From a virus, in the IMG/VR virus record IMGVR_UViG_3300028831_000484, positions 1-64,000 of that record: a DNA stretch of 64,000 nt; one strand, written 5' to 3'. Both the position numbers and the translations under genes were made by a program. Numbering within the stretch: position 1 is the stretch's first letter; each line of letters starts with the position of its first letter. Under the pieces are notes generated by a model, which worked only from the letters and a program-made list of their open reading frames with translations, was not told the origin of the DNA and did no database searches. This document shows positions 1 through 64,000 of the stretch, in pieces.

Positions 1-2
1 AG

Positions 3-212
3 ACGCCGCATGAAATGTGCAGGATGTTCTTCAAACATATCCAGCCAGAGCTGGACAAGATACCGAAGGAACACAAGGACGCTGTAGAAACATTCGTATG
101 GTCGGCCATGCTCACGGCCATCGACTGGTCAATGACAACCCCACCACGTCAGCTTGAGAAGTGGTTAGCCAGCGTGCGCCAAGGCATGAAAGGAGATCGG
201 GGAGAGAATTAG
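3..212 (+). CDS. Hypothetical protein, 5' end cut by window edge
   Basis: I do not recognise this protein. The frame is open through the left edge, so the first ATG at 15 is probably internal and the true start lies outside the window. The visible part is about 70 residues, helical and acidic/basic mixed, with Trp-containing segments and no cysteine motif. It ends with TAG at 210-212, six bases before the HNH gene that follows on the same strand. It looks like the last gene of an upstream + strand unit of small early or accessory genes. Confidence 0.55.
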   Translation, partial: TPHEMCRMFFKHIQPELDKIPKEHKDAVETFVWSAMLTAIDWSMTTPPRQLEKWLASVRQGMKGDRGEN

Positions 213-217
213 TCATC

Positions 218-667
218 ATGGAGAAGGGTAATTACAAGCATGGATATAAACGCACGGCCAATACGCATCCGCTTTATAATACCTGGTGTCGCATAAAGGG
301 AAGATGCTACAACAAAAAGAATCCAAAGTACAAACATTACGGAGCTAGAGGTATCATCGTATGCAAAGCCTGGTTGGACAATCCCGTGGCATTTATTTAT
401 TGGGGCCTGACTCATGGCTGGGCGCCGGGCTTAAGCATTGAACGCAAAAATAATAACGGTAATTACACGCCTGGAAACTGCACGTTTATCACAATTGGCA
501 GACAGGCACGCAACAAAACAACAACAAAGCTAACTGCGGCCGACGTGCACGCCATACGCAACGCACTAAATGAAGGACACGAACAGCGTCCGATTGCAGA
601 AGCGTTCGGAGTGTCAAAGGCACTTATCTCACAAATCAAAAGATTCGCAGCATGGAAGGACATTTGA
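218..667 (+). CDS. HNH homing endonuclease with C-terminal helix-turn-helix
   Basis: A 149-residue free-standing HNH-type endonuclease, predicted to nick or cut DNA and spread itself into cognate alleles. The core has the phage signature: HPLYNTW, RCYN, a YGARGI.VC..W segment and the IERKNNNGNYTPGNC block. Residues from about 105 form a C-terminal helix-turn-helix (LTAADVHAIR, IAEAFGVSKALI) that probably reads the target. I chose ATG 218 because the domain begins there; an in-frame ATG at 161 would run through the previous gene. It is closely related to the HNH genes at 883 and 2421. Confidence 0.85.
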   Translation: MEKGNYKHGYKRTANTHPLYNTWCRIKGRCYNKKNPKYKHYGARGIIVCKAWLDNPVAFIYWGLTHGWAPGLSIERKNNNGNYTPGNCTFITIGRQARNKTTTKLTAADVHAIRNALNEGHEQRPIAEAFGVSKALISQIKRFAAWKDI

Positions 668-676
668 AAGGTAGCA

Positions 677-886
677 ATGAAACAATCATACCAGCAACAG
701 CTCAAAGCAATAGAGCTGTCAACGAAACGGTGGGAACGGAAGTTCAACTTGGCGATCACCAAGCTGCGCAAGCTGCGGCGAAAATGGGCGCGTGTGATCA
801 AGCTGCAAGCGGACCAGGCAGCATTGGACAGGGTGTATCAACACGCGCTGAACAATGAGTATCCAAAACGTAAGTTAATCAAATGA
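677..886 (+). CDS. Small basic coiled-coil protein
   Basis: A 69-residue Lys/Arg/Gln-rich protein, predicted almost entirely helical, of unknown function. The start has a GAAAGG ribosome-binding site eight bases upstream. The stop overlaps the start of the next HNH gene in an ATGA arrangement (883-886), so the two are probably translationally coupled. It sits between two related HNH genes and may be an original phage gene flanked by insertions. No catalytic or metal-binding motif is visible. Confidence 0.6.
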   Translation: MKQSYQQQLKAIELSTKRWERKFNLAITKLRKLRRKWARVIKLQADQAALDRVYQHALNNEYPKRKLIK

Positions 887-1323
887 GCTACCGCCATGGC
901 TACGCACCAAGGTCTGGGTATCACCCGCTTTATTCGGTCTATAGCTCAATGATGACACGGTGCTACAACCCAAACAGATCGGCATTCAAATACTACGGCG
1001 GCAGAGGAATCGCTGTCTGCAAACAGTGGCGTCACAAACCGGAGGCATTCATCGAATGGGCGATGCAGAATGGTTGGAAACCTGGCCTGACAATCGAACG
1101 CAAAAACAATGATGGCAACTACACGCCAAGCAACTGTGTGTGGGCAACAATCCGGCAACAAAACAGAAACTCACGCAACGCAAAACTCACAGCAAACGAC
1201 GTGAAGTACATCAAGACATTGCTCGCAAACGGGCAACTGCAACGCGACATCGGCCATGCCTTTGGCGTTTCACAACAAACAGTATCAGCAATCAAGCACG
1301 GCGAAAGCTGGCTAGATATATGA
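883..1323 (+). CDS. HNH homing endonuclease with C-terminal helix-turn-helix
   Basis: A 146-residue paralogue of the gene at 218. It has the same order: HPLYSVYSSMMTRCYNP, YYGGRGIAVCKQW, IERKNNDGNYTPSNC, then a C-terminal HTH (LTANDVKYIK, IGHAFGVSQQTVSAI). Its start overlaps the preceding stop and its stop overlaps the next start (ATGA at 1320-1323), so it is embedded in a tightly coupled cassette. Homing activity is inferred from the family. Confidence 0.85.
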   Translation: MSYRHGYAPRSGYHPLYSVYSSMMTRCYNPNRSAFKYYGGRGIAVCKQWRHKPEAFIEWAMQNGWKPGLTIERKNNDGNYTPSNCVWATIRQQNRNSRNAKLTANDVKYIKTLLANGQLQRDIGHAFGVSQQTVSAIKHGESWLDI

Positions 1324-1655
1324 GCAGAATAATTAAAGCAGCAATACTCTTTAAGTCCTCAACAAATCCAGCGAGAACTTATGAAGTTCTGCTGCACACT
1401 AATGGCACGATGAGTTGTAGCTGCGCGGGCTGGTGCAGGCGGGTGGCGGCAGACGGTAGCAGGACGTGCCGACACATCGTGTTGGTTCAAACCAATCGCT
1501 TCGTAGGTGATGAGACGTTCATTGCCGAGACGCGGTATGACGGTTCAGTGGATGCCATGCCGGTCAAGGCCAACATCCAAAAGCTGAAGGAACAGGTGAA
1601 GAAAGTAATCAGCAAAGAGGAGCACGCTTACGGTAAGCGAAAGATAATAAAATGA
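1320..1655 (+). CDS. SWIM-type zinc finger protein
   Basis: A 111-residue protein with a SWIM zinc-binding signature: Cys33-x-Cys35, then Cys50-x-His52 (positions from the ATG at 1320). SWIM fingers mediate DNA or protein contacts. The front half is a small beta-rich region (RTYEVLLHTNGTMSCSC) typical of the domain, and the C-terminal third is a basic helix. I chose the ATG overlapping the previous stop; upstream in-frame codons lie in the HNH gene. Its function in the phage is unknown. Confidence 0.75.
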   Translation: MSRIIKAAILFKSSTNPARTYEVLLHTNGTMSCSCAGWCRRVAADGSRTCRHIVLVQTNRFVGDETFIAETRYDGSVDAMPVKANIQKLKEQVKKVISKEEHAYGKRKIIK

Positions 1656-1867
1656 TGATCCCAGGACCAGGCAAGTACGACGAGCAATGCGAGCGCATGA
1701 TCCTCGAAACCGAAGCGGACATGGTGCTGCTTATAGTCTGCGGCGGTAACAATGGAACCGGGTTCTCTATCAACGCAAAGGAACTGCACTTCATGAAAGA
1801 GATCCCGCGTGTGCTGCGCGACGTTGCCAACGACGTTGAAGCGCAAAACAAAGCAAGAGAAAACTAA
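1652..1867 (+). CDS. Conserved small phage protein with VLLIVCGGNNGTGFS motif
   Basis: A 71-residue protein. The core has a hydrophobic strand followed by a Gly/Asn turn (VLLIVCGGNNGTGFSIN), then a helix ending in a basic tail. Similar small proteins with a G-G-N-x-G-x-G-F segment occur in many temperate phages, with no assigned function. It is coupled at both ends: ATGA with the SWIM gene and TAATG with the YkgJ-like gene. Confidence 0.65.
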   Translation: MMIPGPGKYDEQCERMILETEADMVLLIVCGGNNGTGFSINAKELHFMKEIPRVLRDVANDVEAQNKAREN

Positions 1868-2448
1868 TGACCAGTATCGAATTCAATAAGTTAATTGACG
1901 AGCGCATTGCCAGGGCAATGGCCAACCCGCGCTCAGAAAAATCGTGTTGCTCAAAGGGGTGCAGCCAGTGCTGTTCCGAACCGCTGTTCGTAGACGAGCG
2001 GGAGATGGAGAACATGTTGGAAGGGTTAACCCCGGAGCAGCTACAACGAATCAAGGATCGAACCCGCGAATGGTATGACAAAGTCAACGGGCACTTGGAC
2101 ATCAACATGCCGAAGTCAACGTACTGGTTGCAGTTGAAAGCCGAGTGTCCGTTCCTTCACAACAAGCTGTGCTCTGTTTACGAACGGCGCCCGATGAGTT
2201 GTCGGATGTATCTAGCTATTGGAAATCCAAAAGATTGCAGTCTTCCAATGCGTGAACACCAGAAGATTGCAGTCTTCAACCCGGCACACTTCGTGGACAT
2301 CATGGACGACTGGTTCATGACCACCGGGCACGTAAAAATGGATATGCTTGGGGTTTTGCTGTTCGAAAAGTTCTTTGGAGTTCAGATAGAATCAGGCAGC
2401 AGAAAGGAGCACGTAATTGAATGCCCTTCAAACACGGATATGCAATAA
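1867..2448 (+). CDS. YkgJ-family cysteine cluster (metal-binding) protein
   Basis: A 193-residue protein with the YkgJ/CxxCxxCC-type pattern: a cluster near residue 20 (CCSKGCSQCC) followed by CPFL...LCSVYERRPMSCRMY. This family is thought to bind zinc or an Fe-S centre; the biochemical role is not established. The start overlaps the preceding stop (TAATG). The 3' end overlaps the next HNH gene by 28 bases, so the last residues may have been altered by that insertion. An internal 15-base direct repeat is noted in the findings. Confidence 0.8.
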   Translation: MTSIEFNKLIDERIARAMANPRSEKSCCSKGCSQCCSEPLFVDEREMENMLEGLTPEQLQRIKDRTREWYDKVNGHLDINMPKSTYWLQLKAECPFLHNKLCSVYERRPMSCRMYLAIGNPKDCSLPMREHQKIAVFNPAHFVDIMDDWFMTTGHVKMDMLGVLLFEKFFGVQIESGSRKEHVIECPSNTDMQ

Positions 2449-2861
2449 GGGGCAACCTGCATCCATGCTGGCGCACGCTACGGAAAATGAAGATGCGATG
2501 CTACAACCCGAACGCTGATTGTTACAAAAATTATGGAGGGCGCGGCATTACGATTTGCCAAGAATGGCTTGACGATCCGGCCGCGTTTGTGCGGTGGTCG
2601 TTGCAAAATGGATGGGCACCGGGTCTAACAATCGAACGAAAGGATAACGATGGAAATTACACACCGGAAAATTGTGTTTGGGCAACGCGCACTCAGCAGG
2701 GCCGCAACAGCAGGAACTGCAAGCTGACTGAAGCAGACGTAAAACACATAAGAGAAGCCGTCGCTGGTGGCATGATGCAACGATCACTTGCCATAGCGTT
2801 CGGAGTTCACGAAGCACACATCTGGAATATAGTTCATAACAAAACGTGGAAAGGAATATAA
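2421..2861 (+). CDS. HNH homing endonuclease with C-terminal helix-turn-helix
   Basis: The third close paralogue in the left 3 kb (146 residues). Motifs: LHPCWRTL, MRCYNPN, YGGRGITICQEW, IERKDNDGNYTPENC, then HTH LTEADVKHIREA...LAIAFGVHEAHIW. It starts inside the end of the YkgJ-like gene with an AAAGGAG site upstream. The three paralogues share domain order and length but differ throughout, so they are not recent tandem copies. Confidence 0.85.
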   Translation: MPFKHGYAIRGNLHPCWRTLRKMKMRCYNPNADCYKNYGGRGITICQEWLDDPAAFVRWSLQNGWAPGLTIERKDNDGNYTPENCVWATRTQQGRNSRNCKLTEADVKHIREAVAGGMMQRSLAIAFGVHEAHIWNIVHNKTWKGI

Positions 2862-2865
2862 TATA

Positions 2866-3084
2866 ATGACTTACGAAATTCAGCATCTGCGCGGCCAACG
2901 GATTGTCTCATCGTGGGTTGTCGAAGCCGACAGCCATAACGATGCAATACGGAAGTCGGAAGCCGAGCGGAAACGACGGCATGTGCTGCGCTACCGTATC
3001 GCTGCGGTACGCAGTGAGTCCAGGCAGAAGCACGGCGGGTTCCATGGAACTTCGATCCGTGGGTTTGACTACAAAGTTCGTTGA
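2866..3084 (+). CDS. Small basic hypothetical protein
   Basis: A 72-residue protein, Arg/Lys-rich, with a short beta-rich N-terminus and a basic helix in the middle. I do not recognise a family. An AAAGGA site lies about 12 bases before ATG 2866, immediately after the HNH gene. It is the last gene before a 117-base gap that holds a strong hairpin. Confidence 0.6.
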   Translation: MTYEIQHLRGQRIVSSWVVEADSHNDAIRKSEAERKRRHVLRYRIAAVRSESRQKHGGFHGTSIRGFDYKVR

Positions 3085-3111
3085 CAACATGACCCGAAAC
3101 CTTTAACCTTC

Positions 3112-3195
3112 GGACGGCTGGGTGGAAGCGTGTCTAGGAAACGAAGCGCACGGCACCGACTACCGCCGCAAAACCTTCCAGCCGTCCTCCTTTTT
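3112..3195 (+). ncRNA. Structured RNA element or attenuator hairpin
   Basis: A perfect 10-bp inverted repeat, GGACGGCTGG at 3112-3121 and CCAGCCGTCC at 3178-3187, encloses 56 bases that can fold further (CGTG/CACG and CGGC/GCCG). Three bases later comes TTTTT, and the next gene starts at 3202. The order stem, T-run, start codon fits a terminator/attenuator or a cis-regulatory RNA. I could not match it to a known riboswitch class. Confidence 0.4.
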
Positions 3196-3201
3196 ACTAC
3201 C

Positions 3202-3615
3202 ATGCTCCTCCGTGTTCTAATCATCGACGAGAGTTCCAAAGCCAAAATAAAGTGTGTCGTCGATCACGCAATGGCACACCCAATCACCTACAAAGAACTG
3301 GTGAAAATGGTGGAACAAAACATACCAATTGGAGACAAGCTGCCGTTCGCCTGCGTTCTGCCGGTCGGCGTCCGATGCTGCTTCACCATTGAAGAGCAAC
3401 TGCCACCGCTGGGATGGTGCAGGCACATCAGTATATCGGTGTCGCCAGAGCCTGGTGATAAGCCAAAGAATTATCCGAACGAACACCTCGTCGCGGAACT
3501 GCTGCCGCTCTTCGGGTTCAGGCGTCCGTTCACAAAAGCCTCTGACATTTACATCGAAGAAGACGTGCGCGCCGTCAACATCATTGAAGATGACAAGGAG
3601 CTGGCGCCGGTATGA
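3202..3615 (+). CDS. Hypothetical protein
   Basis: A 137-residue mixed alpha/beta protein; I recognise no family. The chosen ATG at 3202 begins the hydrophobic first strand (MLLRVLIID); an in-frame start at 3130 would place the upstream hairpin inside the gene. It contains scattered cysteines (CVV, CVL, RCCF, WCR) without a clear metal-binding spacing and an acidic C-terminus. The stop overlaps the next start (ATGA at 3612), so it is coupled to the zinc-ribbon gene. Confidence 0.6.
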   Translation: MLLRVLIIDESSKAKIKCVVDHAMAHPITYKELVKMVEQNIPIGDKLPFACVLPVGVRCCFTIEEQLPPLGWCRHISISVSPEPGDKPKNYPNEHLVAELLPLFGFRRPFTKASDIYIEEDVRAVNIIEDDKELAPV

Positions 3616-3935
3616 GCGTCATCCATCACATGCGCCACGGGCACGCAGCCTGCGGTTTGCCAATGCCACCGGCTGAATGGCCGGAGGATCACAAATGGTC
3701 CGACAACTGGGACGAAGTCACCTGCCGTGGGTGCCTGTCGTATTATCCAACCTATGAGATTTCGCCCGACACAAAAAGCATCATCTGCCTGCGCTGCAAA
3801 CGAGCGTCGTCCAATCCAAACGACATTGCGCATCACTACTGCGGTTACTGCCACGTTTTCCACGACGACATCTGGCCACCGGCCAGGCAATGGTGGGTAA
3901 AAAGTTTCCAAGATGAAAGCCATCCGGGAAAGTAG
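3612..3935 (+). CDS. Double zinc-ribbon protein
   Basis: A 107-residue protein made of two metal-binding modules. The first has CG near residue 14 and CRGC around 38-41. The second has CLRC, then YCGYCHVFHDD, a segment found as a free-standing small protein in many phages and bacteria. The tandem organisation looks like a fusion. The TAG stop at 3933-3935 is itself part of the first unit of the repeat array that follows. Zinc binding is inferred from the motifs; its function is unknown. Confidence 0.7.
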   Translation: MSVIHHMRHGHAACGLPMPPAEWPEDHKWSDNWDEVTCRGCLSYYPTYEISPDTKSIICLRCKRASSNPNDIAHHYCGYCHVFHDDIWPPARQWWVKSFQDESHPGK

Positions 3936-4156
3936 CAACAAGGAAGCTCAACGTAGTTATAAAACGTAATAGCAACATAATGTCAGAACGCAAAGCCAGA
4001 GCTTCTGTTAGCAACAACGACGTAGTTCGTCAATCAACGACGATAGTAGCAACACAAACAAAGTTCCAAAGACAGACAAAGTGATCGCAACACAAACAAA
4101 GTTCGTAAAACAAAACGCAAGATAGCAACAACGACATAGTTAACAAACGAAAGAGT
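3931..4156 (+). repeat. Array 1: six units of two-block ~38-bp repeat
   Basis: GCAACA starts at 3935, 3972, 4011, 4049, 4087 and 4125 (spacings 37, 39, 38, 38, 38). Each is preceded by an AT/GT-A or TC triplet and followed by a second block (AACGTAGTTA, GACGTAGTTC, ACATAGTTA, weaker in two units). The array fills the gap between the stop of the zinc-ribbon gene and the HNH gene start. Another GCAACA at 4888 lies just past the HNH domain. Same family as the arrays at 6031, 58281 and 60620. Confidence 0.85.
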
Positions 4157-4912
4157 ATGGTGCAGTATAGATGTAATGCGTGCTTAGTGGATGGATGCAA
4201 CAGAGAAGTAGCGGCCGTTGGTTTGTGCCTGTGTCATTACCAACGAATGAGAAAACACGGAACTCTTCAATTGGAGCATCCTATCGGAGAGAAAAACGGG
4301 CACTGGAACTCACACCCGCCAGGCTCACGGCCAACCGGCACACCAACAAGAAGCTTAGAGCAATTCAGAAAACATTTCTGGAGTTGCGTCAGTATTGGTG
4401 AACCAAATGAGTGTTGGCTTTGGCTGAGGGCACTCGATGATCAGGGATATGGAACTCTATCGTGGAGGTATCTCTCCCAACAACCGATAAGCACACACCG
4501 TGTAGCGTGGTTTCTGACGCACGGCGAGCTGCCAAGTTTACTTGTCATGCATTCCTGCGACACGCCACCGTGCGTGAATCCAAAGCATCTGAGCCTTGGC
4601 ACTCACTTGGATAATGCCAGAGACAAAATAGCAAAAGGACGAGCACGGCAGGGGCATCTCTGTGGAGACAACCACCCATGGCGCCAGCATCCAGAACTCG
4701 TGCCGCGTGGGACAGCACACGGCATGTGCAAGCTAAGTGAAGCGCAGGTCATTGAGATTATCTCCATTCTTAACAGCACAGAGTATCGTCCAGGATTCGA
4801 TGAGAAACTAGCTAAGTGTTACGGAGTAACAAAGTATGTAGTCTATTCAATTAGGAAGTGCATCAAGTGGAAGCATATTCCAAGGTTAGCAACAACAACA
4901 ATGAAAGGTTAG
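4157..4912 (+). CDS. HNH_3-type homing endonuclease with N-terminal zinc finger
   Basis: A 251-residue endonuclease. The N-terminus has a Cys/His zinc finger (CLVDGCNREVAAVGLCLCHYQR). The central HNH_3 core runs HRVAWFLTHG, then HSCDTPPCVNPKHLSLGT. A C-terminal helical region starting at KLSEAQVIEI probably binds DNA. It starts right after array 1, and its last codons contain another GCAACA block, so the gene appears to sit within the array. The 3' end carries the ribosome-binding site (AAAGG) of the next gene. Confidence 0.85.
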   Translation: MVQYRCNACLVDGCNREVAAVGLCLCHYQRMRKHGTLQLEHPIGEKNGHWNSHPPGSRPTGTPTRSLEQFRKHFWSCVSIGEPNECWLWLRALDDQGYGTLSWRYLSQQPISTHRVAWFLTHGELPSLLVMHSCDTPPCVNPKHLSLGTHLDNARDKIAKGRARQGHLCGDNHPWRQHPELVPRGTAHGMCKLSEAQVIEIISILNSTEYRPGFDEKLAKCYGVTKYVVYSIRKCIKWKHIPRLATTTMKG

Positions 4913-4917
4913 ATACC

Positions 4918-6030
4918 ATGCAAGAAAAACAAGCAAATTGTCCGAACTGCGGCGTGGCCATCAAGATATTACTCACTGACTTTGATGAATCCGAATTAGT
5001 CATGAGACTATCTAAGGATTTGAAAGAGGCTGTAAAATTAATGACACCGAAGGAAGTGAGATTTACGGTAGATCAATACTATACTCTCCAGTCCAATCGC
5101 ATCCGTGCCGCTGGCCAGGTGCGGGCGATGACAGAGTCGAAGGAACCAAACACCGTGCTGCAATGGTTGACCGACAAGAGCGGCGTTCTGGAAAACCAAG
5201 TCAAGGCGGCATTGTTTGAATACGCCAACTCAAGGCTGGAGGGCCGGTGGTTGATGTCGCTGGTTGGCATCGGCCCGGTGCTGGCGGCAGCGTTAATGAG
5301 TAATACGAACCCGGAGCGCGCAACGACAGCCGGTAAACTTCAACGGTTCGCCGGGCTTGACCCGACAAAGAAATGGCTGGGCGTGAAGAAAGCGAATGCG
5401 CTTTACGACACTCTGAAGGACGCTTCGTTGGAGGAAATGATCATTGAAGCAGCCGAGAAAGTGAACACCACGCCGGAGTTGTTAACGGCGCTCATGCGCG
5501 ACAAGACTGGCAACCCGGTGATGACAGGCGAAGCCCTGCGTAAAGCAATGGCGCGTTGTCCGTGGAACGCGAGGTTCAAGACGGCGTGTTGGAAGTGCAG
5601 CGATATGTTCGTGAAGTTCTCTGGCCGTGACGACTGCTTCTACGGAGCAATCTACAAGAAGCGCAAGGCGCAGGAGATCGCTTACAACTCTCAGAAAAAG
5701 TTCGCAGACCAAGCCGCTCAGAAGTTGAAGGACTTCAAGATCGGCAAGAGCACCGATGCTTACAAAGCCTACATCCAAGGGTATCTGCCGGATGCGCACT
5801 TGCACGCTAGGGCCATGAGATACACGGTCAAAGTTTTGCTGAGTCATTGGCAATTGGTGGCCTATTGGTGCCACTTCAAGACCTTGCCGCCAGCACCGTA
5901 TGCACTCGTATATCTCAAGCCACTGGGCCACACACACCTTATTAAACCACCGAATCTGGAGCTGTTCGAGGAGTTCAAGCCGCTCATTGAAAAGTTGAAG
6001 GCTGAATGGCCGGAGTGGTGGGTGGATTAG
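4918..6030 (+). CDS. IS110/Transposase_20-like HhH protein without the DEDD domain
   Basis: A 370-residue protein. Residues about 112-155 (SLVGIGPVLAAALM, FAGLDPTKKW) resemble the helix-hairpin-helix C-terminal domain of IS110/IS116/IS902 transposases. The N-terminal RuvC-like DEDD nuclease domain is missing; instead there is a short CPNC zinc-type motif and a helical region. The catalytic serine expected near the FAGL block is not evident (TT/AG there). The rest is helical and basic. It lies between arrays 1 and 2. DNA binding or recombination is plausible; transposase activity is unlikely. Confidence 0.6.
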   Translation: MQEKQANCPNCGVAIKILLTDFDESELVMRLSKDLKEAVKLMTPKEVRFTVDQYYTLQSNRIRAAGQVRAMTESKEPNTVLQWLTDKSGVLENQVKAALFEYANSRLEGRWLMSLVGIGPVLAAALMSNTNPERATTAGKLQRFAGLDPTKKWLGVKKANALYDTLKDASLEEMIIEAAEKVNTTPELLTALMRDKTGNPVMTGEALRKAMARCPWNARFKTACWKCSDMFVKFSGRDDCFYGAIYKKRKAQEIAYNSQKKFADQAAQKLKDFKIGKSTDAYKAYIQGYLPDAHLHARAMRYTVKVLLSHWQLVAYWCHFKTLPPAPYALVYLKPLGHTHLIKPPNLELFEEFKPLIEKLKAEWPEWWVD

Positions 6031-6430
6031 TCATGTCACGAGATAGCAACAAAAGTCACGCACGTCAGTCATGACGTTCGCTCGCAACAACAACCATGCA
6101 CGCCAGCCATCGTCCGGATTAGCAACAAGCCGTACGTGCAGCCACGAGAAAAGCTGGCAACATACGAATAGTTAAAGTCACATCATGTAATCGCAACAAT
6201 GCCACTGAACGAGTCCTGTGATGCAATAGCAACAAGTTCGTTGAACGATCAGTTACGCTGCTCAATGGCAACAAGGAACTTGAGCGAGGCCAAGAACCGC
6301 GATAGCAACATAGCTTGCGAGCAGCCAACGTGTTCAATAGCAACAATTACGCCGAGCAGCCAAGCGTGCCAGTTGCAACAAAAGGAATGAACAAGCCAGG
6401 CATGCAGATTGCAACAGAGCGCATAATCGT
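6031..6430 (+). repeat. Array 2: eleven units of two-block ~37-bp repeat
   Basis: GCAACA starts at 6046, 6084, 6122, 6157, 6193, 6229, 6268, 6305, 6340, 6375 and 6411 (spacings 35-39). Most units carry the second block 16-20 bases in: ACGCCAGCCA, GTGCAGCCA, AACGAGTCC, GAGCGAGGCCA, CGAGCAGCCA (twice). The array occupies the whole 400-base gap between two + strand genes. There is no convincing ORF, and the period is not a multiple of three. Confidence 0.9.
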
Positions 6431-6802
6431 ATGAGAATTACGTTCTGGTCGAAAGCGGAAAACCTCCCGCCGTGTCTGGTTCGAATGCTGGCGCGGCGGA
6501 GAGGTTCCCGGTTGATGACCGATGAAGAGATTGCCTCCGAATCCGGTCTGCCTTGCCAGTTGGTGAGGGCGTTATCGCAACTCACTGACTGGACGGGGGT
6601 GGACATCTGGACGATGCAAAAGTTCTTGGAGGGATGCAAGGTAGACTTTGAGGACTACAAAGAAATGCACAGAATTTCGGAATACCTACGCAGGGAACCG
6701 AACTGGGGTCACCTCAAAAGGGATCCCGAATGGCAGACCAGGTGGTTGCCACTCATTGAACGATGGACAAAACAAATACATGGTAGTAGTAACGAAAGGT
6801 AG
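6431..6802 (+). CDS. Putative HTH DNA-binding protein
   Basis: A 123-residue protein. Residues about 30-60 (MTDEEIASESGLPCQLVRAL) look like a helix-turn-helix. The C-terminus is a Trp/Arg-rich helix. It lies directly downstream of array 2 and two bases upstream of the integrase, so it could be an array-binding factor, a recombination directionality factor or a regulator. None of these is shown by sequence. No clear Shine-Dalgarno site precedes ATG 6431. Confidence 0.55.
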   Translation: MRITFWSKAENLPPCLVRMLARRRGSRLMTDEEIASESGLPCQLVRALSQLTDWTGVDIWTMQKFLEGCKVDFEDYKEMHRISEYLRREPNWGHLKRDPEWQTRWLPLIERWTKQIHGSSNER

Positions 6803-6804
6803 TA

Positions 6805-7974
6805 ATGAAGATAGAGAAAAACGCGGCCGGAATTTTTGTCGCCCGCGTCATAACAAGCAACGGTAAGCGGACAATCAATCTGCGAACCACAAACCTAGCC
6901 GAAGCCAAGGAAATTGCGGCAGAGGCAAACATTGAAAAGGCCGAATTGATTGCGAAGATCGGAGTCATAAAGCGGGACGTGATCGCACAGGTCGTACTGG
7001 CCCAGCGCATGTCGATGAAGGAATCCCTCAAGGAATGGGTTGACTGGCTGAAGCTGCACTCGTCACCCAAGCACGTCCTCAACATGGAGCAGGTGATGCG
7101 AGGGTGGATCAGGAAGATGAAGCTGGAGCAGCGCGCCGTCCATGAAATGACGGCACTGGACGTGGACCGGTGGATCAATACGGAGAACACCAACAAAGCG
7201 TCAACCAGGGAATTGAAGTTATCCTGCCTCCGTGGGTTCTTCCACTTCTGCGAAGGCCGTAACTACTGCGTTGGTAATCCGTGCCGGGAGATCCGCGTTC
7301 GCATGGACAACCTGCTGCTTGAACAGAAGGAAACCAAGTCAGCGCAGCCTTTGACGCAAGACTTGGTGGACATCATCACGAAGGCTTACGATGCTGAGAG
7401 AGCGGAGCTGAAGGTCCTCAGCGAAAAGGCTTACGCTGCGCATGAGCTGGCGATCAAGGAAGGCACGTACCTTCCGGCGCATTTGGCAAAGCGAGAGCGT
7501 TTGAGGAAGCTGATTGCCGAGAACCTGTTCTGGAGGTGCGCCACGCAGTTGGCTTGGGAGACCGGCCTGCGGCTTGGTGACATCTGCCAGTTGGAGTGGT
7601 CGTCAATCGCCGTGGCTGGCAAGCTGGTGGTCTGGACGGACAAGACCGATACCAGAGTGGAGCTGAAGATTAAACCGGGCCTGCAAGCGTTGCTGCGCAC
7701 TGCGCCGAAGACCGGCTCGCCTTGGGTGTTCCCGGATATGCAGCAGTTGTATTCGGATCCATACAAGCGAACCGCCTTATTCCAAGCGTTCCGGCGCCAC
7801 CTGAAGCGGCAGGGAATAGAAGGCTACACCTTCCACTCCCTGCGCCATAGTTACGCCACACGGTTAAGGGCGCGCAAGGTGCCGATGGAACACATCAGAC
7901 AGCGACTCGGGCACGCTTCCGTCGAGATGACGGAGCATTACATCCACGACCCAATCCACGACCAGCACGGCTGA
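6805..7974 (+). CDS. int: Tyrosine site-specific integrase
   Basis: A 389-residue phage integrase. The N-terminal part contains an Arm-type strand region and a SAM-like core-binding domain. The catalytic residues are visible: Arg256 (TGLRLGD), His344 and Arg347 (HSLRHSYAT), His370 (LGHAS) and nucleophile Tyr379 (EHYIHD). It would integrate or excise the phage at an attachment site. An AAAGG site precedes the start. The 3' end overlaps the convergent YegP-like gene by 80 bases. Confidence 0.95.
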   Translation: MKIEKNAAGIFVARVITSNGKRTINLRTTNLAEAKEIAAEANIEKAELIAKIGVIKRDVIAQVVLAQRMSMKESLKEWVDWLKLHSSPKHVLNMEQVMRGWIRKMKLEQRAVHEMTALDVDRWINTENTNKASTRELKLSCLRGFFHFCEGRNYCVGNPCREIRVRMDNLLLEQKETKSAQPLTQDLVDIITKAYDAERAELKVLSEKAYAAHELAIKEGTYLPAHLAKRERLRKLIAENLFWRCATQLAWETGLRLGDICQLEWSSIAVAGKLVVWTDKTDTRVELKIKPGLQALLRTAPKTGSPWVFPDMQQLYSDPYKRTALFQAFRRHLKRQGIEGYTFHSLRHSYATRLRARKVPMEHIRQRLGHASVEMTEHYIHDPIHDQHG

Positions 7975-8173
7975 ACAACTTCGTGATTGGCCGTGTCACC
8001 GAGTAGTTGTTGACGATGACGGAAGCAAGGAGATTGGCCAAGCCAAGCTCGCAATCCTTGCGGTTGTGATAACCTTCTCCCGAATCGCCAACGATACGAC
8101 CGCTGCGCTTCGCCCGCCATCTCCATTGCCGGTCGTCGTCCTTGTAGAACGTGAAGCGCGTTTTCGTATTCAT
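7895..8173 (-). CDS. YegP/DUF1508-family protein
   Basis: A 92-residue protein. Residues 6-35 form one DUF1508 unit (FTFYKDDDRQWRWRAK, GRIVGDSGEGY, then a helix), a fold usually present as two copies in bacterial YegP. The C-terminal tail, rich in Arg and Ser, is encoded over the last 80 bases of the integrase gene on the other strand. The start overlaps the stop of the upstream secreted protein (ATGA). The function of the family is not established. Confidence 0.7.
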   Translation of the reverse strand: MNTKTRFTFYKDDDRQWRWRAKRSGRIVGDSGEGYHNRKDCELGLANLLASVIVNNYSVTRPITKLFSRAGRGLGRGCNAPSSRRKRARVAV

Positions 8174-8556
8174 GGACTTGGTGGTTGAGGTTGTGGCTGA
8201 TGCGGAACTACCGGGATGGTGCCCGGCAACGGTGGACTTGGCCGGACCCCGATGGGAAGTAACCCAAGGGGAGTGGACACAACGGAAGGCTGCGTCGGCG
8301 TCATCATGTCCGGCATCCATTGAACCGGCGTTTCAGAGATCAGTTGATGCGCGGCGTTGAACGTGCGCCGGAAGGTACCGATGTGGTCCTTGCGGTCACT
8401 GTTGTAGATACTGCCATCTGGCAGATGCGCATTAACGATTAGCACTTGGCGTTCGATGATGCAGGTTTCCTCGTAGTTGCCATTAGCCCAGCCTCCGGAC
8501 GGCAGACAGTTGGTGTTGAAGATAACGGTGGCGAGGAGGAGGGTGTTGGTGATCAT
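8170..8556 (-). CDS. Predicted lipoprotein or secreted protein, Pro-rich C-terminus
   Basis: A 128-residue protein with an N-terminal hydrophobic segment ending in FNTNC, a possible but non-ideal lipobox, and a long Pro-rich C-terminal tail (about residues 85-128). No enzymatic motif is visible. It belongs to a - strand cassette of exported and membrane proteins (8170-10580) in the place where lysis genes are often found. A spanin-like role is possible but unproven. Confidence 0.6.
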   Translation of the reverse strand: MITNTLLLATVIFNTNCLPSGGWANGNYEETCIIERQVLIVNAHLPDGSIYNSDRKDHIGTFRRTFNAAHQLISETPVQWMPDMMTPTQPSVVSTPLGLLPIGVRPSPPLPGTIPVVPHQPQPQPPSP

Positions 8557-8996
8557 GGTATGGCTTGGAGTTTAACGCGATAAAATGCAAACGTGTTGTT
8601 GTTGGTAAACGGCAGAAACAGCGTGGAAATGTTTTCAAACGGCCCGGCCAGTGACGGCGCCTGCTCAATCTCCGCTCGCAGGTTGATAATGATCGGACCC
8701 GGTGGCGTTGGCGTAAGCGGGACAAGTTGTATAACCGGCGCGCTGAGCGGACTGGACTGCCACTGGTTGGTGCAGCTCATCGCGTAGGTATGGAATCCAG
8801 GCATCACGCTGACAAGGACCGCGCTGTTGGTAACGCCAACGTCCAGCTTCCGAACCCATGTCCCGTTCACCTGCTCAAAAATACAGTACCCTGCGATGGC
8901 TTGGTTTGGATCATTCAACGGCCAGTTGAACACGACATCCATCGCGTAAACGTTGGTGACAATGAGAAGCAACAGGAATCCAATTAGATTCTTCAT
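8553..8996 (-). CDS. Secreted FN3-like domain protein
   Basis: A 147-residue protein with a classic Sec signal peptide (MKNLIGFLLLLIVTNVYA). The following region (IAGYCIFEQVNGTWVRKLDVG ... FHTYAMSC) has the alternating strands of a fibronectin type III-like domain. I chose ATG 8996 because it begins the signal peptide. It is related in layout to the neighbour at 9004. The product would be exported to the periplasm or cell surface; the purpose is unknown. Confidence 0.65.
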   Translation of the reverse strand: MKNLIGFLLLLIVTNVYAMDVVFNWPLNDPNQAIAGYCIFEQVNGTWVRKLDVGVTNSAVLVSVMPGFHTYAMSCTNQWQSSPLSAPVIQLVPLTPTPPGPIIINLRAEIEQAPSLAGPFENISTLFLPFTNNNTFAFYRVKLQAIP

Positions 8997-9003
8997 GGGA
9001 TAA

Positions 9004-9336
9004 TTACGGGGTGAGGGTGGTGGTGAAGGTTGGTGCAGTTGGCGCGGCCGGGATAAAGCTTTCAAAGTCAACACTTGGGTCCGACTCTCCGTCAACGTTG
9101 ACCGCCGTGACAATATAGTAATGGGTGCCAGCCGTCACGTTCGAAACGTAAGCCATGAGCTGTGGGTCTGCCGATGGCAAGACACTGAGAAGATAAGTAT
9201 AGTTGGTGCCAGTCCGTTCGTAAACCTTGTACTCGGTTACCTGATCGGAGTCCGGGTTCGGCAGGAAATAAAACCATGTGTCCAGTGCAATGGCTGGAAC
9301 AACAATGAGCAGGATGATGGCGAGAGCGCGGGTCAT
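9004..9336 (-). CDS. Secreted fibronectin type III domain protein
   Basis: A 110-residue protein: signal peptide (MTRALAIILLIVVPAIA), then a recognisable FN3 domain (VTEYKVYERTG ... YYIVTAVNVDGESDPS) and a Pro/Thr tail. The start codon overlaps the stop of the upstream holin-like gene. FN3 domains in phages usually bind carbohydrate or protein surfaces, but signal peptides on them are unusual. Confidence 0.7.
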   Translation of the reverse strand: MTRALAIILLIVVPAIALDTWFYFLPNPDSDQVTEYKVYERTGTNYTYLLSVLPSADPQLMAYVSNVTAGTHYYIVTAVNVDGESDPSVDFESFIPAAPTAPTFTTTLTP

Positions 9337-9587
9337 TTCTTGTTTGTCCAAAAGCTGGTGTCGATGCCGCACTTTTTCATCAGTTCAATGACGGCAGATG
9401 CGTCGGTGGCATACAAGTGACCAACGAATCCGCCAGCGCAATTGAGCAGGAACCCAACGAAAGCAGTCCACCAAAGCACCCGGTTTGGAGCGCCGCCAGC
9501 CAGCATCGGCAGCATGCCAACGCCCATCAATGCCGTGCCAAGCGTTCCAATGGCGCCTCCCAGTGTGGTTCTCCAGTTCGGTGGCAT
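9333..9587 (-). CDS. Small membrane protein, holin candidate
   Basis: An 84-residue protein with two hydrophobic segments (about residues 8-30 and 38-58) separated by a short turn, and a short charged C-terminus. Length and topology fit class II holins, and the location beside other membrane/exported genes supports a lysis role. No family signature was recognised. The stop overlaps the next start (ATGA). Confidence 0.5.
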   Translation of the reverse strand: MPPNWRTTLGGAIGTLGTALMGVGMLPMLAGGAPNRVLWWTAFVGFLLNCAGGFVGHLYATDASAVIELMKKCGIDTSFWTNKK

Positions 9588-9754
9588 CAGTTAGCCTTGT
9601 TGTTTTTCAAAAGTTTCTCCAGCTCTTCGTTCGCCTGCCATTCATAATCAAAGCACCGCTCAACCTCATACCCGTACTTGTTGTCAATCTTTCCTCGCAC
9701 ACACCACTTTCGCTTTTGCTCATCCCAGCGCACCGTGTAGCGAATTATCCCCAT
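9587..9754 (-). CDS. Small charged hypothetical protein
   Basis: A 55-residue protein with a beta-rich first half (GIIRYTVRWDEQKRKWCVRG) and an acidic/basic helix at the end. The start chosen at 9754 gives a compact protein, and the stop overlaps the start of the holin-like gene. No function can be assigned. Confidence 0.5.
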   Translation of the reverse strand: MGIIRYTVRWDEQKRKWCVRGKIDNKYGYEVERCFDYEWQANEELEKLLKNNKAN

Positions 9755-9795
9755 AGTCCATACCAAGGACCATACCCCTGCCCCATAACTGACAA

Positions 9796-10215
9796 TCACA
9801 ATTCGATCTTGTGTGCTTTGAATACCTCTCCGAGGTTCGTATGTGTCAGCGGCTTTTCGATGATGCCAACGTACCCGATCTTCATGGCATCCTGCAAATC
9901 CTCGCTGCGCGCATGACCGGTGACGATGACTACCGGAACATTCGGACACACCTGCTTGGCGGCTTTGAGCACGTCAACGCCGCTTCTGTTTTGCAGTTTC
10001 AAATCAAGGAACATCAGGTCAACGGCGTCGGTGGCGCTTCGCAGAAATCCAACCGCGTCATCCACGGACTTATGCCAGAACACCGTGCATCCCTGGTTTG
10101 ACAATGCTATTTTGGACAGTTCGCCCTCCTCCGCTTCGTCCTCCACCAGCAACACCTTTGGCGATCTGGCCAGTGTAGCCGCTAGTTTCTGCACGTATTT
10201 CAGCATTCTATCCAT
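9796..10215 (-). CDS. CheY-like response regulator receiver protein
   Basis: A 139-residue single-domain receiver. All key residues are present: acidic pair Glu25-Asp26 (LLVEDE), phosphoacceptor Asp71 (FLDLKL), Thr99 (IVTGH) and Lys121 (EKP). No output domain follows, so it would act by protein-protein contact or as a phosphate sink, like CheY. It lies between two membrane-protein genes in the presumed lysis cassette, six bases downstream of the gene at 10221. The start is inferred from the stop of that gene. It was probably acquired from a host. Confidence 0.9.
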   Translation of the reverse strand: MDRMLKYVQKLAATLARSPKVLLVEDEAEEGELSKIALSNQGCTVFWHKSVDDAVGFLRSATDAVDLMFLDLKLQNRSGVDVLKAAKQVCPNVPVVIVTGHARSEDLQDAMKIGYVGIIEKPLTHTNLGEVFKAHKIEL

Positions 10216-10220
10216 TTCGA

Positions 10221-10580
10221 CTAATGCTTGAGCCAGTTCTCTATGACTTTGCTTACTATGACCGGAAGTCCCAGCAGTGCGAGATAGGCCGGTATCGACC
10301 ATTTGCTTACTAGCAGTGACCGCCATCTTTCCTGTTTCCATAGTCTGTACTCCAGTGTTCGCACCTGCTTGTTCAACAGGAGCATTTGCGCCGTGTTGAA
10401 ATCCGACTGCTGAGCCATCATGTCCAGCGTCGCAACGACTTCACGCTCGCGCCGAGTGAGGTTCGGTGAATCCAAAAGGTCTGGTGGGATCCGTGGTTGA
10501 AACGCAGGCCGCTCCACAGCCGGAAACTGGGAGCGCTCAAACAGGTCTGTGTCTCCTTCCGGTTCACGTTCGTTGCTCAT
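10221..10580 (-). CDS. C-terminally anchored membrane protein with coiled coil
   Basis: A 119-residue protein. The N-terminal 40 residues are Pro/acidic-rich, a helical or coiled-coil section follows (about 42-88), and one hydrophobic segment near the C-terminus (YLALLGLPVIVSKVI) would anchor it in the membrane. It could be a spanin- or holin-like lysis protein, or a membrane partner of the adjacent response regulator. The assignment rests on topology and position only. Confidence 0.5.
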   Translation of the reverse strand: MSNEREPEGDTDLFERSQFPAVERPAFQPRIPPDLLDSPNLTRREREVVATLDMMAQQSDFNTAQMLLLNKQVRTLEYRLWKQERWRSLLVSKWSIPAYLALLGLPVIVSKVIENWLKH

Positions 10581-10599
10581 TTGTTAACGCCATGATCGT

Positions 10600-12006
10600 T
10601 CAGTTCGTTGTCACCGTAGCACCGCGTGTTACTAACGCCGCCGCATCAGTTAATCCCTGGCCGGTTGGCTGCGCATTAGTTCCGCCGTTGAGCAGCACCG
10701 TCTCGCCAGTTGTGCCCCATGTTGGTGTAGCTATCAAGAAGGCAAGGATGGCATTCACACTAGCTGCATTTAGCGAATTGCCAGTGAAATCATAATTGAC
10801 ACCGGCAGTTGCCACGTAGTTAGCCAGAGTGAGGGTGGTTAGCAACACGTTGGACTTTATGGTTATGCCACCAGTTGCGGCAACCAGGAGCGGAAGATTG
10901 ACGGTCGTAAGCAGGGTATTGTTTTGAAAAGTCAAAGCCGTGCAGGTGGTTAAACTGGCCAGAACGGTTGAGTCAATTGTCGTTAAGTTGGTGGCCTCAA
11001 TCGTCAGCGCGTTGCAGGTCTCCAACAACGGAATTGATAATGCCGATACAGCCGAAATGCTTATCTGTCCACCAGTGTTAATCGTCGTCAGCGCTGGCAA
11101 TGAAAGCGAAGGATGAACTGACCCGGCTGGCTGAAAAATAAACGCGCCACACGTCTCCAGCAACGGGACGGACAACGTCGTAAGCGATGGGCAATTGCTG
11201 ACCTCCACTGCTCCGTCCGTAGCTGTACCAAGCGATGGCAGTAATATCTGCTCCAGTAATGCGGCACCTGCAAAAGACATCCCATGACACGTTGTAAGCT
11301 CCGGGAAATTAAGCTCCGTGAGAGAATCACAAGTAATAACATTGAAATTGCCGCCGATCACTTTCAACGCGGGGAAAAGCAGTGAAGCCAAAAGCGGGCA
11401 AATACGAAGATAAAAATAACTGCTTGCTTCAAGCGTCGTTAACAGCGGGAATGAAAGGCTGAGCAATTGGTTCATGCTCTCAAAGTCGTAGCCTTGCTTA
11501 GCTGACACATGGTTTATCACCAAGTCAGTAATGTCATTGTCATCAGCTTGATAAACGAATAAGCCAAGGTTGCCAGCCTTGTCCGATGGTGTAACAACAA
11601 CGTCAGCGCCACCTGTACCATCAGCGGGCAGGTACAATTTCGTGCCATGCAAATTATCCAACATCGGCCCGCCCTGCACATTCAACTCAACCTTCTTCTT
11701 ACGCCACATCTCGCAGGTCAACGAAATGGCGTCGTCCGTTGTGGCTTCGGCCGATGAACCCGGCACACGAATTACGAATGTATCCGTGTCTGTGACGATG
11801 GCCGCTTCTCCTTTTGGCGTGTTGAACTCGTCCTCCTTTGCTCCAGAAATGTAAACCCTCGTTCCGTTTTGCAGGTTGTGATCACCATCCGTGGTGACCA
11901 CAACTTTCTGCGTATCACCAACTCGCTCCATGCTGGTGATGCCGATGGTGGTTAAGCGATCCGGCGTGGACCCGCCAACCGAAAGTGTTAGAAATCCGTT
12001 TCGCAT
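10600..12006 (-). CDS. Leucine-rich-repeat beta-solenoid surface protein (paralogue 1)
   Basis: A 468-residue protein. The N-terminal about 110 residues form a beta module (RVYISGAKEDEFN, DTFVIRVPG). Residues 160-440 contain repeated strands of the type LTTLSVPLLETC, NLTTID, LTFQNNTLLTTV, as in BspA/receptor-L-type LRR solenoids. The protein ends in a conserved tail (RGATVTTN) shared with its neighbour. It is probably a host- or glycan-binding virion component. It follows the second paralogue with one base between them. Confidence 0.7.
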   Translation of the reverse strand: MRNGFLTLSVGGSTPDRLTTIGITSMERVGDTQKVVVTTDGDHNLQNGTRVYISGAKEDEFNTPKGEAAIVTDTDTFVIRVPGSSAEATTDDAISLTCEMWRKKKVELNVQGGPMLDNLHGTKLYLPADGTGGADVVVTPSDKAGNLGLFVYQADDNDITDLVINHVSAKQGYDFESMNQLLSLSFPLLTTLEASSYFYLRICPLLASLLFPALKVIGGNFNVITCDSLTELNFPELTTCHGMSFAGAALLEQILLPSLGTATDGAVEVSNCPSLTTLSVPLLETCGAFIFQPAGSVHPSLSLPALTTINTGGQISISAVSALSIPLLETCNALTIEATNLTTIDSTVLASLTTCTALTFQNNTLLTTVNLPLLVAATGGITIKSNVLLTTLTLANYVATAGVNYDFTGNSLNAASVNAILAFLIATPTWGTTGETVLLNGGTNAQPTGQGLTDAAALVTRGATVTTN

Positions 12007-12007
12007 A

Positions 12008-13267
12008 TTAGTTCGTGGTTACCGTAACTCCGCGTCCAATGAGTGTGGCCTTGTCCGCTGCGCCAGTAACGCTCGGTGGTGCGCTTGTTCCGCCAGCCAA
12101 GTTGACAGTTCCAGAAACATAAGCAGCGTTAGCCACGCAGCGAGCCAGGATTCCGTCAACGCTCTCCTCGTTCAACGCGCAATTATCGAACACAATCGGT
12201 TTCCCATTCACAGGAACAAGCGATGGAAAGTGAACCTCAACCAACGCAGTGCAGTCCTGGTAGTTAATGCCATCAGGCCCGCTGACGCTCACCAATGACG
12301 GATAGTAAACTTCCGTCAGCGCTGGATTACCTGCTCCAGCCAAGTTGCCGCCGATTGTAGCAAGCAATGGCGCATATATTTTCAGAAGCGTTGGACTTAA
12401 CTGGTTGTAATAAATGAAGTCTAGTGTGACGGACGTTAAGAGCGGCAGATTAACAGCGCAAAGCTGGTTAGCATTCAATCTCAACGAGCTAGTAATCGCT
12501 GTCAGCGCTGGAAGGTACAATCCACGAAGCTTCGGGCTTCCAGTAATTTCCAGCGCACCACTTGCAAATACATCAAGTCCCACATAAGCCAAGTTTGGAT
12601 TGCTATTAAACACAATCCCATTAGCGCTGGTACTGGTCAGATTCGGAAAATCAATTACGGCCAAGTCCGGCTCGTCGTGTATGTAAAATGCCAGTCCGGG
12701 TCCCGTAAGGGTAACATCAGATACAACCGTGCTCCCGATCTTTGTCGTAACCACATTTTCAGCGGGGCCTCTTGACTGATAAGTAACATCGACAAGCGCT
12801 CCAGCCGCTAACCCAGCCGCCTGCCCATCAGAATAACCCGTGGCATACGTTGGCAGCACGTCCACTTCCGGCAGGAACAAAAGCTTCCCATCCAAGTCGT
12901 CCAATGGCTTTGTTCCCTCCACCGAAACCTCCAGCTTTTTCTTGTGCCAAATGTCGCGCAGGCAAACGATGGTCCCGCTTGCCGATGCCGTGTCGCCACG
13001 CAGGCGCATGGAGAACGTGTCTGGTCCGGTTACAATAACCTCTTCTCCATACATCCGGTGCATTGCCTCGCCGCCCGTATTGAACTCCGGTTCTACAGCG
13101 CCGGAGATGAACACCCGATCAAACGGGGTTTGAAGTCCATGAATGCCATCGGTTACGACAAGGACCTCATCGGTGCCAACAACACGATCCATGCTTACAA
13201 CACCAATGGGACTTAACCTTGCCGGTGTGTCTCCGCCGAACGTTAACGAAAGAAATATGTTGCTCAT
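12008..13267 (-). CDS. Leucine-rich-repeat beta-solenoid surface protein (paralogue 2)
   Basis: A 419-residue paralogue of the 10600 gene, with the same N-terminal module (DRVFISGAVEPEFN, DTFSMRLRG), a middle solenoid (LYLPALTAITSSLRL, VNLPLLTSV) and the same C-terminal tail (RGVTVTTN). N- and C-terminal regions are conserved and the repeat core differs, as expected of receptor-binding proteins diverging after duplication. A dyad element at 13300-13321 lies upstream of its start. Confidence 0.7.
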   Translation of the reverse strand: MSNIFLSLTFGGDTPARLSPIGVVSMDRVVGTDEVLVVTDGIHGLQTPFDRVFISGAVEPEFNTGGEAMHRMYGEEVIVTGPDTFSMRLRGDTASASGTIVCLRDIWHKKKLEVSVEGTKPLDDLDGKLLFLPEVDVLPTYATGYSDGQAAGLAAGALVDVTYQSRGPAENVVTTKIGSTVVSDVTLTGPGLAFYIHDEPDLAVIDFPNLTSTSANGIVFNSNPNLAYVGLDVFASGALEITGSPKLRGLYLPALTAITSSLRLNANQLCAVNLPLLTSVTLDFIYYNQLSPTLLKIYAPLLATIGGNLAGAGNPALTEVYYPSLVSVSGPDGINYQDCTALVEVHFPSLVPVNGKPIVFDNCALNEESVDGILARCVANAAYVSGTVNLAGGTSAPPSVTGAADKATLIGRGVTVTTN

Positions 13268-13299
13268 AAATTAAAAACCGTCCCGGCGGGCATGGTGTC

Positions 13300-13321
13300 G
13301 TCACCCTAAACGAAGGGTGAC
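13300..13321. promoter_or_regulatory. Dyad element D (GTCACCCT / AGGGTGAC)
   Basis: A perfect 8-bp inverted repeat with a 6-base centre, in the 66-base gap between the giant virion gene and the first LRR gene. One of five related dyads (others near 29578, 41475, 48048, 59168). On the transcribed strand no T-run follows it, so a terminator role is not favoured. It could be a regulator-binding site or an RNA hairpin. Confidence 0.55.
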
Positions 13322-13333
13322 AGAACGCAATAA

Positions 13334-16300
13334 TTAAAACGACAGCGCGTTCTGAAGGCTGAAAACCTCACCAGCCTGGCGCCGCAACAACTCCGTACGA
13401 TCCGGCCGCAGCGACGACGTTGGTTGCCCTGTAAACGGGGCGATGCCAAGACGTTCCCCGTACCGGTTGAACAGCCTTATTGATTCCGTAACTGCCTGCT
13501 GGCCATTATCTGGCAGCGCCCTCAGCAAGGAATGATAATCTTTTGAGGAGGGCGGCGTTTGAAAAACAGAGCGCAGCGGATGTTGAAACGAGAAGGCACG
13601 ACGAACGTAATCCTTCGCATCCACCCGCCCGTCTTCCTTCGCCGCAGCAATGGCATCGGCGTACGCTTCGGCAAAAGCTCCGCTGTCGTTGGCCAGCGCG
13701 GACAGCATCATCTCTCGGATATAAGGCGTCGTTCGGTTGGGAACGTAATCCCCTGATGCGCTTGCCCCTTTGCGCACCGGGAGCTGTTCTGCGCGCCCGG
13801 CAACTCGTAACCAATTGTTCACGTTTAACCGGGCCGTGACGCGTGCCTCTGCGTTGTCGAATCCGAAGATACCGTTCAGCGCGTCCAACCATTGCAAGGC
13901 CCCGCTGCCACCCATCGCAGCGAACAATGGACGGTACACGGTGGCGTATGTGCCCGGCCCGCCCTGGTGGAATATCCATCCACCCATGGTGTCCATGATG
14001 GAAGTCAGCGAGTTGACGAAGAACACCCGAGAATCAACCGTGAACGGCCTGGCCGTCGATTGATTGATGTAGGCGTTAGCCGCGTCACCGATGATGCCAA
14101 GGGATCCAACTGTGGCCACCCGGTCCAACATCGCCATCGCCAAGTTGTCTCCCCATAACGACATGCGGTTGGCCTTCTTCTTCAGCACGTCTTCATCCCA
14201 CCGGTCTGCCAACAGGGAATACGCCAGTGCCACGCCAACGAGGGGCAACGCAGCGAACAGTCCACGTTGCAGCGTCAGCCACATGCCGTGCCGCTCGCCG
14301 GTAATCTGGTCCCGATAGATGGTGTCCAACGATGCCATCTGGCCAATCGCCCAGCCGGTCAATGGCGCCAGCACACCGAAGTAAGCGGAGGACGCAAGGG
14401 CAGACGGCCGTGTGGCGATGGAAGACTCACCGGTAATCTCTGTCGGGCCGATGACCAAGAGATGCTGGTATTGCTCCTTCGTCAGCACCTGCCCAGTCGT
14501 GCCACGACCAATGTAATCCTTGGCCATGTCCTCCAGCGTAAGGCCACCGTGCTGTTCCAACATGGCGATGTACCGCTCAAACTCACGCTGGCCCAAGTTG
14601 AACAACCTTGCGTGCGAACCATCGAACTGGAACGTCGGATCATTTAACGTGCCGGGCGGAGCTTGGTTCTCTATCCACTTCGCCGCCCGCGTCACCAGCC
14701 GTTCCGTCATGCTCCACACGGCGCGCACCGAAGCGGCATGGGCAATAGACGACTCCAAGTTGAACAAGGCAAACTTCAGCTTCGTAAACTTCGAACCCTT
14801 TGCAGGAGTTGGAACCGGGCTGCTGATTATTTCCCGGGACACGCGGCTTAAAATTGACACACCACGTCCAACCTTTTGAAGAATCGTTGCCGCATCATCG
14901 GCTGGGTATGCGAGCGCGGCTGCAAGGATACGGTCCTTCAACCTTGTAACGTCGGCGTGCGGTTGCTGGTTAAGCTCATGCCACATGGCAATATGCTCAG
15001 CCTCCCAGTTCATGGTGATGTTGAACGCCTGAAGGAAACTGCCGATGGCTTCCTTTCCAAAACCAATAACACTTTTCGCAGTCTGCTCCCAGCCGAGTTT
15101 AGAAAAGCCGCCGTAGATTTGCAGCGGTTTGAACATCGCCGTCGTATCAAAGAATGCAGTCTTTGGCCCCTGCAACACGGCCGTAGTCATGGTCTGCATC
15201 GCCTCCGCGAACGGCCGGAAATCCACCAGCACACCGCCGCGCAACTTCACCCAGTTCAGAAAGTTTTTCTCCTCCTTCGTAATGGAATGCAGGATGCGCG
15301 CAGCGTCGTTGAGCTGAGCCAACGTGAACCCTTCGGCCAGTGCCTGTGCTTCAATGTATGCCTTCTCGTCCTTCTTCGTTATCGTTCCCGCCGCAATAGC
15401 TTCTTCCGCTCTCCTGCGGACCATGCCAAGCTTTTCGGATCGAATGCTGAAGTGATCCTTTGCGAGCTGGAATTCCTTTAACGCAACTTCCATGTTCCGC
15501 CCGAAGGCCAAGTGCAAGGCGAGCTGCGAGGATAACGCACGCGTTCCTTGGATGTCGTACCTGTGGTAACGCACCCATTCCTTTGGCAACTCATTCATCT
15601 TGCGTGCATCCATCATGAGATGCTGCACCGGCACCACCGTTTTTCCGACAGCGTTGGCCTGATCGGACATCGCTCCGTGAATTGAGTCGTAGTAGGTTTG
15701 TATGGTGCCCAGCGTCTTCGCCACGAACGCAGCTCTCTCTGGCGGAAACGTAGGACCAGCCGGTGCCGTGGCATCAAACAGGTTCTCAGCGAACTTCAAC
15801 ACGTCACCAACCGGCGCATTATTGAAGGCATCCGTGACCTGCTGAACGGTTGCCAAGTGCGTGAACCCGGTATGGTCCGGCACAGCGTCGAATGCTGCTT
15901 GCCCTGGACGCCGGGCCAACGGTGCAAGGAACCGGTCCCAAACGTTCTTCGTAAACAACGGTGCCAGCTTCGCCGCCAGTGCTGGACGGTTTTCGTATTC
16001 GCTGGCCAGCGTCTTAACGTCCATCGGTGACGTGGCCCACGCGCCCTTCTCGATGCCGTTGCCGTGCTGCATCTCCGTGTAGATACCGTGCAGCAACGCA
16101 GAGAACGTTCTGCCGACTTCGCTCCGCAGTCCACGGAACGAGCGAAAAAAGTTTAAGTCATCATCCTTAATCTTCCCGCCGTTCTCTTGAATGAACGTGA
16201 CGTATTCCTTATTGATGTCGAACGTGGTCCGCAGAAGGTTCTCCAGCGCTGCCCACTGGTGACCGGGCAGATTGAAGAAGGTCCGAACCGCAGCCAGTTG

Positions 16301-19300
16301 CCGGTTAACGATTGTATCCTCTGTTTCTCCGGCAGGACCAACCATCAAGTCGGCACGGCGACTGATATAGTCCAAGGCTGCATCGTAGTATTGTTCCAAG
16401 AACCGTTCGAAATGTTTCCGGCTGAAACCGGGGAACGCTTTGATGGCCTTGTTCAACGCGGTTGACCACTTCACCGCCCTGACTTGATCAGCTTCCCTCG
16501 TCAGGAAATGATTGCGCACCCAGTCACGGAGCTGGCGAGCAAACGCCTTCATCTCCGGAAGGCCGGTCATGTCCAGCACCTTGGCCATGTTCCCAAAGTT
16601 ACGCTGCATGAAAGAAGTCACGCCACGATCCATCTGCGACTGCACCTTGTTCTCCCTCAGCTTGGCAATCTGTGTCGCCAACCGATTGTAGACTGCGCTT
16701 CCGTACTCAGGCGTGCCAGGGCCGTGCGCATCAATCCACTCCTTCATGAGTTGCAGACTTCGTTTTAGCTGATCGTTCTCCGCGCCGTCACGTTGAACCT
16801 GATATTTCTGGCGCGGGTTAACAACCATGATGGTGCGCAGGTCATCGTTTTTAGTAACGACCGTAAGCATCTCAGAGCCGGGCAGTGCTTCGAAGTGTTC
16901 GTCCACCGCGCCAATCTCCCGCTCGTATGGCGCCAGGTATTCGTTAACCTTCTCACCAAGGCCAACCTGTGGCGCACCCGGAGGACCATAGTAAAAGCTT
17001 AACAAGTTCTTGGCCCTTTCAACGGTGGCCATGTCCTCGTACTGTTGCTTTTTGTAAGCCTCCAGCTTGTCCAACAAACGACGCGCTTTAATCTGTGCGC
17101 GGTTCTGCTTGGTCAACATGTTTCGAGCCATGCGGAAAGCTTCCTTCTGATCGCTCAGCGCCACCTTCAATGCGGCGTTAATCTCCAACTTGTCCTCGTA
17201 GTTCTGTTCCGCCGACAATCCCAGCATCTGCACAGCAAGGTCGTTGCGTTTTAGGAACAACGTTACGATAGACAGCAACGCCTTTCCGTCCTCCGTATCA
17301 GCGCGCAGCTCGTCAATCATCGGAGCATTCGGGTTGATGGCGCCGTTGAGCGTGTCGCGCAACGTATCCTTAATCTCCTTCACGCTCATGTCGGACCAGA
17401 CAAAATTCGGGTTATCAGCAAGGTAGCGTATTAAGCTAATGAAGCTCTCCTGCTTAACCCCGGTGAACGCCCTCGCCAATCTATCCATCGCCGTTGCGTA
17501 GGCACCGGCAATCGGCTGATCCAACTTGCCCTCGATGACTTCGATAACTCCTGCAATTTGTTCTTCTTTCGCGGCCAGCTTTGCTGCGTTGCCAGCGTTC
17601 GTTCGCAGCCATTTAATCCACGTCAGCACGTCCTTCTTCAAATCAGCAAACGCCAAATGCGCATCCTGATACCGCTGCGTGGCATCGTTTATTTTACTTA
17701 CGTTCCTGATGACCCTTTGAGCCGCCCCGCTCTGGTTAACGTCAACGTCAGCGCGGGCTTCGTTAACCTTCGCAAAGAAATTGCCAATCCACTTGCTGAT
17801 CTTACCAGCCGCTTGAATTGCCACCTCGCGGCGTGTTGCTTCGTTCAACGTGGCCATGCGCTGGTTGGCCGGTGGCGGAGTTTGGCCTAGGTTCGCAACG
17901 CCCTGACGCAGCGTGGCAATCATCGCAACCGGTTCATCCATGTGCGACGGCATGTGCTCCGCTTTAAAATCATCGAAGGTTTGGCCAGCAATGTTGTTGC
18001 CCTGCGCATTGTAGTCGGCAAACGCCTTCGTTATGAAATCGTTGAACTCGTTATTAGCAGCTATGGCTGTCGTAACGATGGCTGGCGTCACGTCGGCGGA
18101 TGGTTGGCCCGGCTGGTTCCTGGTGCGTGGCGCGTGATACCGTATCGTAGCGTTCTCCAAGTTCTGGAACACTGCTGCCGCTGTGTCCGGGTCTGCTTCC
18201 TGCACTTCGATACCGCCACTTCGCGGATTGTAGAACCACGTCAACGCAGAGAATCCGTTCGCATGGTTACCACGTCCCCACTCCGTGCGATCCGTTATCT
18301 TCGGCGCAGGCCCACCCATGAACGACGTGAACGACAACGGGCTAACATTCCCGGCCAAGAACGACTCAACGCGATTTTGTAAGTACGCAGTTGCCAGTTC
18401 CGCACCACGTTGCCCCATGTCCTTGCCGAACCACGCTCGCTGCATGGCCAACGCAGCACGGTAGTAAATGTTTTTCAGGAACCGCCAGAACGCCTGCGCA
18501 AGCCCACGCGCACGAGCCGGATTAAACCCAGCCGCAGTGATACGCTTGGCCACGGTATCAACGAGCCGTTCCTCTTGCTGCACGGCGGAACGTTGTTCGG
18601 CTGGGACACCCTTCGACAATGGAAGTTCCGCCGTGATGCCAAGGAAATCATCGGTGGCGCCTTTAATTGCATCCTGCAACAACGCTTGTTCACCCGCCGG
18701 TAATTGCGCGAACACTGCATGGGAGACTTCCGCGTTAAGATGGTATAGGTTAGTTAATGTCGGTTCCGTTACGTTGCTTAACACCATCGTCACCGTCTGC
18801 GTTGCGTTATCAATGGCGCCCATCTCCTGCACCATGCCTGCCGCTTCCTGGTGAACGATGGTTACGTTGTAACCTGCGTTGGCTAACGAGTTGACGGTGG
18901 CGTTGAAGGCGGATGTGACTTCGTTGGATGTGGCGCGGTTAGGTTCGATGGTGCCGCGATGCCCACGCACCTCACCACCACCAGCACGCCGAAGAATGTC
19001 CCCCGCCTTGACCTGAATTGTCACTCGTGGTTCACCGGGTATTCCAGTTGAGTATGAAATCTCAACGTTGTTTGTTAACACGGCCTCCACTCTGCCAACA
19101 AAACTCCCGCCACCTTTGGCGTTTTTAACCTCCACGAAATCGCCCGGTTTCAGTGCAGTTGGAGCTGCCGGTTCTTCCTCACCCATCCCCAACGCCTTCT
19201 TCAGCTCCTCCAGCTTAGCGGCTTTTTGCTCCGGGGTTAATGCTTGGGCGGAGGTTGTCTGCCCCCCTGCTGCTCCGCCTGCTCCAGACTGAGCAGTTTG

Positions 19301-22300
19301 TCCTGCCACTCCTGCTGCCCCAGGTTTTGCTCCGGTAGTACTACCGGAAACTGACCCACTGGTTGTTGTGGTGGCGGCGGTCTTTTGAGCGCGTCCGGTA
19401 CTGCTCCAAAAGCCCTCAAAGTTTCGAGCAGCTTCTTCCCTGATTGCTGATGTGAGATGTTTCGCAAACTCTTCCTTGCTTCCTCCAGCCTTTGTTTTCG
19501 AGTCCACAATGAAGACGCGGAGTGCTGCGACGATTTGCTCTTCAGTTTTTGCGCCATGAGTAGTGAAAAGGGTTACGATTTTTTGGAGTGCGACACGCAC
19601 ATCTTCGTCAGAGTGCGCCTGCTTGGTGATGTTAACAATTGGATCACCGGTTTTTCTAACTGACCAAAACAATGAACTGGCTTCATCCTCTGTGAAACCT
19701 TCTTTGGCAAGCAACTCATCGGCTGGCGTCGTTGGCTCAACCGGTGTCACCGTCTTCTGCTCGCCTTCGCCGCCCTCAACGGTGGTCTTTTCACCTTCAA
19801 CCGCTGCGGTCTTCGCCGCCTCTGTGCCGAGGATTTCTTCCGCAGACTTAGCGTACTCTTCGAATGCCGCTTGGTCCTTGAAGACGATGCCGTGCTGATC
19901 GTTGGTTGAGTCAACCGCTTTGTTTGCTGCCAACGTCACAGCGCCGAGCACCGTATAACGTGGAGCACCGGCCGTTTCCTTTGCCAGGAAGTTGCCCAGT
20001 TGACTTCCCTTTGCATCACCCTGCAACCTGCCAACGTAAACCTTTCCGGCAGTCTTGTAGGTGCCAAGCCCAAACACACGACCGGTGATGTTGTCCAAGA
20101 AGAACGTGAGCTGTCGCGTCAACGATTTCTTTTGAACATTCGCCCCGGCTGCATTCGCCGTGAGCCGTTCGCCAAGCTTCTTAACGTCCTTGGCTTCCTC
20201 CGGGGTGACACGGAAGAAAGCCGGTTCCTTTGTGATGCCATGCTTTTGTTCCTGCCACGGATGACCAGCAAAGTCCGTTTGATCAAAGACGGCTTGCGGC
20301 GTGGAGAACGAAGGAGGAGCCGCAAGTTCAAGAGTAGGACCATGCGCTTTGCCACCGAACTCTTTTGTTAGTTCTTCTAAAGCTTTCTCCAAACCAAACT
20401 CTGGTCTTAGCTGATGCTCTGTCAATGGTTGCGCTTGTCCACGCAAAATGTTGTCTTGGAGTGTGGCTCTGGTGCCGTCGTCATTTACCGCGAAGAGCGT
20501 CTTCGATACCCACCTTCCAGCATCTTGCAGAAAAATGTTTGTTGACGTTAAAACGAACGGTTTCCCGGCTACCGCTCCGACCTTGGCGCCTTTGAAAAAC
20601 CGCTTCCAGTTTGGTGGACGAGCTTCATGCTTGTTCCATTCCTCAGACCAGGGCTTATGGGGGTTTGCCTCTTCATCAGCAGTTACAACTCCTTTTTGGA
20701 AATCGAATTTTCCACCCGGCGCCTTGGCCTCCGCCTCAAGCTCAGCAAGGTGCTGTTTTAACGCTGGATTTCTCTCGGCCTCAGCGGCAATAGACTCAGG
20801 GTGTGGCGCCGTAGTTGTTGAAACCGCAGCCGGAGCGGTCGTGGTCGCTGGCGACGGGCTTTCAGGGGGTGCGGGCGTACCCGTCGGTGCAGCCGCCGTG
20901 GCGCCCGGCTGCGGAGATGGTGGTGCTGTTACTTGGTTGACCTGGTCACTGGGCGTTGTCCCGGTTTGCGCTGCGAGTTGTAGATCCGGGCTGCTGACCG
21001 CTTGGCCGCTTTGAGCGGGAACCCCTCCCGGTGTAGCTTGTCCCGTATCGCTTCGTACTTCTTCGGCATTTGTAACACCCCCTTCCGTGGTTGTAGTTGT
21101 AGTTGTTGGTGCTGCTGGTGCTGCCGGTGGCACTGGTTGCGCGGCAGTTGTAGCCGTCACACCGGCAACTGGTGGCGTGGCGCCGGTATCGGTTACTGCC
21201 GTAGTCGTAGGAGCCGCCGCTGCCTGCGCCTGCTTTTGTTGTTTTAAAATCCCATACGCGGTCTGCACATCTGGTGGCATCTGCGCCAACAGCGTTTGAA
21301 TCTCCAGTGGCAACGTCCCGGCAATGTCTTGACTTGCCCACTCCGCCAATCTGGATTGCGTATCCTCGTTAACGTTCCCGGTGTACTGCCCGAGGATCCC
21401 GGTGGTTGGCAGGGCGGGCGTTGATCCGGGTGTTACGGTTGTCGTTGTCGCAGTCGTTGCCGTTGTCGTCGTTGCAGGAGGAGACGCGGCAGCGCCTCCC
21501 GCCGCGCCTCCGGGTGGTGGGATGGTTCCCTTAGCAGACTCAGCCTCCTTTTGTGAAGCAGTGGGGGGAGTAGGGGTCTTAACGCCTTTCGCTTTGCCTA
21601 AGGCATGGGTAACGACCGAAAACAAAAACCCAGTAAGAACGCCGCCCGCCGCGTTCTCTGCAAGTTCATCGCGCAGGTCACGGTCCTTGTCGTACGTTTC
21701 TTTTGCTACGACGTTTTGCAGGAGCTGTTGCCCGGCTTCCTGCACTCCGTTCTCAAAGGATTCCTTCGCACCTTCAATAAGGGCTTTCGTAAACCCTCCA
21801 CCGGAAATCCCGTCCAACCGCTTCAACATGTTCGTCAGCGGAATGATTTCCGTGGCGCCGATGGGCAGGTTCCAAAGGAAGTTTTGCACTGCCTGATCGT
21901 GCGTTGCGCCCTTCGATAACGCTTCCTCGTACGCTGAGACTCCCTGAGCCGTCGAACCAAGCGCGGCAATCGGCGCGTTATCCGCCACCCAGCTCTTCAA
22001 CTTCAAAGCCTTTGGCGCGGCCTTGTAAGCCAGCTCCTTCAGCGTGTCATCCGCCGCAACTTCTGCCGCCGTTTTAACGACACCTTCTTCAATCAGCTTC
22101 TTCGTCCCGGCTTCAAGGGCAAGGTTGGCAAACTTTCCGGCCCCGGTTACCAACCTGCCACCGATACCACCGGCAATAAACCCGGCCGCTGAACCAACGT
22201 AGGAAGGCAGTTTATTTGCCCAGAAGGATCCCTCCAATTCCGGGACTGGTTCAGGTGTGACTTTCGCGGCAAGTTCGTCAATGCCCTGGCCGATTTTGTA

Positions 22301-22633
22301 GGACAACGTTTCCCGTGCATCCTCCGGTTCACCGAACGGAATGCCGGTTGCCTTGGCCAACGCGGAGGCGCCAACGCCGATGGCTTTGAAAGGAGAAGCT
22401 AAAACGTCGGCTGCGCTGCGCACCGTTGAACCAAGGATCTCCTTTGTGTATTCCGGTATGCCGGGCTTGTACGCTTCGGCAATCGTGGCGCTTAACGAAT
22501 TGTAGTCTGCTGCAAAATCCGGGGCAGCTTGAAGAAGTTCAGGGTACTTGCTGCCGAGGTCCAACGTGATTGCTTCGTCGGATCTTGGATCGTTGTTCTG
22601 CGAACGATAGTATTGTAGAACGCTGTTAGGCAC
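13334..22633 (-). CDS. Giant internal virion (ejection-type) protein, 3099 residues
   Basis: The largest gene in the window. Order: a structured N-terminus (about 1-350), Thr/Pro/Ala-rich linkers (about 360-620), several mixed domains, a degenerate zincin-like site at residues 1301-1305 (AEVSH in place of HExxH), long helical regions (about 1500-2700) and hydrophobic segments near 2780-2810. Very long multidomain proteins of this kind occupy the internal-virion position in podoviruses and are ejected into the host. I saw no RNA polymerase motifs, so a match to the phage N4 virion polymerase is not supported. No lysozyme signature was recognised by eye. Confidence 0.75.
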   Translation of the reverse strand: MPNSVLQYYRSQNNDPRSDEAITLDLGSKYPELLQAAPDFAADYNSLSATIAEAYKPGIPEYTKEILGSTVRSAADVLASPFKAIGVGASALAKATGIPFGEPEDARETLSYKIGQGIDELAAKVTPEPVPELEGSFWANKLPSYVGSAAGFIAGGIGGRLVTGAGKFANLALEAGTKKLIEEGVVKTAAEVAADDTLKELAYKAAPKALKLKSWVADNAPIAALGSTAQGVSAYEEALSKGATHDQAVQNFLWNLPIGATEIIPLTNMLKRLDGISGGGFTKALIEGAKESFENGVQEAGQQLLQNVVAKETYDKDRDLRDELAENAAGGVLTGFLFSVVTHALGKAKGVKTPTPPTASQKEAESAKGTIPPPGGAAGGAAASPPATTTTATTATTTTVTPGSTPALPTTGILGQYTGNVNEDTQSRLAEWASQDIAGTLPLEIQTLLAQMPPDVQTAYGILKQQKQAQAAAAPTTTAVTDTGATPPVAGVTATTAAQPVPPAAPAAPTTTTTTTEGGVTNAEEVRSDTGQATPGGVPAQSGQAVSSPDLQLAAQTGTTPSDQVNQVTAPPSPQPGATAAAPTGTPAPPESPSPATTTAPAAVSTTTAPHPESIAAEAERNPALKQHLAELEAEAKAPGGKFDFQKGVVTADEEANPHKPWSEEWNKHEARPPNWKRFFKGAKVGAVAGKPFVLTSTNIFLQDAGRWVSKTLFAVNDDGTRATLQDNILRGQAQPLTEHQLRPEFGLEKALEELTKEFGGKAHGPTLELAAPPSFSTPQAVFDQTDFAGHPWQEQKHGITKEPAFFRVTPEEAKDVKKLGERLTANAAGANVQKKSLTRQLTFFLDNITGRVFGLGTYKTAGKVYVGRLQGDAKGSQLGNFLAKETAGAPRYTVLGAVTLAANKAVDSTNDQHGIVFKDQAAFEEYAKSAEEILGTEAAKTAAVEGEKTTVEGGEGEQKTVTPVEPTTPADELLAKEGFTEDEASSLFWSVRKTGDPIVNITKQAHSDEDVRVALQKIVTLFTTHGAKTEEQIVAALRVFIVDSKTKAGGSKEEFAKHLTSAIREEAARNFEGFWSSTGRAQKTAATTTTSGSVSGSTTGAKPGAAGVAGQTAQSGAGGAAGGQTTSAQALTPEQKAAKLEELKKALGMGEEEPAAPTALKPGDFVEVKNAKGGGSFVGRVEAVLTNNVEISYSTGIPGEPRVTIQVKAGDILRRAGGGEVRGHRGTIEPNRATSNEVTSAFNATVNSLANAGYNVTIVHQEAAGMVQEMGAIDNATQTVTMVLSNVTEPTLTNLYHLNAEVSHAVFAQLPAGEQALLQDAIKGATDDFLGITAELPLSKGVPAEQRSAVQQEERLVDTVAKRITAAGFNPARARGLAQAFWRFLKNIYYRAALAMQRAWFGKDMGQRGAELATAYLQNRVESFLAGNVSPLSFTSFMGGPAPKITDRTEWGRGNHANGFSALTWFYNPRSGGIEVQEADPDTAAAVFQNLENATIRYHAPRTRNQPGQPSADVTPAIVTTAIAANNEFNDFITKAFADYNAQGNNIAGQTFDDFKAEHMPSHMDEPVAMIATLRQGVANLGQTPPPANQRMATLNEATRREVAIQAAGKISKWIGNFFAKVNEARADVDVNQSGAAQRVIRNVSKINDATQRYQDAHLAFADLKKDVLTWIKWLRTNAGNAAKLAAKEEQIAGVIEVIEGKLDQPIAGAYATAMDRLARAFTGVKQESFISLIRYLADNPNFVWSDMSVKEIKDTLRDTLNGAINPNAPMIDELRADTEDGKALLSIVTLFLKRNDLAVQMLGLSAEQNYEDKLEINAALKVALSDQKEAFRMARNMLTKQNRAQIKARRLLDKLEAYKKQQYEDMATVERAKNLLSFYYGPPGAPQVGLGEKVNEYLAPYEREIGAVDEHFEALPGSEMLTVVTKNDDLRTIMVVNPRQKYQVQRDGAENDQLKRSLQLMKEWIDAHGPGTPEYGSAVYNRLATQIAKLRENKVQSQMDRGVTSFMQRNFGNMAKVLDMTGLPEMKAFARQLRDWVRNHFLTREADQVRAVKWSTALNKAIKAFPGFSRKHFERFLEQYYDAALDYISRRADLMVGPAGETEDTIVNRQLAAVRTFFNLPGHQWAALENLLRTTFDINKEYVTFIQENGGKIKDDDLNFFRSFRGLRSEVGRTFSALLHGIYTEMQHGNGIEKGAWATSPMDVKTLASEYENRPALAAKLAPLFTKNVWDRFLAPLARRPGQAAFDAVPDHTGFTHLATVQQVTDAFNNAPVGDVLKFAENLFDATAPAGPTFPPERAAFVAKTLGTIQTYYDSIHGAMSDQANAVGKTVVPVQHLMMDARKMNELPKEWVRYHRYDIQGTRALSSQLALHLAFGRNMEVALKEFQLAKDHFSIRSEKLGMVRRRAEEAIAAGTITKKDEKAYIEAQALAEGFTLAQLNDAARILHSITKEEKNFLNWVKLRGGVLVDFRPFAEAMQTMTTAVLQGPKTAFFDTTAMFKPLQIYGGFSKLGWEQTAKSVIGFGKEAIGSFLQAFNITMNWEAEHIAMWHELNQQPHADVTRLKDRILAAALAYPADDAATILQKVGRGVSILSRVSREIISSPVPTPAKGSKFTKLKFALFNLESSIAHAASVRAVWSMTERLVTRAAKWIENQAPPGTLNDPTFQFDGSHARLFNLGQREFERYIAMLEQHGGLTLEDMAKDYIGRGTTGQVLTKEQYQHLLVIGPTEITGESSIATRPSALASSAYFGVLAPLTGWAIGQMASLDTIYRDQITGERHGMWLTLQRGLFAALPLVGVALAYSLLADRWDEDVLKKKANRMSLWGDNLAMAMLDRVATVGSLGIIGDAANAYINQSTARPFTVDSRVFFVNSLTSIMDTMGGWIFHQGGPGTYATVYRPLFAAMGGSGALQWLDALNGIFGFDNAEARVTARLNVNNWLRVAGRAEQLPVRKGASASGDYVPNRTTPYIREMMLSALANDSGAFAEAYADAIAAAKEDGRVDAKDYVRRAFSFQHPLRSVFQTPPSSKDYHSLLRALPDNGQQAVTESIRLFNRYGERLGIAPFTGQPTSSLRPDRTELLRRQAGEVFSLQNALSF

Positions 22634-22642
22634 ATTATCTCA

Positions 22643-24439
22643 TTAGCGTTGCCACGGGTCGCGGCCAAAGTTTTCAATCGCCTTGCCTACATCGTATGGA
22701 TTTCCCTGAGTCCCTTCTTGATAAGGAGCAATGTAAGATTCCGCACGGTGCATGTTACCCATACCAACCTTGGGTGCCTGCGGACCCTGAGCGCGCAACC
22801 AGTTCAACACATTGGCCACCCGCTGTTGAGCAGTTGGATCGCCACCCAGCGCTGCGTTGAACGTTTGGGTCTGTTCGTCTTCGCTGATGCCGTTCGCGTC
22901 AGAAAACTTCTTTGCTGCCGACAGCAACGACGGCGCATCCGGCCCCCATATCCGAGCAGCCATATACGCAACCTGTGGCGTCGTGCGCTCCGGGATCGCC
23001 CGCGAAGGACTTGGGCCGGTATCCGGAACAGCACCCGCGAACAGGTTTTGCATTACAATCCCCGGCATGGACGGGCTTGGAGCAGCCGGATAGGGCGCGG
23101 CTGGCGCTGGCATTGGACCGGCTTGGCCAGGTCCTTGAAACGGAGCAGGACGACCGGGGCGCACGGGCGGAGGTGGCGCTCCCTGCCACCCGCCCAGCAC
23201 GGCGTTCGCACCCGCGTCAAACGCAGTGTCACCAGCTTGAGCAAGCACGCCCGGTAGTTCGCTGATGGTTGGCCCTGCACCGTGCGGACCAACGCCAATT
23301 CCACCAATACCGGAAAGTATTCGTTGAATCCAATTTGCTTGTGGAGAGAACGGACCAACAGCCGTGCCCGGTGCAGCCGGTTCAGCCGCATCCGCAGCAC
23401 CACCAGCGCCCGGCGCCACAGCGGTCTTTGCTCCACCAGCACCCGGAGGAGCCGCGCCTCCGCCTCCGCCACCAAGTATCCGCGCAATCGCAGCCGTGTT
23501 GCCTCCGCCGCCCGGCGCGACAAGTGGCGCGAGCGAACTACGAGCGGCTTCTTCGCTGTCGAAGGCAGCGCCACTGCCCGGCCGACCAGCCGGGGGAACT
23601 TGCAATGCGTCACCGAAATTAACTTTGTCCATGCCGAGGAAACCCGGCTGACGAACTATGTCCTGAACGTACTGGTGCTTCTGCGCGATCTCGTTCGTCA
23701 ACGTGTCAATGCGCGCCTTTAACGTCGGGTCCTGCGGGATGACATGTTGCTTCGTCTGCGGGTCGATGTCGTTAAGGTTTTTGTCCGTCAGCGATTGATA
23801 GGTCCGCGCAATAAGGTTGGCGTCCGCATCACGCTTGCTCTTCTTCAATTGCTCAACGATGGCGTCAATTGGTGTGTTCGTGGCCAACAGCTTCTTCGCC
23901 GCACTGCTGACATTCTTAATCACCTCCGGGTCAACGCGCACATCACCCGCTGCACGAGCGGCAGATGCTGCCATGCGTTGATCATTGTCCTGCTGTAGCA
24001 ACTTTCGCTGCTCATTGTGCAAGGATTCAATTTGACGCACCAATCCATTGACCGGCTTTGCCTGCTCCGCACCAACGCGATCATGCCAGTCCTCATCGGA
24101 TTCACCTGGCTTGCGCGGGTGCAATGCCTCAAGTTTCGCCTTCTCCGCTGCCGTCAGTGCCGCGATATGCGCCTTGTTCATTGACTCCTGCTTCGCCAGT
24201 TCATTCTGCCGATTCAACTCGTTCTGGCGTTCCAGGAATTTCTCTTGTTGCGCCTGAAGTTCCTTGGCCGTGTCGGCGTGGATCTTTCCTTCCTCGCGGA
24301 GTAGGTCAAGTTTTTCGCTGTAACGACGGCTCTCCTCTTCCCGCTTCAAACGTTCGTCGGCCAGCGTCACGAGTGCGCCAAGCGGGTGTTCGAGGCTTTG
24401 AAAAGTTAAATTGTTTACAAAATCCTCTATCTTAGGCAT
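22643..24439 (-). CDS. Coiled-coil, Gly/Pro/Ala-rich internal virion protein
   Basis: A 598-residue protein. Residues about 28-150 are a charged coiled coil (EEESRRYSEKL, KELQAQQEKFLERQ), 150-290 are helical, and 300-470 are very low complexity (runs of G, P and A). A small conserved-looking C-terminal region follows. It is adjacent to the giant protein and read with it, so a role in the internal core or ejection apparatus is likely. No enzymatic motif is visible. Confidence 0.6.
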   Translation of the reverse strand: MPKIEDFVNNLTFQSLEHPLGALVTLADERLKREEESRRYSEKLDLLREEGKIHADTAKELQAQQEKFLERQNELNRQNELAKQESMNKAHIAALTAAEKAKLEALHPRKPGESDEDWHDRVGAEQAKPVNGLVRQIESLHNEQRKLLQQDNDQRMAASAARAAGDVRVDPEVIKNVSSAAKKLLATNTPIDAIVEQLKKSKRDADANLIARTYQSLTDKNLNDIDPQTKQHVIPQDPTLKARIDTLTNEIAQKHQYVQDIVRQPGFLGMDKVNFGDALQVPPAGRPGSGAAFDSEEAARSSLAPLVAPGGGGNTAAIARILGGGGGGAAPPGAGGAKTAVAPGAGGAADAAEPAAPGTAVGPFSPQANWIQRILSGIGGIGVGPHGAGPTISELPGVLAQAGDTAFDAGANAVLGGWQGAPPPPVRPGRPAPFQGPGQAGPMPAPAAPYPAAPSPSMPGIVMQNLFAGAVPDTGPSPSRAIPERTTPQVAYMAARIWGPDAPSLLSAAKKFSDANGISEDEQTQTFNAALGGDPTAQQRVANVLNWLRAQGPQAPKVGMGNMHRAESYIAPYQEGTQGNPYDVGKAIENFGRDPWQR

Positions 24440-25223
24440 TTACACCTTTCAGCTTCGGATTGAATCGAGCGTAATGTGGATCAACCTTCGCATGGCACTT
24501 GGCGCACAATGTCACGCCGTTGCTCACGTCGTAGCGCAACTCCGGATGTGAGCGCCACGGCTTGATGTGGTGTACCATCACCTTCAATCCAGGTTCCTTG
24601 CAATCAGTGCAGGTCTTGTTGTCGCGGGCGAACACCGCCTCACGCCAAATGTCATACCCACATTGATTAAGTGCGCGTGTTGGTCTCTTGCCGTTGTGCG
24701 GAACGGTTGCGAAACGCGCCATGTGAATTGCTGACAACTTTCGCCTGTGTTCCAATGAACGCTTCTTTCCACGATTTGCTGCGGCAATCTTTTCTACAGT
24801 GGCTGCATCAATAACGCGCCCTACACCTTTGCCTTTTCTGGCGGCAGACATCCTGGCGCGCACCTCCGCAGAATTCTTCCTACCACGGTTGGCCGCTACA
24901 GTTTTGATAACAGCTTCCACTGGCTGTTTTTTGCCTTTGTTTACGGCACTAAGCTTCGCTCGCGTTTCCGGCGTGGGATGATAACCGCCTTTCGCCGCCA
25001 TCGTCGCACGACGTTTGGCCACGGTCTCCGGTGCGATCTTCTTTCCTGTGCTGGCCGCACTAATCTTATCGCCCCATGTAATCACGCGGCCCTTCAATCT
25101 GGCGCTCATCTTGGCACGGTATTCCGGTGATTTAACAACAGCGAGCAGTCGTTCTTTACGCAGTGCTTCCTTTTGTGGGTCTGACAGGGTAGGCATGGTG
25201 CTGTTATTATAGCACATAGGCAT
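24432..25223 (-). CDS. HNH endonuclease with tandem NUMOD3 DNA-binding repeats
   Basis: A 263-residue homing endonuclease. The N-terminal two thirds contain about six NUMOD3-like segments (SPEYRAKMSARLKGR, TPETRAKLSAVNKGKK, SAEVRARMSAARKGK, SLEHRRKLSAIH) that grip DNA. The C-terminus is an HNH fold: CTDC, VHHIKPWRSHPELRYD, TLCAKCHAKV. A start at 25223 overlaps the upstream stop (TGATG) and has a GGGAG site; ATG 25196 is an alternative. The gene is inserted between two virion protein genes on the transcribed strand. Confidence 0.85.
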   Translation of the reverse strand: MPMCYNNSTMPTLSDPQKEALRKERLLAVVKSPEYRAKMSARLKGRVITWGDKISAASTGKKIAPETVAKRRATMAAKGGYHPTPETRAKLSAVNKGKKQPVEAVIKTVAANRGRKNSAEVRARMSAARKGKGVGRVIDAATVEKIAAANRGKKRSLEHRRKLSAIHMARFATVPHNGKRPTRALNQCGYDIWREAVFARDNKTCTDCKEPGLKVMVHHIKPWRSHPELRYDVSNGVTLCAKCHAKVDPHYARFNPKLKGVNA

Positions 25224-26410
25224 CAATACTCCCACAGTGCCGCAGTTTGCTCATCCGCTGCCGCTCCAGCAGCAGCTCCAGCTCCGCCGTAACTACCATA
25301 GCTCCCAACGCTTGGTGTATCGGCAAATGATGTAGAGCCAGTTGCTCCGCCCTCCCAAGCCGATGGATCCTTGCCAATAGCTCCCTCCGCTGCCGCTTTC
25401 GCCGCCGCACTGCTATACCCACCATATTGACTGGATGGCGTGAACAGTCCCTTCGCCCAAGCATTAGCCAAGTCACCTCCGGCGCGTCCGGTTGTTGCCG
25501 ACAGGATTTGCCATGGAGAAGTTTTAACGCCGGGCGTTGGCAATGGCGTAACCTGAAACGGATTTTGGCCAGTCCTGAAAAACTGGAACGGTTGCAACCT
25601 GCGATTGAACGCCGTGTTGACCTGTTCGGCTGGTTGCTCCTGAAGGTTTAAAATGTTCTGAGCCTGCGCCGTTGGCAGGTTCAGCGATCCTAACTTCAAG
25701 TTACGACCAGACGCTTGGATGCCTTGCACTTCCTGCGCATTGGCCAAGTTCGCGCCAGCCACGTCCATCGCGTTTTGACCAAGGATGCCCCTTGTAGCAT
25801 CCAACTGTATGCGCTGATTGGCCAATGAGTCTCCGGTGTAACCACGGCGCGCTTGAATCGCCCTTGTATCGTTGAGGATCTTTTGAAGGGCTTCCAACCC
25901 CGATTCCTTGCGCGCACCGGCCAGCGCCAGCCGCGCATCTGCAACCGGCCCGGCTTCCGCCAGTGCCTGGTTCGTCAACGTGTTGTCGTAGATCCCGCGC
26001 ACCACATCGCCGCCCGCCTCCGCCGTTGGAAGGTAAGCGTTGACGACTGCTTGTGCGCGAGCGGCCTGTTCCTCCGGCGTCCCGAGAACGTTGCCCGTCG
26101 CCGTAAATGTTCTCCCCGCCTCGTCTGCAATTGCGCGCTCCTGATCGCCAAAATAATAAGGAAGGAACGCGGATTCCCGGCCGACCACGTCACTTGGCAC
26201 CTGCACGGCGCCAACGCGAGACGGCAACGCCGCGCCACGGGAAGCCAGTTGAAATAACAGGTTGGCCTGACGATCCTGCAACGCAGACTTTCTCTGACGT
26301 TCGGAGGCTTTATCCTGCGCTGCGGATCCCAGAACTGCGGCAAGCGTACCCGAAAGCACCGTGCCCAGCATTGGCAACACCGCGAAACCAGCTAGTAGTT
26401 CCAATATCAT
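25223..26410 (-). CDS. Internal virion / ejection protein with N-terminal membrane segment
   Basis: A 395-residue protein. Residues 1-32 are hydrophobic (LLAGFAVLPMLGTVLSG), followed by long alanine- and glutamine-rich helices and a Gly/Ala/Ser/Tyr-rich C-terminus. This composition is common in podovirus ejection proteins. The neighbouring genes are also of virion type and coupled by ATGA or TGATG overlaps. Specific function unknown. Confidence 0.55.
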   Translation of the reverse strand: MILELLAGFAVLPMLGTVLSGTLAAVLGSAAQDKASERQRKSALQDRQANLLFQLASRGAALPSRVGAVQVPSDVVGRESAFLPYYFGDQERAIADEAGRTFTATGNVLGTPEEQAARAQAVVNAYLPTAEAGGDVVRGIYDNTLTNQALAEAGPVADARLALAGARKESGLEALQKILNDTRAIQARRGYTGDSLANQRIQLDATRGILGQNAMDVAGANLANAQEVQGIQASGRNLKLGSLNLPTAQAQNILNLQEQPAEQVNTAFNRRLQPFQFFRTGQNPFQVTPLPTPGVKTSPWQILSATTGRAGGDLANAWAKGLFTPSSQYGGYSSAAAKAAAEGAIGKDPSAWEGGATGSTSFADTPSVGSYGSYGGAGAAAGAAADEQTAALWEY

Positions 26411-26802
26411 TTCAGGATTAGTTTTCTCCCAGTCGGCGGTTCTTCAATGGGAACACGAGTCAAACCATCCTTCGATGCGGGCTTGGTAGTTACTGGGGCC
26501 GGAGCGGGCGGAGGGCCGGGCGTCTCTGCTAACTCCTGAAGTCCCTTCAGGAACTTCATTAACGCGGTCTCCTGCTGTTCCTTTGTGGGGCCATGGGGCA
26601 GCGGTTTCCAGTGATCGGGTGGCGGGTCGTAAGGATTCGCAGGATCATAAACGAAGTCTGTATGGTCCGAGGTGTACGGATGAACCCCCGCGTACCCATC
26701 CAACGGGCCACAAGTCCCAGCGCCAATCGCGCCACCGATGCCGGGATCGCCAAACACCGATGGGTATTGTTGGATAGCCAGTGGTTGAAAAAGGTTGCTC
26801 AT
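26407..26802 (-). CDS. Pro-rich hypothetical virion-region protein
   Basis: A 131-residue protein with an aromatic/Pro-rich N-terminus (FQPLAIQQYPSVFGDP, YDPANPYDPPPDHW), a short helix and a Pro/Lys tail. I do not recognise a family. I chose ATG 26802, which overlaps the end of the acetyltransferase gene. Position suggests a minor structural or assembly protein. Confidence 0.5.
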   Translation of the reverse strand: MSNLFQPLAIQQYPSVFGDPGIGGAIGAGTCGPLDGYAGVHPYTSDHTDFVYDPANPYDPPPDHWKPLPHGPTKEQQETALMKFLKGLQELAETPGPPPAPAPVTTKPASKDGLTRVPIEEPPTGRKLILK

Positions 26803-27200
26803 AACTCTTTCATGTAGTGGTGCTCGATACATTTGTAACCGCACCGTTCATAAAACGCACCCAGCTTTTCCGGCTGCAACGACATCAGGTGCGTCATCCC
26901 AACGAACTTTGCGCCTCGCTGCCGGGCGTGCCGTTCAAACGCTTCCAACAATGCCAACCCGTAACCCCTGTGCTCCGGCAACACGTACCACAACAACTCT
27001 GTAGCCACCGATTGACCGGTGAAGAAGTCCGGCGCAATTGCGTAACCAAGCGCACCAAGGATATTGCCTTCATCATCGAATACCCCGAGGATTGCACCAT
27101 CCGCGTGCGTGATGAGCCGTTCCCATTGATTGCAAAAGTGCGCCTTGTTGAACTTGCCGGGCAAGTTCCCTTCTGCGAAAAACCGTTCCCCGCCTTCCAC
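26799..27200 (-). CDS. GNAT-family N-acetyltransferase
   Basis: Motif A of the GNAT fold is clear: ELLWYVLPEHRGYGLALLEAFE, the acetyl-CoA pyrophosphate loop, and FYERCGYKCIE near the C-terminus. It would transfer an acetyl group to an amine; the target is unknown. The only conventional start in frame is GTG 27200, but conserved-looking N-terminal residues (IIIRALNVWELEACVEGG) are encoded up to 27242, so the real start may be a near-cognate ATA, ATC or ATT codon with an AAAGG site upstream. It overlaps the next gene by four bases. Confidence 0.85.
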   Translation of the reverse strand: MEGGERFFAEGNLPGKFNKAHFCNQWERLITHADGAILGVFDDEGNILGALGYAIAPDFFTGQSVATELLWYVLPEHRGYGLALLEAFERHARQRGAKFVGMTHLMSLQPEKLGAFYERCGYKCIEHHYMKEL

Positions 27201-27238
27201 ACAGGCTTCGAGTTCCCATACGTTAAGAGCGCGAATGA

Positions 27239-27781
27239 TTATGCTGACGGCCTTTCCCTGTATTGTTTGATGGCGATCTCGTGCGTCTCATCAATTGCGT
27301 CACCCTGCCAGTCCAGCTCCACGGACTTCGGCTCGCCGTTCAGCCAGTTTTGAACTACCAGGAATGCCCCGCCTCGCGGACCAACGGAAAAGCTGTGAGG
27401 CGCACCCGGTGGAATGCGCCACATCATACCGTTCGTGTTAACGGTGCCATCCTCCCGTTCAACAAGCATGGTCTCATCAACCACGGTTTTGCCGTGAATA
27501 CACACGTTCAAATCGCCGGAGATGTAAACGCCAATGCCGTCAACGTGCGGATGGGAATGCTCGCCTACAACCATACCGGGTGCGCAAATCCAAAGTTGCA
27601 CCTGAAAGGGAGCCTGCCGGAACAGGACAATCCCCGTCGCGTCCCCCACCTTGGAGAGGCCATCGTATAACGAGCGCGGCACCCCAAAGCCAGGTTGATG
27701 AACGTACCATGTGGCAAAAGCCATGAGCGGGTCGTAGGCCGGTGCAGATACGGGCGTTGCTTGTTTCGGTTTATCGCTCAT
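27239..27781 (-). CDS. Cupin-fold protein
   Basis: A 180-residue protein with cupin motif 1 (EHSHPHVDGIGVYISGDL) and motif 2 (IPPGAPHSFSVGPRG), giving the usual His/Glu metal ligands. Phage cupins near fibre genes may be sugar- or oxygenase-like modifiers, but the substrate cannot be read. It is coupled to the fibre gene upstream (stop/start overlap 27778-27781) and followed by the acetyltransferase. Confidence 0.75.
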   Translation of the reverse strand: MSDKPKQATPVSAPAYDPLMAFATWYVHQPGFGVPRSLYDGLSKVGDATGIVLFRQAPFQVQLWICAPGMVVGEHSHPHVDGIGVYISGDLNVCIHGKTVVDETMLVEREDGTVNTNGMMWRIPPGAPHSFSVGPRGGAFLVVQNWLNGEPKSVELDWQGDAIDETHEIAIKQYRERPSA

Positions 27782-28902
27782 ACAACCCTTGTGGCAGAAA
27801 CTGCCAGGTCAAAATCTTGGGACAAATCCGTGAGGTTCAGGGTAGCGTGCGTCAGGGTATCGCGTCGAAGAATGGCCCCAACGTTCTCAATCAGCATGTC
27901 CAGCTCCGTGCTGGTCGTTAACGGAATGAACACGTCGTACACGTCGGCGCTGTAAAAAATTGCACGTAAGTCAACACGGTCACCAACCGCGTATTCATGG
28001 GCTATTCCAGAGGCGTTGCCCTTGTTCACCAGCCACCACTGCACAGAGTCAGGTAATCCGCCAAGCCCATGGGTCAACGCTGCGGCCAGCTTTGAAGTCG
28101 TTGATGTTGGGATGGCGATGCCGGTGCTCCGATAAATCAAAGTTGTTCCAGCCGACACCGGGTTGGCTACTAGCCAGTACGTGCCATCGTAGGTTAACTC
28201 GTAGATTCCACCATTTACCAGCTCCCCGCCCACCAGCGCTGCCCCGGAATACTTCCGGACTTCAGCAAAACCGAGGTCAATGGCCGGGTCCGTGACCGCA
28301 ATCTTCAAACGTGGAACACCGGTATTGGTGGCGCTGAGCTTAACCAAGACCGTATAACCAGCGTAGTACGTCTCCGGCACTTCAAAGCCCTGAGAGGCCA
28401 AGGAGGCAACCGTGGCCGTGTAGTCGTTGCCGGAGTTGGAAGCCGCCGCGTAGTTAACCTGTGAGTTTGAACCAGGATTCAAAAGAAGGAAGGAGGCGCT
28501 GACTGGATCGTACACCAGGGCCGCAATCCCAGGCTTCAAATCCCCGGAAACCAAAGCCAACCCGCCGGTTTTTTTAATGCCCGTGGCCGAAAACGAATTG
28601 ATGGCAATGGTCGCCGGTCCTGTGTTGGCCACGTCAACCTTGATGAGGATTACACGACCGGCAAAATCAGTGATGGCGCCGAACGTACCGGCAATTGAAA
28701 TTGCGTAGGCGTCTGTGCCAGATGCAGTTGTTGCGTACGGAACCTTTTGATCCCTCACGCTGCCGTCAGCGTTAATGGACACGTCCAGCCGGGTCTCCAA
28801 GCCGTTGACGAAGTTTTCGATTGTTGTAAGGTTGCCGTCCCCCTCTGCTGGAGTTAATCTCGATCCCTTGATCAATCTCTTTGTCAATGTGCCAATTGGC
28901 AT
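27778..28902 (-). CDS. Tail fibre / baseplate-type protein
   Basis: A 374-residue beta-rich protein. The N-terminal part (TPAEGDGNLTTIENFVNGLE) resembles fibre attachment segments. The centre has repeated strands (GPATIAINSFSATGIKKTGG, VNYAAASNSGNDYTATVA) and the C-terminal region resembles a phage fibre tip. It probably binds the host receptor or supports the fibre that does. An HNH gene separates it from dyad element E. Confidence 0.7.
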   Translation of the reverse strand: MPIGTLTKRLIKGSRLTPAEGDGNLTTIENFVNGLETRLDVSINADGSVRDQKVPYATTASGTDAYAISIAGTFGAITDFAGRVILIKVDVANTGPATIAINSFSATGIKKTGGLALVSGDLKPGIAALVYDPVSASFLLLNPGSNSQVNYAAASNSGNDYTATVASLASQGFEVPETYYAGYTVLVKLSATNTGVPRLKIAVTDPAIDLGFAEVRKYSGAALVGGELVNGGIYELTYDGTYWLVANPVSAGTTLIYRSTGIAIPTSTTSKLAAALTHGLGGLPDSVQWWLVNKGNASGIAHEYAVGDRVDLRAIFYSADVYDVFIPLTTSTELDMLIENVGAILRRDTLTHATLNLTDLSQDFDLAVSATRVV

Positions 28903-28914
28903 GATCTTGTTTCC

Positions 28915-29571
28915 TTATTTTGGGTTCGGAATCAATTGTTTCTTCGGAGTAAAAAACGCCGACTCAGCACCCCAGCCGTAATTCAACCGGTCCCGCACGA
29001 TGGCTGTGGATACACCGAACTTCTCAGAGAGTGCAGCGAGGCATCCTGTGACCCCACGCACAGTCACGATGCGATTGTTGCGCTTGTTTCGGTTTTGTTC
29101 CTTAGTCGTCGCCCAGCGACAGTTCCCAGGCTCGTAATCCTTGTTATTGTCGATTCGTTCAATCGTCATGCCTTGCGGCTTCTCTCCCATGTCGGCGAGA
29201 AAGTTTTCAAAATTTAGCCAGCGTTCACAAACCGCAATGCCCCGCCCGCCGTAAATCGGAAAGTGATGATCTTTAGGATTAAAACAGCGCGCCTTGATGT
29301 GCGCCCAGCAAATGTATGTTCTGGTTGGCTTCCCCCTCGGCGAGTGCCCGTGCGTCACTTCAGCTAGGGTATCCCGCAAGAAGCATCCACACGATTTCGT
29401 GTCCCCGGTGCGTAATTCTTGGTTGCACACCAGAACCACGGCACCGCAGTCGCACACGCACTTTGAACGCGTGCGGTAATTCCTCCCAGGATTAGTGCGA
29501 ATCGACTGCGCGTCATCAACAACTAAAAGCCTCCCGAATCTTTTCCCGATGAGACAGATTTTGACAGGCAT
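28915..29571 (-). CDS. HNH homing endonuclease with N-terminal zinc-binding module
   Basis: A 218-residue protein. The N-terminal module is of the type GKRFGRLLVVDDA, CVCDCGAVV, TKSCGCF (likely zinc-binding). The HNH core follows: YICWAHIKARCFNPK, YGGRGIAVCERW, IERIDNNKDYEPGNCRWAT. The C-terminus has an HTH-like segment (LSEKFGVSTAIVRDRL). It lies between dyad E and the fibre gene, so it was probably inserted downstream of a pre-existing regulatory element. Confidence 0.85.
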   Translation of the reverse strand: MPVKICLIGKRFGRLLVVDDAQSIRTNPGRNYRTRSKCVCDCGAVVLVCNQELRTGDTKSCGCFLRDTLAEVTHGHSPRGKPTRTYICWAHIKARCFNPKDHHFPIYGGRGIAVCERWLNFENFLADMGEKPQGMTIERIDNNKDYEPGNCRWATTKEQNRNKRNNRIVTVRGVTGCLAALSEKFGVSTAIVRDRLNYGWGAESAFFTPKKQLIPNPK

Positions 29572-29577
29572 ACGCGT

Positions 29578-29601
29578 TGTTCCCCTAAAATTAGGTTGAC
29601 A
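29578..29601. promoter_or_regulatory. Dyad element E (TGTTCCCCTAA / TTAGGTTGACA)
   Basis: A 24-base imperfect dyad in the 64-base gap between a - strand HNH gene and the lone + strand gene at 29636. It matches the family seen near 13300, 41475, 48048 and 59168. On the + strand it ends in TTGACA, so it could include a -35 element, but no good -10 was found at the right distance. Confidence 0.45.
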
Positions 29602-29635
29602 TTTAAACCTCCACACCCTCATCGTCAACAACGAA

Positions 29636-29971
29636 ATGTCACTGTGGGCCAGCAAAGCCGACTTAAACGAAACCGAACGGATCCTCAAGTCATCCATTCA
29701 CAACGCAAGGGACACCATTATGGAAGCAATCACCTCATTCGCAAACCGCGTCAACACTGCCTTCGATAAGTTGGGAACGGCCGTCGATGGCGTTGCCTCA
29801 GACGTGGATTTCCTGAAACAACAAATCGCCACGCTGCAAAATTCACCGGGAACCCTTTCGGTGGAAGACCAAGCCACGCTGGACGCCATCCAATCCCGTG
29901 CGGAAACGTTGTCCGACAAGGTGGACGCGCTGGACAAGGCCACCGAACAGCCCCCGGTGCCAACTTCGTAA
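29636..29971 (+). CDS. Lone + strand coiled-coil protein (moron-like)
   Basis: A 111-residue helical protein with heptad-like patterning (MEAITSFANRVNTAFDKL, LKQQIATLQN, ETLSDKVDALD). Small proteins of this type are common near phage fibre genes. It is the only gene besides HNH genes on the + strand inside the late region, and it has its own terminator at 29986-30016, the organisation of a moron. Function unknown. Confidence 0.65.
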   Translation: MSLWASKADLNETERILKSSIHNARDTIMEAITSFANRVNTAFDKLGTAVDGVASDVDFLKQQIATLQNSPGTLSVEDQATLDAIQSRAETLSDKVDALDKATEQPPVPTS

Positions 29972-29985
29972 GCTGGCTTTCCTTT

Positions 29986-30016
29986 AAAGCCGGGGATACA
30001 CCATCCCCGGCTTTTT
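29986..30016 (+). terminator. Rho-independent terminator
   Basis: AAAGCCGGGGAT, a 5-base loop, then ATCCCCGGCTTTTT. The 12-bp stem with a T-run ends transcription of the + strand gene at 29636. The A-run on the other side would let it act on - strand transcripts after the gene at 30016 as well. Confidence 0.85.
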
Positions 30017-30555
30017 CATTGCCTGCATGTCACCGCCCACGCAAATCTCGTGGCCGGGATCCCACCCTGCGTAGTGATTTTAACCCCGACTTCAACTCCC
30101 GGCAAAATCAGAATTGCGTGTGTCGTGTTCGTGCCGCGCATCTCGGTAGCACCAGCAACACTTGTTTTTAAACCCGTTGGCAATCCGTTCGTCATCAATT
30201 CCAGGGTGTTGGTATGAAGCGAGCCGGGCGGAACACTGCATACGAAATACAAATTCGTGAAAGCCGTGGCCACGGTGATGATGTTGGCTGTGACCGTAGA
30301 AGAGTAAACGGTCTGGTTGTTTGGCCCGATGTTCCATAGCGGCCAGTATGTCGTGCTGCCTGCTGCCGGTGTATTGTTCCCGGTGTTGGCCCCTTGCGTG
30401 ATACCAAAGGACAACACGGCGCCATTCGTATTCCAAAAGGATTTAAACCCATCTGTGACGAGCGCTGCGCCAAGAACTGGCGGGCCTTGCGGATCAGACT
30501 GCGCGTTCATGCAAAGGGGCAGCACCAGAAACAGCAAAAGAAATATCGTTCTCAT
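30016..30555 (-). CDS. Secreted beta-rich protein
   Basis: A 179-residue protein with a clear signal peptide (MRTIFLLLFLVLPLCMNAQ). The mature part is rich in Thr, Asn and Gly with predicted strands (TVTANIITVATAFTNLYFVC). I recognise no family. It is coupled to the upstream secreted fibre-like gene by an ATGA overlap. The stop overlaps the terminator at 29986-30016. Confidence 0.6.
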   Translation of the reverse strand: MRTIFLLLFLVLPLCMNAQSDPQGPPVLGAALVTDGFKSFWNTNGAVLSFGITQGANTGNNTPAAGSTTYWPLWNIGPNNQTVYSSTVTANIITVATAFTNLYFVCSVPPGSLHTNTLELMTNGLPTGLKTSVAGATEMRGTNTTHAILILPGVEVGVKITTQGGIPATRFAWAVTCRQ

Positions 30556-32795
30556 TTTAACAACCAATTCGCTGACAAGATCGTCACGCTTGCCCCAACG
30601 CCGCTGAGATCGTTGAAAGAATACACTTCGTTCGGTCCCACATCAGGGATGACCATTTGCAGCGTGACCGTAGCAGTCAAACCGAATTGAACGTTATTCG
30701 TAAAACACCGGCCAGAGGTGCTGTTTGTCCAGTACCACGCCGGGTCGCCGGTCGCAGCATCGGCGTATTTTATGGACAACTCAATGTCGGCTCTCGCACC
30801 AAGATCGTTTGTTCCACTCTTCCCAATCGTCACAGCATGAAGGTTGGCCGGGGCAACAACCGTAATCGGAGCTGTATTACTTGGCATGTGGACGTAGCTC
30901 TGATTCGTCAAGCTATTCGGAACAGTGACGCTATGGTTGGTGTTAATCTGAAGGTCCGCAGACGTTCCATTCGCGCCCAATGCCAGCGGCCTTGCTGTGC
31001 CGTTTGAACTTCCCTTCTGAGCGCGCAGGAAGAACCAAGATTGTGCGCCGTCATAACCGTATTCCATCCATTCGGCGTTGGTCATTCCACTGACAGTAAT
31101 CGTGCCTGTCGAGGTGCCAAAAATGCGGTTGGTGACAGCCTTTGTCGCTGAATTGGCGTTGTAGATATCGAAGACGCCGCTGATGTCTCTGATTAGCGTA
31201 ATGTCGTCATTGACGAGGCCGTTTCCTCCAAACAAAGGAACCGTTCCGAGATGCATTCCGGTTGAGTTTATGCGAACAAACTCAAAACCATTGCAGGAAA
31301 TTCCGACTGCATTTGCAGCCGACCTAAACAGCCCCGTCCCACCCCCATCATCATCTGCCGTCCAGCCGATTGCCGGGAACGACGCGCTGCCGGATTGGAA
31401 CGTCACGTTGCCCACGCCGTTGGTATTGATGAGGATGTTTGCGTTCGTCCCGATGCCGATGGCCAAGGGCTGGTTGGTGGCGTTGAGGATGCCGGTCTGA
31501 TTGGTGTTGCTCCGCAGGAAATACCAGTTGAACGTGTTGTCGTAGCCGAGTTCCAGAAAGTGGGCGTTGGTGGGGTTGATAACACTGTTGAATCTTCCGA
31601 ATCCGTAAATGCGATTTGTCACAGCGTCGTCCACCCAGCCGGACGCGCCGCCTCCTCTAGCCATGTGGATGACACCGGAGCCGGGACCGTAAATCGCCGC
31701 TCCAGGCGTGTTGCCGATAACGCTGTTCCAGCTGATGCCGTAAGTGTTGAGGAGCTGCAACCCACTACCACCAACTGACGTGAATGCCGCCCTCTCCGTT
31801 CCATTTACAGCAAAGTCAATTTCCGGCGTGCTGGCGCTCGCGATAAAGTACAGCCCGGTATTGTCCTGGTTCGTGCCTCCGACGGCGACCTGCGAAACGG
31901 AGCCGTTGGGAAGCCTCAGTACACCATTGCTCTTAATCGTCGCCTGCACGTTGCCGTTGGTGTCCTTGACCTCGAACAGGTTCGTCACCATGCCGGTGAT
32001 TCCTTGCACGGTGATCGGCACTGCCGTAATCGCTCCCGTCGTGTTCGTCGCGTTGATCAGCGTCGTGTTCGTCCCGCGACCGCTCTGGTTGTCGATTTTG
32101 TTGGTCAACCCGTTGATCGTGGTCGTGTACACCGCGTTGCTAACCGTCATGCCGAACGCCACGCAGGCATTGCTCACTGCCGCGTCGGCTGCGATGTAAG
32201 CGGTGACAAGCGCGTTGCTCGTCGTGGTATCAAATGATACCATCGTTGAATACAGTAGGTTACTCAAAGACACCGAAAACGCAGCCAAGTCGTTGCTGAC
32301 ACTGAGCATGTTGGCCGTAAGGAGAAGGTCCAAAGAGTTGGAAGCTGTCAGCGTGAATAACGTCGATGCCGAGTAAACCCCGTTCGAAGTCGTCGTGTCC
32401 CGAGCTGTCAATAAAGCCACCAACGCATTCGAAACCACCAAGTCCCCGGAAACGATCTCCGCTTCCAATGAGTTGGAAGCAGTCATAGTAAATGCGATTG
32501 CGCCATTGCTCACTGCGTTATCGCCGGTCACCATCAACGTAGCCAATCCGTTGGAGCTAATGTTAACGTAGGAGATGGTTGCAAGACCATTTGTTGACGA
32601 GCCTCCCGCCGAAATACGAATGCCCCATGAACCAACGGACAGCGTGATGTTTGTCCCGGCAACGAAGTTGTTTGTTCCGAAGAACGTGGTTGGGGAAGTA
32701 ACCTTACCAGCCGTGTTGACCGTTACGGTTCTGACTTGTCCAAACGCCGGTAAAACAAGAAGGAAGAGGAGGGCAATCCTGCCCAGAAAGTTCAT
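30552..32795 (-). CDS. Fibre-like protein with Sec signal peptide
   Basis: A 747-residue protein. It starts with a signal peptide (MNFLGRIALLFLLVLPAFG), followed by a repetitive helical/stalk region with about 17-residue periods built on Ser-Asn (AVSNGAIAF, TASNSLEAEI, VVSNALVALL) and then a beta-rich, Asn/Gly/Thr-rich region like phage fibre shafts. Virion fibres normally lack signal peptides, so export to the envelope or surface is predicted. Its neighbour at 30016 is also secreted. Role unknown; adhesin or surface-exclusion function is possible. Confidence 0.6.
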   Translation of the reverse strand: MNFLGRIALLFLLVLPAFGQVRTVTVNTAGKVTSPTTFFGTNNFVAGTNITLSVGSWGIRISAGGSSTNGLATISYVNISSNGLATLMVTGDNAVSNGAIAFTMTASNSLEAEIVSGDLVVSNALVALLTARDTTTSNGVYSASTLFTLTASNSLDLLLTANMLSVSNDLAAFSVSLSNLLYSTMVSFDTTTSNALVTAYIAADAAVSNACVAFGMTVSNAVYTTTINGLTNKIDNQSGRGTNTTLINATNTTGAITAVPITVQGITGMVTNLFEVKDTNGNVQATIKSNGVLRLPNGSVSQVAVGGTNQDNTGLYFIASASTPEIDFAVNGTERAAFTSVGGSGLQLLNTYGISWNSVIGNTPGAAIYGPGSGVIHMARGGGASGWVDDAVTNRIYGFGRFNSVINPTNAHFLELGYDNTFNWYFLRSNTNQTGILNATNQPLAIGIGTNANILINTNGVGNVTFQSGSASFPAIGWTADDDGGGTGLFRSAANAVGISCNGFEFVRINSTGMHLGTVPLFGGNGLVNDDITLIRDISGVFDIYNANSATKAVTNRIFGTSTGTITVSGMTNAEWMEYGYDGAQSWFFLRAQKGSSNGTARPLALGANGTSADLQINTNHSVTVPNSLTNQSYVHMPSNTAPITVVAPANLHAVTIGKSGTNDLGARADIELSIKYADAATGDPAWYWTNSTSGRCFTNNVQFGLTATVTLQMVIPDVGPNEVYSFNDLSGVGASVTILSANWLLK

Positions 32796-33226
32796 GTCGT
32801 TGCATCTCCAATGTTGAATTGTTCCATGCCTGCACCACCTACAATCGTGATTCTATGCCACTTACCGGTGTCAGCGTTCTGCACTTCAAGTACGTTGTTT
32901 ATCAAACGCACCCGTGACCCGTTGAGACCAGTCACGTAATCCGGCGTCGTTGCTTCGGTTGGCGTTGCCGCTGGCGTCGTGGTGGTTGTCGTTGTGCTGG
33001 AGCTTTGAGCCGATAAGTCGGAAACGGCCACGGAGACAGAAGTAAACCGTTTGCGCAGCGCATCCTTCAACTTCATCCAATTGTCCCTGGCTTCCTTCAA
33101 CCAATCATCCAGATGCGGGAATCGTTCCAACACCTCCGGTGGAAGCTGCGGGTACAGTTCATCGGGCAGATCCTCAACCCCCGGCGAGACCTTTGACGGC
33201 GGCGCGGTTTTCCTAGTAATCGCCAT
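32792..33226 (-). CDS. Hypothetical virion-region protein
   Basis: A 144-residue protein: a Pro-rich N-terminus, a helix (HLDDWLKEARDNWMKLKDAL), a Ser/Thr-rich linker with a run of seven threonines near residue 80, and a C-terminal beta region (GSRVRLINNVLEVQNADTG). It looks like an adapter or fibre-associated protein. Coupled to the next gene by an ATGA overlap. Confidence 0.5.
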   Translation of the reverse strand: MAITRKTAPPSKVSPGVEDLPDELYPQLPPEVLERFPHLDDWLKEARDNWMKLKDALRKRFTSVSVAVSDLSAQSSSTTTTTTTPAATPTEATTPDYVTGLNGSRVRLINNVLEVQNADTGKWHRITIVGGAGMEQFNIGDATT

Positions 33227-33354
33227 TAAAACAAATGACTACCCGCGAAGAAGGCAAGGCCAGCCGCAATCCACGAAACGCCGCCAATTTGTCCAACCCC
33301 ACATGCGGCCAGAACGAACATGACAATCGACGTGATGATGAGTGCTTTTTTCAT
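33226..33354 (-). CDS. Small membrane protein or lipoprotein (42 residues)
   Basis: A short gene from ATG at 33354 to TAA at 33226-33228. Its first residues (MKKALIITSIVMFVLAACG) form a signal/anchor with a lipobox-like VLAAC, followed by a second hydrophobic stretch. The stop overlaps the start of the next gene (TAATG), which supports it being real. Function unknown; it may be a minor lysis or envelope protein. Confidence 0.5.
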   Translation of the reverse strand: MKKALIITSIVMFVLAACGVGQIGGVSWIAAGLAFFAGSHLF

Positions 33355-33414
33355 AAGTTATGATTGACCGGCGCCTTTTATGTTGCTATAAAAACCAACA
33401 TTCCACCTGCAATT

Positions 33415-34230
33415 ATGAGCACGAAAATTGATCTTACCGGCCAAACGTTTGGAAGACTTACGGTGATAGCTGAAGTTAATAAACTTAACACGGGTGGAAG
33501 ACGTAGGATTGCTTGGCAATGCAGATGTTCGTGCGGCAATTTGCGCGTCTTCACATTGGATACGCTGCGTCGAGGAATGACCAAGTCCTGTGGCTGTTAT
33601 CGCTACGAACTGCTTGCAGCCGGTCGCGCCGTAATGCGTAGCCATCGTGGACCGCATATTGATCTCACTGGCCGACAGTTCACATATCTTACTGTCATTG
33701 AAAAAAGCCACATTGATAAACATGGATGCGTTTGCTACAAATGCCGTTGTAAATGCGGTAACATCCACGTAGCAAAGGGGCACAACCTCACTCGCGGGAC
33801 TGTAAAATCCTGCGGATGCTACCGCAGCACGCTGGCAATAGAAAGAACAAGGAACAAACTTGGCATTAACTCTCCAGCTTGGAAAGGCGGGAAAACCACC
33901 AATGCTGACGGATACGTGATGGTATATGCCCCAAACCACACAAACGCTACGGCAAATGGAAGAGTGATGGAACACAGGCTTGTAATGGAAAAAATCATTG
34001 GCCGTGCGCTCAAGAAGAATGAAACTGTACATCACAGGAATGGAAACCGAGCAGATAATCGACCGGAAAATCTTGAACTGTGGGCAAAGATAACGCATCC
34101 ATACGGCCAGCGCGTGACCGATCTTGTTAACGTGGCTAAAGAAATTTTGAAACAATATGGTCATCTATGCAATTCCGATGCTTTTGGTCTGCCCACGACT
34201 GAGCACTTTCGAGAAGCAAACGGTTCGTGA
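33415..34230 (+). CDS. HNH_3-type homing endonuclease with two zinc modules, opposite strand
   Basis: A 271-residue protein. Two tandem N-terminal zinc-type modules each end in KSCGCYR (GQTFGRLTVI and GRQFTYLTVI starts), followed by an HNH_3 core: EHRLVMEKIIG, VHHRNGNRADNRPENLELW. It lies on the + strand between - strand virion genes and overlaps the tail nozzle gene by 66 bases at its 3' end, so the same DNA encodes the ends of both proteins. Confidence 0.85.
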   Translation: MSTKIDLTGQTFGRLTVIAEVNKLNTGGRRRIAWQCRCSCGNLRVFTLDTLRRGMTKSCGCYRYELLAAGRAVMRSHRGPHIDLTGRQFTYLTVIEKSHIDKHGCVCYKCRCKCGNIHVAKGHNLTRGTVKSCGCYRSTLAIERTRNKLGINSPAWKGGKTTNADGYVMVYAPNHTNATANGRVMEHRLVMEKIIGRALKKNETVHHRNGNRADNRPENLELWAKITHPYGQRVTDLVNVAKEILKQYGHLCNSDAFGLPTTEHFREANGS

Positions 34231-37200
34231 TGCCAGTCGAAATGGATTATTCTGACCAATTACGATCAGCTCATCTTGGAAGTACCCCGCTCGAAGCCAG
34301 CACGGCACCAAGTTCTCCAACTGCGGCTGCGGCAACTCAACGCTCGCAAGCAGGGTTGGCGGCTGACGCACGGAGTTTGAGTAGCCGTACAAGTTCAAAG
34401 TGTAAGCAGTAGTATTCGGGAAACCCTGCGAACCCAGCTCCGCCATCCACTCTGACATGTTCGTTTCAAAGAAATGATCGCCATACAACCCGGACTTCAA
34501 CCGCGAGGTATAGCCACTGCCCAAGCGGGAATACAGCGCCCTTACTCCGCCCCAAGCGTCCTCCGGCAAGTCCGAACGACCATACCTCATAATCGTTCCA
34601 GTCATGTCGCCCATGATGCACCAATCCTGAATGACACCAACGGCCAAGCTGCTCATCGGTTTTTTGATGGAAGCCATGGCCGTGAACCAAGCTGACGTGG
34701 TTGACACGGTTCCCCAGCGCAGGTCCAAGCACAACGCTCTAACGTCCGTGTCGGACGGGAAGCAAACGAATATCTCCTCCGTGGCAGAGTTCATGGCGGA
34801 GAAGATAAGGTTCGTCAGTGCAAGATTTGCTTGTTCGTAGAACAAGTCACTGCATCCTTCGGTGATTGCATCAAGGCGTGGAACTTCGTTCTCCAGCGCG
34901 AACCGATAAAACCCAAGCCTTCCTGCGTACAAGTGGAATTGTCCACTCACGTTGATCAACGTGTTCCGATAATACAACGCGCAGGATTCAAGCGACGGAG
35001 TTTTCCGGAATTCAAACGGGTCTGTCGCACGCGCCGTGTACCGCCCAAGGAAGATTGCCGAACCGGTGTAAATGACCAGCGTGCCGCGAAGGTCCATCAT
35101 TTTGATAATGGAGGAACCGTCATCCTGCAAATCGTCGTAGCCGACAATCGAACCATTCGCGTCCGAACGCGCAATGAGTTGATCAATGGCCGTCGCCTCC
35201 GCCTGCATGTCCAAGAACATCGTTTGATGGTCCGGATGCACGTAAAGAATCGTTGCTTGCAAGTTCCCGCCATCCAACCCGGCGCCAAGCACGGTAATCA
35301 AATCGCCTGCGTTGAACGACCGAGCTTGATATTTCAACTTCAAGAATCGAGATCCGGCAAACATCGTGCCCGGCGTGGCGGCGGCAAATCGAAGCGGTTC
35401 ATCCGGTGAAGACCACAGCGTTCGGAACTGAACCCGGTCGTACAAGGCCGGGTTGGTGATGCGGTCGTAGGCCGTGATGTTTTCCAGCTTGAACACCTGC
35501 GACGGCACGGACACGTAGTAATCGGTGGCGACGATGCGCGGCGAAACATAACCGGTGATGAGGCGCCAAGCCAAGTTGTCGAAGAAAATCTTGCGCCCAA
35601 CCATCGACGGCTTGAAGTAATCGGTATCAGCCAGAACGTACGTGTCCGGCAACTGCTTTGCCGACTGGCCCGTTGCCGAGCCTACAAAAGCCGCTATAAC
35701 GACCAGTGCCGTGTCGCTCGTGATTGTGCCCACCTGCCGAACTTCGTCGCCCTCAGTGTCACCAGGCACGAGGATGGACGCTCCAGGATACAACTCCGAA
35801 GTGAACGCCGTGCCGCTGCCAGTGACAGCCGTTGTCCCCGCCTTGTCCACCAGTCCGGTCAAGTTGATTACGTTATCGTTAATCACTTGGAAAAGGGCGT
35901 CCGTGAATACCGTTGGCTCATCATCAACTTGGATGCGAACCGGACTCGTAATGGCGACAATCTTCGTTCGAAAGCCGTTGAGGAGGAAGATGTCTTTTCC
36001 GACCATCCCGTTATAGTTAAAGGCGGCTGTGCCAAAAAGCGCACGCTGCATCACCGGGGCGCCTGTATCGGGACTGGCTGGAGTGCCCGACACCGCGTAC
36101 GTAAACGTCAACGCATCAATCACCGTAACAGTGAATAAGCCATTGTATGCCGCGTCGTCCGCGCCGGAGATGTTCACCAAGTCCCCGGTCGTAAGCTGGT
36201 GCGCCCTTACGCACACGAATGTAGCCGTGCCGGTTGCAGAAGTCAGACCGTTTGCAGTTGCTGCAACCGACGTGACATCCACGTAATTGTTTCCGGAATC
36301 AATAACCGGGATGCCGGTAAAGGGGTAAGAGAAGAACGGGCCGTGCTGACGAAGCTCCAGCGTCCCGCCGTCCTCGTGCGCGAAGTTCGGCTCGATCTGA
36401 TCCTGTTTCAACGCGGCGATGTCTCCACACATCAGGATGCCACCAAACTCTGCGATGGTCCCCACCAGCGCAACGCCCGCCTCGCGCAATTCGTAGTTCG
36501 GTTTGACCACGTCCTCTTCCACGCGATAAGTCTGCACCAAGTCTGAGCCATTGTTGAAAAGGCTGTAACCGTTGATATTGACTGCCTCCCATCTTTGTCC
36601 GTCAGAGTCGTAACCAAGGCCAACGACTCCCCATCGGCCAGGCTCGTCGTCGTAGTAATCGTCAATGTAAACGGTGTCTCCGATGTACTCGTAGTAATCG
36701 TCAATGTAATCGTCTTCCGTGGTGTAATACCCTTCGTCCTCTACCGGCTCATAATACTGGCCATCATCGAAAGCATAGTAACGATAAAGATGAGTCGCCG
36801 TGCCAGCGATTACCGCTTGGTTTCCATTCGGGCGCTTAGCCTGACCGATTAAAACAATCGGCAGGTTTCGAGCTTCACGCTCCTCCAAAAACAAACTATC
36901 AAATTCCGCAGTGCCGGTGGTGACGCTGGATGCCAGCTTGCCATAGAACCGTAACTTCCCGTAGACCGCATCGAACGGAACAACGACATCGTAGGATACA
37001 TCCTCCCACGTCGTTGGATTGCCGGATGCCGAGTCTAGCAGTGTCTCGATGGACAATTGATTCAACTCTCCATCGAACCAAATAATTTCAACAAGCAATG
37101 CCAGGGCTGCATCGCTCACCTGGTAGGAAAACTCAACATGCCACGAACGGCCGCGTGTTGCCTTCAAGTAGTAGGAAGACTCCACATATTGCTCCGCAGT

Positions 37201-37239
37201 CGCAGAGCTACTTACAATTGTTATTTCTGCGGTTGGCAT
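34165..37239 (-). CDS. Tail nozzle (tail tubular B-like) protein
   Basis: A 1024-residue beta-rich protein. Position after the adaptor gene and before the fibres, plus C-terminal features (FLGRYTARATDPFEFRKTP, ASIKKPMSSLAVGV), fit the large tail nozzle proteins of podoviruses such as T7 gp12. The central part contains a module (HQLTTGDLVNISGADDAAYN, GLFTVTVIDALTFTYAV) also seen in other virion proteins here. The C-terminus overlaps the + strand HNH gene. Confidence 0.7.
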   Translation of the reverse strand: MPTAEITIVSSSATAEQYVESSYYLKATRGRSWHVEFSYQVSDAALALLVEIIWFDGELNQLSIETLLDSASGNPTTWEDVSYDVVVPFDAVYGKLRFYGKLASSVTTGTAEFDSLFLEEREARNLPIVLIGQAKRPNGNQAVIAGTATHLYRYYAFDDGQYYEPVEDEGYYTTEDDYIDDYYEYIGDTVYIDDYYDDEPGRWGVVGLGYDSDGQRWEAVNINGYSLFNNGSDLVQTYRVEEDVVKPNYELREAGVALVGTIAEFGGILMCGDIAALKQDQIEPNFAHEDGGTLELRQHGPFFSYPFTGIPVIDSGNNYVDVTSVAATANGLTSATGTATFVCVRAHQLTTGDLVNISGADDAAYNGLFTVTVIDALTFTYAVSGTPASPDTGAPVMQRALFGTAAFNYNGMVGKDIFLLNGFRTKIVAITSPVRIQVDDEPTVFTDALFQVINDNVINLTGLVDKAGTTAVTGSGTAFTSELYPGASILVPGDTEGDEVRQVGTITSDTALVVIAAFVGSATGQSAKQLPDTYVLADTDYFKPSMVGRKIFFDNLAWRLITGYVSPRIVATDYYVSVPSQVFKLENITAYDRITNPALYDRVQFRTLWSSPDEPLRFAAATPGTMFAGSRFLKLKYQARSFNAGDLITVLGAGLDGGNLQATILYVHPDHQTMFLDMQAEATAIDQLIARSDANGSIVGYDDLQDDGSSIIKMMDLRGTLVIYTGSAIFLGRYTARATDPFEFRKTPSLESCALYYRNTLINVSGQFHLYAGRLGFYRFALENEVPRLDAITEGCSDLFYEQANLALTNLIFSAMNSATEEIFVCFPSDTDVRALCLDLRWGTVSTTSAWFTAMASIKKPMSSLAVGVIQDWCIMGDMTGTIMRYGRSDLPEDAWGGVRALYSRLGSGYTSRLKSGLYGDHFFETNMSEWMAELGSQGFPNTTAYTLNLYGYSNSVRQPPTLLASVELPQPQLENLVPCWLRAGYFQDELIVIGQNNPFRLASRTVCFSKVLSRGQTKSIGIA

Positions 37240-38220
37240 TTATGTACCTGGATAACCCGGACCAAATGCAAGCCCAGCGCCCGCGTTGTAGATGGCCGTT
37301 GCATCGCTGTCCGAAAGAATGCCGTTGAATATAGCAATTTCGTCGTAGTTCATCGACGTATTGAGACTCGCCTTCACAAAGGCAATAACACAATGATCCC
37401 AAGCCGGTAACGGCAAAACAGGAGAAGCGTCCACGCTTGTTGCGGTCCCGTTGTTAAGGCTGAACCAAAGCAAGCTTGTGCTTGGGTCAAACCAAATTCG
37501 GAAGAAATTCCAGACCCCGTTTGTGCTGGCCAACGGAATGTCTACCGATGTCGAAAGCACGGCATTCTCCATGAACAATGTGCTTAGCCCATTGCCAATT
37601 TGAAGGTAAACCATCCATGCCTCGAAATTCGATGCGTCATCAAATTCAAATTGAACATCTCCAAACTGCGCAGTGCTGTCGTTTTTATACCATCCGCAAA
37701 TGCTAAAACCGGCTTCGCTTGGCCCAACTGGCGGGTTCCATGTTGCAGGGTCTAGCCCAGCACCACCAGCATTAGTGGCTGACGCAATGTTCAAAGCATT
37801 CCCAACCACGCCAGCCACAGCGGAGAGAACGCCAGAGCCACCGACATGCGACAAGTCGTTGCCGTTTACAGAATCAACCCTGGTTGTAAAGTTGCCAGCT
37901 TCCTCCAATGCCCAGTAAGAAACCAATTCAAACACAGGTTCCTCTCCGCCGCCCTCATCGGTCGTTATGACATCGGTTAAGTTACGAAATCCAGCAAGCG
38001 GGTACGATTGTCGTTCCGGGTATGGTTGATTGCCAATGGGGATGTCGAGGTTCGGATGAAACCAATCATGTCCCTCCCTGCGAATTTCTTGGTCGTAGTC
38101 GCGCCGAAAGTCCTGCTTCGCTACGTAGTTCGGGAATGCAGCGACTTCTCCGGTTGCCCTCGAAAGCAGTTTGCCACCGTCCTTCGGTGTGACCGTGACT
38201 GGTTTGTTGACGTTGGGCAT
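37240..38220 (-). CDS. Virion protein with LamG / concanavalin A-like domain
   Basis: A 326-residue protein. The N-terminal 110 residues are a helical/extended attachment region; about residues 115-310 form a LamG-like jelly roll (YWALEEAGNFTTRVDSVNG, FSICGWYKNDS, VWNFFRIWFDP, YDEIAIFNGILSDSD). Such domains bind glycans. It is placed between nozzle and adaptor genes, so it is probably a tail or capsid-surface decoration. Confidence 0.75.
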   Translation of the reverse strand: MPNVNKPVTVTPKDGGKLLSRATGEVAAFPNYVAKQDFRRDYDQEIRREGHDWFHPNLDIPIGNQPYPERQSYPLAGFRNLTDVITTDEGGGEEPVFELVSYWALEEAGNFTTRVDSVNGNDLSHVGGSGVLSAVAGVVGNALNIASATNAGGAGLDPATWNPPVGPSEAGFSICGWYKNDSTAQFGDVQFEFDDASNFEAWMVYLQIGNGLSTLFMENAVLSTSVDIPLASTNGVWNFFRIWFDPSTSLLWFSLNNGTATSVDASPVLPLPAWDHCVIAFVKASLNTSMNYDEIAIFNGILSDSDATAIYNAGAGLAFGPGYPGT

Positions 38221-38227
38221 TGCAGCA

Positions 38228-39169
38228 TTACCGTTTCAAGTAGGTGGCTCGCCGGTTGGTGAGATAAAGGTCCGTGCGCTTTGAGCGAAACATTGCCTCC
38301 GCAGCCTGCGCTTGTTTTAAATCCTGATCAACGTGACGCTTGAACCATTCCGTGACGTACTCCGCCACTGCCTCTGCGGCCTGCTCATCAAACGGCGTCT
38401 CATCGGCATCTGCCCATTCCAGCTTAACGCCGTCCCAGTTGAGTTCGAAAGACCACAAAAACCCATCCGCGTCTAAACCGACTGGAAGCACCGGGGAAAT
38501 GAGGAACGCGGAACCGTTCGGGTCCAGTGCTATGGCAGCTTCACCGTTCGCCAAACAGTTGCCACCGTGCGTCAAGTCGTACCGATACTTCCAATCGATC
38601 TGCCTGCAAAGAAACCTGGCCACCGCATAATCCATCGTCGTGGTGCCTGTCCCTGCGCTCGTAATATCAACGACGCCTGTATTATTCAAAGCACCGGTTG
38701 CCGTGGTGTGCAGCGACAGCGTGTTGCCGTCCACCACACGAATCCAATACGTGTGATTGCTGGCCAATCCGCCCGGCAAAGAACCACCAGTATTGGCGAG
38801 CTGCCCGTTGAAAATCTCCGCCAATGAAGTGGCAATCGGAATGCCGTGCGCCGTGCTGGTCAACGTGTCGCTCGTGGCGTCAACGGCGGAAACGGTGATG
38901 GTCTTCTTGCGGACAACGTAGCAATCACGCGGCTCGCAGCGTTCGGGCAATTCACCAGTGCTGGCGAAACCGTCAGCCGTCAAAGACGAGTTAATCGTTC
39001 CATCATCAACGTAGATGTCTTGGTGACCAGTCCGATATTTGGAAATGCTTTCCTGAAGCTTCATCGCCCCGCAGCGAATCTTTACCTCCTTGCCAGCAGT
39101 GGTTCCAAGGCGCACGGCATCCGTGAGGAGCAGTGCGTTTACGGCCGCTTTGAAGTCCTGCCAAATCAT
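38228..39169 (-). CDS. Head-to-tail adaptor / tail tubular A-like protein
   Basis: A 313-residue protein. The N- and C-terminal helical parts flank an inserted beta module (VSAVDATSDTLTSTAHGIP, YWIRVVDGNTLSLHT) of about 75 residues. Size, order (before the nozzle) and the helical C-terminus (AVAEYVTEWFKRHVDQDLK) fit adaptor proteins such as T7 gp11. The assignment is by context. Confidence 0.6.
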   Translation of the reverse strand: MIWQDFKAAVNALLLTDAVRLGTTAGKEVKIRCGAMKLQESISKYRTGHQDIYVDDGTINSSLTADGFASTGELPERCEPRDCYVVRKKTITVSAVDATSDTLTSTAHGIPIATSLAEIFNGQLANTGGSLPGGLASNHTYWIRVVDGNTLSLHTTATGALNNTGVVDITSAGTGTTTMDYAVARFLCRQIDWKYRYDLTHGGNCLANGEAAIALDPNGSAFLISPVLPVGLDADGFLWSFELNWDGVKLEWADADETPFDEQAAEAVAEYVTEWFKRHVDQDLKQAQAAEAMFRSKRTDLYLTNRRATYLKR

Positions 39170-39172
39170 GGT

Positions 39173-39673
39173 TTACCTGTCCAGTGGTGGACGAGCGGCA
39201 CGCAGCCGTTCTTCCAAGGTTGAACGCTTCTTTCGCTGGCGCGGGCCTGCCGGTGCAGCTTCAACCTTCAAGGCTTCCGCAACGCTGGCCACCGGTTCCG
39301 TGCTTACCGGTGGTTCGACTTCCGGAGCATCGGGATTACCCGCCGCCCTGACCGCAGCACCCTGGCCCTTTATTGCCGCGAGCGGAGCGCCGGTTCTCGT
39401 TGTAGGCGTGACCGGCTGAATAGGCCGCTTCCAAGCTGGCGACCCTGGAGAACTTTGGGTTTTTTTTTGAACCATCAGGTTGTAGTCATCCTGCGTGATC
39501 TCCTTCAACCCGGCGCGTGGATCCTTCATCGCCTCCAATATGGATGCAATCACCGCCTCGTCCTCTGTCGCGTAAACCCCGTAGAGTATGCCGCTGAGTG
39601 TGTCAACCGGATCGAAGTAAAGCTTGCCCACCGGTTTGTTGGCTGGGGCCTTTGAAAAGTAACGTTTGCTCAT
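39173..39673 (-). CDS. Hypothetical virion-region protein
   Basis: A 166-residue protein with a folded first third (SKRYFSKAPANKPVGKLYFD, YATEDEAVIASILEAM), then a Pro/Ala/Val-rich disordered region and a basic C-terminal helix. I chose ATG 39673, which has an AAGGTGA site six bases upstream; an earlier ATG is at 39682. Located just after the capsid gene's terminator, it may be a minor head protein. Confidence 0.5.
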   Translation of the reverse strand: MSKRYFSKAPANKPVGKLYFDPVDTLSGILYGVYATEDEAVIASILEAMKDPRAGLKEITQDDYNLMVQKKTQSSPGSPAWKRPIQPVTPTTRTGAPLAAIKGQGAAVRAAGNPDAPEVEPPVSTEPVASVAEALKVEAAPAGPRQRKKRSTLEERLRAARPPLDR

Positions 39674-39710
39674 GGTCGTCACCTTAGATTTTACCTGCCG
39701 CGTTTCAATG

Positions 39711-39738
39711 AAAAACGGGCGGAAGTTGCCCTCCGCCC
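39711..39738 (-). terminator. Rho-independent terminator after the capsid gene
   Basis: On the - strand: GGGCGGA, a short loop, TCCGCCC, then GTTTTT. It begins about 40 bases after the major capsid stop codon at 39779, as expected for ending or attenuating the abundant capsid transcript. Confidence 0.8.
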
Positions 39739-39778
39739 GCCTACCATGCCCACCGGACTGGCCGACGGGAAGGAATTG

Positions 39779-41446
39779 TTAACCCTCGCTGGTGCCAGAG
39801 CAGACGTTGTCCGTGGCGAGCACAGGGCAATCACCCGAGAAGTTCTTCAGCACATAGTGCCGGAGCGGGTCTTCGATGATCGAAGTCCACTTCTTGCTCT
39901 TCAGGATGTAAGTGTTCTGCACCGCTTTGATGACGCAGTTATACAACCGATCCGTAGCCGGGTCAGGACTGACGCGCTGCACCGAGTTGGAGTCAGCAAT
40001 GCCGAGCTGAATGTCCGACCAGTCCAGCGCCCACATCGTGCGCTGCCGGTTAATCTGATCGGCGTCCGTGCCAGCCGCCAGCAACTTGTCGGAGAAGTAG
40101 TCATCGTGCCAGATGACCAGTTCGAATCCGCCGAATTCGGCAGGGATTTCGTACAAGTCGTAGTTCAACATGACCTGCTTCTCGAAGGTCAGCTTCTCGT
40201 TCGGCTTGTAGAACCTGGTGTTGTCAACCCCGTAGTACGCCTTGAAGAAGTTGAGCATCGTCGTGAAGATGCGGCCAGCGTTCGTCCGGTTCGTGGCCCA
40301 TTCGATACGGTCAATCGTCCCACCGGATGCTTCACGCGCACGCTTCATGTCGTAGGACAGGTCGAACAAATCGGCCAAGTCCAGCGGGTTCCCGGCGAGA
40401 TCGCCGTAACGGCCGCAGTCAATGAGCTGCTGCTCGAACCCGAGCGCGTTGGCCTTGTATTCCAACGTGCAGTCGGTGGCGTTCGGGTCAACCACCGTGG
40501 GCAGGTTGGTGTAGTTGTTGACATCCTGATTCTCGTTGATGCGCTGCCCGAAGAACACCGAGTTGAGCCAAGCTTTGTAAGCCTGCGCCTGCTGCTGCAC
40601 CTTCTGCTGTGCCAGCGGAAGCTGCTTGAACTGCTTCCAATACCCGGAAGTCAACGCTGCATTCAGCGCCATCAGGTACTCCGTGTTGACACAGGAAGTT
40701 TCCCGGCTGGTTTGCAACCAATAGCATAGCAACATGTTGGGGTTATCGGACGGATCGTTGTAGCACCAGGACTCGTAGTCCGAGACCGAGTTCGCCAAGT
40801 TGAGGAGCAAGCCAGCCGTGGGTTGCCAAGCTTTCTTTTGATCGCTCGTCAGGCCACTCCATCCCGCATCGGAGTAGTTCGGTTCCAACGTCAGCGTGGC
40901 ATCGCTGCCATCGTTAACAGAGGCGATGATCTTGAACTGCATCGCATAGGCAGCTTTCGTGGAGGCGTCCACCGTTTCGATGAGAACGTAACGGCCCGGC
41001 AGGAAAAATCGTTCGATGTTCGTTAACGGCGTCCCATACTTGGATGGGTTGTTCGACACCGTGACATCCCAAGCCCCAGAATGCAGACCTTCGCCATCAT
41101 TGTCCTCGCCAGCGGTCACCAACCAGTAGTTGGAGTTGATGTTGCGCTTCTGCCTTCGGTAGATGTAGGGCAGGATGATGGACTCGTTTTTGATGGGCGC
41201 CCGCGCCAGTTCGCCCTTGATGGGAACCATGCGGGAGTTCAGCAACGACTCCAAAAATTTCTCCTGGTAACCGGCCACCACCGCTTCAGCAGCGGAAGAG
41301 ATGACGCGGTCCATATAGACTTCGGTTGCCCCCTGCGCTTCGAACGTGTCAGGCGTCATGCCAACGATCGAGGCCCGCGTGAGAGCACAACCACACGAAG
41401 CGTCAACGGCGACGTACCGCGATCCACAATTGGATGGGAAACTCAT
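39779..41446 (-). CDS. Major capsid protein
   Basis: A 555-residue protein that follows scaffold and portal genes and carries its own upstream dyad and downstream terminator, as expected for the most abundant virion protein. The N-terminus is Cys/Gly-rich, the rest is a mixed alpha/beta shell protein (SYYRRQKRNI-like basic stretch, FFLPGRYVLIETVD, FELVIWHDDYFSDKLLA). The fold is presumably HK97-like, but this is inferred from position. No decoration-type domain is evident. Confidence 0.75.
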   Translation of the reverse strand: MSFPSNCGSRYVAVDASCGCALTRASIVGMTPDTFEAQGATEVYMDRVISSAAEAVVAGYQEKFLESLLNSRMVPIKGELARAPIKNESIILPYIYRRQKRNINSNYWLVTAGEDNDGEGLHSGAWDVTVSNNPSKYGTPLTNIERFFLPGRYVLIETVDASTKAAYAMQFKIIASVNDGSDATLTLEPNYSDAGWSGLTSDQKKAWQPTAGLLLNLANSVSDYESWCYNDPSDNPNMLLCYWLQTSRETSCVNTEYLMALNAALTSGYWKQFKQLPLAQQKVQQQAQAYKAWLNSVFFGQRINENQDVNNYTNLPTVVDPNATDCTLEYKANALGFEQQLIDCGRYGDLAGNPLDLADLFDLSYDMKRAREASGGTIDRIEWATNRTNAGRIFTTMLNFFKAYYGVDNTRFYKPNEKLTFEKQVMLNYDLYEIPAEFGGFELVIWHDDYFSDKLLAAGTDADQINRQRTMWALDWSDIQLGIADSNSVQRVSPDPATDRLYNCVIKAVQNTYILKSKKWTSIIEDPLRHYVLKNFSGDCPVLATDNVCSGTSEG

Positions 41447-41474
41447 AGATTTTGTCGTTAATTATTTTGTGTCC

Positions 41475-41498
41475 TGTCACCCTAATTTTCGGCTGACA
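41475..41498. promoter_or_regulatory. Dyad element C (TGTCACCCTAA / CGGCTGACA)
   Basis: A 24-base dyad 29 bases upstream of the major capsid start, in the gap shared with a + strand HNH gene. The outer arms TGTCA/TGACA match exactly. Its family members lie upstream of other late units, which supports a regulatory role such as an operator or late-promoter element. Confidence 0.55.
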
Positions 41499-41591
41499 TT
41501 TCCAGGAACCAATTAAAATCTAAAAAAGAGGCTAAAAACTCCAATCCAGTGCAGGCTTGAAAAACTGTGCGGATTAACGCACCATGCTGCC

Positions 41592-42218
41592 ATGAATCAA
41601 GGAGCGTGCCGGTGGTGCCGAAAACGAGACAAATGGGCTAGGGGACTATGCAGTGCCTGCTATGGCAAGTTGTGGAGGCGAGAAAATCCAACGGGTTGGG
41701 AAAAGATACGCGCCAAGCAACGACGCTACTACCAATCAAATAGGTATTGGATCCTGGAAAAACAGAAGCAATACCTGCAACGCCACAAGGCAGAGCGACG
41801 CAGATATATCAAACGATGGAATAGAAGGAACAAGCACCGATTGAATGGATACACGGTTGCATACCGCAATCGCCACAGGAAGGCCGCGCCACAGGCTTTC
41901 CTTTTAATGAGAAGACGACGGTACTGGCGGCGAGTCGATCACTACCGGATGAAAAGTCGGGATTACGCCCATGTAAGGTACGCCCGCTTGCGAAACTCAA
42001 GCTTTCAGTTTTTTAGCTCTCTGGAGATTTTTGAGCGCGATGGATGGCGCTGCTGGATTTGCGGCAAACCAACCAGAAAGAAAGCGCGTTTCAGACAAGA
42101 TCCACTTTCGGCTTCAATCGACCATGTTATTCCAGTTTCCAAGGGAGGCGCCCACACAAAAAGAAACGTGCGCTGTGCGCACCTTTTCTGCAACAAGAAG
42201 CGCAGCAACGCACTGTAA
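41592..42218 (+). CDS. HNH endonuclease, + strand insertion between capsid and scaffold
   Basis: A 208-residue, very basic protein. The N-terminal zinc finger (CRWCRKRDKWARGLCSACY) is followed by Arg/Lys/Tyr-rich helices and a classic McrA-like HNH: CWICGKPT, SIDHVIPVSKGG, NVRCAHLFCNKKRSN. It is opposite in orientation to the flanking late genes, suggesting independent transcription and recent insertion. Confidence 0.9.
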   Translation: MNQGACRWCRKRDKWARGLCSACYGKLWRRENPTGWEKIRAKQRRYYQSNRYWILEKQKQYLQRHKAERRRYIKRWNRRNKHRLNGYTVAYRNRHRKAAPQAFLLMRRRRYWRRVDHYRMKSRDYAHVRYARLRNSSFQFFSSLEIFERDGWRCWICGKPTRKKARFRQDPLSASIDHVIPVSKGGAHTKRNVRCAHLFCNKKRSNAL

Positions 42219-42241
42219 ATGTTCCATGTGGCACGTTACCG

Positions 42242-43873
42242 TTAACTTAGACCGAGCAACTTACTGGCCCCAGGCGCAATCGTTTCCAAAAATTTGAGAT
42301 TGGGGTTCGGTGCCGGTGCGTTGCTTGCCGCTCCCGGTGCTATTGAAACCCCGCCCCTTGGTGAGGCGGCAGGCAGCGCAGCGGGAGGTTGTGCTGCTTG
42401 ACCGTTTTGTGCGGCGGCTGGCACAGCGGGCGCCGGGCGGGCGGGTGCAGCGGGCGGAGGTGCAGCCGGAGCACCCGGTTTTTGATACCCAAGCTGTTCG
42501 GCTTGGCGGGCAATTTCCTCGTAACGCTGCGTTATCAGGAGCTGAGCGTTCCCCTCCAATCGTTCAAGGATGAATTCCGGATCCGTTCCTACCGCCCAAT
42601 ACTTGGCCTTTGTTCCCTCTGCGTCCTTTGCCATCAAGGCATTGTATTGGGTAGCGGGAAGCCAATGTTTACCGTGGCGCACGCGGTCCTTCACCGGCAG
42701 CGCAGTCATCTGCTGCTCCGTATAAAACAGGAAGTTGGACAAGTCCTGATGCATCCGGTTGTTCTGGTCATGCTTGGAGACCCCGTAGGCCAAGCGAAGA
42801 AACTCACCGGCCAGGTTGCGATGGTCATGCAAGATTCTTGCTTCGATTGCGAACTTCGTCTGGTCGAAGTTGCTGTTGATTATCTCTTTAGCCTTCGCCG
42901 GGTCCAACCGTTTGGCGGCTTGTTCCGGCGCCACCGGTTTCGTGAAACGATCCACGAACTCATCGGTGAGCTTGCGGAGGTGTGGCGTCATCTCCATCTC
43001 ATACTGCTTTTCGATGACGGGCTTTAACCGTTCCTCGGTTTCCCGAAGAATCTCCGCCCGAGCTTCGTTCTTTGCGTCCGTGATTAACTTCTCCCGGTTC
43101 AGCTTACGAATTAAGGCGTCGGACAATTGCGGCTTGTTGCGCGTTTGGAATTCCGCCAGTGCATCCTCATCCGGATTGGTGGCGTTGAATTCATCCAATC
43201 GTCGCAGGTAGGCAACCTGTTCGGCAGCTTTGCCCTTCAACTCCGGCCGTGTTCCTTCAGCCCATGTGAGCAAGTCGATTAACTCGCGGTTCTCTTCCGG
43301 CAACGTTTTAACATATTCCGCGTTTGGATCAGGCGGCGGCGGAGGCGGCGGAGCAGGCGTCGTAAGGCCCGAAAGCTTCGCTTGGATGTCACGTTGAATC
43401 TCCAGGATTTCCTGAGTGCTGCTACGGCGCACGGTGAGTGGTGGCGCAGGCGGCGTGGACGGTGCAGGCGGCGCGGCAGAAGGAGCAGCGCCGGGCGCGG
43501 CGGCGGGAGCAGCGGGCGCGGCGGGAGGCGCAGGTGTGGCTGCGGGTGCTGGTACAGCGGCAGGGGCGGCGGGAGCGGCTGGAGGGACGGGTGGTTGCAC
43601 AGGTCCCGGAGGAAGAGGAGGGGATCCATTGTTGGTGGGGTTCGGTGGTTTGCTTGCTGCGATGGCGGCGGCACGTTCACCGACAGTCTCTCCCGGATCA
43701 AAGCGCGGAGGTGGTGGAGGAGGAGCATTGGGATCTGCTGGCGGTTCGGGCGCCAGCGGTTTCAGCGTGAGTTGATCGTCAAGGGTGGCGTTTAAAAGTG
43801 ATTTTGTTAAACGTTGCATCCACGGATCGACCTTCGGTTTCGGTGGCGGGGTAGGAGGAGCTTGTTCGGGCAT
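42242..43873 (-). CDS. Scaffold-like / head assembly protein, Pro/Ala-rich N-terminus
   Basis: A 543-residue protein. The first about 190 residues are nearly all Pro and Ala with Gly (long disordered region), the middle is charged and helical (KLNREKLITDAKNEARAEIL, TEERLKPVIEK), and the C-terminus is again Pro/Ala-rich. The position between portal and capsid genes and the charged helices fit a scaffolding protein. Confidence 0.65.
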   Translation of the reverse strand: MPEQAPPTPPPKPKVDPWMQRLTKSLLNATLDDQLTLKPLAPEPPADPNAPPPPPPRFDPGETVGERAAAIAASKPPNPTNNGSPPLPPGPVQPPVPPAAPAAPAAVPAPAATPAPPAAPAAPAAAPGAAPSAAPPAPSTPPAPPLTVRRSSTQEILEIQRDIQAKLSGLTTPAPPPPPPPDPNAEYVKTLPEENRELIDLLTWAEGTRPELKGKAAEQVAYLRRLDEFNATNPDEDALAEFQTRNKPQLSDALIRKLNREKLITDAKNEARAEILRETEERLKPVIEKQYEMEMTPHLRKLTDEFVDRFTKPVAPEQAAKRLDPAKAKEIINSNFDQTKFAIEARILHDHRNLAGEFLRLAYGVSKHDQNNRMHQDLSNFLFYTEQQMTALPVKDRVRHGKHWLPATQYNALMAKDAEGTKAKYWAVGTDPEFILERLEGNAQLLITQRYEEIARQAEQLGYQKPGAPAAPPPAAPARPAPAVPAAAQNGQAAQPPAALPAASPRGGVSIAPGAASNAPAPNPNLKFLETIAPGASKLLGLS

Positions 43874-43882
43874 GGTAGGTAG

Positions 43883-46492
43883 TTATTTTGGTGCGCCATT
43901 GCGCTTTGTTTCTAAAGCGATTTTTTCTTCAAGGTAGGTTGGTTGCTGCGGAGCAGTGTAACCAGCGCGTGCCTCAAGCTGACGGCGAACTTCTTCGGGC
44001 GCGTCCGTGTAGGGGATGTCGATAGGCTTCGGCTTCTTATCCAGCGCATCAACTCGATTGTGGAGCGAGTTAATATCCATTGCGCTGCGCTGCATCACAC
44101 GGGCCGCATCCATAAGTCCCTTGAGCATGTCCTCCTGCTTTGCGTTGACGGCTTCCTGCTGCTGCAATTCCTGAGCCGATTGTTGAATCTGCCCGGCCAT
44201 TTGTTGCATTGCCTGTTGAAGAGCCTGTAGGGTCTGACCCATCTTCTGAATCTCGTCTTCTCCGAATGTCTGTCCATCGCCTTCCTGTAACTCCAAGTTA
44301 AGATCGACACCAGTGCCGGAAAGCCGGAAGATTTCATTGAAAATCTCGTAAATCTTTTCCTTACCAATCGCCTCCAAGACGGGCGGCACTTGCAACACAA
44401 CCTGCATTAGCTGTGTCAGCGTGTTAGCCCCCTGCGTGTTTACCGGACGCTCAGCGCCATCGCGGCTAGAAAAAACAAGATCATGCCGTAGATACTGTTT
44501 GCTTCCTACTAATGTCACGCGCTGCGGCCGATTCGTTTCGTCTTCCCTGGTCTCATCCTGTATGGCAAAGCCTGCGGCTTGAATCGTCTTCCGCGAGTAC
44601 CTGGAGACGACCGGAACTTCCACCTTGCCCTCCTTGCAGCAGCACGCGCTTTCATAAATGATTCTCTTTTTTGCTGCCCGATACTCGTCAATAGCATCGG
44701 AGATGAAATCGTACACGTTTTGGGTCGTTGACGAAATCTGCACCACCTCAGTTGCGCTTATCTCCCTTGGCGCTGGTTGTCCTTGCTCAGCAGGAGAAAG
44801 AGCAGTTAGTCGCTCGAAGATAGCCACCACCTGCGTCATGGCTTTGAAAATAACTTCTACGCTTTGGCCTTGCCTTGTCTCACCGAGCTTAAAGACCGCG
44901 TCCAACTTAATGTCCAGTTCATCCGCCACTTGTTTAACGGAGAACGGAATGACGAGCGGCCCACGCGCAGACCAATCACGACCGCTGAGCCGGTCCATGA
45001 TCTTTTTAATCTCTTCCGGAGGGACAAGGTCTTGGTTAATGCCGAGCACCTTGAACAGCTCACCCTCTACGGCAAGCATGAGCTGGGTAATGAGATTGGA
45101 TAACAAATCCTGTATCCATAGAGCGTCATGTGCCATTGATGGATTAATTTGCCGTCCATCTGCTTGATTAATTCCAAGGTAAGCAGCCGGTGCGGACGGC
45201 AATGGCTCAGCGAAGATGACCGTTGAATCTGATGCAACAACGAACCGGATCCAAATCGGGAACGGATAGCTGCCCATGCGATGATCGGCCGGAATAAGTT
45301 TTCGGAAGTATTCGCATTTGAACATGGCTGCTTGCGGCACGTCGGAACCGTACAAAGCAATGTTGCTTCTCCTATCATTTGCTCCACCGGGATCAGCCAC
45401 GCTGGCGGGCGATGCGGAGGTGGGCGCGCAGGAATCGGGAACCGGCGTTGGAGAAAACGCGGATGGCGGAGGCGTGATATTACAAAAGTACTGCGAGAAG
45501 TAAGGCGTATACTGTGTGTACAACTGCCACAGGCCCTGCCCATACGTAATTGCGTTCCTGTTGAAATACATGGGGTTATTGGCCACGTCAGCGTAGCGAA
45601 CAACATCCCAATAACCTATCCACTTTGGCCCCACATCATCGTTAATCGCACTGATCGGTTCACTGTTGTCTAAGATGAGCCGTGTGGGGTGCGGATTGAT
45701 CCACGACAAGCCTTCCTTCGTAATGTAATCGCGCACCGGCAGGTCCTTCGGATCACCGGATTCGTAATTAACGAAGGCCGGGTCCTTCGGGTCAACCTCG
45801 TATTGCCGATAGCATTCCCAAGCGCAACGAACAAAGTCTATGGAATGACCATACAAGAAAGCATCCCGCATGACCTGACTATCATGGTGCCGATACCCAA
45901 AGCCATCTACCATGACTTCGGCTTCCTGCGACATCACGTCAGCTCGTAGTTTACCAACCTGCCCAGTGCTGCGAGATTCGTACTTGTAGTAAGGGTAAAG
46001 GTTTGAGTATTTAACGCTCTGCGCGGCATGGCGGCGGGTGATGTAGGAACGCACCATGTTGATGGACGTTTCAACGAACTTCGGCATGTCCACGGCGATT
46101 GGAGAACCAGCCGCATCCTTTCGAACAAATTGATCAGAGCAACCAAGTGCCGACAACTGGTTGGAACAAGCTTGAATGTTAATCTTGCCCTGCGCAAAAA
46201 GGAGTAACGGAATCATTTCCTTCGTCACCGAAGGGGTGTCCCAAGCCACGTCGGCGGCGGCGAAGAATTGATAGTTCTTCAAACCCCAGGCCACGGACTC
46301 TTGGAAGTTGGCGCTGATTTCAGCCTCCATGGCAATGCGCACCTTCTCATCGGCCAAGTAATCCCGATACTTCTGCTTCTCCTCTTCAGTGGCGTTCCTA
46401 CCGGTGGGCATTTCACGCGGAACCTTTTCGAAGATTTCCCGGAGGCGGGAGCGGGTGCACCCAAAGCGTTCTAGTATCTTAGGCGAAATCAT
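43883..46492 (-). CDS. Portal (head-tail connector) protein
   Basis: An 869-residue protein in the standard portal position (after the terminase, before scaffold and capsid). Features: WGLKNYQFFAAADVAWDTPS, ITRRHAAQSVKYSNLYPYYKY, a clip/stem section and a C-terminal glutamine-rich coiled coil (about 720-790: LQALQQAMQQMAGQIQQSAQ) consistent with a barrel. Larger than most portals but similar to N4-type podoviruses. It would form the ring through which DNA is packaged. Confidence 0.8.
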   Translation of the reverse strand: MISPKILERFGCTRSRLREIFEKVPREMPTGRNATEEEKQKYRDYLADEKVRIAMEAEISANFQESVAWGLKNYQFFAAADVAWDTPSVTKEMIPLLLFAQGKINIQACSNQLSALGCSDQFVRKDAAGSPIAVDMPKFVETSINMVRSYITRRHAAQSVKYSNLYPYYKYESRSTGQVGKLRADVMSQEAEVMVDGFGYRHHDSQVMRDAFLYGHSIDFVRCAWECYRQYEVDPKDPAFVNYESGDPKDLPVRDYITKEGLSWINPHPTRLILDNSEPISAINDDVGPKWIGYWDVVRYADVANNPMYFNRNAITYGQGLWQLYTQYTPYFSQYFCNITPPPSAFSPTPVPDSCAPTSASPASVADPGGANDRRSNIALYGSDVPQAAMFKCEYFRKLIPADHRMGSYPFPIWIRFVVASDSTVIFAEPLPSAPAAYLGINQADGRQINPSMAHDALWIQDLLSNLITQLMLAVEGELFKVLGINQDLVPPEEIKKIMDRLSGRDWSARGPLVIPFSVKQVADELDIKLDAVFKLGETRQGQSVEVIFKAMTQVVAIFERLTALSPAEQGQPAPREISATEVVQISSTTQNVYDFISDAIDEYRAAKKRIIYESACCCKEGKVEVPVVSRYSRKTIQAAGFAIQDETREDETNRPQRVTLVGSKQYLRHDLVFSSRDGAERPVNTQGANTLTQLMQVVLQVPPVLEAIGKEKIYEIFNEIFRLSGTGVDLNLELQEGDGQTFGEDEIQKMGQTLQALQQAMQQMAGQIQQSAQELQQQEAVNAKQEDMLKGLMDAARVMQRSAMDINSLHNRVDALDKKPKPIDIPYTDAPEEVRRQLEARAGYTAPQQPTYLEEKIALETKRNGAPK

Positions 46493-47342
46493 ATTTGTCG
46501 TGCTTACTTAGGTTTTCAATAGCCCACATCGGTTGAAGGTTGGACAGCGCCCAACAAGACCTGAAACCGGGATCGCTTGCTGACGAGAATTGAAATTTGC
46601 TTTTCGGAATTTTATGATCAATGTGAATCTTACCAGCACGGAACAGTTCCCAGGACATTCCTCCCGTAAACTTTGACTCCAAATGCTTAACCAAATCACT
46701 AAGCGTATAACCAACCAAAGACTGCCACGAACGCCACCCCTTTGTTCCGGCCAATGCGCTGCGAATTCCAACTGCCATCCTGACATTGACATTGTAATTG
46801 CTGTTCGTCTTGTACAACCAGTTTTTCTTACGCGCATTCTTGGCGTTTATCTTGGTCCTATTCTTTTCAACCCAAGCTTTTTGCTTTGCGTACGCTTTAT
46901 TTCCGCGCTTAGCACTCCAAGCGCGATGCCATGCGTTCACATGGGCGCGATTTTTAAGGCGCCACAGTCGCTTGGATCTGTTAATTTTCTCACGATTTGC
47001 TATCCTGTAAGCCCTGTCGGTGGTAGCTTTCTGCTCTTTGCGCTCAAGTCTATAACGCCTATCTCTGGCTAAAATTCGCACTCGATTGGCGACGTAGTAG
47101 GCGCGATCCTTTGGCTTTCTTCTACTTCGAAGAAGCCTTAGTTTTTTCTTATTTCGTAATCGCCAAAGCCTTCCTTGCGCTGCCACCTGAGCCTTGTGGG
47201 AAGCATTGTATGCACGACACCGAGCCAAAATGTGCTTCCTGTTCGCCCAATAATAAGCTTTCGAAGTTGACGGAAATCGGTTGTCCACGGCGGGGATGCC
47301 AAAACCATAACCGATTAAGCCAACAAGTTCAATAGAAATCAT
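46479..47342 (-). CDS. HNH endonuclease with basic repeat region
   Basis: A 287-residue protein. Residues about 25-190 are a highly basic series of similar segments (AYYWANRKHILARCRAYN, AYYVANRVRILARDRRY, AYRIANREKINRSKR), probably a DNA-clasping array. The C-terminus has an HNH site (IHIDHKIPKSKFQF, CWALSNLQPMWAIENLSK). It overlaps the portal start by 14 bases and the upstream gene by four, so it lies within the head operon. Confidence 0.85.
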   Translation of the reverse strand: MISIELVGLIGYGFGIPAVDNRFPSTSKAYYWANRKHILARCRAYNASHKAQVAAQGRLWRLRNKKKLRLLRSRRKPKDRAYYVANRVRILARDRRYRLERKEQKATTDRAYRIANREKINRSKRLWRLKNRAHVNAWHRAWSAKRGNKAYAKQKAWVEKNRTKINAKNARKKNWLYKTNSNYNVNVRMAVGIRSALAGTKGWRSWQSLVGYTLSDLVKHLESKFTGGMSWELFRAGKIHIDHKIPKSKFQFSSASDPGFRSCWALSNLQPMWAIENLSKHDKYDFA

Positions 47343-47767
47343 TTTGTTCCTTCGATAGCTTTCAACTCGGCTTCCCGTTTTTGTTTCGTGGCGGCAAATG
47401 CCCACACCGGTATTAACGGCTTTGGCGGGTTACCCAACAACGATTGCTCCAGCGGATAGAAGTGCAGCACGTCCGATTGATGCACCTGTTGCTCTTGAAG
47501 CATCTGCCACCTGGTTGCATTGCCCATAAGGTACATCTGACAAAGTTCCTTCAACGTGCAACCAAGCATCTGGCACAGGTTATGAGCGCGACTCAGCGGC
47601 CACGGCTTAATCAAGCCAAGGTCCGAGTAGTGCCCTTCGATCAAGAGTTCGAAAGTATTCGGGACGAGAGTTTCGTTTAGATTGAAATACTCATCATCGT
47701 GCCTGCCAAAGGGACCAACCGTCCGCTGCAATGGCACGAACGTTGGCGTTGGATCACGGTGCTTCAA
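47339..47767 (-). CDS. Hypothetical head-operon protein
   Basis: A 142-residue protein with a helical centre (SRAHNLCQMLGCTLKELCQM) resembling a short HTH, and aromatic-rich flanks. No family recognised. Its start overlaps the previous gene and its stop overlaps the HNH start. Conserved position before the portal suggests a packaging or head-assembly accessory. Confidence 0.5.
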   Translation of the reverse strand: MKHRDPTPTFVPLQRTVGPFGRHDDEYFNLNETLVPNTFELLIEGHYSDLGLIKPWPLSRAHNLCQMLGCTLKELCQMYLMGNATRWQMLQEQQVHQSDVLHFYPLEQSLLGNPPKPLIPVWAFAATKQKREAELKAIEGTK

Positions 47768-48044
47768 CGGGTGTTTTCTTTTTGGCTGGTCCTGTTATCT
47801 CCATCGAAACTCCTTCGTCAGGAGCAGGCACAAGTTCGCCAGGTTCGCCCTCTTCCTCCGGTGGTTCGTAGCCGTCAAGGCCAATGGAGGTTATCGAACA
47901 CTCCACGAACTCATCGGTCATTACGACCTTGTCTCCGTCCACTTCAATGTGAAAACTTTCCCCGTCCGGTATCTTGGAGAAGTACTCTTTTAAACGAGGG
48001 TTTTGTTTTACATCGATCCTTAATTTGTTTTGCGGCGCATCCAT
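47754..48044 (-). CDS. Acidic hypothetical head-operon protein
   Basis: A 96-residue acidic protein: a folded N-terminal half (KLRIDVKQNPRLKEYFSKIP, FHIEVDGDKVVM) and a Glu/Pro-rich tail. Start ATG 48044 lies six bases after an AGGGTGA sequence that is one arm of dyad B, so ribosome access may depend on whether that dyad folds in the mRNA. Confidence 0.55.
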   Translation of the reverse strand: MDAPQNKLRIDVKQNPRLKEYFSKIPDGESFHIEVDGDKVVMTDEFVECSITSIGLDGYEPPEEEGEPGELVPAPDEGVSMEITGPAKKKTPVEAP

Positions 48045-48047
48045 GTC

Positions 48048-48071
48048 TGTCACCCTTATATTAGGGTGACC
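48048..48071. promoter_or_regulatory. Dyad element B (GTCACCCT / AGGGTGAC)
   Basis: A perfect 8-bp inverted repeat (48049-48056 and 48063-48070) with a 6-base centre. It covers the terL stop codon and ends four bases before the next start. Best conserved member of the five-copy family. No T-run follows on the - strand. Confidence 0.6.
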
Positions 48072-49767
48072 CGGATGGCAAGGATGAAACGCCAGCACCT
48101 GGAAGTTGCAAACCGGGGATGTTTGCCCGGACCCCCTGGCCCGCCCAAAAAACCCTTGGTCGTTCAACCTTCCCAACCTGCGCCCGGCCCGGCAAAACGT
48201 GGTAACGCCATGGGGGGTACGTTAACGAATCCAAGGAGTGCAGGTGCGGAGACTTCTGGGGGCGAAGCCCAACAAAGGCGTCGTACTCATCGTCCTTCGG
48301 TTTTTTGGAAGGGAGACCCTGCAACATGTCGATGGTTTTTGACAAGCCTGCCGATACAAAAATCGTTTCGTACAACAACATATCAATCAACATTTGAACG
48401 CGCTGCGGCTGGCTGTCGGCGCCTTTGGGGGCGGGCAACATTTTGAACGGGAAACCCTGTTCACGGCCGTAGTTTTGGATGTCCCGCGCATCAAAAGAAC
48501 CGTTTGAATTCTTCGTCGTAAAGGCGGCTTCGTCGCAAACATGACGGAACACGTAGTTAAAACCTGCCGTTGGGTGATCCATCCAAAATCGCATCCGCTC
48601 AATCATTTCCTTAACGACGACGGGGTACGGTTTGTACAAGCCGACGAAATTCAGTTCGTCAAAGATTATCCAAATGATGGGTCTGTCCGGATCCTTCGTA
48701 GGGATGCGCTGCTCAAAATGAATCGAATAATTCTTCGGCCCAGGGTCGTGGCCAACAATGATTGGAAATCCACGGATCGGCACCAACCCGGTTTCCGCGA
48801 TGGCATCACCCCGAACGTGAATTTCGGGAATGAAATACTCCTTGAACATCGCGTCCCCGGCCGGACGGTCAATCCATTCACCATCAATGAGTTGCCTGCG
48901 CTCGTAGGGGTCCCGCAACGTCATGTCCAGACGGCGAGTGTAATCAGGGGAGATGCGATGAAGATTCTCCGACAACGGGACGTGGTGAACGGAGATGTCC
49001 TTGTTGCCATCAATGGAGGGTTGAATGAGCGTTTGATACACCCAATGGCGCTGCCCCTTGGGGTTGCAGGAAGCCGTGAACTGCATCGGCGTATAAGTCC
49101 TCCTTCGACGGGACAACTGCAACGCCGGGTAAGTGTAGTATTCCGGCCCGCCGCAGTTCGTTAACTCATCCACGTAGACCAAGGACGGCGCCGGTCCTTT
49201 GATACGGTCCTCAACCTGGCCGGGGTGCGGGATGGATTTCAAAAGGACCTTGCTCCATCCGCCGTGCATGTTGGCAATCCACAGGTGACGGTCCTTCGAA
49301 TTGGGATCCAACTTGGAATTCGTGTACTGCAACCCGATGCCGGAGTCCATGAGCTGCCCGGCCTTCGGGTGCTGCTTTCCGTCCAGCCAATCCGGGTATC
49401 TGTTCCCGTCTCTCCACGAAGGAAGGACCAGGTCAACGAGGTCGTGCCACACGCCTTCGGCGCCAGCGGAAATGTAAACGGAAACGATAAGCCACAGCGC
49501 ATTCCAGTTCTCGTAACAATGCCGAACCCCCTTCGTTAACATCCCGATAGACTTGCCAGAAGCCTTCTCCCCATAGGCCAGAACGACCATGTTCTGGTCT
49601 TCAAAAATCTTGCGCTGTGTCGGATTTAACGCCGGATACCAAGCTTGGTCATGCTTGATGGGCGGGACTTCCTGTTCGGGTGGTAACCACAGATTGGCGT
49701 CCTGGCCCGCGCCGTCCGCTTCATCCGCCAAGTGCTTCCAGTAATCAATGTCCTTGTCAACCCCCAT
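48061..49767 (-). CDS. terL: Terminase large subunit
   Basis: The packaging ATPase/nuclease. Walker A is GEKASGKS (about residues 65-72), Walker B is LVYVDELTN (about 195-202), and the C-terminal nuclease domain begins with VGHDPGPKN (about 337-345), followed by conserved acidic positions. It cuts concatemers and drives DNA into the prohead through the portal. I prefer ATG 49767; ATG 49806 would overlap the preceding 77-residue gene by 50 bases. Neither has a strong Shine-Dalgarno site. Confidence 0.95.
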   Translation of the reverse strand: MGVDKDIDYWKHLADEADGAGQDANLWLPPEQEVPPIKHDQAWYPALNPTQRKIFEDQNMVVLAYGEKASGKSIGMLTKGVRHCYENWNALWLIVSVYISAGAEGVWHDLVDLVLPSWRDGNRYPDWLDGKQHPKAGQLMDSGIGLQYTNSKLDPNSKDRHLWIANMHGGWSKVLLKSIPHPGQVEDRIKGPAPSLVYVDELTNCGGPEYYTYPALQLSRRRRTYTPMQFTASCNPKGQRHWVYQTLIQPSIDGNKDISVHHVPLSENLHRISPDYTRRLDMTLRDPYERRQLIDGEWIDRPAGDAMFKEYFIPEIHVRGDAIAETGLVPIRGFPIIVGHDPGPKNYSIHFEQRIPTKDPDRPIIWIIFDELNFVGLYKPYPVVVKEMIERMRFWMDHPTAGFNYVFRHVCDEAAFTTKNSNGSFDARDIQNYGREQGFPFKMLPAPKGADSQPQRVQMLIDMLLYETIFVSAGLSKTIDMLQGLPSKKPKDDEYDAFVGLRPQKSPHLHSLDSLTYPPWRYHVLPGRAQVGKVERPRVFWAGQGVRANIPGLQLPGAGVSSLPSGSP

Positions 49768-49990
49768 GCGGTTTTTGTTCTTCGCCACTTCCGCCCATGC
49801 ACACATCGGCTAACATGGCGCGCAGGGCCAGTCGGGTTTTGGGAGTCCCGAAGTTGGTGATGATGATAGGCAGCTCGTCTCCGCCCGCGACGGCTGGCGT
49901 CAATGCAACCAGCACGTACCCGTCGTACAGTTCACTCAGGCGGCTTGAGGTCGCCTGCACCACCCGTTTCACCGTTTGTTCCGGATTCAT
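49757..49990 (-). CDS. Conserved small packaging-region protein
   Basis: A 77-residue protein with the pattern LYDGYVLVALTPAV ... IIITNFGTPKTRLALRAMLAD, a beta-then-helix fold that looks conserved. It overlaps terS by 59 bases and terL by 11 bases. The genes are in different frames, and the dense overlap is characteristic of this packaging cassette. Function unknown. Confidence 0.6.
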   Translation of the reverse strand: MNPEQTVKRVVQATSSRLSELYDGYVLVALTPAVAGGDELPIIITNFGTPKTRLALRAMLADVCMGGSGEEQKPHGG

Positions 49991-50711
49991 CCGTGATCTC
50001 CTTGTGTTCTCCGTTGCCGTTGCCGTTCGTTATGGCCTTTTCCGCATTGTTACTATTAAACACGGCCGTTGCCCCCGTCTGCACGAGCACCTGCTGGCGC
50101 GCAGGCGGCGAAAAGCCTGGCTTGCCGTGCGACACCCCACCGTTCTGGTTCATCGAATCAAGTATCTGTTGAGACCGGGCACGCACGAGCATCATGGAGG
50201 CATACTCCGTGGAGCGGCGTCCGTATTCGCACTGCGCCCGCAGGACCATCTCATCGGCCAACCGCTTCCCGGAGCGCGCCAGCGTACCGTCAGGTCCAAA
50301 TTCATCGGGATACGGTTCATTTTGCAACCGCTCCATCATGCTCAGCAACATCATCGACGCTTTAACCTGCCCGCCCGCCAACTGCGACAATGCTTGGATG
50401 GAGTTTTTTAATTGGAACTGGTACAGCCGTGCGCCCAGCTCAGCTTCAGCGATGGAAACCTGCATGGATTGCAGGGCGGCTTTGTACTTCTCCCGGTCAA
50501 CGGCGTCTTTAACCGTTGAAAGCGCGGCCTTATTCTTCAGCGCTGCCAAGTGCTTTTTGAGCTGGGGGACCTTTTTGCAGCGCAACTCCACGGTTTGTTT
50601 GGAGATCGCCAGGGATTCAGCGGCCACGCTGATGTTCCCGCCGCTGGCCGTTAACGCGAGCTGAATTGCGTAGTTTAACTCGTTGGCTTCCGGCTGTGTC
50701 ATCTTTGACAT
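49932..50711 (-). CDS. terS: Terminase small subunit
   Basis: A 259-residue protein. The N-terminus has an HTH (SVAAESLAISKQTVELRCKK), the centre a helical oligomerisation region, and the C-terminus an acidic/Gly tail. Position directly before terL supports DNA recognition for packaging. I chose ATG 50711, with AGGAG eight bases upstream; longer in-frame starts up to 50912 would overlap the divergent recT gene and encode a hydrophobic, unlikely N-terminus. Confidence 0.8.
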   Translation of the reverse strand: MSKMTQPEANELNYAIQLALTASGGNISVAAESLAISKQTVELRCKKVPQLKKHLAALKNKAALSTVKDAVDREKYKAALQSMQVSIAEAELGARLYQFQLKNSIQALSQLAGGQVKASMMLLSMMERLQNEPYPDEFGPDGTLARSGKRLADEMVLRAQCEYGRRSTEYASMMLVRARSQQILDSMNQNGGVSHGKPGFSPPARQQVLVQTGATAVFNSNNAEKAITNGNGNGEHKEITDESGTNGETGGAGDLKPPE

Positions 50712-50875
50712 TTCGTGCACTCCTATCATGTTGCCGTGTTGAAGGCTACCGAAAAAATAAGGCCGAAACGGATTTTCATTGACGAGTCCAAGCGGCTGGT
50801 AGTAAAAAAACCAGCACACCAGCGAGTCGGAAAAGCGTAGTCGCCTCCCGCCCCGCAGAAAAAAAGTGAACACCA
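50712..50875. promoter_or_regulatory. Divergent control region between late and early operons
   Basis: A 164-base gap between terS (-) and recT (+), the only divergent junction between the two main operons in the window. It contains an inverted repeat with a poly-A loop (CTGGT, AGTAAAAAAA, CCAG) and a TTGACG that could be a -35 for + strand transcription, but no convincing -10. Promoters for both directions must lie here or inside neighbouring genes. Confidence 0.4.
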
Positions 50876-52069
50876 ATGAACACCAGCACCACGCCAAGCA
50901 ATAAGCCCGCACTCCTCAAAAAGGAGGCCCCAACACTGCCGGACCTGATTAAACAACCGCAGTACTCAGATCGTTTCAAAGAAGTCCTGCGCGAACGCGC
51001 TCCGCAATTCATGAGTTCAGTGATGCAGGCCGGGAATGCACTCGGGAAAGATTGCGATCCGAAATCAATCATCGCCTCCGCGATGACTGCCGCCATCCTT
51101 GACCTGCCAATTGATCGTAACTTGGGTTTCGCTTGGTTGGTTCCCTACAAGGCGGGAGGCACGAAATTTGCACAGTTTCAAATGGGCTACAAAGGATACA
51201 TTCAACTGTCCCTTCGGACGGGTTCCTATCAACGCATGAACGCGCTGGCAGTGAACAAGGAAGTTATGACCGGCTACGATGAGGTAGGGGAACCCGTCCT
51301 TAACTGGAACGCATTCGATCCATCAAAGCCGGTCGTTGGTTACGCCTTCGCATGGAAGACGATTAACGGATTTCAAAAGATTTGTTTCTGGTCAAAGGCG
51401 AGGGTTGAAGAACACGCCAAGCGTTACTCGCAGTCGTATCGTTCCGGTGGAGAGTCGCCATGGAAAACGCACTTCGATGAGATGGGATTAAAAACTGTGA
51501 TTGCCAACGAACTGCGACGTTGGGGCATGATGAGCGTGCAGATTCAACGCGCCATCGTAATGGATCAAGCCGTCCTGCGTGACTTGGACGCTGCTCCGGA
51601 ATACATCGACGGGAGCGGAACCACCGTTGACATTGAACCTCCATCTAAGCCTGCCTTTGCTGAACCCGCGACGGATGTTGGTGCTCCATCCACGCATGTA
51701 GAGGGCGCGAAGGCAGGCCCTCCCCCTACGAAGGCGCCAGAACAAGCCCCGGTGCAAGCCCAAGCACAACCACAACCGCAACCCGAAACAGCTCCCGCTG
51801 CGAAGGGACCGGATTCTACGACCGCGACACCTGCATCAACATCAACCCCCCAACAACCATCCGTCCAGGAGCAGGTGCGCGTGCGCATGGAAGCTGGCGG
51901 GGTAGCATACGAAGCCGCCGCCAAGTGGTTGAAAACGTCCGGACGCTGCGAGAACGCTTTAACGTTCAAGGGCTATGGCGAATGGCCGGATGAAGTTTGT
52001 AAGAAGCTGTTAACCGATAAGCGCGGCATAAATAGTGCCATTGTATTGCACGGAACAAAAGCACCGTGA
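50876..52069 (+). CDS. recT: RecT-family ssDNA annealing protein
   Basis: A 397-residue RecT recombinase. Signatures: ERAPQFMSSVMQAGNALG, ASAMTAAILDLPIDRNLGFAWLVPY, GYKGYIQLSLRTG. It binds ssDNA and promotes annealing. The C-terminal part after about residue 260 is an unusual Pro/Ala/Gln-rich linker followed by a small conserved-looking region (RMEAGGVAYEAAAKWLKTSG), longer than classical RecT. It is partnered with the RecE-like gene at 53667, and the 3' end overlaps an HNH gene by 35 bases. Confidence 0.95.
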   Translation: MNTSTTPSNKPALLKKEAPTLPDLIKQPQYSDRFKEVLRERAPQFMSSVMQAGNALGKDCDPKSIIASAMTAAILDLPIDRNLGFAWLVPYKAGGTKFAQFQMGYKGYIQLSLRTGSYQRMNALAVNKEVMTGYDEVGEPVLNWNAFDPSKPVVGYAFAWKTINGFQKICFWSKARVEEHAKRYSQSYRSGGESPWKTHFDEMGLKTVIANELRRWGMMSVQIQRAIVMDQAVLRDLDAAPEYIDGSGTTVDIEPPSKPAFAEPATDVGAPSTHVEGAKAGPPPTKAPEQAPVQAQAQPQPQPETAPAAKGPDSTTATPASTSTPQQPSVQEQVRVRMEAGGVAYEAAAKWLKTSGRCENALTFKGYGEWPDEVCKKLLTDKRGINSAIVLHGTKAP

Positions 52070-52550
52070 TTTTGTGGCAAGCGGCGAGGCACACCATCAA
52101 TATCGACATGGCCACAAACTTGGCGGTAAACCATCACCGACTTACAACTGCTGGAGCAACATGTTGAAACGGTGCGAGAATTCGAAGAACGACATGTTCC
52201 ACAGGTACGGTGCTCGCGGAATTAAGGTCTGTAAACGCTGGCATGTTTTCAAAAACTTTCTCGATGACATGGGGCCAAAACCCAAAGGCAGAATGCTTGA
52301 ACGCAAGGATAACAATGGCAACTACAACAAATCGAATTGCACTTGGGCAACCCCATTTGCTCAAGCCAATAACACCTCCAAGAACGTCCGAGTTGCGTAC
52401 CTCGGCTATAATCTGACAATCAGCGAATGGGCCAGGGTTCTAGGTTTTAAGGTGGAAACACTTTGGGTTCGATTGTTCCAGTATAACTGGCCATTGATTA
52501 GAGCGTTTGGCGAACCGATAAATTACGGAAGATGGCACAAGAAACCATGA
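52035..52550 (+). CDS. HNH homing endonuclease
   Basis: A 171-residue (or 158 if GTG 52074 is used) HNH protein: SPTYNCWSNMLKRCENSK, YGARGIKVCKRWHVFKNFLDDMG, ERKDNNGNYNKSNCTWA, then a helical region. It lies between recT and the sliding clamp and overlaps both genes' ends, so insertion seems to have preserved both. The overlap with recT suggests that GTG 52074, five bases after the recT stop, may be the true start. Confidence 0.8.
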   Translation: MPLYCTEQKHRDFVASGEAHHQYRHGHKLGGKPSPTYNCWSNMLKRCENSKNDMFHRYGARGIKVCKRWHVFKNFLDDMGPKPKGRMLERKDNNGNYNKSNCTWATPFAQANNTSKNVRVAYLGYNLTISEWARVLGFKVETLWVRLFQYNWPLIRAFGEPINYGRWHKKP

Positions 52551-53686
52551 AGATCATAATTGATAAGGAACAATTCTCCGACGAACTCAGCGAACTTTCT
52601 TCAGTAGTGAAGGCTCGCACAACCCTCCCCGTTCTACGGTTCGCGCACTTGGAAGTTCAGGAAGGGCATTTGTTCATTACAGCCGATGATCTGGAGTGCC
52701 GGTTAACAAGATACGTAAAGGCTGTGGAGGGCACGGAATCAGTGGAAGGTGCATGCCTCCTGCCGTTCAAGCTGATTGGAGAATGGTTAAAGCAAGCCCA
52801 GGAAGGACCGCTTGTAATTGAAGGAACGGACAGCTCAGTTGCATTGAGGGCATCCGGGAACTTCAAGATACGTCTTCAGACTTGGGCACCAAAAGATTTC
52901 CCGCCCGAACCGGAGGCCGGTACAACCAGCGTTCTACAAGCTGATTTGGCACCGTTGAAAACTGTTCGCTTGGCCGTTCATTCAAACGCTCAGGTTTCAA
53001 GACTCGAACTGCAAAGCGTCATCATTGAACGTGAAAAAGATCAGCTCATCGCCGTAGGCATGGACGGGAAGCGTCTATGCAGCCGAGTGTTCAATGGCGA
53101 ATTAAAAACTGGATTTAATCGCTTGGAAATCCGACCGGAAGTTGTCGATATTGTTGCTGGCCTTGGCGAGGTTGCGGTGCAAGAAGGCGACAGAAACTTC
53201 ATCTTTACCGGCATCAAGAAACCCTTCCGACTGCTGGCACGCAAAACGGAAACCAAGGCGCCGGACTGGAGAAGAGTCGTGGACGGATGGAAGTATATTG
53301 CCTATGCCAGCATGATGCGAGAGGACCTACTGGCGGCGATTACGAGCTGTCACTGCCTGCGCGGCTACGACGATGACCACGTTCGGTTCAACATTCAATA
53401 CAACGAGCCGGACGGAGGAGCAATCGTTATCAACGCAACGACGATGATGGGAGAAAGCGAAACAACCGTACCGGCCAAGGTTACCGATAAATTCCCGTCC
53501 GTGCTCCTGCCAACCGACCAAGTGCTGGAATTTTTGGAGCAGGAAAAAGACGAGGAACTTATTAAGCTAGCCTTCGTTGAGGACGGACGCATTGTGTCCT
53601 TCTTCGCGGGGAAGGATAAAAGCTATCACGTTTGCGGTTTCTTAACAACTCAACACCCGGATACGCATGCAGGAAAAAAACATTGA
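52547..53686 (+). CDS. dnaN: DNA polymerase III beta-type sliding clamp
   Basis: A 379-residue clamp (start ATG 52547 overlapping the HNH stop). The three-domain pattern is visible: N-terminal TLPVLRFAHLEVQEGHLFITADDLE, central SRLELQSVIIER, C-terminal INATTMMGESETTVPAK and DRIVSFFAGKDKSYHV-like end. It would ring DNA and tether a polymerase. Phage-encoded bacterial-type clamps are uncommon. Its place inside a recT/RecE-like cassette suggests coupling of annealing recombination to replication. Confidence 0.9.
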   Translation: MKIIIDKEQFSDELSELSSVVKARTTLPVLRFAHLEVQEGHLFITADDLECRLTRYVKAVEGTESVEGACLLPFKLIGEWLKQAQEGPLVIEGTDSSVALRASGNFKIRLQTWAPKDFPPEPEAGTTSVLQADLAPLKTVRLAVHSNAQVSRLELQSVIIEREKDQLIAVGMDGKRLCSRVFNGELKTGFNRLEIRPEVVDIVAGLGEVAVQEGDRNFIFTGIKKPFRLLARKTETKAPDWRRVVDGWKYIAYASMMREDLLAAITSCHCLRGYDDDHVRFNIQYNEPDGGAIVINATTMMGESETTVPAKVTDKFPSVLLPTDQVLEFLEQEKDEELIKLAFVEDGRIVSFFAGKDKSYHVCGFLTTQHPDTHAGKKH

Positions 53687-54521
53687 ACTACTGCCGGTTG
53701 GAATTCATTACGACGTTCCGGAAACAGTGTACAGAGCGGATCCTGGACTCAACCAGTCATTGTTGAAGAAGTTCATGCAGGCTAATTCCCCTGCCCACTT
53801 CCTTTGGGAGTCAACGCAACCCGATGAGCTGAAGGAAAAGGACTTCATTAAAATCGGGAATTTCGTGGATAACGAAGTGTTCCGGCCGGGAACCTCAAAG
53901 AATCGTTTCGTAGTATGGCCGGGCGAACGCAGGGGCAACGAATGGAAAGCATTCAAGGAAGCCAACAAGGACAAAGAAATCCTTAACGAAGACGAAATGA
54001 ATCGCGCCATTGGGGCCTACAACGCGTTGATGGCGCACACGGACGCCAAGCGATGGATTACGTCCTCCAAGCATCAAGTTGTCGTTATCGCCGTGCACCC
54101 GGAGACCGGGATAAGGATGAAGGGACTGGTGGACCTGTTCCCGGATATTACGTATGGATGGATCGCGGATTTGAAAACCGCCGCCGATGCGAGCCTGCAA
54201 TTCCATATTCAAGCGTTTAAAATGGGATATGCCATCCAAGCACGCTATTACATGGACCTGCTTCGGTTCAACGACGTGTTCATGAATAACTTCGCGTTTG
54301 TGGTTGTTGAGAATTCCCCATATCACGGCGTTCAGGTGCACCACTTCTCCTATGACCAGGAAGAAATTATTCGGGCCGGGAAGGACTACACAGCGGCCAT
54401 GATTGCCTACGATGAGTGCCGTTCCACGAATACATGGCCGGGGTACAGCACGGCCTGGCAACGTATTACTTTTCCGCGATGGGCCTTGGCTGATCCTAAG
54501 CCGGTTGACGTGATCGAATAA
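53667..54521 (+). CDS. RecE-like PD-(D/E)XK exonuclease
   Basis: A 284-residue nuclease like the C-terminal domain of exodeoxyribonuclease VIII. Active-site elements: Asp156 (MKGLVDLFPD) and Asp168-x-Lys170 (IADLKTA), then the glutamine-bearing helix (YAIQARYYMDLL). It would degrade the 5' strand at breaks to make 3' tails for RecT. It overlaps the clamp gene by 20 bases. Full-length RecE's extra N-terminal region is absent, as usual in phages. Confidence 0.9.
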   Translation: MQEKNIELLPVGIHYDVPETVYRADPGLNQSLLKKFMQANSPAHFLWESTQPDELKEKDFIKIGNFVDNEVFRPGTSKNRFVVWPGERRGNEWKAFKEANKDKEILNEDEMNRAIGAYNALMAHTDAKRWITSSKHQVVVIAVHPETGIRMKGLVDLFPDITYGWIADLKTAADASLQFHIQAFKMGYAIQARYYMDLLRFNDVFMNNFAFVVVENSPYHGVQVHHFSYDQEEIIRAGKDYTAAMIAYDECRSTNTWPGYSTAWQRITFPRWALADPKPVDVIE

Positions 54522-54522
54522 C

Positions 54523-55149
54523 GTGAAAACCATTGCGCCAGGTGACAAATTCGGGCGATTAACAATCGTCTCAGTAATTCCAAGGAATAATGGAGAAAAG
54601 ATTCTTTATCAACGATACTTGGCGCAGTGCGAGTGCGGAAGAACATCAAAGCCATTTCACTATGGTCTTTTGAGCGGGCAATCAAGAAGTTGTCGATGCT
54701 TAGCCATTGATCGAAGCACAACTCATGGCATGACTCATTCCGTAGAATACAGAGTATGGGTGGACATGCACAAGCGATGCGGCAATCCAAGCTTATCATA
54801 TTTTAAGTATTACGGTGGACGCGGGATTAAGGTATGTAAACGATGGAAAAAATTTGAGAATTTTTTCGAAGACATGGGACCTCGGCCGTCACCAAAGCAC
54901 CAACTTGAGCGAAACGACAACAGCGGAAATTACTGCAAGAAGAATTGCTGTTGGGCTACGAGCATCCAACAAGTCCAAAACAGAAGAACAACACTGCGCT
55001 TCACAAACGACGGTGTCACGTTAACACTGATGGAATGGTCGAAGAAAATCGGCATCGACTATCTTTGCTTATGGCATCGCATTACAAAATTGCACTGGAG
55101 TTTTGCAAAAGCGATCAATACGCCAGTTCGTAAGAAAGCCAAGCCATGA
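54523..55149 (+). CDS. HNH homing endonuclease with N-terminal zinc module
   Basis: A 208-residue protein starting with GTG two bases after the exonuclease stop. N-terminal module GDKFGRLTIVSV, CECGRTSK, SCRC; HNH core EYRVWVDMHKRCGNP, YGGRGIKVCKRWKKFENFFEDMG, LERNDNSGNYCKKNCCWAT; C-terminal helical part. Same domain order as the genes at 28915 and 33415. Confidence 0.85.
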   Translation: MKTIAPGDKFGRLTIVSVIPRNNGEKILYQRYLAQCECGRTSKPFHYGLLSGQSRSCRCLAIDRSTTHGMTHSVEYRVWVDMHKRCGNPSLSYFKYYGGRGIKVCKRWKKFENFFEDMGPRPSPKHQLERNDNSGNYCKKNCCWATSIQQVQNRRTTLRFTNDGVTLTLMEWSKKIGIDYLCLWHRITKLHWSFAKAINTPVRKKAKP

Positions 55150-55430
55150 TCCAAAAAGTCATCTGCATGACGTGCAACGAGACCAAGAAAGGGTTATTCC
55201 CTGAAGACAGAGAATGCGGGTGGCGAGAGCGAATTGTTACAATTGAAATTAAAACACCCGAAACGTTTCCACTAGACAATGTCATGTGCGACGAGTGCAA
55301 TGCGATACTACATGACGGGGTGCGAGCCAAGGGAATCACGAACTGGAACATCAACAAAGAAACACGACCTGGCAGATGGGAAGACATGTTCGGAGAAGTA
55401 ATCTACGAAGACCATGAAGACGCTACATAA
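55146..55430 (+). CDS. Small zinc-binding protein
   Basis: A 94-residue protein with two metal half-sites, CMTC (residues 7-10) and CDEC (about 48-51), probably one zinc knuckle fold. The C-terminal region is acidic. It starts with an ATGA overlap after the HNH gene. Function unknown. Confidence 0.6.
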   Translation: MIQKVICMTCNETKKGLFPEDRECGWRERIVTIEIKTPETFPLDNVMCDECNAILHDGVRAKGITNWNINKETRPGRWEDMFGEVIYEDHEDAT

Positions 55431-55698
55431 CTCAACAGTAAGCGGAGCGAAGAAGAACGTGCCTGATTTAAAGGTTGTCGGCAACGGCGACACGTTTAAG
55501 CTGCTCTGCAAAGCTTATTCGCAGGATGAAGGCTGGATGAAATCGACAAAAGCAATGGAGATACCCGGCGTAGGGTGCGTTGTGCAGGTGACGACGCAAC
55601 AGGGCGATAACGTAGCCGAGGCCGTCTGCTTTGTTCCCGGCGTTGAAATCCAGCAGGACATCAACGGCGGATGCAAGCTTGGCCAAATGACAAAATGA
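55414..55698 (+). CDS. Conserved small phage protein (MKSTKAMEIPG family)
   Basis: A 94-residue beta-rich protein with the segment DEGWMKSTKAMEIPGVGCVV followed by VTTQQGDNVAEAVCFVPG. I have seen very similar small proteins in many phages, usually near recombination or replication genes, without assigned function. It overlaps the previous gene by 17 bases. Confidence 0.7.
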   Translation: MKTLHNSTVSGAKKNVPDLKVVGNGDTFKLLCKAYSQDEGWMKSTKAMEIPGVGCVVQVTTQQGDNVAEAVCFVPGVEIQQDINGGCKLGQMTK

Positions 55699-55730
55699 CT
55701 TTTACAAGGCGAACGATGCCAATGTAAAAA

Positions 55731-55784
55731 GGAGCGGCGGCTGGTCCCGCTGATAGCCGTTGCTATACGGCGCCACGCCGCTCC
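55731..55784 (+). ncRNA. Structured 5' leader with two stems
   Basis: GGAGCGGCG (55731-55739) pairs with CGCCGCTCC (55776-55784); inside, GCCGT (55756-55760) pairs with ACGGC (55767-55771). The inner loop displays TGCTAT, flanked to give GTTGCTAT, the exact complement of the ATAGCAAC consensus of the repeat arrays. The hairpin lies nine bases before ATG 55793. It may regulate that gene or act in trans; both are unproven. Confidence 0.5.
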
Positions 55785-55792
55785 CGCGATTT

Positions 55793-56350
55793 ATGAGTGA
55801 TTACCTGGAAGTCCTAGTTGGAGCAGCGAAGTCTATTTCGGACATCTACAAAAAGCAGGCCGTCGTCATTCTATCATGGGACGAAGAGCACCAGGTGGTG
55901 CACACGACAACTTACGGGATTGAACTGGTTAATAAGTTTCGTGCTGCAAACTGGGGTGAAATTTGCACAACTGCCATTGTCGATCAACTTCGACATTTCA
56001 AACGAGAAATCGAAAATCTTCGCGCTGACGTGGATCGTTTTCACAAAGAACGCCAAGAGTTACGAACCATCCTTGGTGCGGGCGGCATGGACTTCGAAGG
56101 TGACAGCTTGTTGGTATCAGCGCAGAAAGCCATGGCGGAGATCATTAAACTTCGTTCCATGGAAACCAAGTGGAAGAAATCGTTGGACTGGTCTGAGCAG
56201 GCCAGGTTGGAATGGTTGAAGGAATTCGACGGTTACAGGAAACGCATTGCGGAGCTGGAAGGGTTCATGAACCGCGCACTGCATGACCAAACGCCCGGAC
56301 TGCTGTGCAAACCAGACTGCCCGCGCTGTGCCTACGAGAAAACGAAATGA
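55793..56350 (+). CDS. Hypothetical coiled-coil protein with Cys-rich end
   Basis: A 185-residue protein. A compact N-terminal part (VVILSWDEEHQVVHTTTYG) resembles a segment found in many phage proteins, followed by a coiled coil (about 65-165, ENLRADVDRFHKERQELR) and a CKPDCPRC metal motif at the C-terminus. I chose ATG 55793, just after the hairpin; the earlier ATG at 55760 lies inside it. Confidence 0.6.
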   Translation: MSDYLEVLVGAAKSISDIYKKQAVVILSWDEEHQVVHTTTYGIELVNKFRAANWGEICTTAIVDQLRHFKREIENLRADVDRFHKERQELRTILGAGGMDFEGDSLLVSAQKAMAEIIKLRSMETKWKKSLDWSEQARLEWLKEFDGYRKRIAELEGFMNRALHDQTPGLLCKPDCPRCAYEKTK

Positions 56351-56640
56351 CTGAATACACCCACACCTGCTGCGTATGCGGACACGTTTGGGAGCAACCG
56401 CCAAAAGACTGGAAAAAGACGCGCACTGCGGTCACGGTCAACAAGGACGGGCCGTATTGCGAAGGATGCAGAACCGGGATTGAGTTTTTGAGGATTGCAA
56501 GGGTAAGAAAAAAAGCACCGATTGTTTGGTTGAACGATCTAGCCGAAAGAGAACTGCTCAATGAATACGAATTTAAATACGAACAAGCTACGACCCGATC
56601 TGCCACCATTGACACCACGGATAGCCAAGCTGCCGATTGA
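56347..56640 (+). CDS. Small zinc-ribbon protein
   Basis: A 97-residue protein with CCVCGH near the N-terminus and YCEGC about 30 residues on, a zinc-ribbon-like pair, followed by a basic helix. The start overlaps the previous stop (ATGA). No function can be given. Confidence 0.6.
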   Translation: MTEYTHTCCVCGHVWEQPPKDWKKTRTAVTVNKDGPYCEGCRTGIEFLRIARVRKKAPIVWLNDLAERELLNEYEFKYEQATTRSATIDTTDSQAAD

Positions 56641-56649
56641 TGAGCGATC

Positions 56650-57246
56650 ATGAGGGACGGCAGACAAAAACACCCACTCTACCAGACGTGGCGCGGGATG
56701 CTAAGACGCTGTGAGAAGCCAACCGCAACCGGCTACAAAAACTACGGTGGACGTGGCATTGAGGTCTGTGAACGCTGGCACAACTTTTGGATGTTCATTG
56801 AAGACATTGGACCGAAGCCAGGATCTGACTACCAGCTTGAACGAAAGAACAACGACGGCAATTACGAACCAGGCAACGTCAAGTGGGCGACAACTAAAGA
56901 GCAGACCAGGAACGCAAGATACAACAAACCAATGACAGTTGCCGGAACAACGAAGATCATGTCGGATTGGGCTAACGGCAATGGCATTCCGAAAAGCACA
57001 CTGTTCAATCGGCTGAAACGCGGACTGTCGCACGAGCAAGCCATCATGAAGCCAATACAATTCAAGGCCGAAGCCGGTTCAGTGGTTCCGCTCGGGGCGC
57101 GAGCGATTGCACTTGAACGAGGCATAAAAATTGAAACACTCCACAGCCGAATGCGCCGTGGATGGTCGTTGCACGATGCACTTAACGCGCCAGTAGGACC
57201 ACAACACGGAGGAAATTATGGAACAAAAATACAAAGTCAGAGCTGA
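56650..57246 (+). CDS. HNH homing endonuclease with two C-terminal DNA-binding modules
   Basis: A 198-residue protein: HPLYQTWRGMLRRCEKP, YGGRGIEVCERWHNFWMFIED, LERKNNDGNYEPGNVKWAT, then two HTH-like helical modules (SDWANGNGIPKSTLFNRLKR and ALERGIKIETLHSRMRRGW). The end overlaps the next gene by 29 bases. Confidence 0.85.
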   Translation: MRDGRQKHPLYQTWRGMLRRCEKPTATGYKNYGGRGIEVCERWHNFWMFIEDIGPKPGSDYQLERKNNDGNYEPGNVKWATTKEQTRNARYNKPMTVAGTTKIMSDWANGNGIPKSTLFNRLKRGLSHEQAIMKPIQFKAEAGSVVPLGARAIALERGIKIETLHSRMRRGWSLHDALNAPVGPQHGGNYGTKIQSQS

Positions 57247-57871
57247 TCTACCACCAGCTCCGCCACGAATTGCAAAGCTACCAGTGGACGAACGCGGGTT
57301 TTACATACCGTGGTTCGTGCCATTTATTAACGGTAAACCTGAATTCCGCATGGCCGATGCTGAGAAATGGATCGAAGCAATCCAAAAGCACCTGTGTTGG
57401 ACATGTGGGCAACCGATGGGAAGGTTCAGTTCGTTTGTGCTCGGTCCTATGTGTTCCATCACCCGCACCACATCCGAACCGCCCCTGCACCAGGAGTGCG
57501 CGCAGTGGACCGTTAAGGGATGTCCGTTCCTGTCGAAGCCGCAAATGGTGCGCCGGGAGGACGCGTTGACGGAAGCCAACAAGGGCAACGTGGCCGGTGA
57601 AATGATTGAGCGCAACCCCGGCGCCACGGCAATATGGACGACAAGGGAGTTCAAACTTTTTAGCGACAACAAGAGAAAGCCATTGATTCGGGTTGGTGAA
57701 CCAACCGAAGTAACCTGGTGGCGGCTGGGCAGAGAAGCAACACGGGAAGAAGTGCTCGAAAGCGTTAACTCCGGCTATCCGATACTGGCTGCAACATGCA
57801 AGGGGGATCCGGAATGTTTAAGTGATTTACACGAGGCTCGGCAACGTGCGATTAAATATCTACCTAAATGA
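57218..57871 (+). CDS. Conserved hypothetical phage protein
   Basis: A 217-residue protein with Trp/Cys-containing segments (LCWTCGQPMGRFSSFVLGPM, CAQWTVKGCPFLSKP) and a helical C-terminus. Similar proteins occur in many temperate phages with no known role. The Cys pattern (CWTC ... C ... C) suggests a structural metal. Confidence 0.65.
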   Translation: MEQKYKVRADLPPAPPRIAKLPVDERGFYIPWFVPFINGKPEFRMADAEKWIEAIQKHLCWTCGQPMGRFSSFVLGPMCSITRTTSEPPLHQECAQWTVKGCPFLSKPQMVRREDALTEANKGNVAGEMIERNPGATAIWTTREFKLFSDNKRKPLIRVGEPTEVTWWRLGREATREEVLESVNSGYPILAATCKGDPECLSDLHEARQRAIKYLPK

Positions 57872-58065
57872 CAACCGTACCAGGCATTCAACAAATCGGT
57901 TGCAAGATATGGGCGGAGCGTCTTCCATCAGGCGATATTCAGCTCAACGCAGAGTTCGCTGACGATGGGACGTGGTGCAGGGACTATTTTCGGTTCCCGC
58001 GTATTTCAGCAGAAGATGCACACGAACTTGCCGAGTTTATTTGTAATACGGAAAGGATTGATTAA
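57868..58065 (+). CDS. Small hypothetical protein
   Basis: A 65-residue beta-rich protein (KIWAERLPSGDIQLNAEF, WCRDYFRFPR) with a terminal helix. Coupled to the previous gene by an ATGA overlap and followed two bases later by the next gene. No family recognised. Confidence 0.6.
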   Translation: MTTVPGIQQIGCKIWAERLPSGDIQLNAEFADDGTWCRDYFRFPRISAEDAHELAEFICNTERID

Positions 58066-58067
58066 CT

Positions 58068-58325
58068 ATGGCAAAGTTATCACCAGAAGAAGAAGCAACG
58101 CGCAGGTTCTGCAAAGCCTACTGGGCTTGGCTGCGAAGGGACCTTGTGGAGGAACCACTGCCGGTAGACTTCGGCGTTGACCCGCAGTTCGGTGAAGCAG
58201 TGGCCAGGCAGATTCACATAGAATTCGAAGATCGTGTTATGCAGAAGACTTTGGCTAACCTGCCTCAACGGCCAGTCAAGAGAAGCGCTAGCAACAATTC
58301 AGACGAACGCAAACCGATGTTGTAG
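58068..58325 (+). CDS. Small hypothetical protein; 3' end carries a repeat unit
   Basis: An 85-residue helical protein (EEEATRRFCKAYWAWLRR) with a Trp-rich first half and a basic, Asn-rich tail. The tail codons coincide with GCAACA and AACGCAAAC blocks of the repeat family (58291 onward), so the repeat is partly within the coding sequence. Confidence 0.6.
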   Translation: MAKLSPEEEATRRFCKAYWAWLRRDLVEEPLPVDFGVDPQFGEAVARQIHIEFEDRVMQKTLANLPQRPVKRSASNNSDERKPML

Positions 58326-58350
58326 CATTCAAAATACAAGTTAGCAACAT
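58281..58350 (+). repeat. Array 4: short, degraded two-block repeat
   Basis: GCAACA occurs at 58291 and 58344, with second blocks AACGCAAACC and GAGCTA-like remnants, in the direction of transcription. A further TAGCAACA sits at the stop of the next small gene (58520-58527). This is the smallest member of the four-array family and overlaps coding sequence. Confidence 0.6.
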
Positions 58351-58357
58351 AGCCACA

Positions 58358-58522
58358 GTGAACAAGCACGAGCTACAGGAGGAATACCAGTATCGCTACG
58401 ACGAGCGGCTTGGTATCTTTTGCGGAAATAACGAACCTACCGTTGAACAAAAAGCCATTGCCACCGAAGAGGCAGAGCAATGGTTAGAGGAGGAGATGGA
58501 ACGAAGTCAAATGCCGGGATAG
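58358..58522 (+). CDS. Small acidic protein (54 residues), GTG start
   Basis: GTG 58358 to TAG 58522. The protein (RYDERLGIFCGNNEPTVEQ, then an acidic helix) resembles short phage proteins with a DERL-x2-FCG-x4-PT segment, which suggests a real gene. No clear Shine-Dalgarno site. The stop codon TAG is part of a repeat block. Function unknown. Confidence 0.55.
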   Translation: MNKHELQEEYQYRYDERLGIFCGNNEPTVEQKAIATEEAEQWLEEEMERSQMPG

Positions 58523-58541
58523 CAACAAACCTGTTATACGT

Positions 58542-58568
58542 CGCGCCATTAACTTGGCGCGTTTCTTT
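58542..58568 (+). terminator. Rho-independent terminator at convergent junction
   Basis: CGCGCCA, six-base loop TTAACT, TGGCGCG, then TTTCTTTT. It follows the last + strand gene of the early operon by about 20 bases, and the next - strand gene begins 5 bases downstream of the T-run. It ends transcription from the + side. Confidence 0.85.
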
Positions 58569-58572
58569 TACA

Positions 58573-58788
58573 TCACCCACCGGTTGCTGGCGGAGGAGGC
58601 CCGCCAAACGCTGAAGGAGGATTGTCCGCCATCCAATCATCGTAACTTTTATTGACCCGCGCACGCAACGCTTCCCAATCGGCCTGCGTTGGCTCGCCGC
58701 TGGCAAATAAAACCTTAAACTCGGCCACCAGCTCCGGCGCCAGCTTCAACGCAGCCTCGATGATCTGTAACGCCAAAATTGCATTCAT
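58573..58788 (-). CDS. Small hypothetical protein
   Basis: A 71-residue protein: a helical first half (LALQIIEAALKLAPELVAEF), a second short helix (TQADWEALRARVNKSYDDW) and a Pro/Gly-rich tail. Small proteins of this type commonly accompany lysis lipoproteins in phages. It overlaps the lipoprotein gene by four bases. Confidence 0.6.
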   Translation of the reverse strand: MNAILALQIIEAALKLAPELVAEFKVLFASGEPTQADWEALRARVNKSYDDWMADNPPSAFGGPPPPATGG

Positions 58789-59165
58789 GGTTTTGATTGG
58801 ACGAAGGCTTTAATCACGGAGACCAGATCGGCCTGCGCGTTCATAACCAGCGTAATGGTGTTTTGAAGGCTGGATGTGTCGTTCGTTTTGACGCCAGCCT
58901 CGGCCAGGTCGATAAGCAGGTTCATCGACTTTTGATACTTACCGTAGGCACCCCGGACCTTGTCCTGTTGTTCAGGGGTTGCCTTGCCGGAGTCAACGTA
59001 GGTCTTCCACAAGGTCATCGCCGCCTCCACGGACAACACGGCGGCTCCGGAAGTCTTGTAGCTCGTTTGTTGAAAGGATTTACAACCTTGTGGCGCCAGG
59101 CCCAGGAACCCAACGCAAAACAAAAGGAGCACCGATAGGACCACCGAACGAGCTTGAATCTTCAT
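58785..59165 (-). CDS. Lipoprotein
   Basis: A 126-residue protein with a lipoprotein signal peptide (hydrophobic segment ending APQGC, Cys at about 28) and a helical mature part. Lysis modules often contain an outer-membrane lipoprotein spanin subunit, but the length and separate position are not diagnostic. Its start lies in dyad A, four bases from AGGGTGACA, which may act as its ribosome-binding site. Confidence 0.65.
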   Translation of the reverse strand: MKIQARSVVLSVLLLFCVGFLGLAPQGCKSFQQTSYKTSGAAVLSVEAAMTLWKTYVDSGKATPEQQDKVRGAYGKYQKSMNLLIDLAEAGVKTNDTSSLQNTITLVMNAQADLVSVIKAFVQSKP

Positions 59166-59167
59166 GC

Positions 59168-59198
59168 ACTGTCACCCTAAACTTAGGGGATGAACAGT
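59168..59198. promoter_or_regulatory. Dyad element A between two divergent start codons
   Basis: TGTCACCCTAA ... CTTAGGGGATGAACA, with outer ACTG/CAGT arms (59168-59171 and 59195-59198). It fills the 24 bases between the divergent start codons of the lipoprotein (59165) and the + strand gene (59190), so both genes would have to be controlled from it or from within each other's coding region. Confidence 0.5.
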
Positions 59199-59495
59199 GT
59201 CAATGTTAAAGCTTGGTGGCGGTTAATTTCAATAACCTGTCCGACTTGGAGGCAAAAGTTCAGGCTTTTTCTGCACATGATGAAGCGGGCGCGAGCCGGT
59301 TTCGTAACTCCAAGCATCAGACGGCAACGCCTGGCGGTCTGTGAACAATGCCCGATTTATTGCCCTGAACTCCAAAGTTGTGGCACAATCGAAAGCAAGC
59401 TTGGCTGCAAATGTTACGTGCCGATCCTGACTTGGTTCAAGGGCAGTTGCTGGGCGAAAACAGATTTCCCTGAATCGGAGCTGGGTTGGGATTGA
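59190..59495 (+). CDS. Small Cys-rich (zinc-binding) conserved phage protein
   Basis: A 101-residue protein. The C-terminal half has the pattern RLAVCEQCPIYCPELQSCG then LGCKCYVP and CWA, conserved-looking in phages and probably a zinc knuckle. The N-terminus is hydrophobic/basic (WWRLISITCPTWRQKFRL). It is the only + strand gene in this section and its last 59 bases overlap the - strand HNH gene. Confidence 0.65.
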   Translation: MNSVNVKAWWRLISITCPTWRQKFRLFLHMMKRARAGFVTPSIRRQRLAVCEQCPIYCPELQSCGTIESKLGCKCYVPILTWFKGSCWAKTDFPESELGWD

Positions 59496-60297
59496 TTTTC
59501 CAAGCCAACCCCCTGAGTATTCGACTAACGTTTCCGCCATTGTTGTTGAACCTTTTGGCAATAGCGTCAACAGTCCAACCGTCTTTTCTTAGTTGGTGCA
59601 TCTGTCTAACGATTTCCACACTAAGCGCGGTTTTGCTTTGATTGTAGTTCTGTTCGGCACGAGTTGCAAAACGACAGTTGCCGGGTTCATAGTCCCCATC
59701 GTTGTCAATCCTCTCGATTGTTAAGTCGGGCTTCCAGCCGTGATTTTTCGCCCAAGCGTAAAACACATCGAAGCTGCACGCCCACTGCTCGCAGACCTTT
59801 ATTCCACGCAGATAATAATACTTTCGTTCGCCCTCATTTGCCTTTGAGGAACACCTTCTTAACATCCCTCGCCAGATCCGCTTTAACTTTTTGTAGTCAG
59901 GCAGGAGCACTGGCTTTGGTGGTTTTACTTCTGGAATCTTTTTGGGTCTCAACTCCCACGCTTTCTTTTGCGCGCAATTGAAGCATCTAACGCTGACTTT
60001 CTTTGGACTAGAATATGTAACCAGTTTTTCCTTCCCACAATCAACACATCGAACAATATACGTCCAGTGCTTCCCAACTTGGTTGGCTCGCTGAACACCA
60101 TCAATGAAAATCCGCCTGTGTGACGAACTGCAAGCGTGCGAGCAGTAAAGTCGATGCCTGAAGTGTTCTATCGGTTCGATTCGTCCCGAAGATAATCGGC
60201 CGCGAGAAAAAGATTTGCCGCAATGCTGGCAAATTTTGTCAGGCAATGGAATTAGTGCTGACACTTGGCTGGGAGTAGGCGAATTCCATTTGGTCAT
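59437..60297 (-). CDS. HNH homing endonuclease with zinc fingers and HTH
   Basis: A 286-residue protein. N-terminus: CQHCGKSFSRG, CSHACSSSH, CVDCGKEK, CFNCAQKK (several zinc half-sites). HNH core: LKRIWRGMLRRCSSK, YLRGIKVCEQW, IERIDNDGDYEPGNCRFAT. C-terminal HTH: VDAIAKRFNNNGGNVSRIL. It overlaps the gene at 60239 by 59 bases and the + strand gene at 59190 by 59 bases. Confidence 0.85.
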   Translation of the reverse strand: MTKWNSPTPSQVSALIPLPDKICQHCGKSFSRGRLSSGRIEPIEHFRHRLYCSHACSSSHRRIFIDGVQRANQVGKHWTYIVRCVDCGKEKLVTYSSPKKVSVRCFNCAQKKAWELRPKKIPEVKPPKPVLLPDYKKLKRIWRGMLRRCSSKANEGERKYYYLRGIKVCEQWACSFDVFYAWAKNHGWKPDLTIERIDNDGDYEPGNCRFATRAEQNYNQSKTALSVEIVRQMHQLRKDGWTVDAIAKRFNNNGGNVSRILRGLAWKINPNPAPIQGNLFSPSNCP

Positions 60298-60619
60298 CCT
60301 TTTGGAACGAAGCGGCCGGGGAAGCTTTAAGGTTGGCTCCGTAGAGCGCGCCGAATTTGTTAACTCGACGTAGCAAGGTAGCCCTCCTTGCCCTCATCAC
60401 CTCCCCGGCCTTTTTCAGCTCACACCAGACGGGGTGTACAACCCGGCACCCTTCACAGTATTGAGCCGGATCTTCGAAGACCTGCCAGCAGTTCGGATCG
60501 TTGGTGCACGGATGATCAGCGCGCAAGTCGTTCCTTTGTTTACGAAACGCGGAAACTTTTTCGTAAGCTTCCCCGAAGGCGATGCCCGCCTTGGCAATGT
60601 TAATGAGTTCTTTGTTCAT
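60239..60619 (-). CDS. Hypothetical protein with Cys motif
   Basis: A 126-residue protein: helical N-terminus, then CTNDPNC and YCEGC half-sites and a helical region (LKKAGEVMRARRATLLRRV). The first codons lie directly after the final unit of array 3 (GAGCGTAGTCATCATG), so the start is adjacent to the repeat. Function unknown. Confidence 0.6.
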   Translation of the reverse strand: MNKELINIAKAGIAFGEAYEKVSAFRKQRNDLRADHPCTNDPNCWQVFEDPAQYCEGCRVVHPVWCELKKAGEVMRARRATLLRRVNKFGALYGANLKASPAASFQKDDQMEFAYSQPSVSTNSIA

Positions 60620-61437
60620 GATGACTACGCTCTGCCATTTTGTTGCGAATGCTGCTCCTGGCTATCGAACAACCATATTGTTGCTATCACTGTCTCTGTC
60701 TTTTAACTATTCATTCTTGGGCTTTGTTGCCATTTCCACTTGCGGCTGCGTGCTACGAGCTTGTTGCGATTTGCCGTTATAACTACTTCATTACCGTGTT
60801 GCTACTTGGTGCTGTGGTTACGAGCTTTCGCCTTGTTGCTATTCAGCATGATGCCTTCGTGCACACTGTTTGTTGCGAACTGGTTGTTTGACTGCGTTCG
60901 GGATTTTTGTTGCCATCTGCTGCTACGACTTCATACGACGTTCCGGTTGCAAACCTCTTCTGTGATTGCGTGCCTTCTCTCTGTTGCCATCGGGCTTAGT
61001 GACTTCATTCGCGGCAAATGTTGCCATCACAGTCTGCGGCTGCGTGCTCATTATATGTTGCCATCAGGATTCATGACTTCGTGCTCGGTGAACGTTGCTA
61101 TCGACACCCTTAACTACGCTCTTCGGCATTGTCGCCATCATTATTCTTGGCTGCACTCGTCTGGTCTGTTGCGATTCAAGCGCGTGATTAACGCATGAGC
61201 TTTCTGTCGCTATTTGCTACGTTGGCTTCGTTCGCTCAGGGATCTTGTCGCTATCCAGCATATTGGCTGCGCGTGTAACGTTCTTGTTGCGATGCTCCTT
61301 CATGACTACGTTTTATGAACACGGCATTATTGTTGCGATTCCTCACCATGGCTACGCTTTGTGCTCCTGTTGCAATTTCCCATCGTAACTACGTTCGGCC
61401 AATTTGTTGCGATCTTGTGATGTGACTGGGTTATGGG
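60620..61437 (-). repeat. Array 3: about 21 units of a two-block 37-bp repeat
   Basis: The 818-base gap between two - strand genes. TGTTGC (sense strand GCAACA) begins at 60641, 60679, 60725, 60762, 60797, 60834, 60871, 60908, 60945, 60982, 61019, 61056, 61093, 61130, 61167, 61205, 61246, 61285, 61331, 61368 and 61405, with TGTCGC, CGTTGC or GGTTGC at a few positions. Eleven consecutive units (60797-61167) are exactly 37 bp apart. The sense-strand unit is GCAACA, 10-11 free bases, ACGHAGYCA, about 9 bases, GATN. No coding or CRISPR explanation fits. Confidence 0.9.
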
Positions 61438-61809
61438 TTACGATGGAGGCTGACGTAAACGTTGCAGCCTGTCAATCTCCGCCGCGATTAAAGCTCCGGC
61501 TTTGATCAAGTTGTAAATCGGGTCTGGAGACGGTTTCCACCACTCAGACCCCCATGGCCAGGTTACCTGCTCTGGCTTGCATTCCGAATACTCCATCGGG
61601 TAACAATTCTCGTCTATGCCGCGTGCCGAATTGAGCGTGTGGAGAACATGCGTTCCGTCCGGTCCAAGCGCGTAACACGCAGCGGCAATGCGAAGCTGCC
61701 CGTCGAAGTGTTCGTTGTCGTGCTCCTCCGTCCATCCTTCGCCTCCATGGTCCTTCGGGGCCTTTTGGCGTTCTCGTTCTGCTGCGATGAGTTCGATTCC
61801 AGTTTTCAT
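61438..61809 (-). CDS. Conserved hypothetical phage protein (GEGWTEEHDNEH motif)
   Basis: A 123-residue protein with GGEGWTEEHDNEHFDGQL near residues 22-40, a pattern common in temperate phage small proteins of unknown role, and a long helix at the C-terminus (LIKAGALIAAEIDRLQRL). Array 3 begins exactly at its stop codon. The start at 61809 overlaps the previous stop. Confidence 0.65.
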   Translation of the reverse strand: MKTGIELIAAERERQKAPKDHGGEGWTEEHDNEHFDGQLRIAAACYALGPDGTHVLHTLNSARGIDENCYPMEYSECKPEQVTWPWGSEWWKPSPDPIYNLIKAGALIAAEIDRLQRLRQPPS

Positions 61810-62075
61810 AAAGCCGGTGGTTCGGGTTCTTGGGGGAACGGCAAAACGCCGCAATGCAGGATCCTGTCCTTGCCGAATTCGGCCAAGCCCAAACAGGCCA
61901 TCGCTCCGCCGTGCCAATAGCAGGTGTGCGCGTTGCACCGGTCCCCCTTCTCATCCTCTGTCTCCCAGTCCAAAGCAATGAGCACATGCTCGAAGTGTTC
62001 GCCAAGCAGGGAAAAGGCTTTGCGGATCGCATCCCGCTGGGCAGGCGTCATGTCATCGGGGTATTTGGCGCTCAT
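61806..62075 (-). CDS. Small hypothetical protein
   Basis: An 89-residue protein with an acidic helix (AIRKAFSLLGEHFEHVLIAL), a His/Cys-containing segment (CNAHTCYWHGGAMACLGL) and a Pro-rich end. The Cys/His pattern could bind a metal, but spacing is atypical. Coupled on both sides by four-base overlaps. Confidence 0.55.
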   Translation of the reverse strand: MSAKYPDDMTPAQRDAIRKAFSLLGEHFEHVLIALDWETEDEKGDRCNAHTCYWHGGAMACLGLAEFGKDRILHCGVLPFPQEPEPPAL

Positions 62076-62395
62076 GGCTCAGCCCAAGATTCTCCACGAA
62101 CTGCCTTGTCGAACAGTTCTTCAGCCCGCGCAAGAAGAACCGGCGCTTTGGCGTATTTACCATATTCAGTATGGCCCGCTAATATCTCGCGCTCAGGTAG
62201 TTGGCTGCCGTCTGGAAAGGTTCTGGCTTTTGCAATGCGAATCTTGTGCACCTCGTAATACTTCACCGGCCCTTCAATGCTTTCGTAGATGACCGCCTTT
62301 CGGCAGGCAGAAATCTTCAATAGCCTGAGCCGATATTTGCCATTCAAGAATTCCAGTGGGACTTTCGTTTTATCGACCTGGTTCGTTGTTCTCAT
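62072..62395 (-). CDS. Hypothetical protein
   Basis: A 107-residue basic protein (Lys/Arg-rich strands and helix: FLNGKYRLRLLKISACRKAV). No family recognised. Its start is preceded by a short tandem repeat of AAAAACGCT (62396-62421). Confidence 0.55.
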   Translation of the reverse strand: MRTTNQVDKTKVPLEFLNGKYRLRLLKISACRKAVIYESIEGPVKYYEVHKIRIAKARTFPDGSQLPEREILAGHTEYGKYAKAPVLLARAEELFDKAVRGESWAEP

Positions 62396-62422
62396 AAAAA
62401 CGCTAAAAACGCTAAAAACGCA
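62396..62422 (-). repeat. Triplicated AAAAACGCT
   Basis: The + strand reads AAAAACGCT, AAAAACGCT, AAAAACGCA in tandem, 10 bases apart, in the short gap between two - strand genes. It lies directly upstream of the 62072 gene's start, where it could affect translation or be a protein-binding site. Confidence 0.6.
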
Positions 62423-62542
62423 TTAGAGGGTTGGAGGAGCGATCCTGATTTGTGGTGCGCCCCTTTTTACCAATCGGGCGGCAAACGCATTTACGGGTAC
62501 CTGCCTCGTGACGCATTGCATGGTTCTGGCACTGTTCTTCAT
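62423..62542 (-). CDS. Small basic peptide gene (39 residues)
   Basis: ATG 62542 to TAA 62423-62425, overlapping the stop of the nuclease gene by an ATGA arrangement. The peptide (MKNSARTMQCVTRQVPVNAF) is basic. The overlap favours a real gene, but there is no homologue I recognise. Confidence 0.4.
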   Translation of the reverse strand: MKNSARTMQCVTRQVPVNAFAARLVKRGAPQIRIAPPTL

Positions 62543-62988
62543 GGCGGCACGTCCTTGTAATCCCAGCCTCCATCTGCCCCACGTCTGACCATCCGAAACT
62601 TGATCATGGGGTACATCCGGGCCACCACCTTGACCTTGACCCATGAATCTTCCCACATATGCGCCCCCTTCACCTCGTATCCCAACCAGTTCCCCAGCTC
62701 GTCTATGCAGATGAAATCGCAAGTGTACCGGCACTTGTCCGCAAGCTTCAACGTAACCGATTGCACGTAAATCTTCGGATACCCCTGCTGCAACAAATGC
62801 AGGTAAAACGCCCGCTCCAGCTTGTTCAACCCGTCCACGTCCTTCGATTGGCGAACGAGCAGCTTTTGCAGTTCCCGGCCGGGCGCCGGGTTGTCCAGCA
62901 CGTAACGGCTCATCGGCGTGCTCTCCGGGTTCAAGGCCGGGTTCTTGGCCAGGAACTTGCGATACTGCTCGTCCGTCCATCGTGGCAT
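62539..62988 (-). CDS. DUF1064-like PD-(D/E)XK nuclease, resolvase candidate
   Basis: A 149-residue protein. The C-terminal half carries DFICIDELGNWLGYEVKG, matching the D...ExK active-site order of DUF1064-type endonucleases related to Holliday-junction resolvases. The N-terminal half is helical (PRWTDEQYRKFLAKNP). It would resolve or trim branched replication DNA. Located with the SSB-like and helicase genes, which fits a replication role. Confidence 0.7.
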   Translation of the reverse strand: MPRWTDEQYRKFLAKNPALNPESTPMSRYVLDNPAPGRELQKLLVRQSKDVDGLNKLERAFYLHLLQQGYPKIYVQSVTLKLADKCRYTCDFICIDELGNWLGYEVKGAHMWEDSWVKVKVVARMYPMIKFRMVRRGADGGWDYKDVPP

Positions 62989-63014
62989 GTAAGTTGTTGA
63001 CGTTTAACTACTTA

Positions 63015-63272
63015 TCAAAAAGGTACATCGTCACTGTCATCCATCGGCGGAGGCGCAGGTTTGTTTACGGCCGGTGCGCTGCGTTCCTTGGGCAATTGCA
63101 GGTTCAGGGTCATGAACTTCTTCCCGTTCTGACTTTCCTTGATCCATCCGGCCATGCGATATTCCACGCCTTTGACCGTCATTTTGCCCGTATAATCAGG
63201 CCGTTTATCGCCCGGTTCCTTCTCCTCGTTTCTGAAGAGGATCCCGCTCATGTCGTAGGTTTTTTCTGCCAT
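63015..63272 (-). CDS. SSB-like / DUF736-type ssDNA-binding protein
   Basis: An 85-residue OB-like protein: YRMAGWIKESQNGKKFMTLN is the central strand pair, and the C-terminus is the acidic tip DDSDDVPF, as in single-stranded DNA-binding proteins that recruit partners through this tail. It resembles short SSB-like DUF736 proteins. It would protect ssDNA during replication together with the adjacent helicase. Confidence 0.75.
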   Translation of the reverse strand: MAEKTYDMSGILFRNEEKEPGDKRPDYTGKMTVKGVEYRMAGWIKESQNGKKFMTLNLQLPKERSAPAVNKPAPPPMDDSDDVPF

Positions 63273-63296
63273 AGTTCCTTCCTTTTTTGTTCCTTT

Positions 63297-63569
63297 TTAA
63301 TGGAATTTTATCCTGCCATCCGCAATGAAATCAATGAGTTCCTGAACCGTCATCGCCCCGGTGCACTCCTTCTCCAGCCAAATGTCGTCAATTTCACAGT
63401 TCAAGGAGTCCTCAAGCTCCAACGAGAAATCAATCCGCTCCAACGAGTCGAACTTCAACTCCGCAATCGTCGTTTGCAGCGATACCCCAGCCGCCAGCTC
63501 TGAGTTGTTGCGCAGGATTTCAAGAACCACGTCGTGCAGCAGGTTGTATTGGGCGGTTGTGGGCTTCAT
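63297..63569 (-). CDS. Acyl carrier protein
   Basis: A 90-residue protein with the ACP pattern: helix 1, then KFDSLERIDFSLELED with Ser42 as the predicted 4'-phosphopantetheine site, and the terminal helix (VQELIDFIADG). It would carry acyl groups if modified by a host phosphopantetheinyl transferase. No fatty-acid or polyketide enzyme is in the window, so its purpose is open. It overlaps the helicase gene by four bases. Confidence 0.8.
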   Translation of the reverse strand: MKPTTAQYNLLHDVVLEILRNNSELAAGVSLQTTIAELKFDSLERIDFSLELEDSLNCEIDDIWLEKECTGAMTVQELIDFIADGRIKFH

Positions 63570-64000
63570 AGATCGAAGGGAGGTGGCGGTTCAGGCGCGG
63601 GCGGCTCCAAAGGCCCTGGTTCAGGTGGAGGAGGTGGCGTAAAGTCAAGAAGTGGGTCAATTTTTGGATCCGCAACCGGTCCAACCTTGCAGTAGCGCAT
63701 GACATCAGCAAAAAACCAGAAGCCAAACGTGCCTTCCACGCCCGTATCCCGCTGCTTGTCGCATTTGACCAGCGCATCCGCCGAATGATCGTGAGGATCA
63801 TCGTTATTTTTCTTCTTGTTCCTCCAAATCACCATGACGTTGTCGGCTTGGTTCGTTAAATCGCCGCTCCCTTTGACATCCTGCTTCGTAGCCGAGGTAA
63901 ACTCATCAGTTTTTTTACGACTGTGAACCACCAGGTGCACATGCGCGTCATAAAGCTGAGCGTGAGCCGACAATTCATTCGAAAAAGCACGTTGCCCGTC
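63566..64000 (-). CDS. DnaB/gp4-like replicative helicase, C-terminal fragment at window edge
   Basis: The frame remains open through the right edge, so only the last 144 codons are visible. The segment RAFSNELSAHAQLYDAHVHLVVHSRKK and then GSGDLTNQADNVMVIWRNKKK match the later RecA-fold motifs (including the strand near the DNA-binding loops) of phage DnaB- and T7 gp4-type helicases. The C-terminus has a Pro-rich tail (from about TPPPPPEPG). The rest of the gene, with the Walker A motif, is outside the window. Confidence 0.8.
   Translation of the reverse strand, partial: DGQRAFSNELSAHAQLYDAHVHLVVHSRKKTDEFTSATKQDVKGSGDLTNQADNVMVIWRNKKKNNDDPHDHSADALVKCDKQRDTGVEGTFGFWFFADVMRYCKVGPVADPKIDPLLDFTPPPPPEPGPLEPPAPEPPPPFDL

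What the first reader, a model, noticed from the sequence alone, without database searches (positions are those of the whole stretch)
60620..61437. Array of ~21 diverged two-block repeats locked to an exact 37-bp phase
Between two - strand genes lie about 21 units whose sense strand reads GCAACA, 10-11 free bases, ACGHAGYCA, about 9 bases, GATN. Eleven consecutive units (60797 to 61167) are exactly 37 bp apart even though most bases in between differ. Diverged repeats without indels imply selection on spacing: 37 bp is about 3.5 DNA turns and not a coding multiple of three. The array starts at the stop codon of one gene and ends at the start codon of the next. It does not look like CRISPR (both blocks degenerate, no spacer/repeat distinction), plasmid iterons (too degenerate, many loci) or a coding repeat.
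Basis: partly seen in the sequence, partly recalled or inferred. Interest (0 to 1): 0.88.

Follow-up and report, generated by a model that had tools for sequence, protein, structure and literature searches.

The report
Phage TIGR guide-RNA array, degenerate variant
The puzzling 37-bp repeats are a string of 21 short guide-RNA units of the recently described TIGR-Tas kind (an RNA-guided DNA-binding system unrelated to CRISPR); the phage carries three more such arrays and, far away from this one, the gene for the matching guide-binding protein.

Summary
The repeats are real: 21 units, 10 consecutive intervals of exactly 37 bp, far above chance. They form a dual-repeat TIGR array on the - strand. 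The unit is an edge repeat (GNNCG-linker-AGYCA), an 8-nt spacer A, a loop repeat (RATNGCAACA) and an 8-nt spacer B. Half-edges, spacers and loop add up to 36 nt, the known tigRNA length; "37" is 36 plus a 1-nt linker, and other units carry other linkers. Bases covary between facing halves of adjacent edge repeats, i.e. the two ends of one tigRNA (19/21 units, p about 5e-5), but not between halves of the same repeat. Three more arrays share the repeats (43 units in all). Two flank a solo-Nop gene (4918-6030) whose fold matches TasH/TasR. Of 80 viral homologue loci, 68 have a 34-39-bp periodic array within 1.5 kb. The system is TIGR-TasA. Unusual: degenerate edges, variable linkers, arrays tens of kb from tasA, and one unit enclosed by a 12-bp stem (possible dual-repeat/stem-loop hybrid). 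Targets are unknown; none was found in its own genome.

The parts
60622..61427 (-). TIGR array A3 (the finding): 21 tigRNA units, edge repeats GNNCG-N-AGYCA, loop repeats RATNGCAACA, 8+8-nt spacers
3912..4143 (+). TIGR array A1: 6 units, upstream of the HNH and tasA genes
4157..4912 (+). HNH_3 endonuclease gene (probably a homing endonuclease) between array A1 and tasA
4918..6030 (+). tasA: solo Nop-type Tas protein, 370 aa, no nuclease domain, with an extra ~55 aa inside the Nop domain
6029..6429 (+). TIGR array A2: 11 units; its first half-edge AGTCA overlaps the tasA stop codon and it ends 1 bp before the next ORF

Best explanation
A dual-repeat TIGR array belonging to a TIGR-TasA system. 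Most likely working: the array is transcribed on the - strand with its neighbour genes. The precursor is cut inside each edge repeat and trimmed to 36-nt tigRNAs (AGYCA - spacer A 8 - RATNGCAACA - spacer B 8 - GNNCG). In each tigRNA the two half-edges pair with each other, and U3-A8 closes the loop repeat. A TasA dimer made from the gene at 4918-6030 holds the RNA, and the two 8-nt spacers pair with opposite strands of a 16-bp DNA target. TasA has no nuclease, so the outcome is binding and bending, i.e. blocking, of a competitor's or host's DNA rather than cutting. SHOWN here: array anatomy, homology and fold of TasA, periodic arrays next to most homologues, covariation at tigRNA ends. INFERRED from Faure et al. 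2025 (PMC12045711): transcription, processing, RNA loading, DNA targeting. UNKNOWN: targets and biological purpose. The confidence given is for membership in TIGR-TasA; for blocking as the outcome it is about 0.5.
For: Anatomy: spacers A and B carry 0-0.4 bit per column, the loop repeat up to 1.95 bit. The 21 cores align without gaps at 36 nt, the tigRNA length reported in PMC12045711. Covariation: core positions 2-35 and 3-34 are paired in 95% of cells; whole structure 96.8% against 84.2% shuffled, 0 of 500 shuffles as high, 11 doubly changed cells against 3.7. Both pairs form in 19/21 units, p about 5e-5; halves of one and the same repeat show nothing (11/20, p 0.52); the tigRNA register beats all nine shifted registers. 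Independent check in relatives: edge-like repeats covary between neighbours (z 4.4 and 6.5), not within a repeat (1.0, -1.2), while loop-like repeats covary within the repeat (z 3.5). Protein: phmmer to 9MTY (TasR) E 1.5e-5; family profile to TasR 1.3e-27 and TasH 3e-14, ahead of IS621 1e-5; AlphaFold model pLDDT 90 with the ten best Foldseek hits all TasH/TasR. Genome: same repeats on both sides of tasA. A 44%-identical homologue in a bacterial genome has its own dual-repeat array; 68 of 80 viral homologue loci have a 34-39-bp periodic array within 1.5 kb.
Against: No RNA data. Unit length varies here (35-46 bp) whereas relatives keep 36 in 1484 of 1560 intervals. Arrays A1, A2 and A4 show weaker pairing than A3. 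This array lies over 50 kb from tasA in the record, and relatives' arrays sit near the gene. No target was found in the own genome above chance nor in the loci held.
Confidence: 0.95

Rival explanations
1. A TIGR array in decay: the system once worked, and the degenerate edges and uneven linkers show loss of function.
For: Edge repeats and spacing are far less regular than in relatives; two units of A3 have 9-10 extra bases; A1, A2 and A4 pair less well.
Against: The loop repeat is sharp (T3-A8 in 42/42), the 8-nt spacers and 36-nt core are kept, and the compensatory changes in A3 need continued selection. tasA is intact with a confident fold.
Confidence: 0.1
2. An array of protein-binding sites on DNA (iterons, partition or operator sites) with helical phasing.
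For: Regular 37-bp phase over 370 bp; diverged repeats in an intergenic stretch.
Against: The period is 36 plus a linker and drifts from 35 to 46, so phase would be lost. The covariation follows base pairing in the register of a processed RNA, which duplex DNA sites would not produce. The same repeats flank a Tas gene.
Confidence: 0.02
3. The tasA-like gene is an IS110-type transposase and the repeats are unrelated (PHROG 4285 is labelled 'transposase').
For: Pfam Transposase_20 match; PHROG label.
Against: No Pfam match to the IS110 nuclease domain, solo-Nop length, profile and fold closer to Tas than to IS110, and 68/80 viral homologue loci with a periodic array.
Confidence: 0.02

Closest known systems
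TIGR-TasA systems with dual-repeat arrays (Faure et al. 2025, Science, PMC12045711)
   Same: Solo Nop protein, arrays on both sides of its gene, alternating ~10-nt edge and loop repeats with short (here 8-nt) spacers, 36-nt unit core, pairing between half-edges, truncated edges at array ends, phage genome.
   Different: Edge repeats split by a variable 0-10-nt linker (period 35-46 instead of 36), very diverged edges, two further arrays tens of kb away on the other strand, one unit enclosed by a 12-bp stem, ~55-aa insertion in the protein.
TIGR stem-loop arrays (same paper)
   Same: One unit at the end of array A4 (L001 about 5460-5520, -) is enclosed by a 12-bp perfect stem.
   Different: All other units have dual repeats, not stems; the protein belongs to the family whose arrays are of the dual-repeat type.
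IS110 transposases with bridge RNA
   Same: Related RNA-binding domain (profile E 1e-5 to IS621).
   Different: No Pfam match to a transposase nuclease domain; arrays of many guides instead of one bridge RNA.
CRISPR arrays
   Same: Repeats alternate with variable guide segments.
   Different: Two different short repeats and 8-nt spacers instead of one long repeat and long spacers; the associated protein is a Tas.

Membership tests
TIGR-Tas | Array of two distinct alternating 8-12-nt repeats with short (mostly 9-nt, up to 12; 8 in SpTIGR) spacers | tested here: met
   Loop repeat 10 nt; edge repeat 5+5 nt plus linker (most 9-13 nt, three of 15-20, so partly beyond the published range); spacers 8 nt without information content
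TIGR-Tas | Array begins and ends with a truncated edge repeat | tested here: met
   All four arrays start with at least the right half and end with at least the left half of the edge repeat
TIGR-Tas | Nop-domain Tas protein encoded with an array | tested here: met
   tasA 4918-6030 between arrays A1 and A2; profile hits to TasR and TasH, fold hits. PF01798 itself gives no match; PF02371 does
TIGR-Tas | Edge-repeat base pairs supported by covariation, formed between neighbouring edges of one tigRNA | tested here: met
TIGR-Tas | Predicted rho-independent terminator after the array | tested here: not met
   None found after A3 or A2; the paper says 'typically', so this is not treated as excluding
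TIGR-Tas | Processing to 36-nt tigRNAs that bind Tas | not testable with these tools
   No RNA data; the core length of 36 nt fits
TIGR-Tas | tigRNA-directed binding of a DNA target by both spacers | tested here: inconclusive
   No own-genome target above chance; no clear excess in 2.35 Mb of held loci
TIGR-Tas (TasA subtype) | Nop domain alone, no HNH or RuvC fused | tested here: met
   370 aa, only ~25 poorly ordered residues before the Nop domain; the HNH gene is separate
CRISPR | One repeat of 25-36 nt with spacers of similar length | tested here: not met
IS110 transposase | N-terminal DEDD nuclease domain | tested here: not met
   Only Transposase_20 matched by Pfam; solo-Nop length and model

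The most novel reading that the evidence does not exclude
A dispersed, hybrid TIGR-TasA system: 43 guides in four arrays, two of them tens of kb from tasA and acting in trans, with loosely spaced diverged units and one unit in which the edge repeat is backed by a 12-bp stem. That would be a natural intermediate between the dual-repeat and stem-loop array types, which the founding paper reports from separate clades.
Probability: 0.35. Interest if true: 0.72.

Novelty: new variant of a known kind. Interest (0 to 1): 0.6.

Why it matters
TIGR-Tas is a newly found RNA-guided DNA-targeting family of unknown biological role. Because this phage's edge repeats have diverged from unit to unit, it offers a natural test that uniform arrays cannot: bases covary between neighbouring edge repeats, as expected if each unit is cut out and selected as its own tigRNA. 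That supports, from sequence evolution alone, the pairing seen in the TasR structure. The dispersed arrays and the stem-enclosed unit bear on how arrays spread and on how the two array types are related. PHROG 4285, labelled 'transposase', appears to be TasA, so many viral TIGR systems may be hidden under that name.

Tried and rejected
Phage DNA similarity and tblastn with the window TasA: no match. PF01798 on the own genome: no match, because Tas is closer to the IS110 model. Self-targets in four spacer arrangements and gaps 0-2: at chance. Pooled target search with 1566 spacer pairs against 2.35 Mb: 5 queries with exact hits in the expected arrangement against 1-4 in controls, not convincing. 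Rfam: nothing. Promoters and intrinsic terminators: no more than in shuffles. Stem-enclosed units in relatives: none over 9 bp.

Full report
Setting. The window is bases 1-64000 of a 77,647-bp virus record. I read the remaining bases as locus L001 (record 60001-77647). The phage has virion, terminase, RecT and integrase genes. No near relative is in the phage collection.

On the - strand there are 21 GCAACA-like blocks from 61410 to 60646, and 11 of them in a row are exactly 37 bp apart. Similarly spaced pairs are expected 0.02 times in shuffled windows and occur 16 times; the lag-37 signal is the strongest in the record.

The same motif marks three other places: 3931-4156 (+), 6042-6430 (+) and record 65544-65661 (-). 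The first two enclose an HNH_3 gene (4157-4912) and an ORF at 4918-6030 with a Transposase_20 (IS110 RNA-binding) match. That combination suggested TIGR-Tas, described in 2025 (PMC12045711).

The protein is a Tas. As a single sequence it hits PDB 9MTY (E 1.5e-5), which that paper names as the TasR structure. PHROG 4285 matches at 1e-30. A search of 398 genomes of one phylum (that of Paraburkholderia) gave one full-length homologue, 44% identical to the window protein, with a dual-repeat array directly upstream and E 3e-14 / 7e-12 to TasR / TasH. It also finds Salicola phage CGphi29, the source of the published TasH. With both sequences, 80 viral loci were found. A 54-sequence profile hits TasR at 1.3e-27 and TasH at 3e-14, IS621 at 1e-5. 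The AlphaFold model (pLDDT 90, pTM 0.85) has ten TasH/TasR chains as its best PDB matches. There is no fused nuclease: it is a TasA.

The arrays of the family. Most of the 80 loci show a strong 36-bp period (34-35 in a few) beside tasA; 68 of 80 have a 34-39-bp periodic array within 1.5 kb. The consensus is two 10-nt repeats such as GAGCGAGCCA and GAGAGNACCA with 8-nt spacers. Of 1560 measured intervals 1484 are 36 bp.

Anatomy here. Anchoring on the sharp 10-nt repeat RATNGCAACA, the 8 bases on either side are without information, and what remains is a split repeat GNNCG - linker - AGYCA, 9 to 20 nt long. It stands at both ends of all four arrays, complete or truncated, so by the published definition it is the edge repeat and RATNGCAACA the loop repeat. 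Half-edge (5) + spacer A (8) + loop (10) + spacer B (8) + half-edge (5) = 36 nt. So the 37-bp phase is a 36-nt tigRNA core plus one linker base; the other units have other linkers. Nothing points to DNA helical phase.

Covariation test. The published structure and the family consensus predict pairs between edge positions 3-8 and 4-7, formed between neighbouring edges because the RNA is cut in the middle of each edge. In this array edges differ from unit to unit, so the two possibilities can be told apart. Between neighbours (ends of one tigRNA) both pairs form in 19 of 21 units (11.7 expected, p about 5e-5); within a repeat in 11 of 20 (10.6 expected). Shifted registers give 0.50-0.65 against 0.90. 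The pair counter gives 96.8% paired cells against 84.2% shuffled and 3-88% when slid. All four arrays together: 32/42 and 37/42 (p 2e-4 and 0.003), though A1, A2 and A4 alone are weak. In relatives, edge-like repeats covary between neighbours (z 4.4, 6.5) and not within, and loop-like repeats the other way round (edges were chosen there by consensus pairing).

What is unusual. (1) Variable linkers and diverged edges: only 3 of 38 intervals are 36 bp. (2) Arrays at 60.6 and 65.5 kb while tasA is at 4.9 kb, on the other strand. In the 14 relatives whose matches were listed, repeats lie within about 9 kb of tasA, mostly within 3 kb (distances worked out from the locus ranges; that list was cut). 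The record has no terminal repeat; on a circular map the distance would be 16-21 kb. (3) After array A4 one more unit is enclosed by a 12-bp perfect stem, GCGCGCCCGGCC/GGCCGGGCGCGC; random positions gave at most 9 bp in 4000 trials and relatives at most 9. It could instead be a separate hairpin in front of the next gene. (4) About 55 extra residues between the GLDP and PWNA motifs of TasA (65 against 10 in nearly all relatives), confidently folded.

Function. Targets were not found; 16-bp targets cannot be told from chance in large collections. Without a nuclease, RNA-guided binding that blocks a competitor or host gene is my best guess, about 0.5; help to the nearby integrase (6805-7974), which the paper raises for TasA in general, about 0.1; the rest is open.

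Verdict: a TIGR-TasA array, new variant of a known kind; not a new category.

Noticed in passing
L001 about 5460-5520 (-), record 65460-65520: A fifth unit of array A4 (AGACA AGCACGGG AATTGCAACA ACCGATGC GATGC) enclosed by a 12-bp perfect GC-only stem, just before the start of the next ORF; possible dual-repeat/stem-loop hybrid.
   Followed up: partly
4157-4912, and L212 9450-10001: A related HNH gene stands immediately upstream of tasA in this phage and in one relative, in both cases between array and tasA: homing endonuclease or a separate nuclease partner.
   Followed up: partly
4918-6030 and L146-L225 (PHROG 4285): This phage protein family, labelled 'transposase' in PHROGs, appears to be TasA.
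   Followed up: yes
4045-4120; also L170, L174, L200, L219, L220: Repeated spacers within or between arrays (e.g. spacer B CAAACAAA in A1 units 4 and 5) suggest that arrays grow by unit duplication. GAAAGCTC occurs as spacer B of A3 unit 6 and spacer A of A4 unit 1.
   Followed up: partly
5370-5560 (TasA residues about 154-212): An insertion of about 55 residues inside the Nop domain, confidently folded as helices, rare in relatives (similar length in L171).
   Followed up: partly
L167 (record handle G812): A 188-kb phage contig with degenerate arrays spread over 13 kb around its tasA.
   Followed up: no
L205 about 9980-11290: A relative whose repeats resemble those of the window (GCAACA and AACGA-TCA types) but with 36-bp units.
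   Followed up: no
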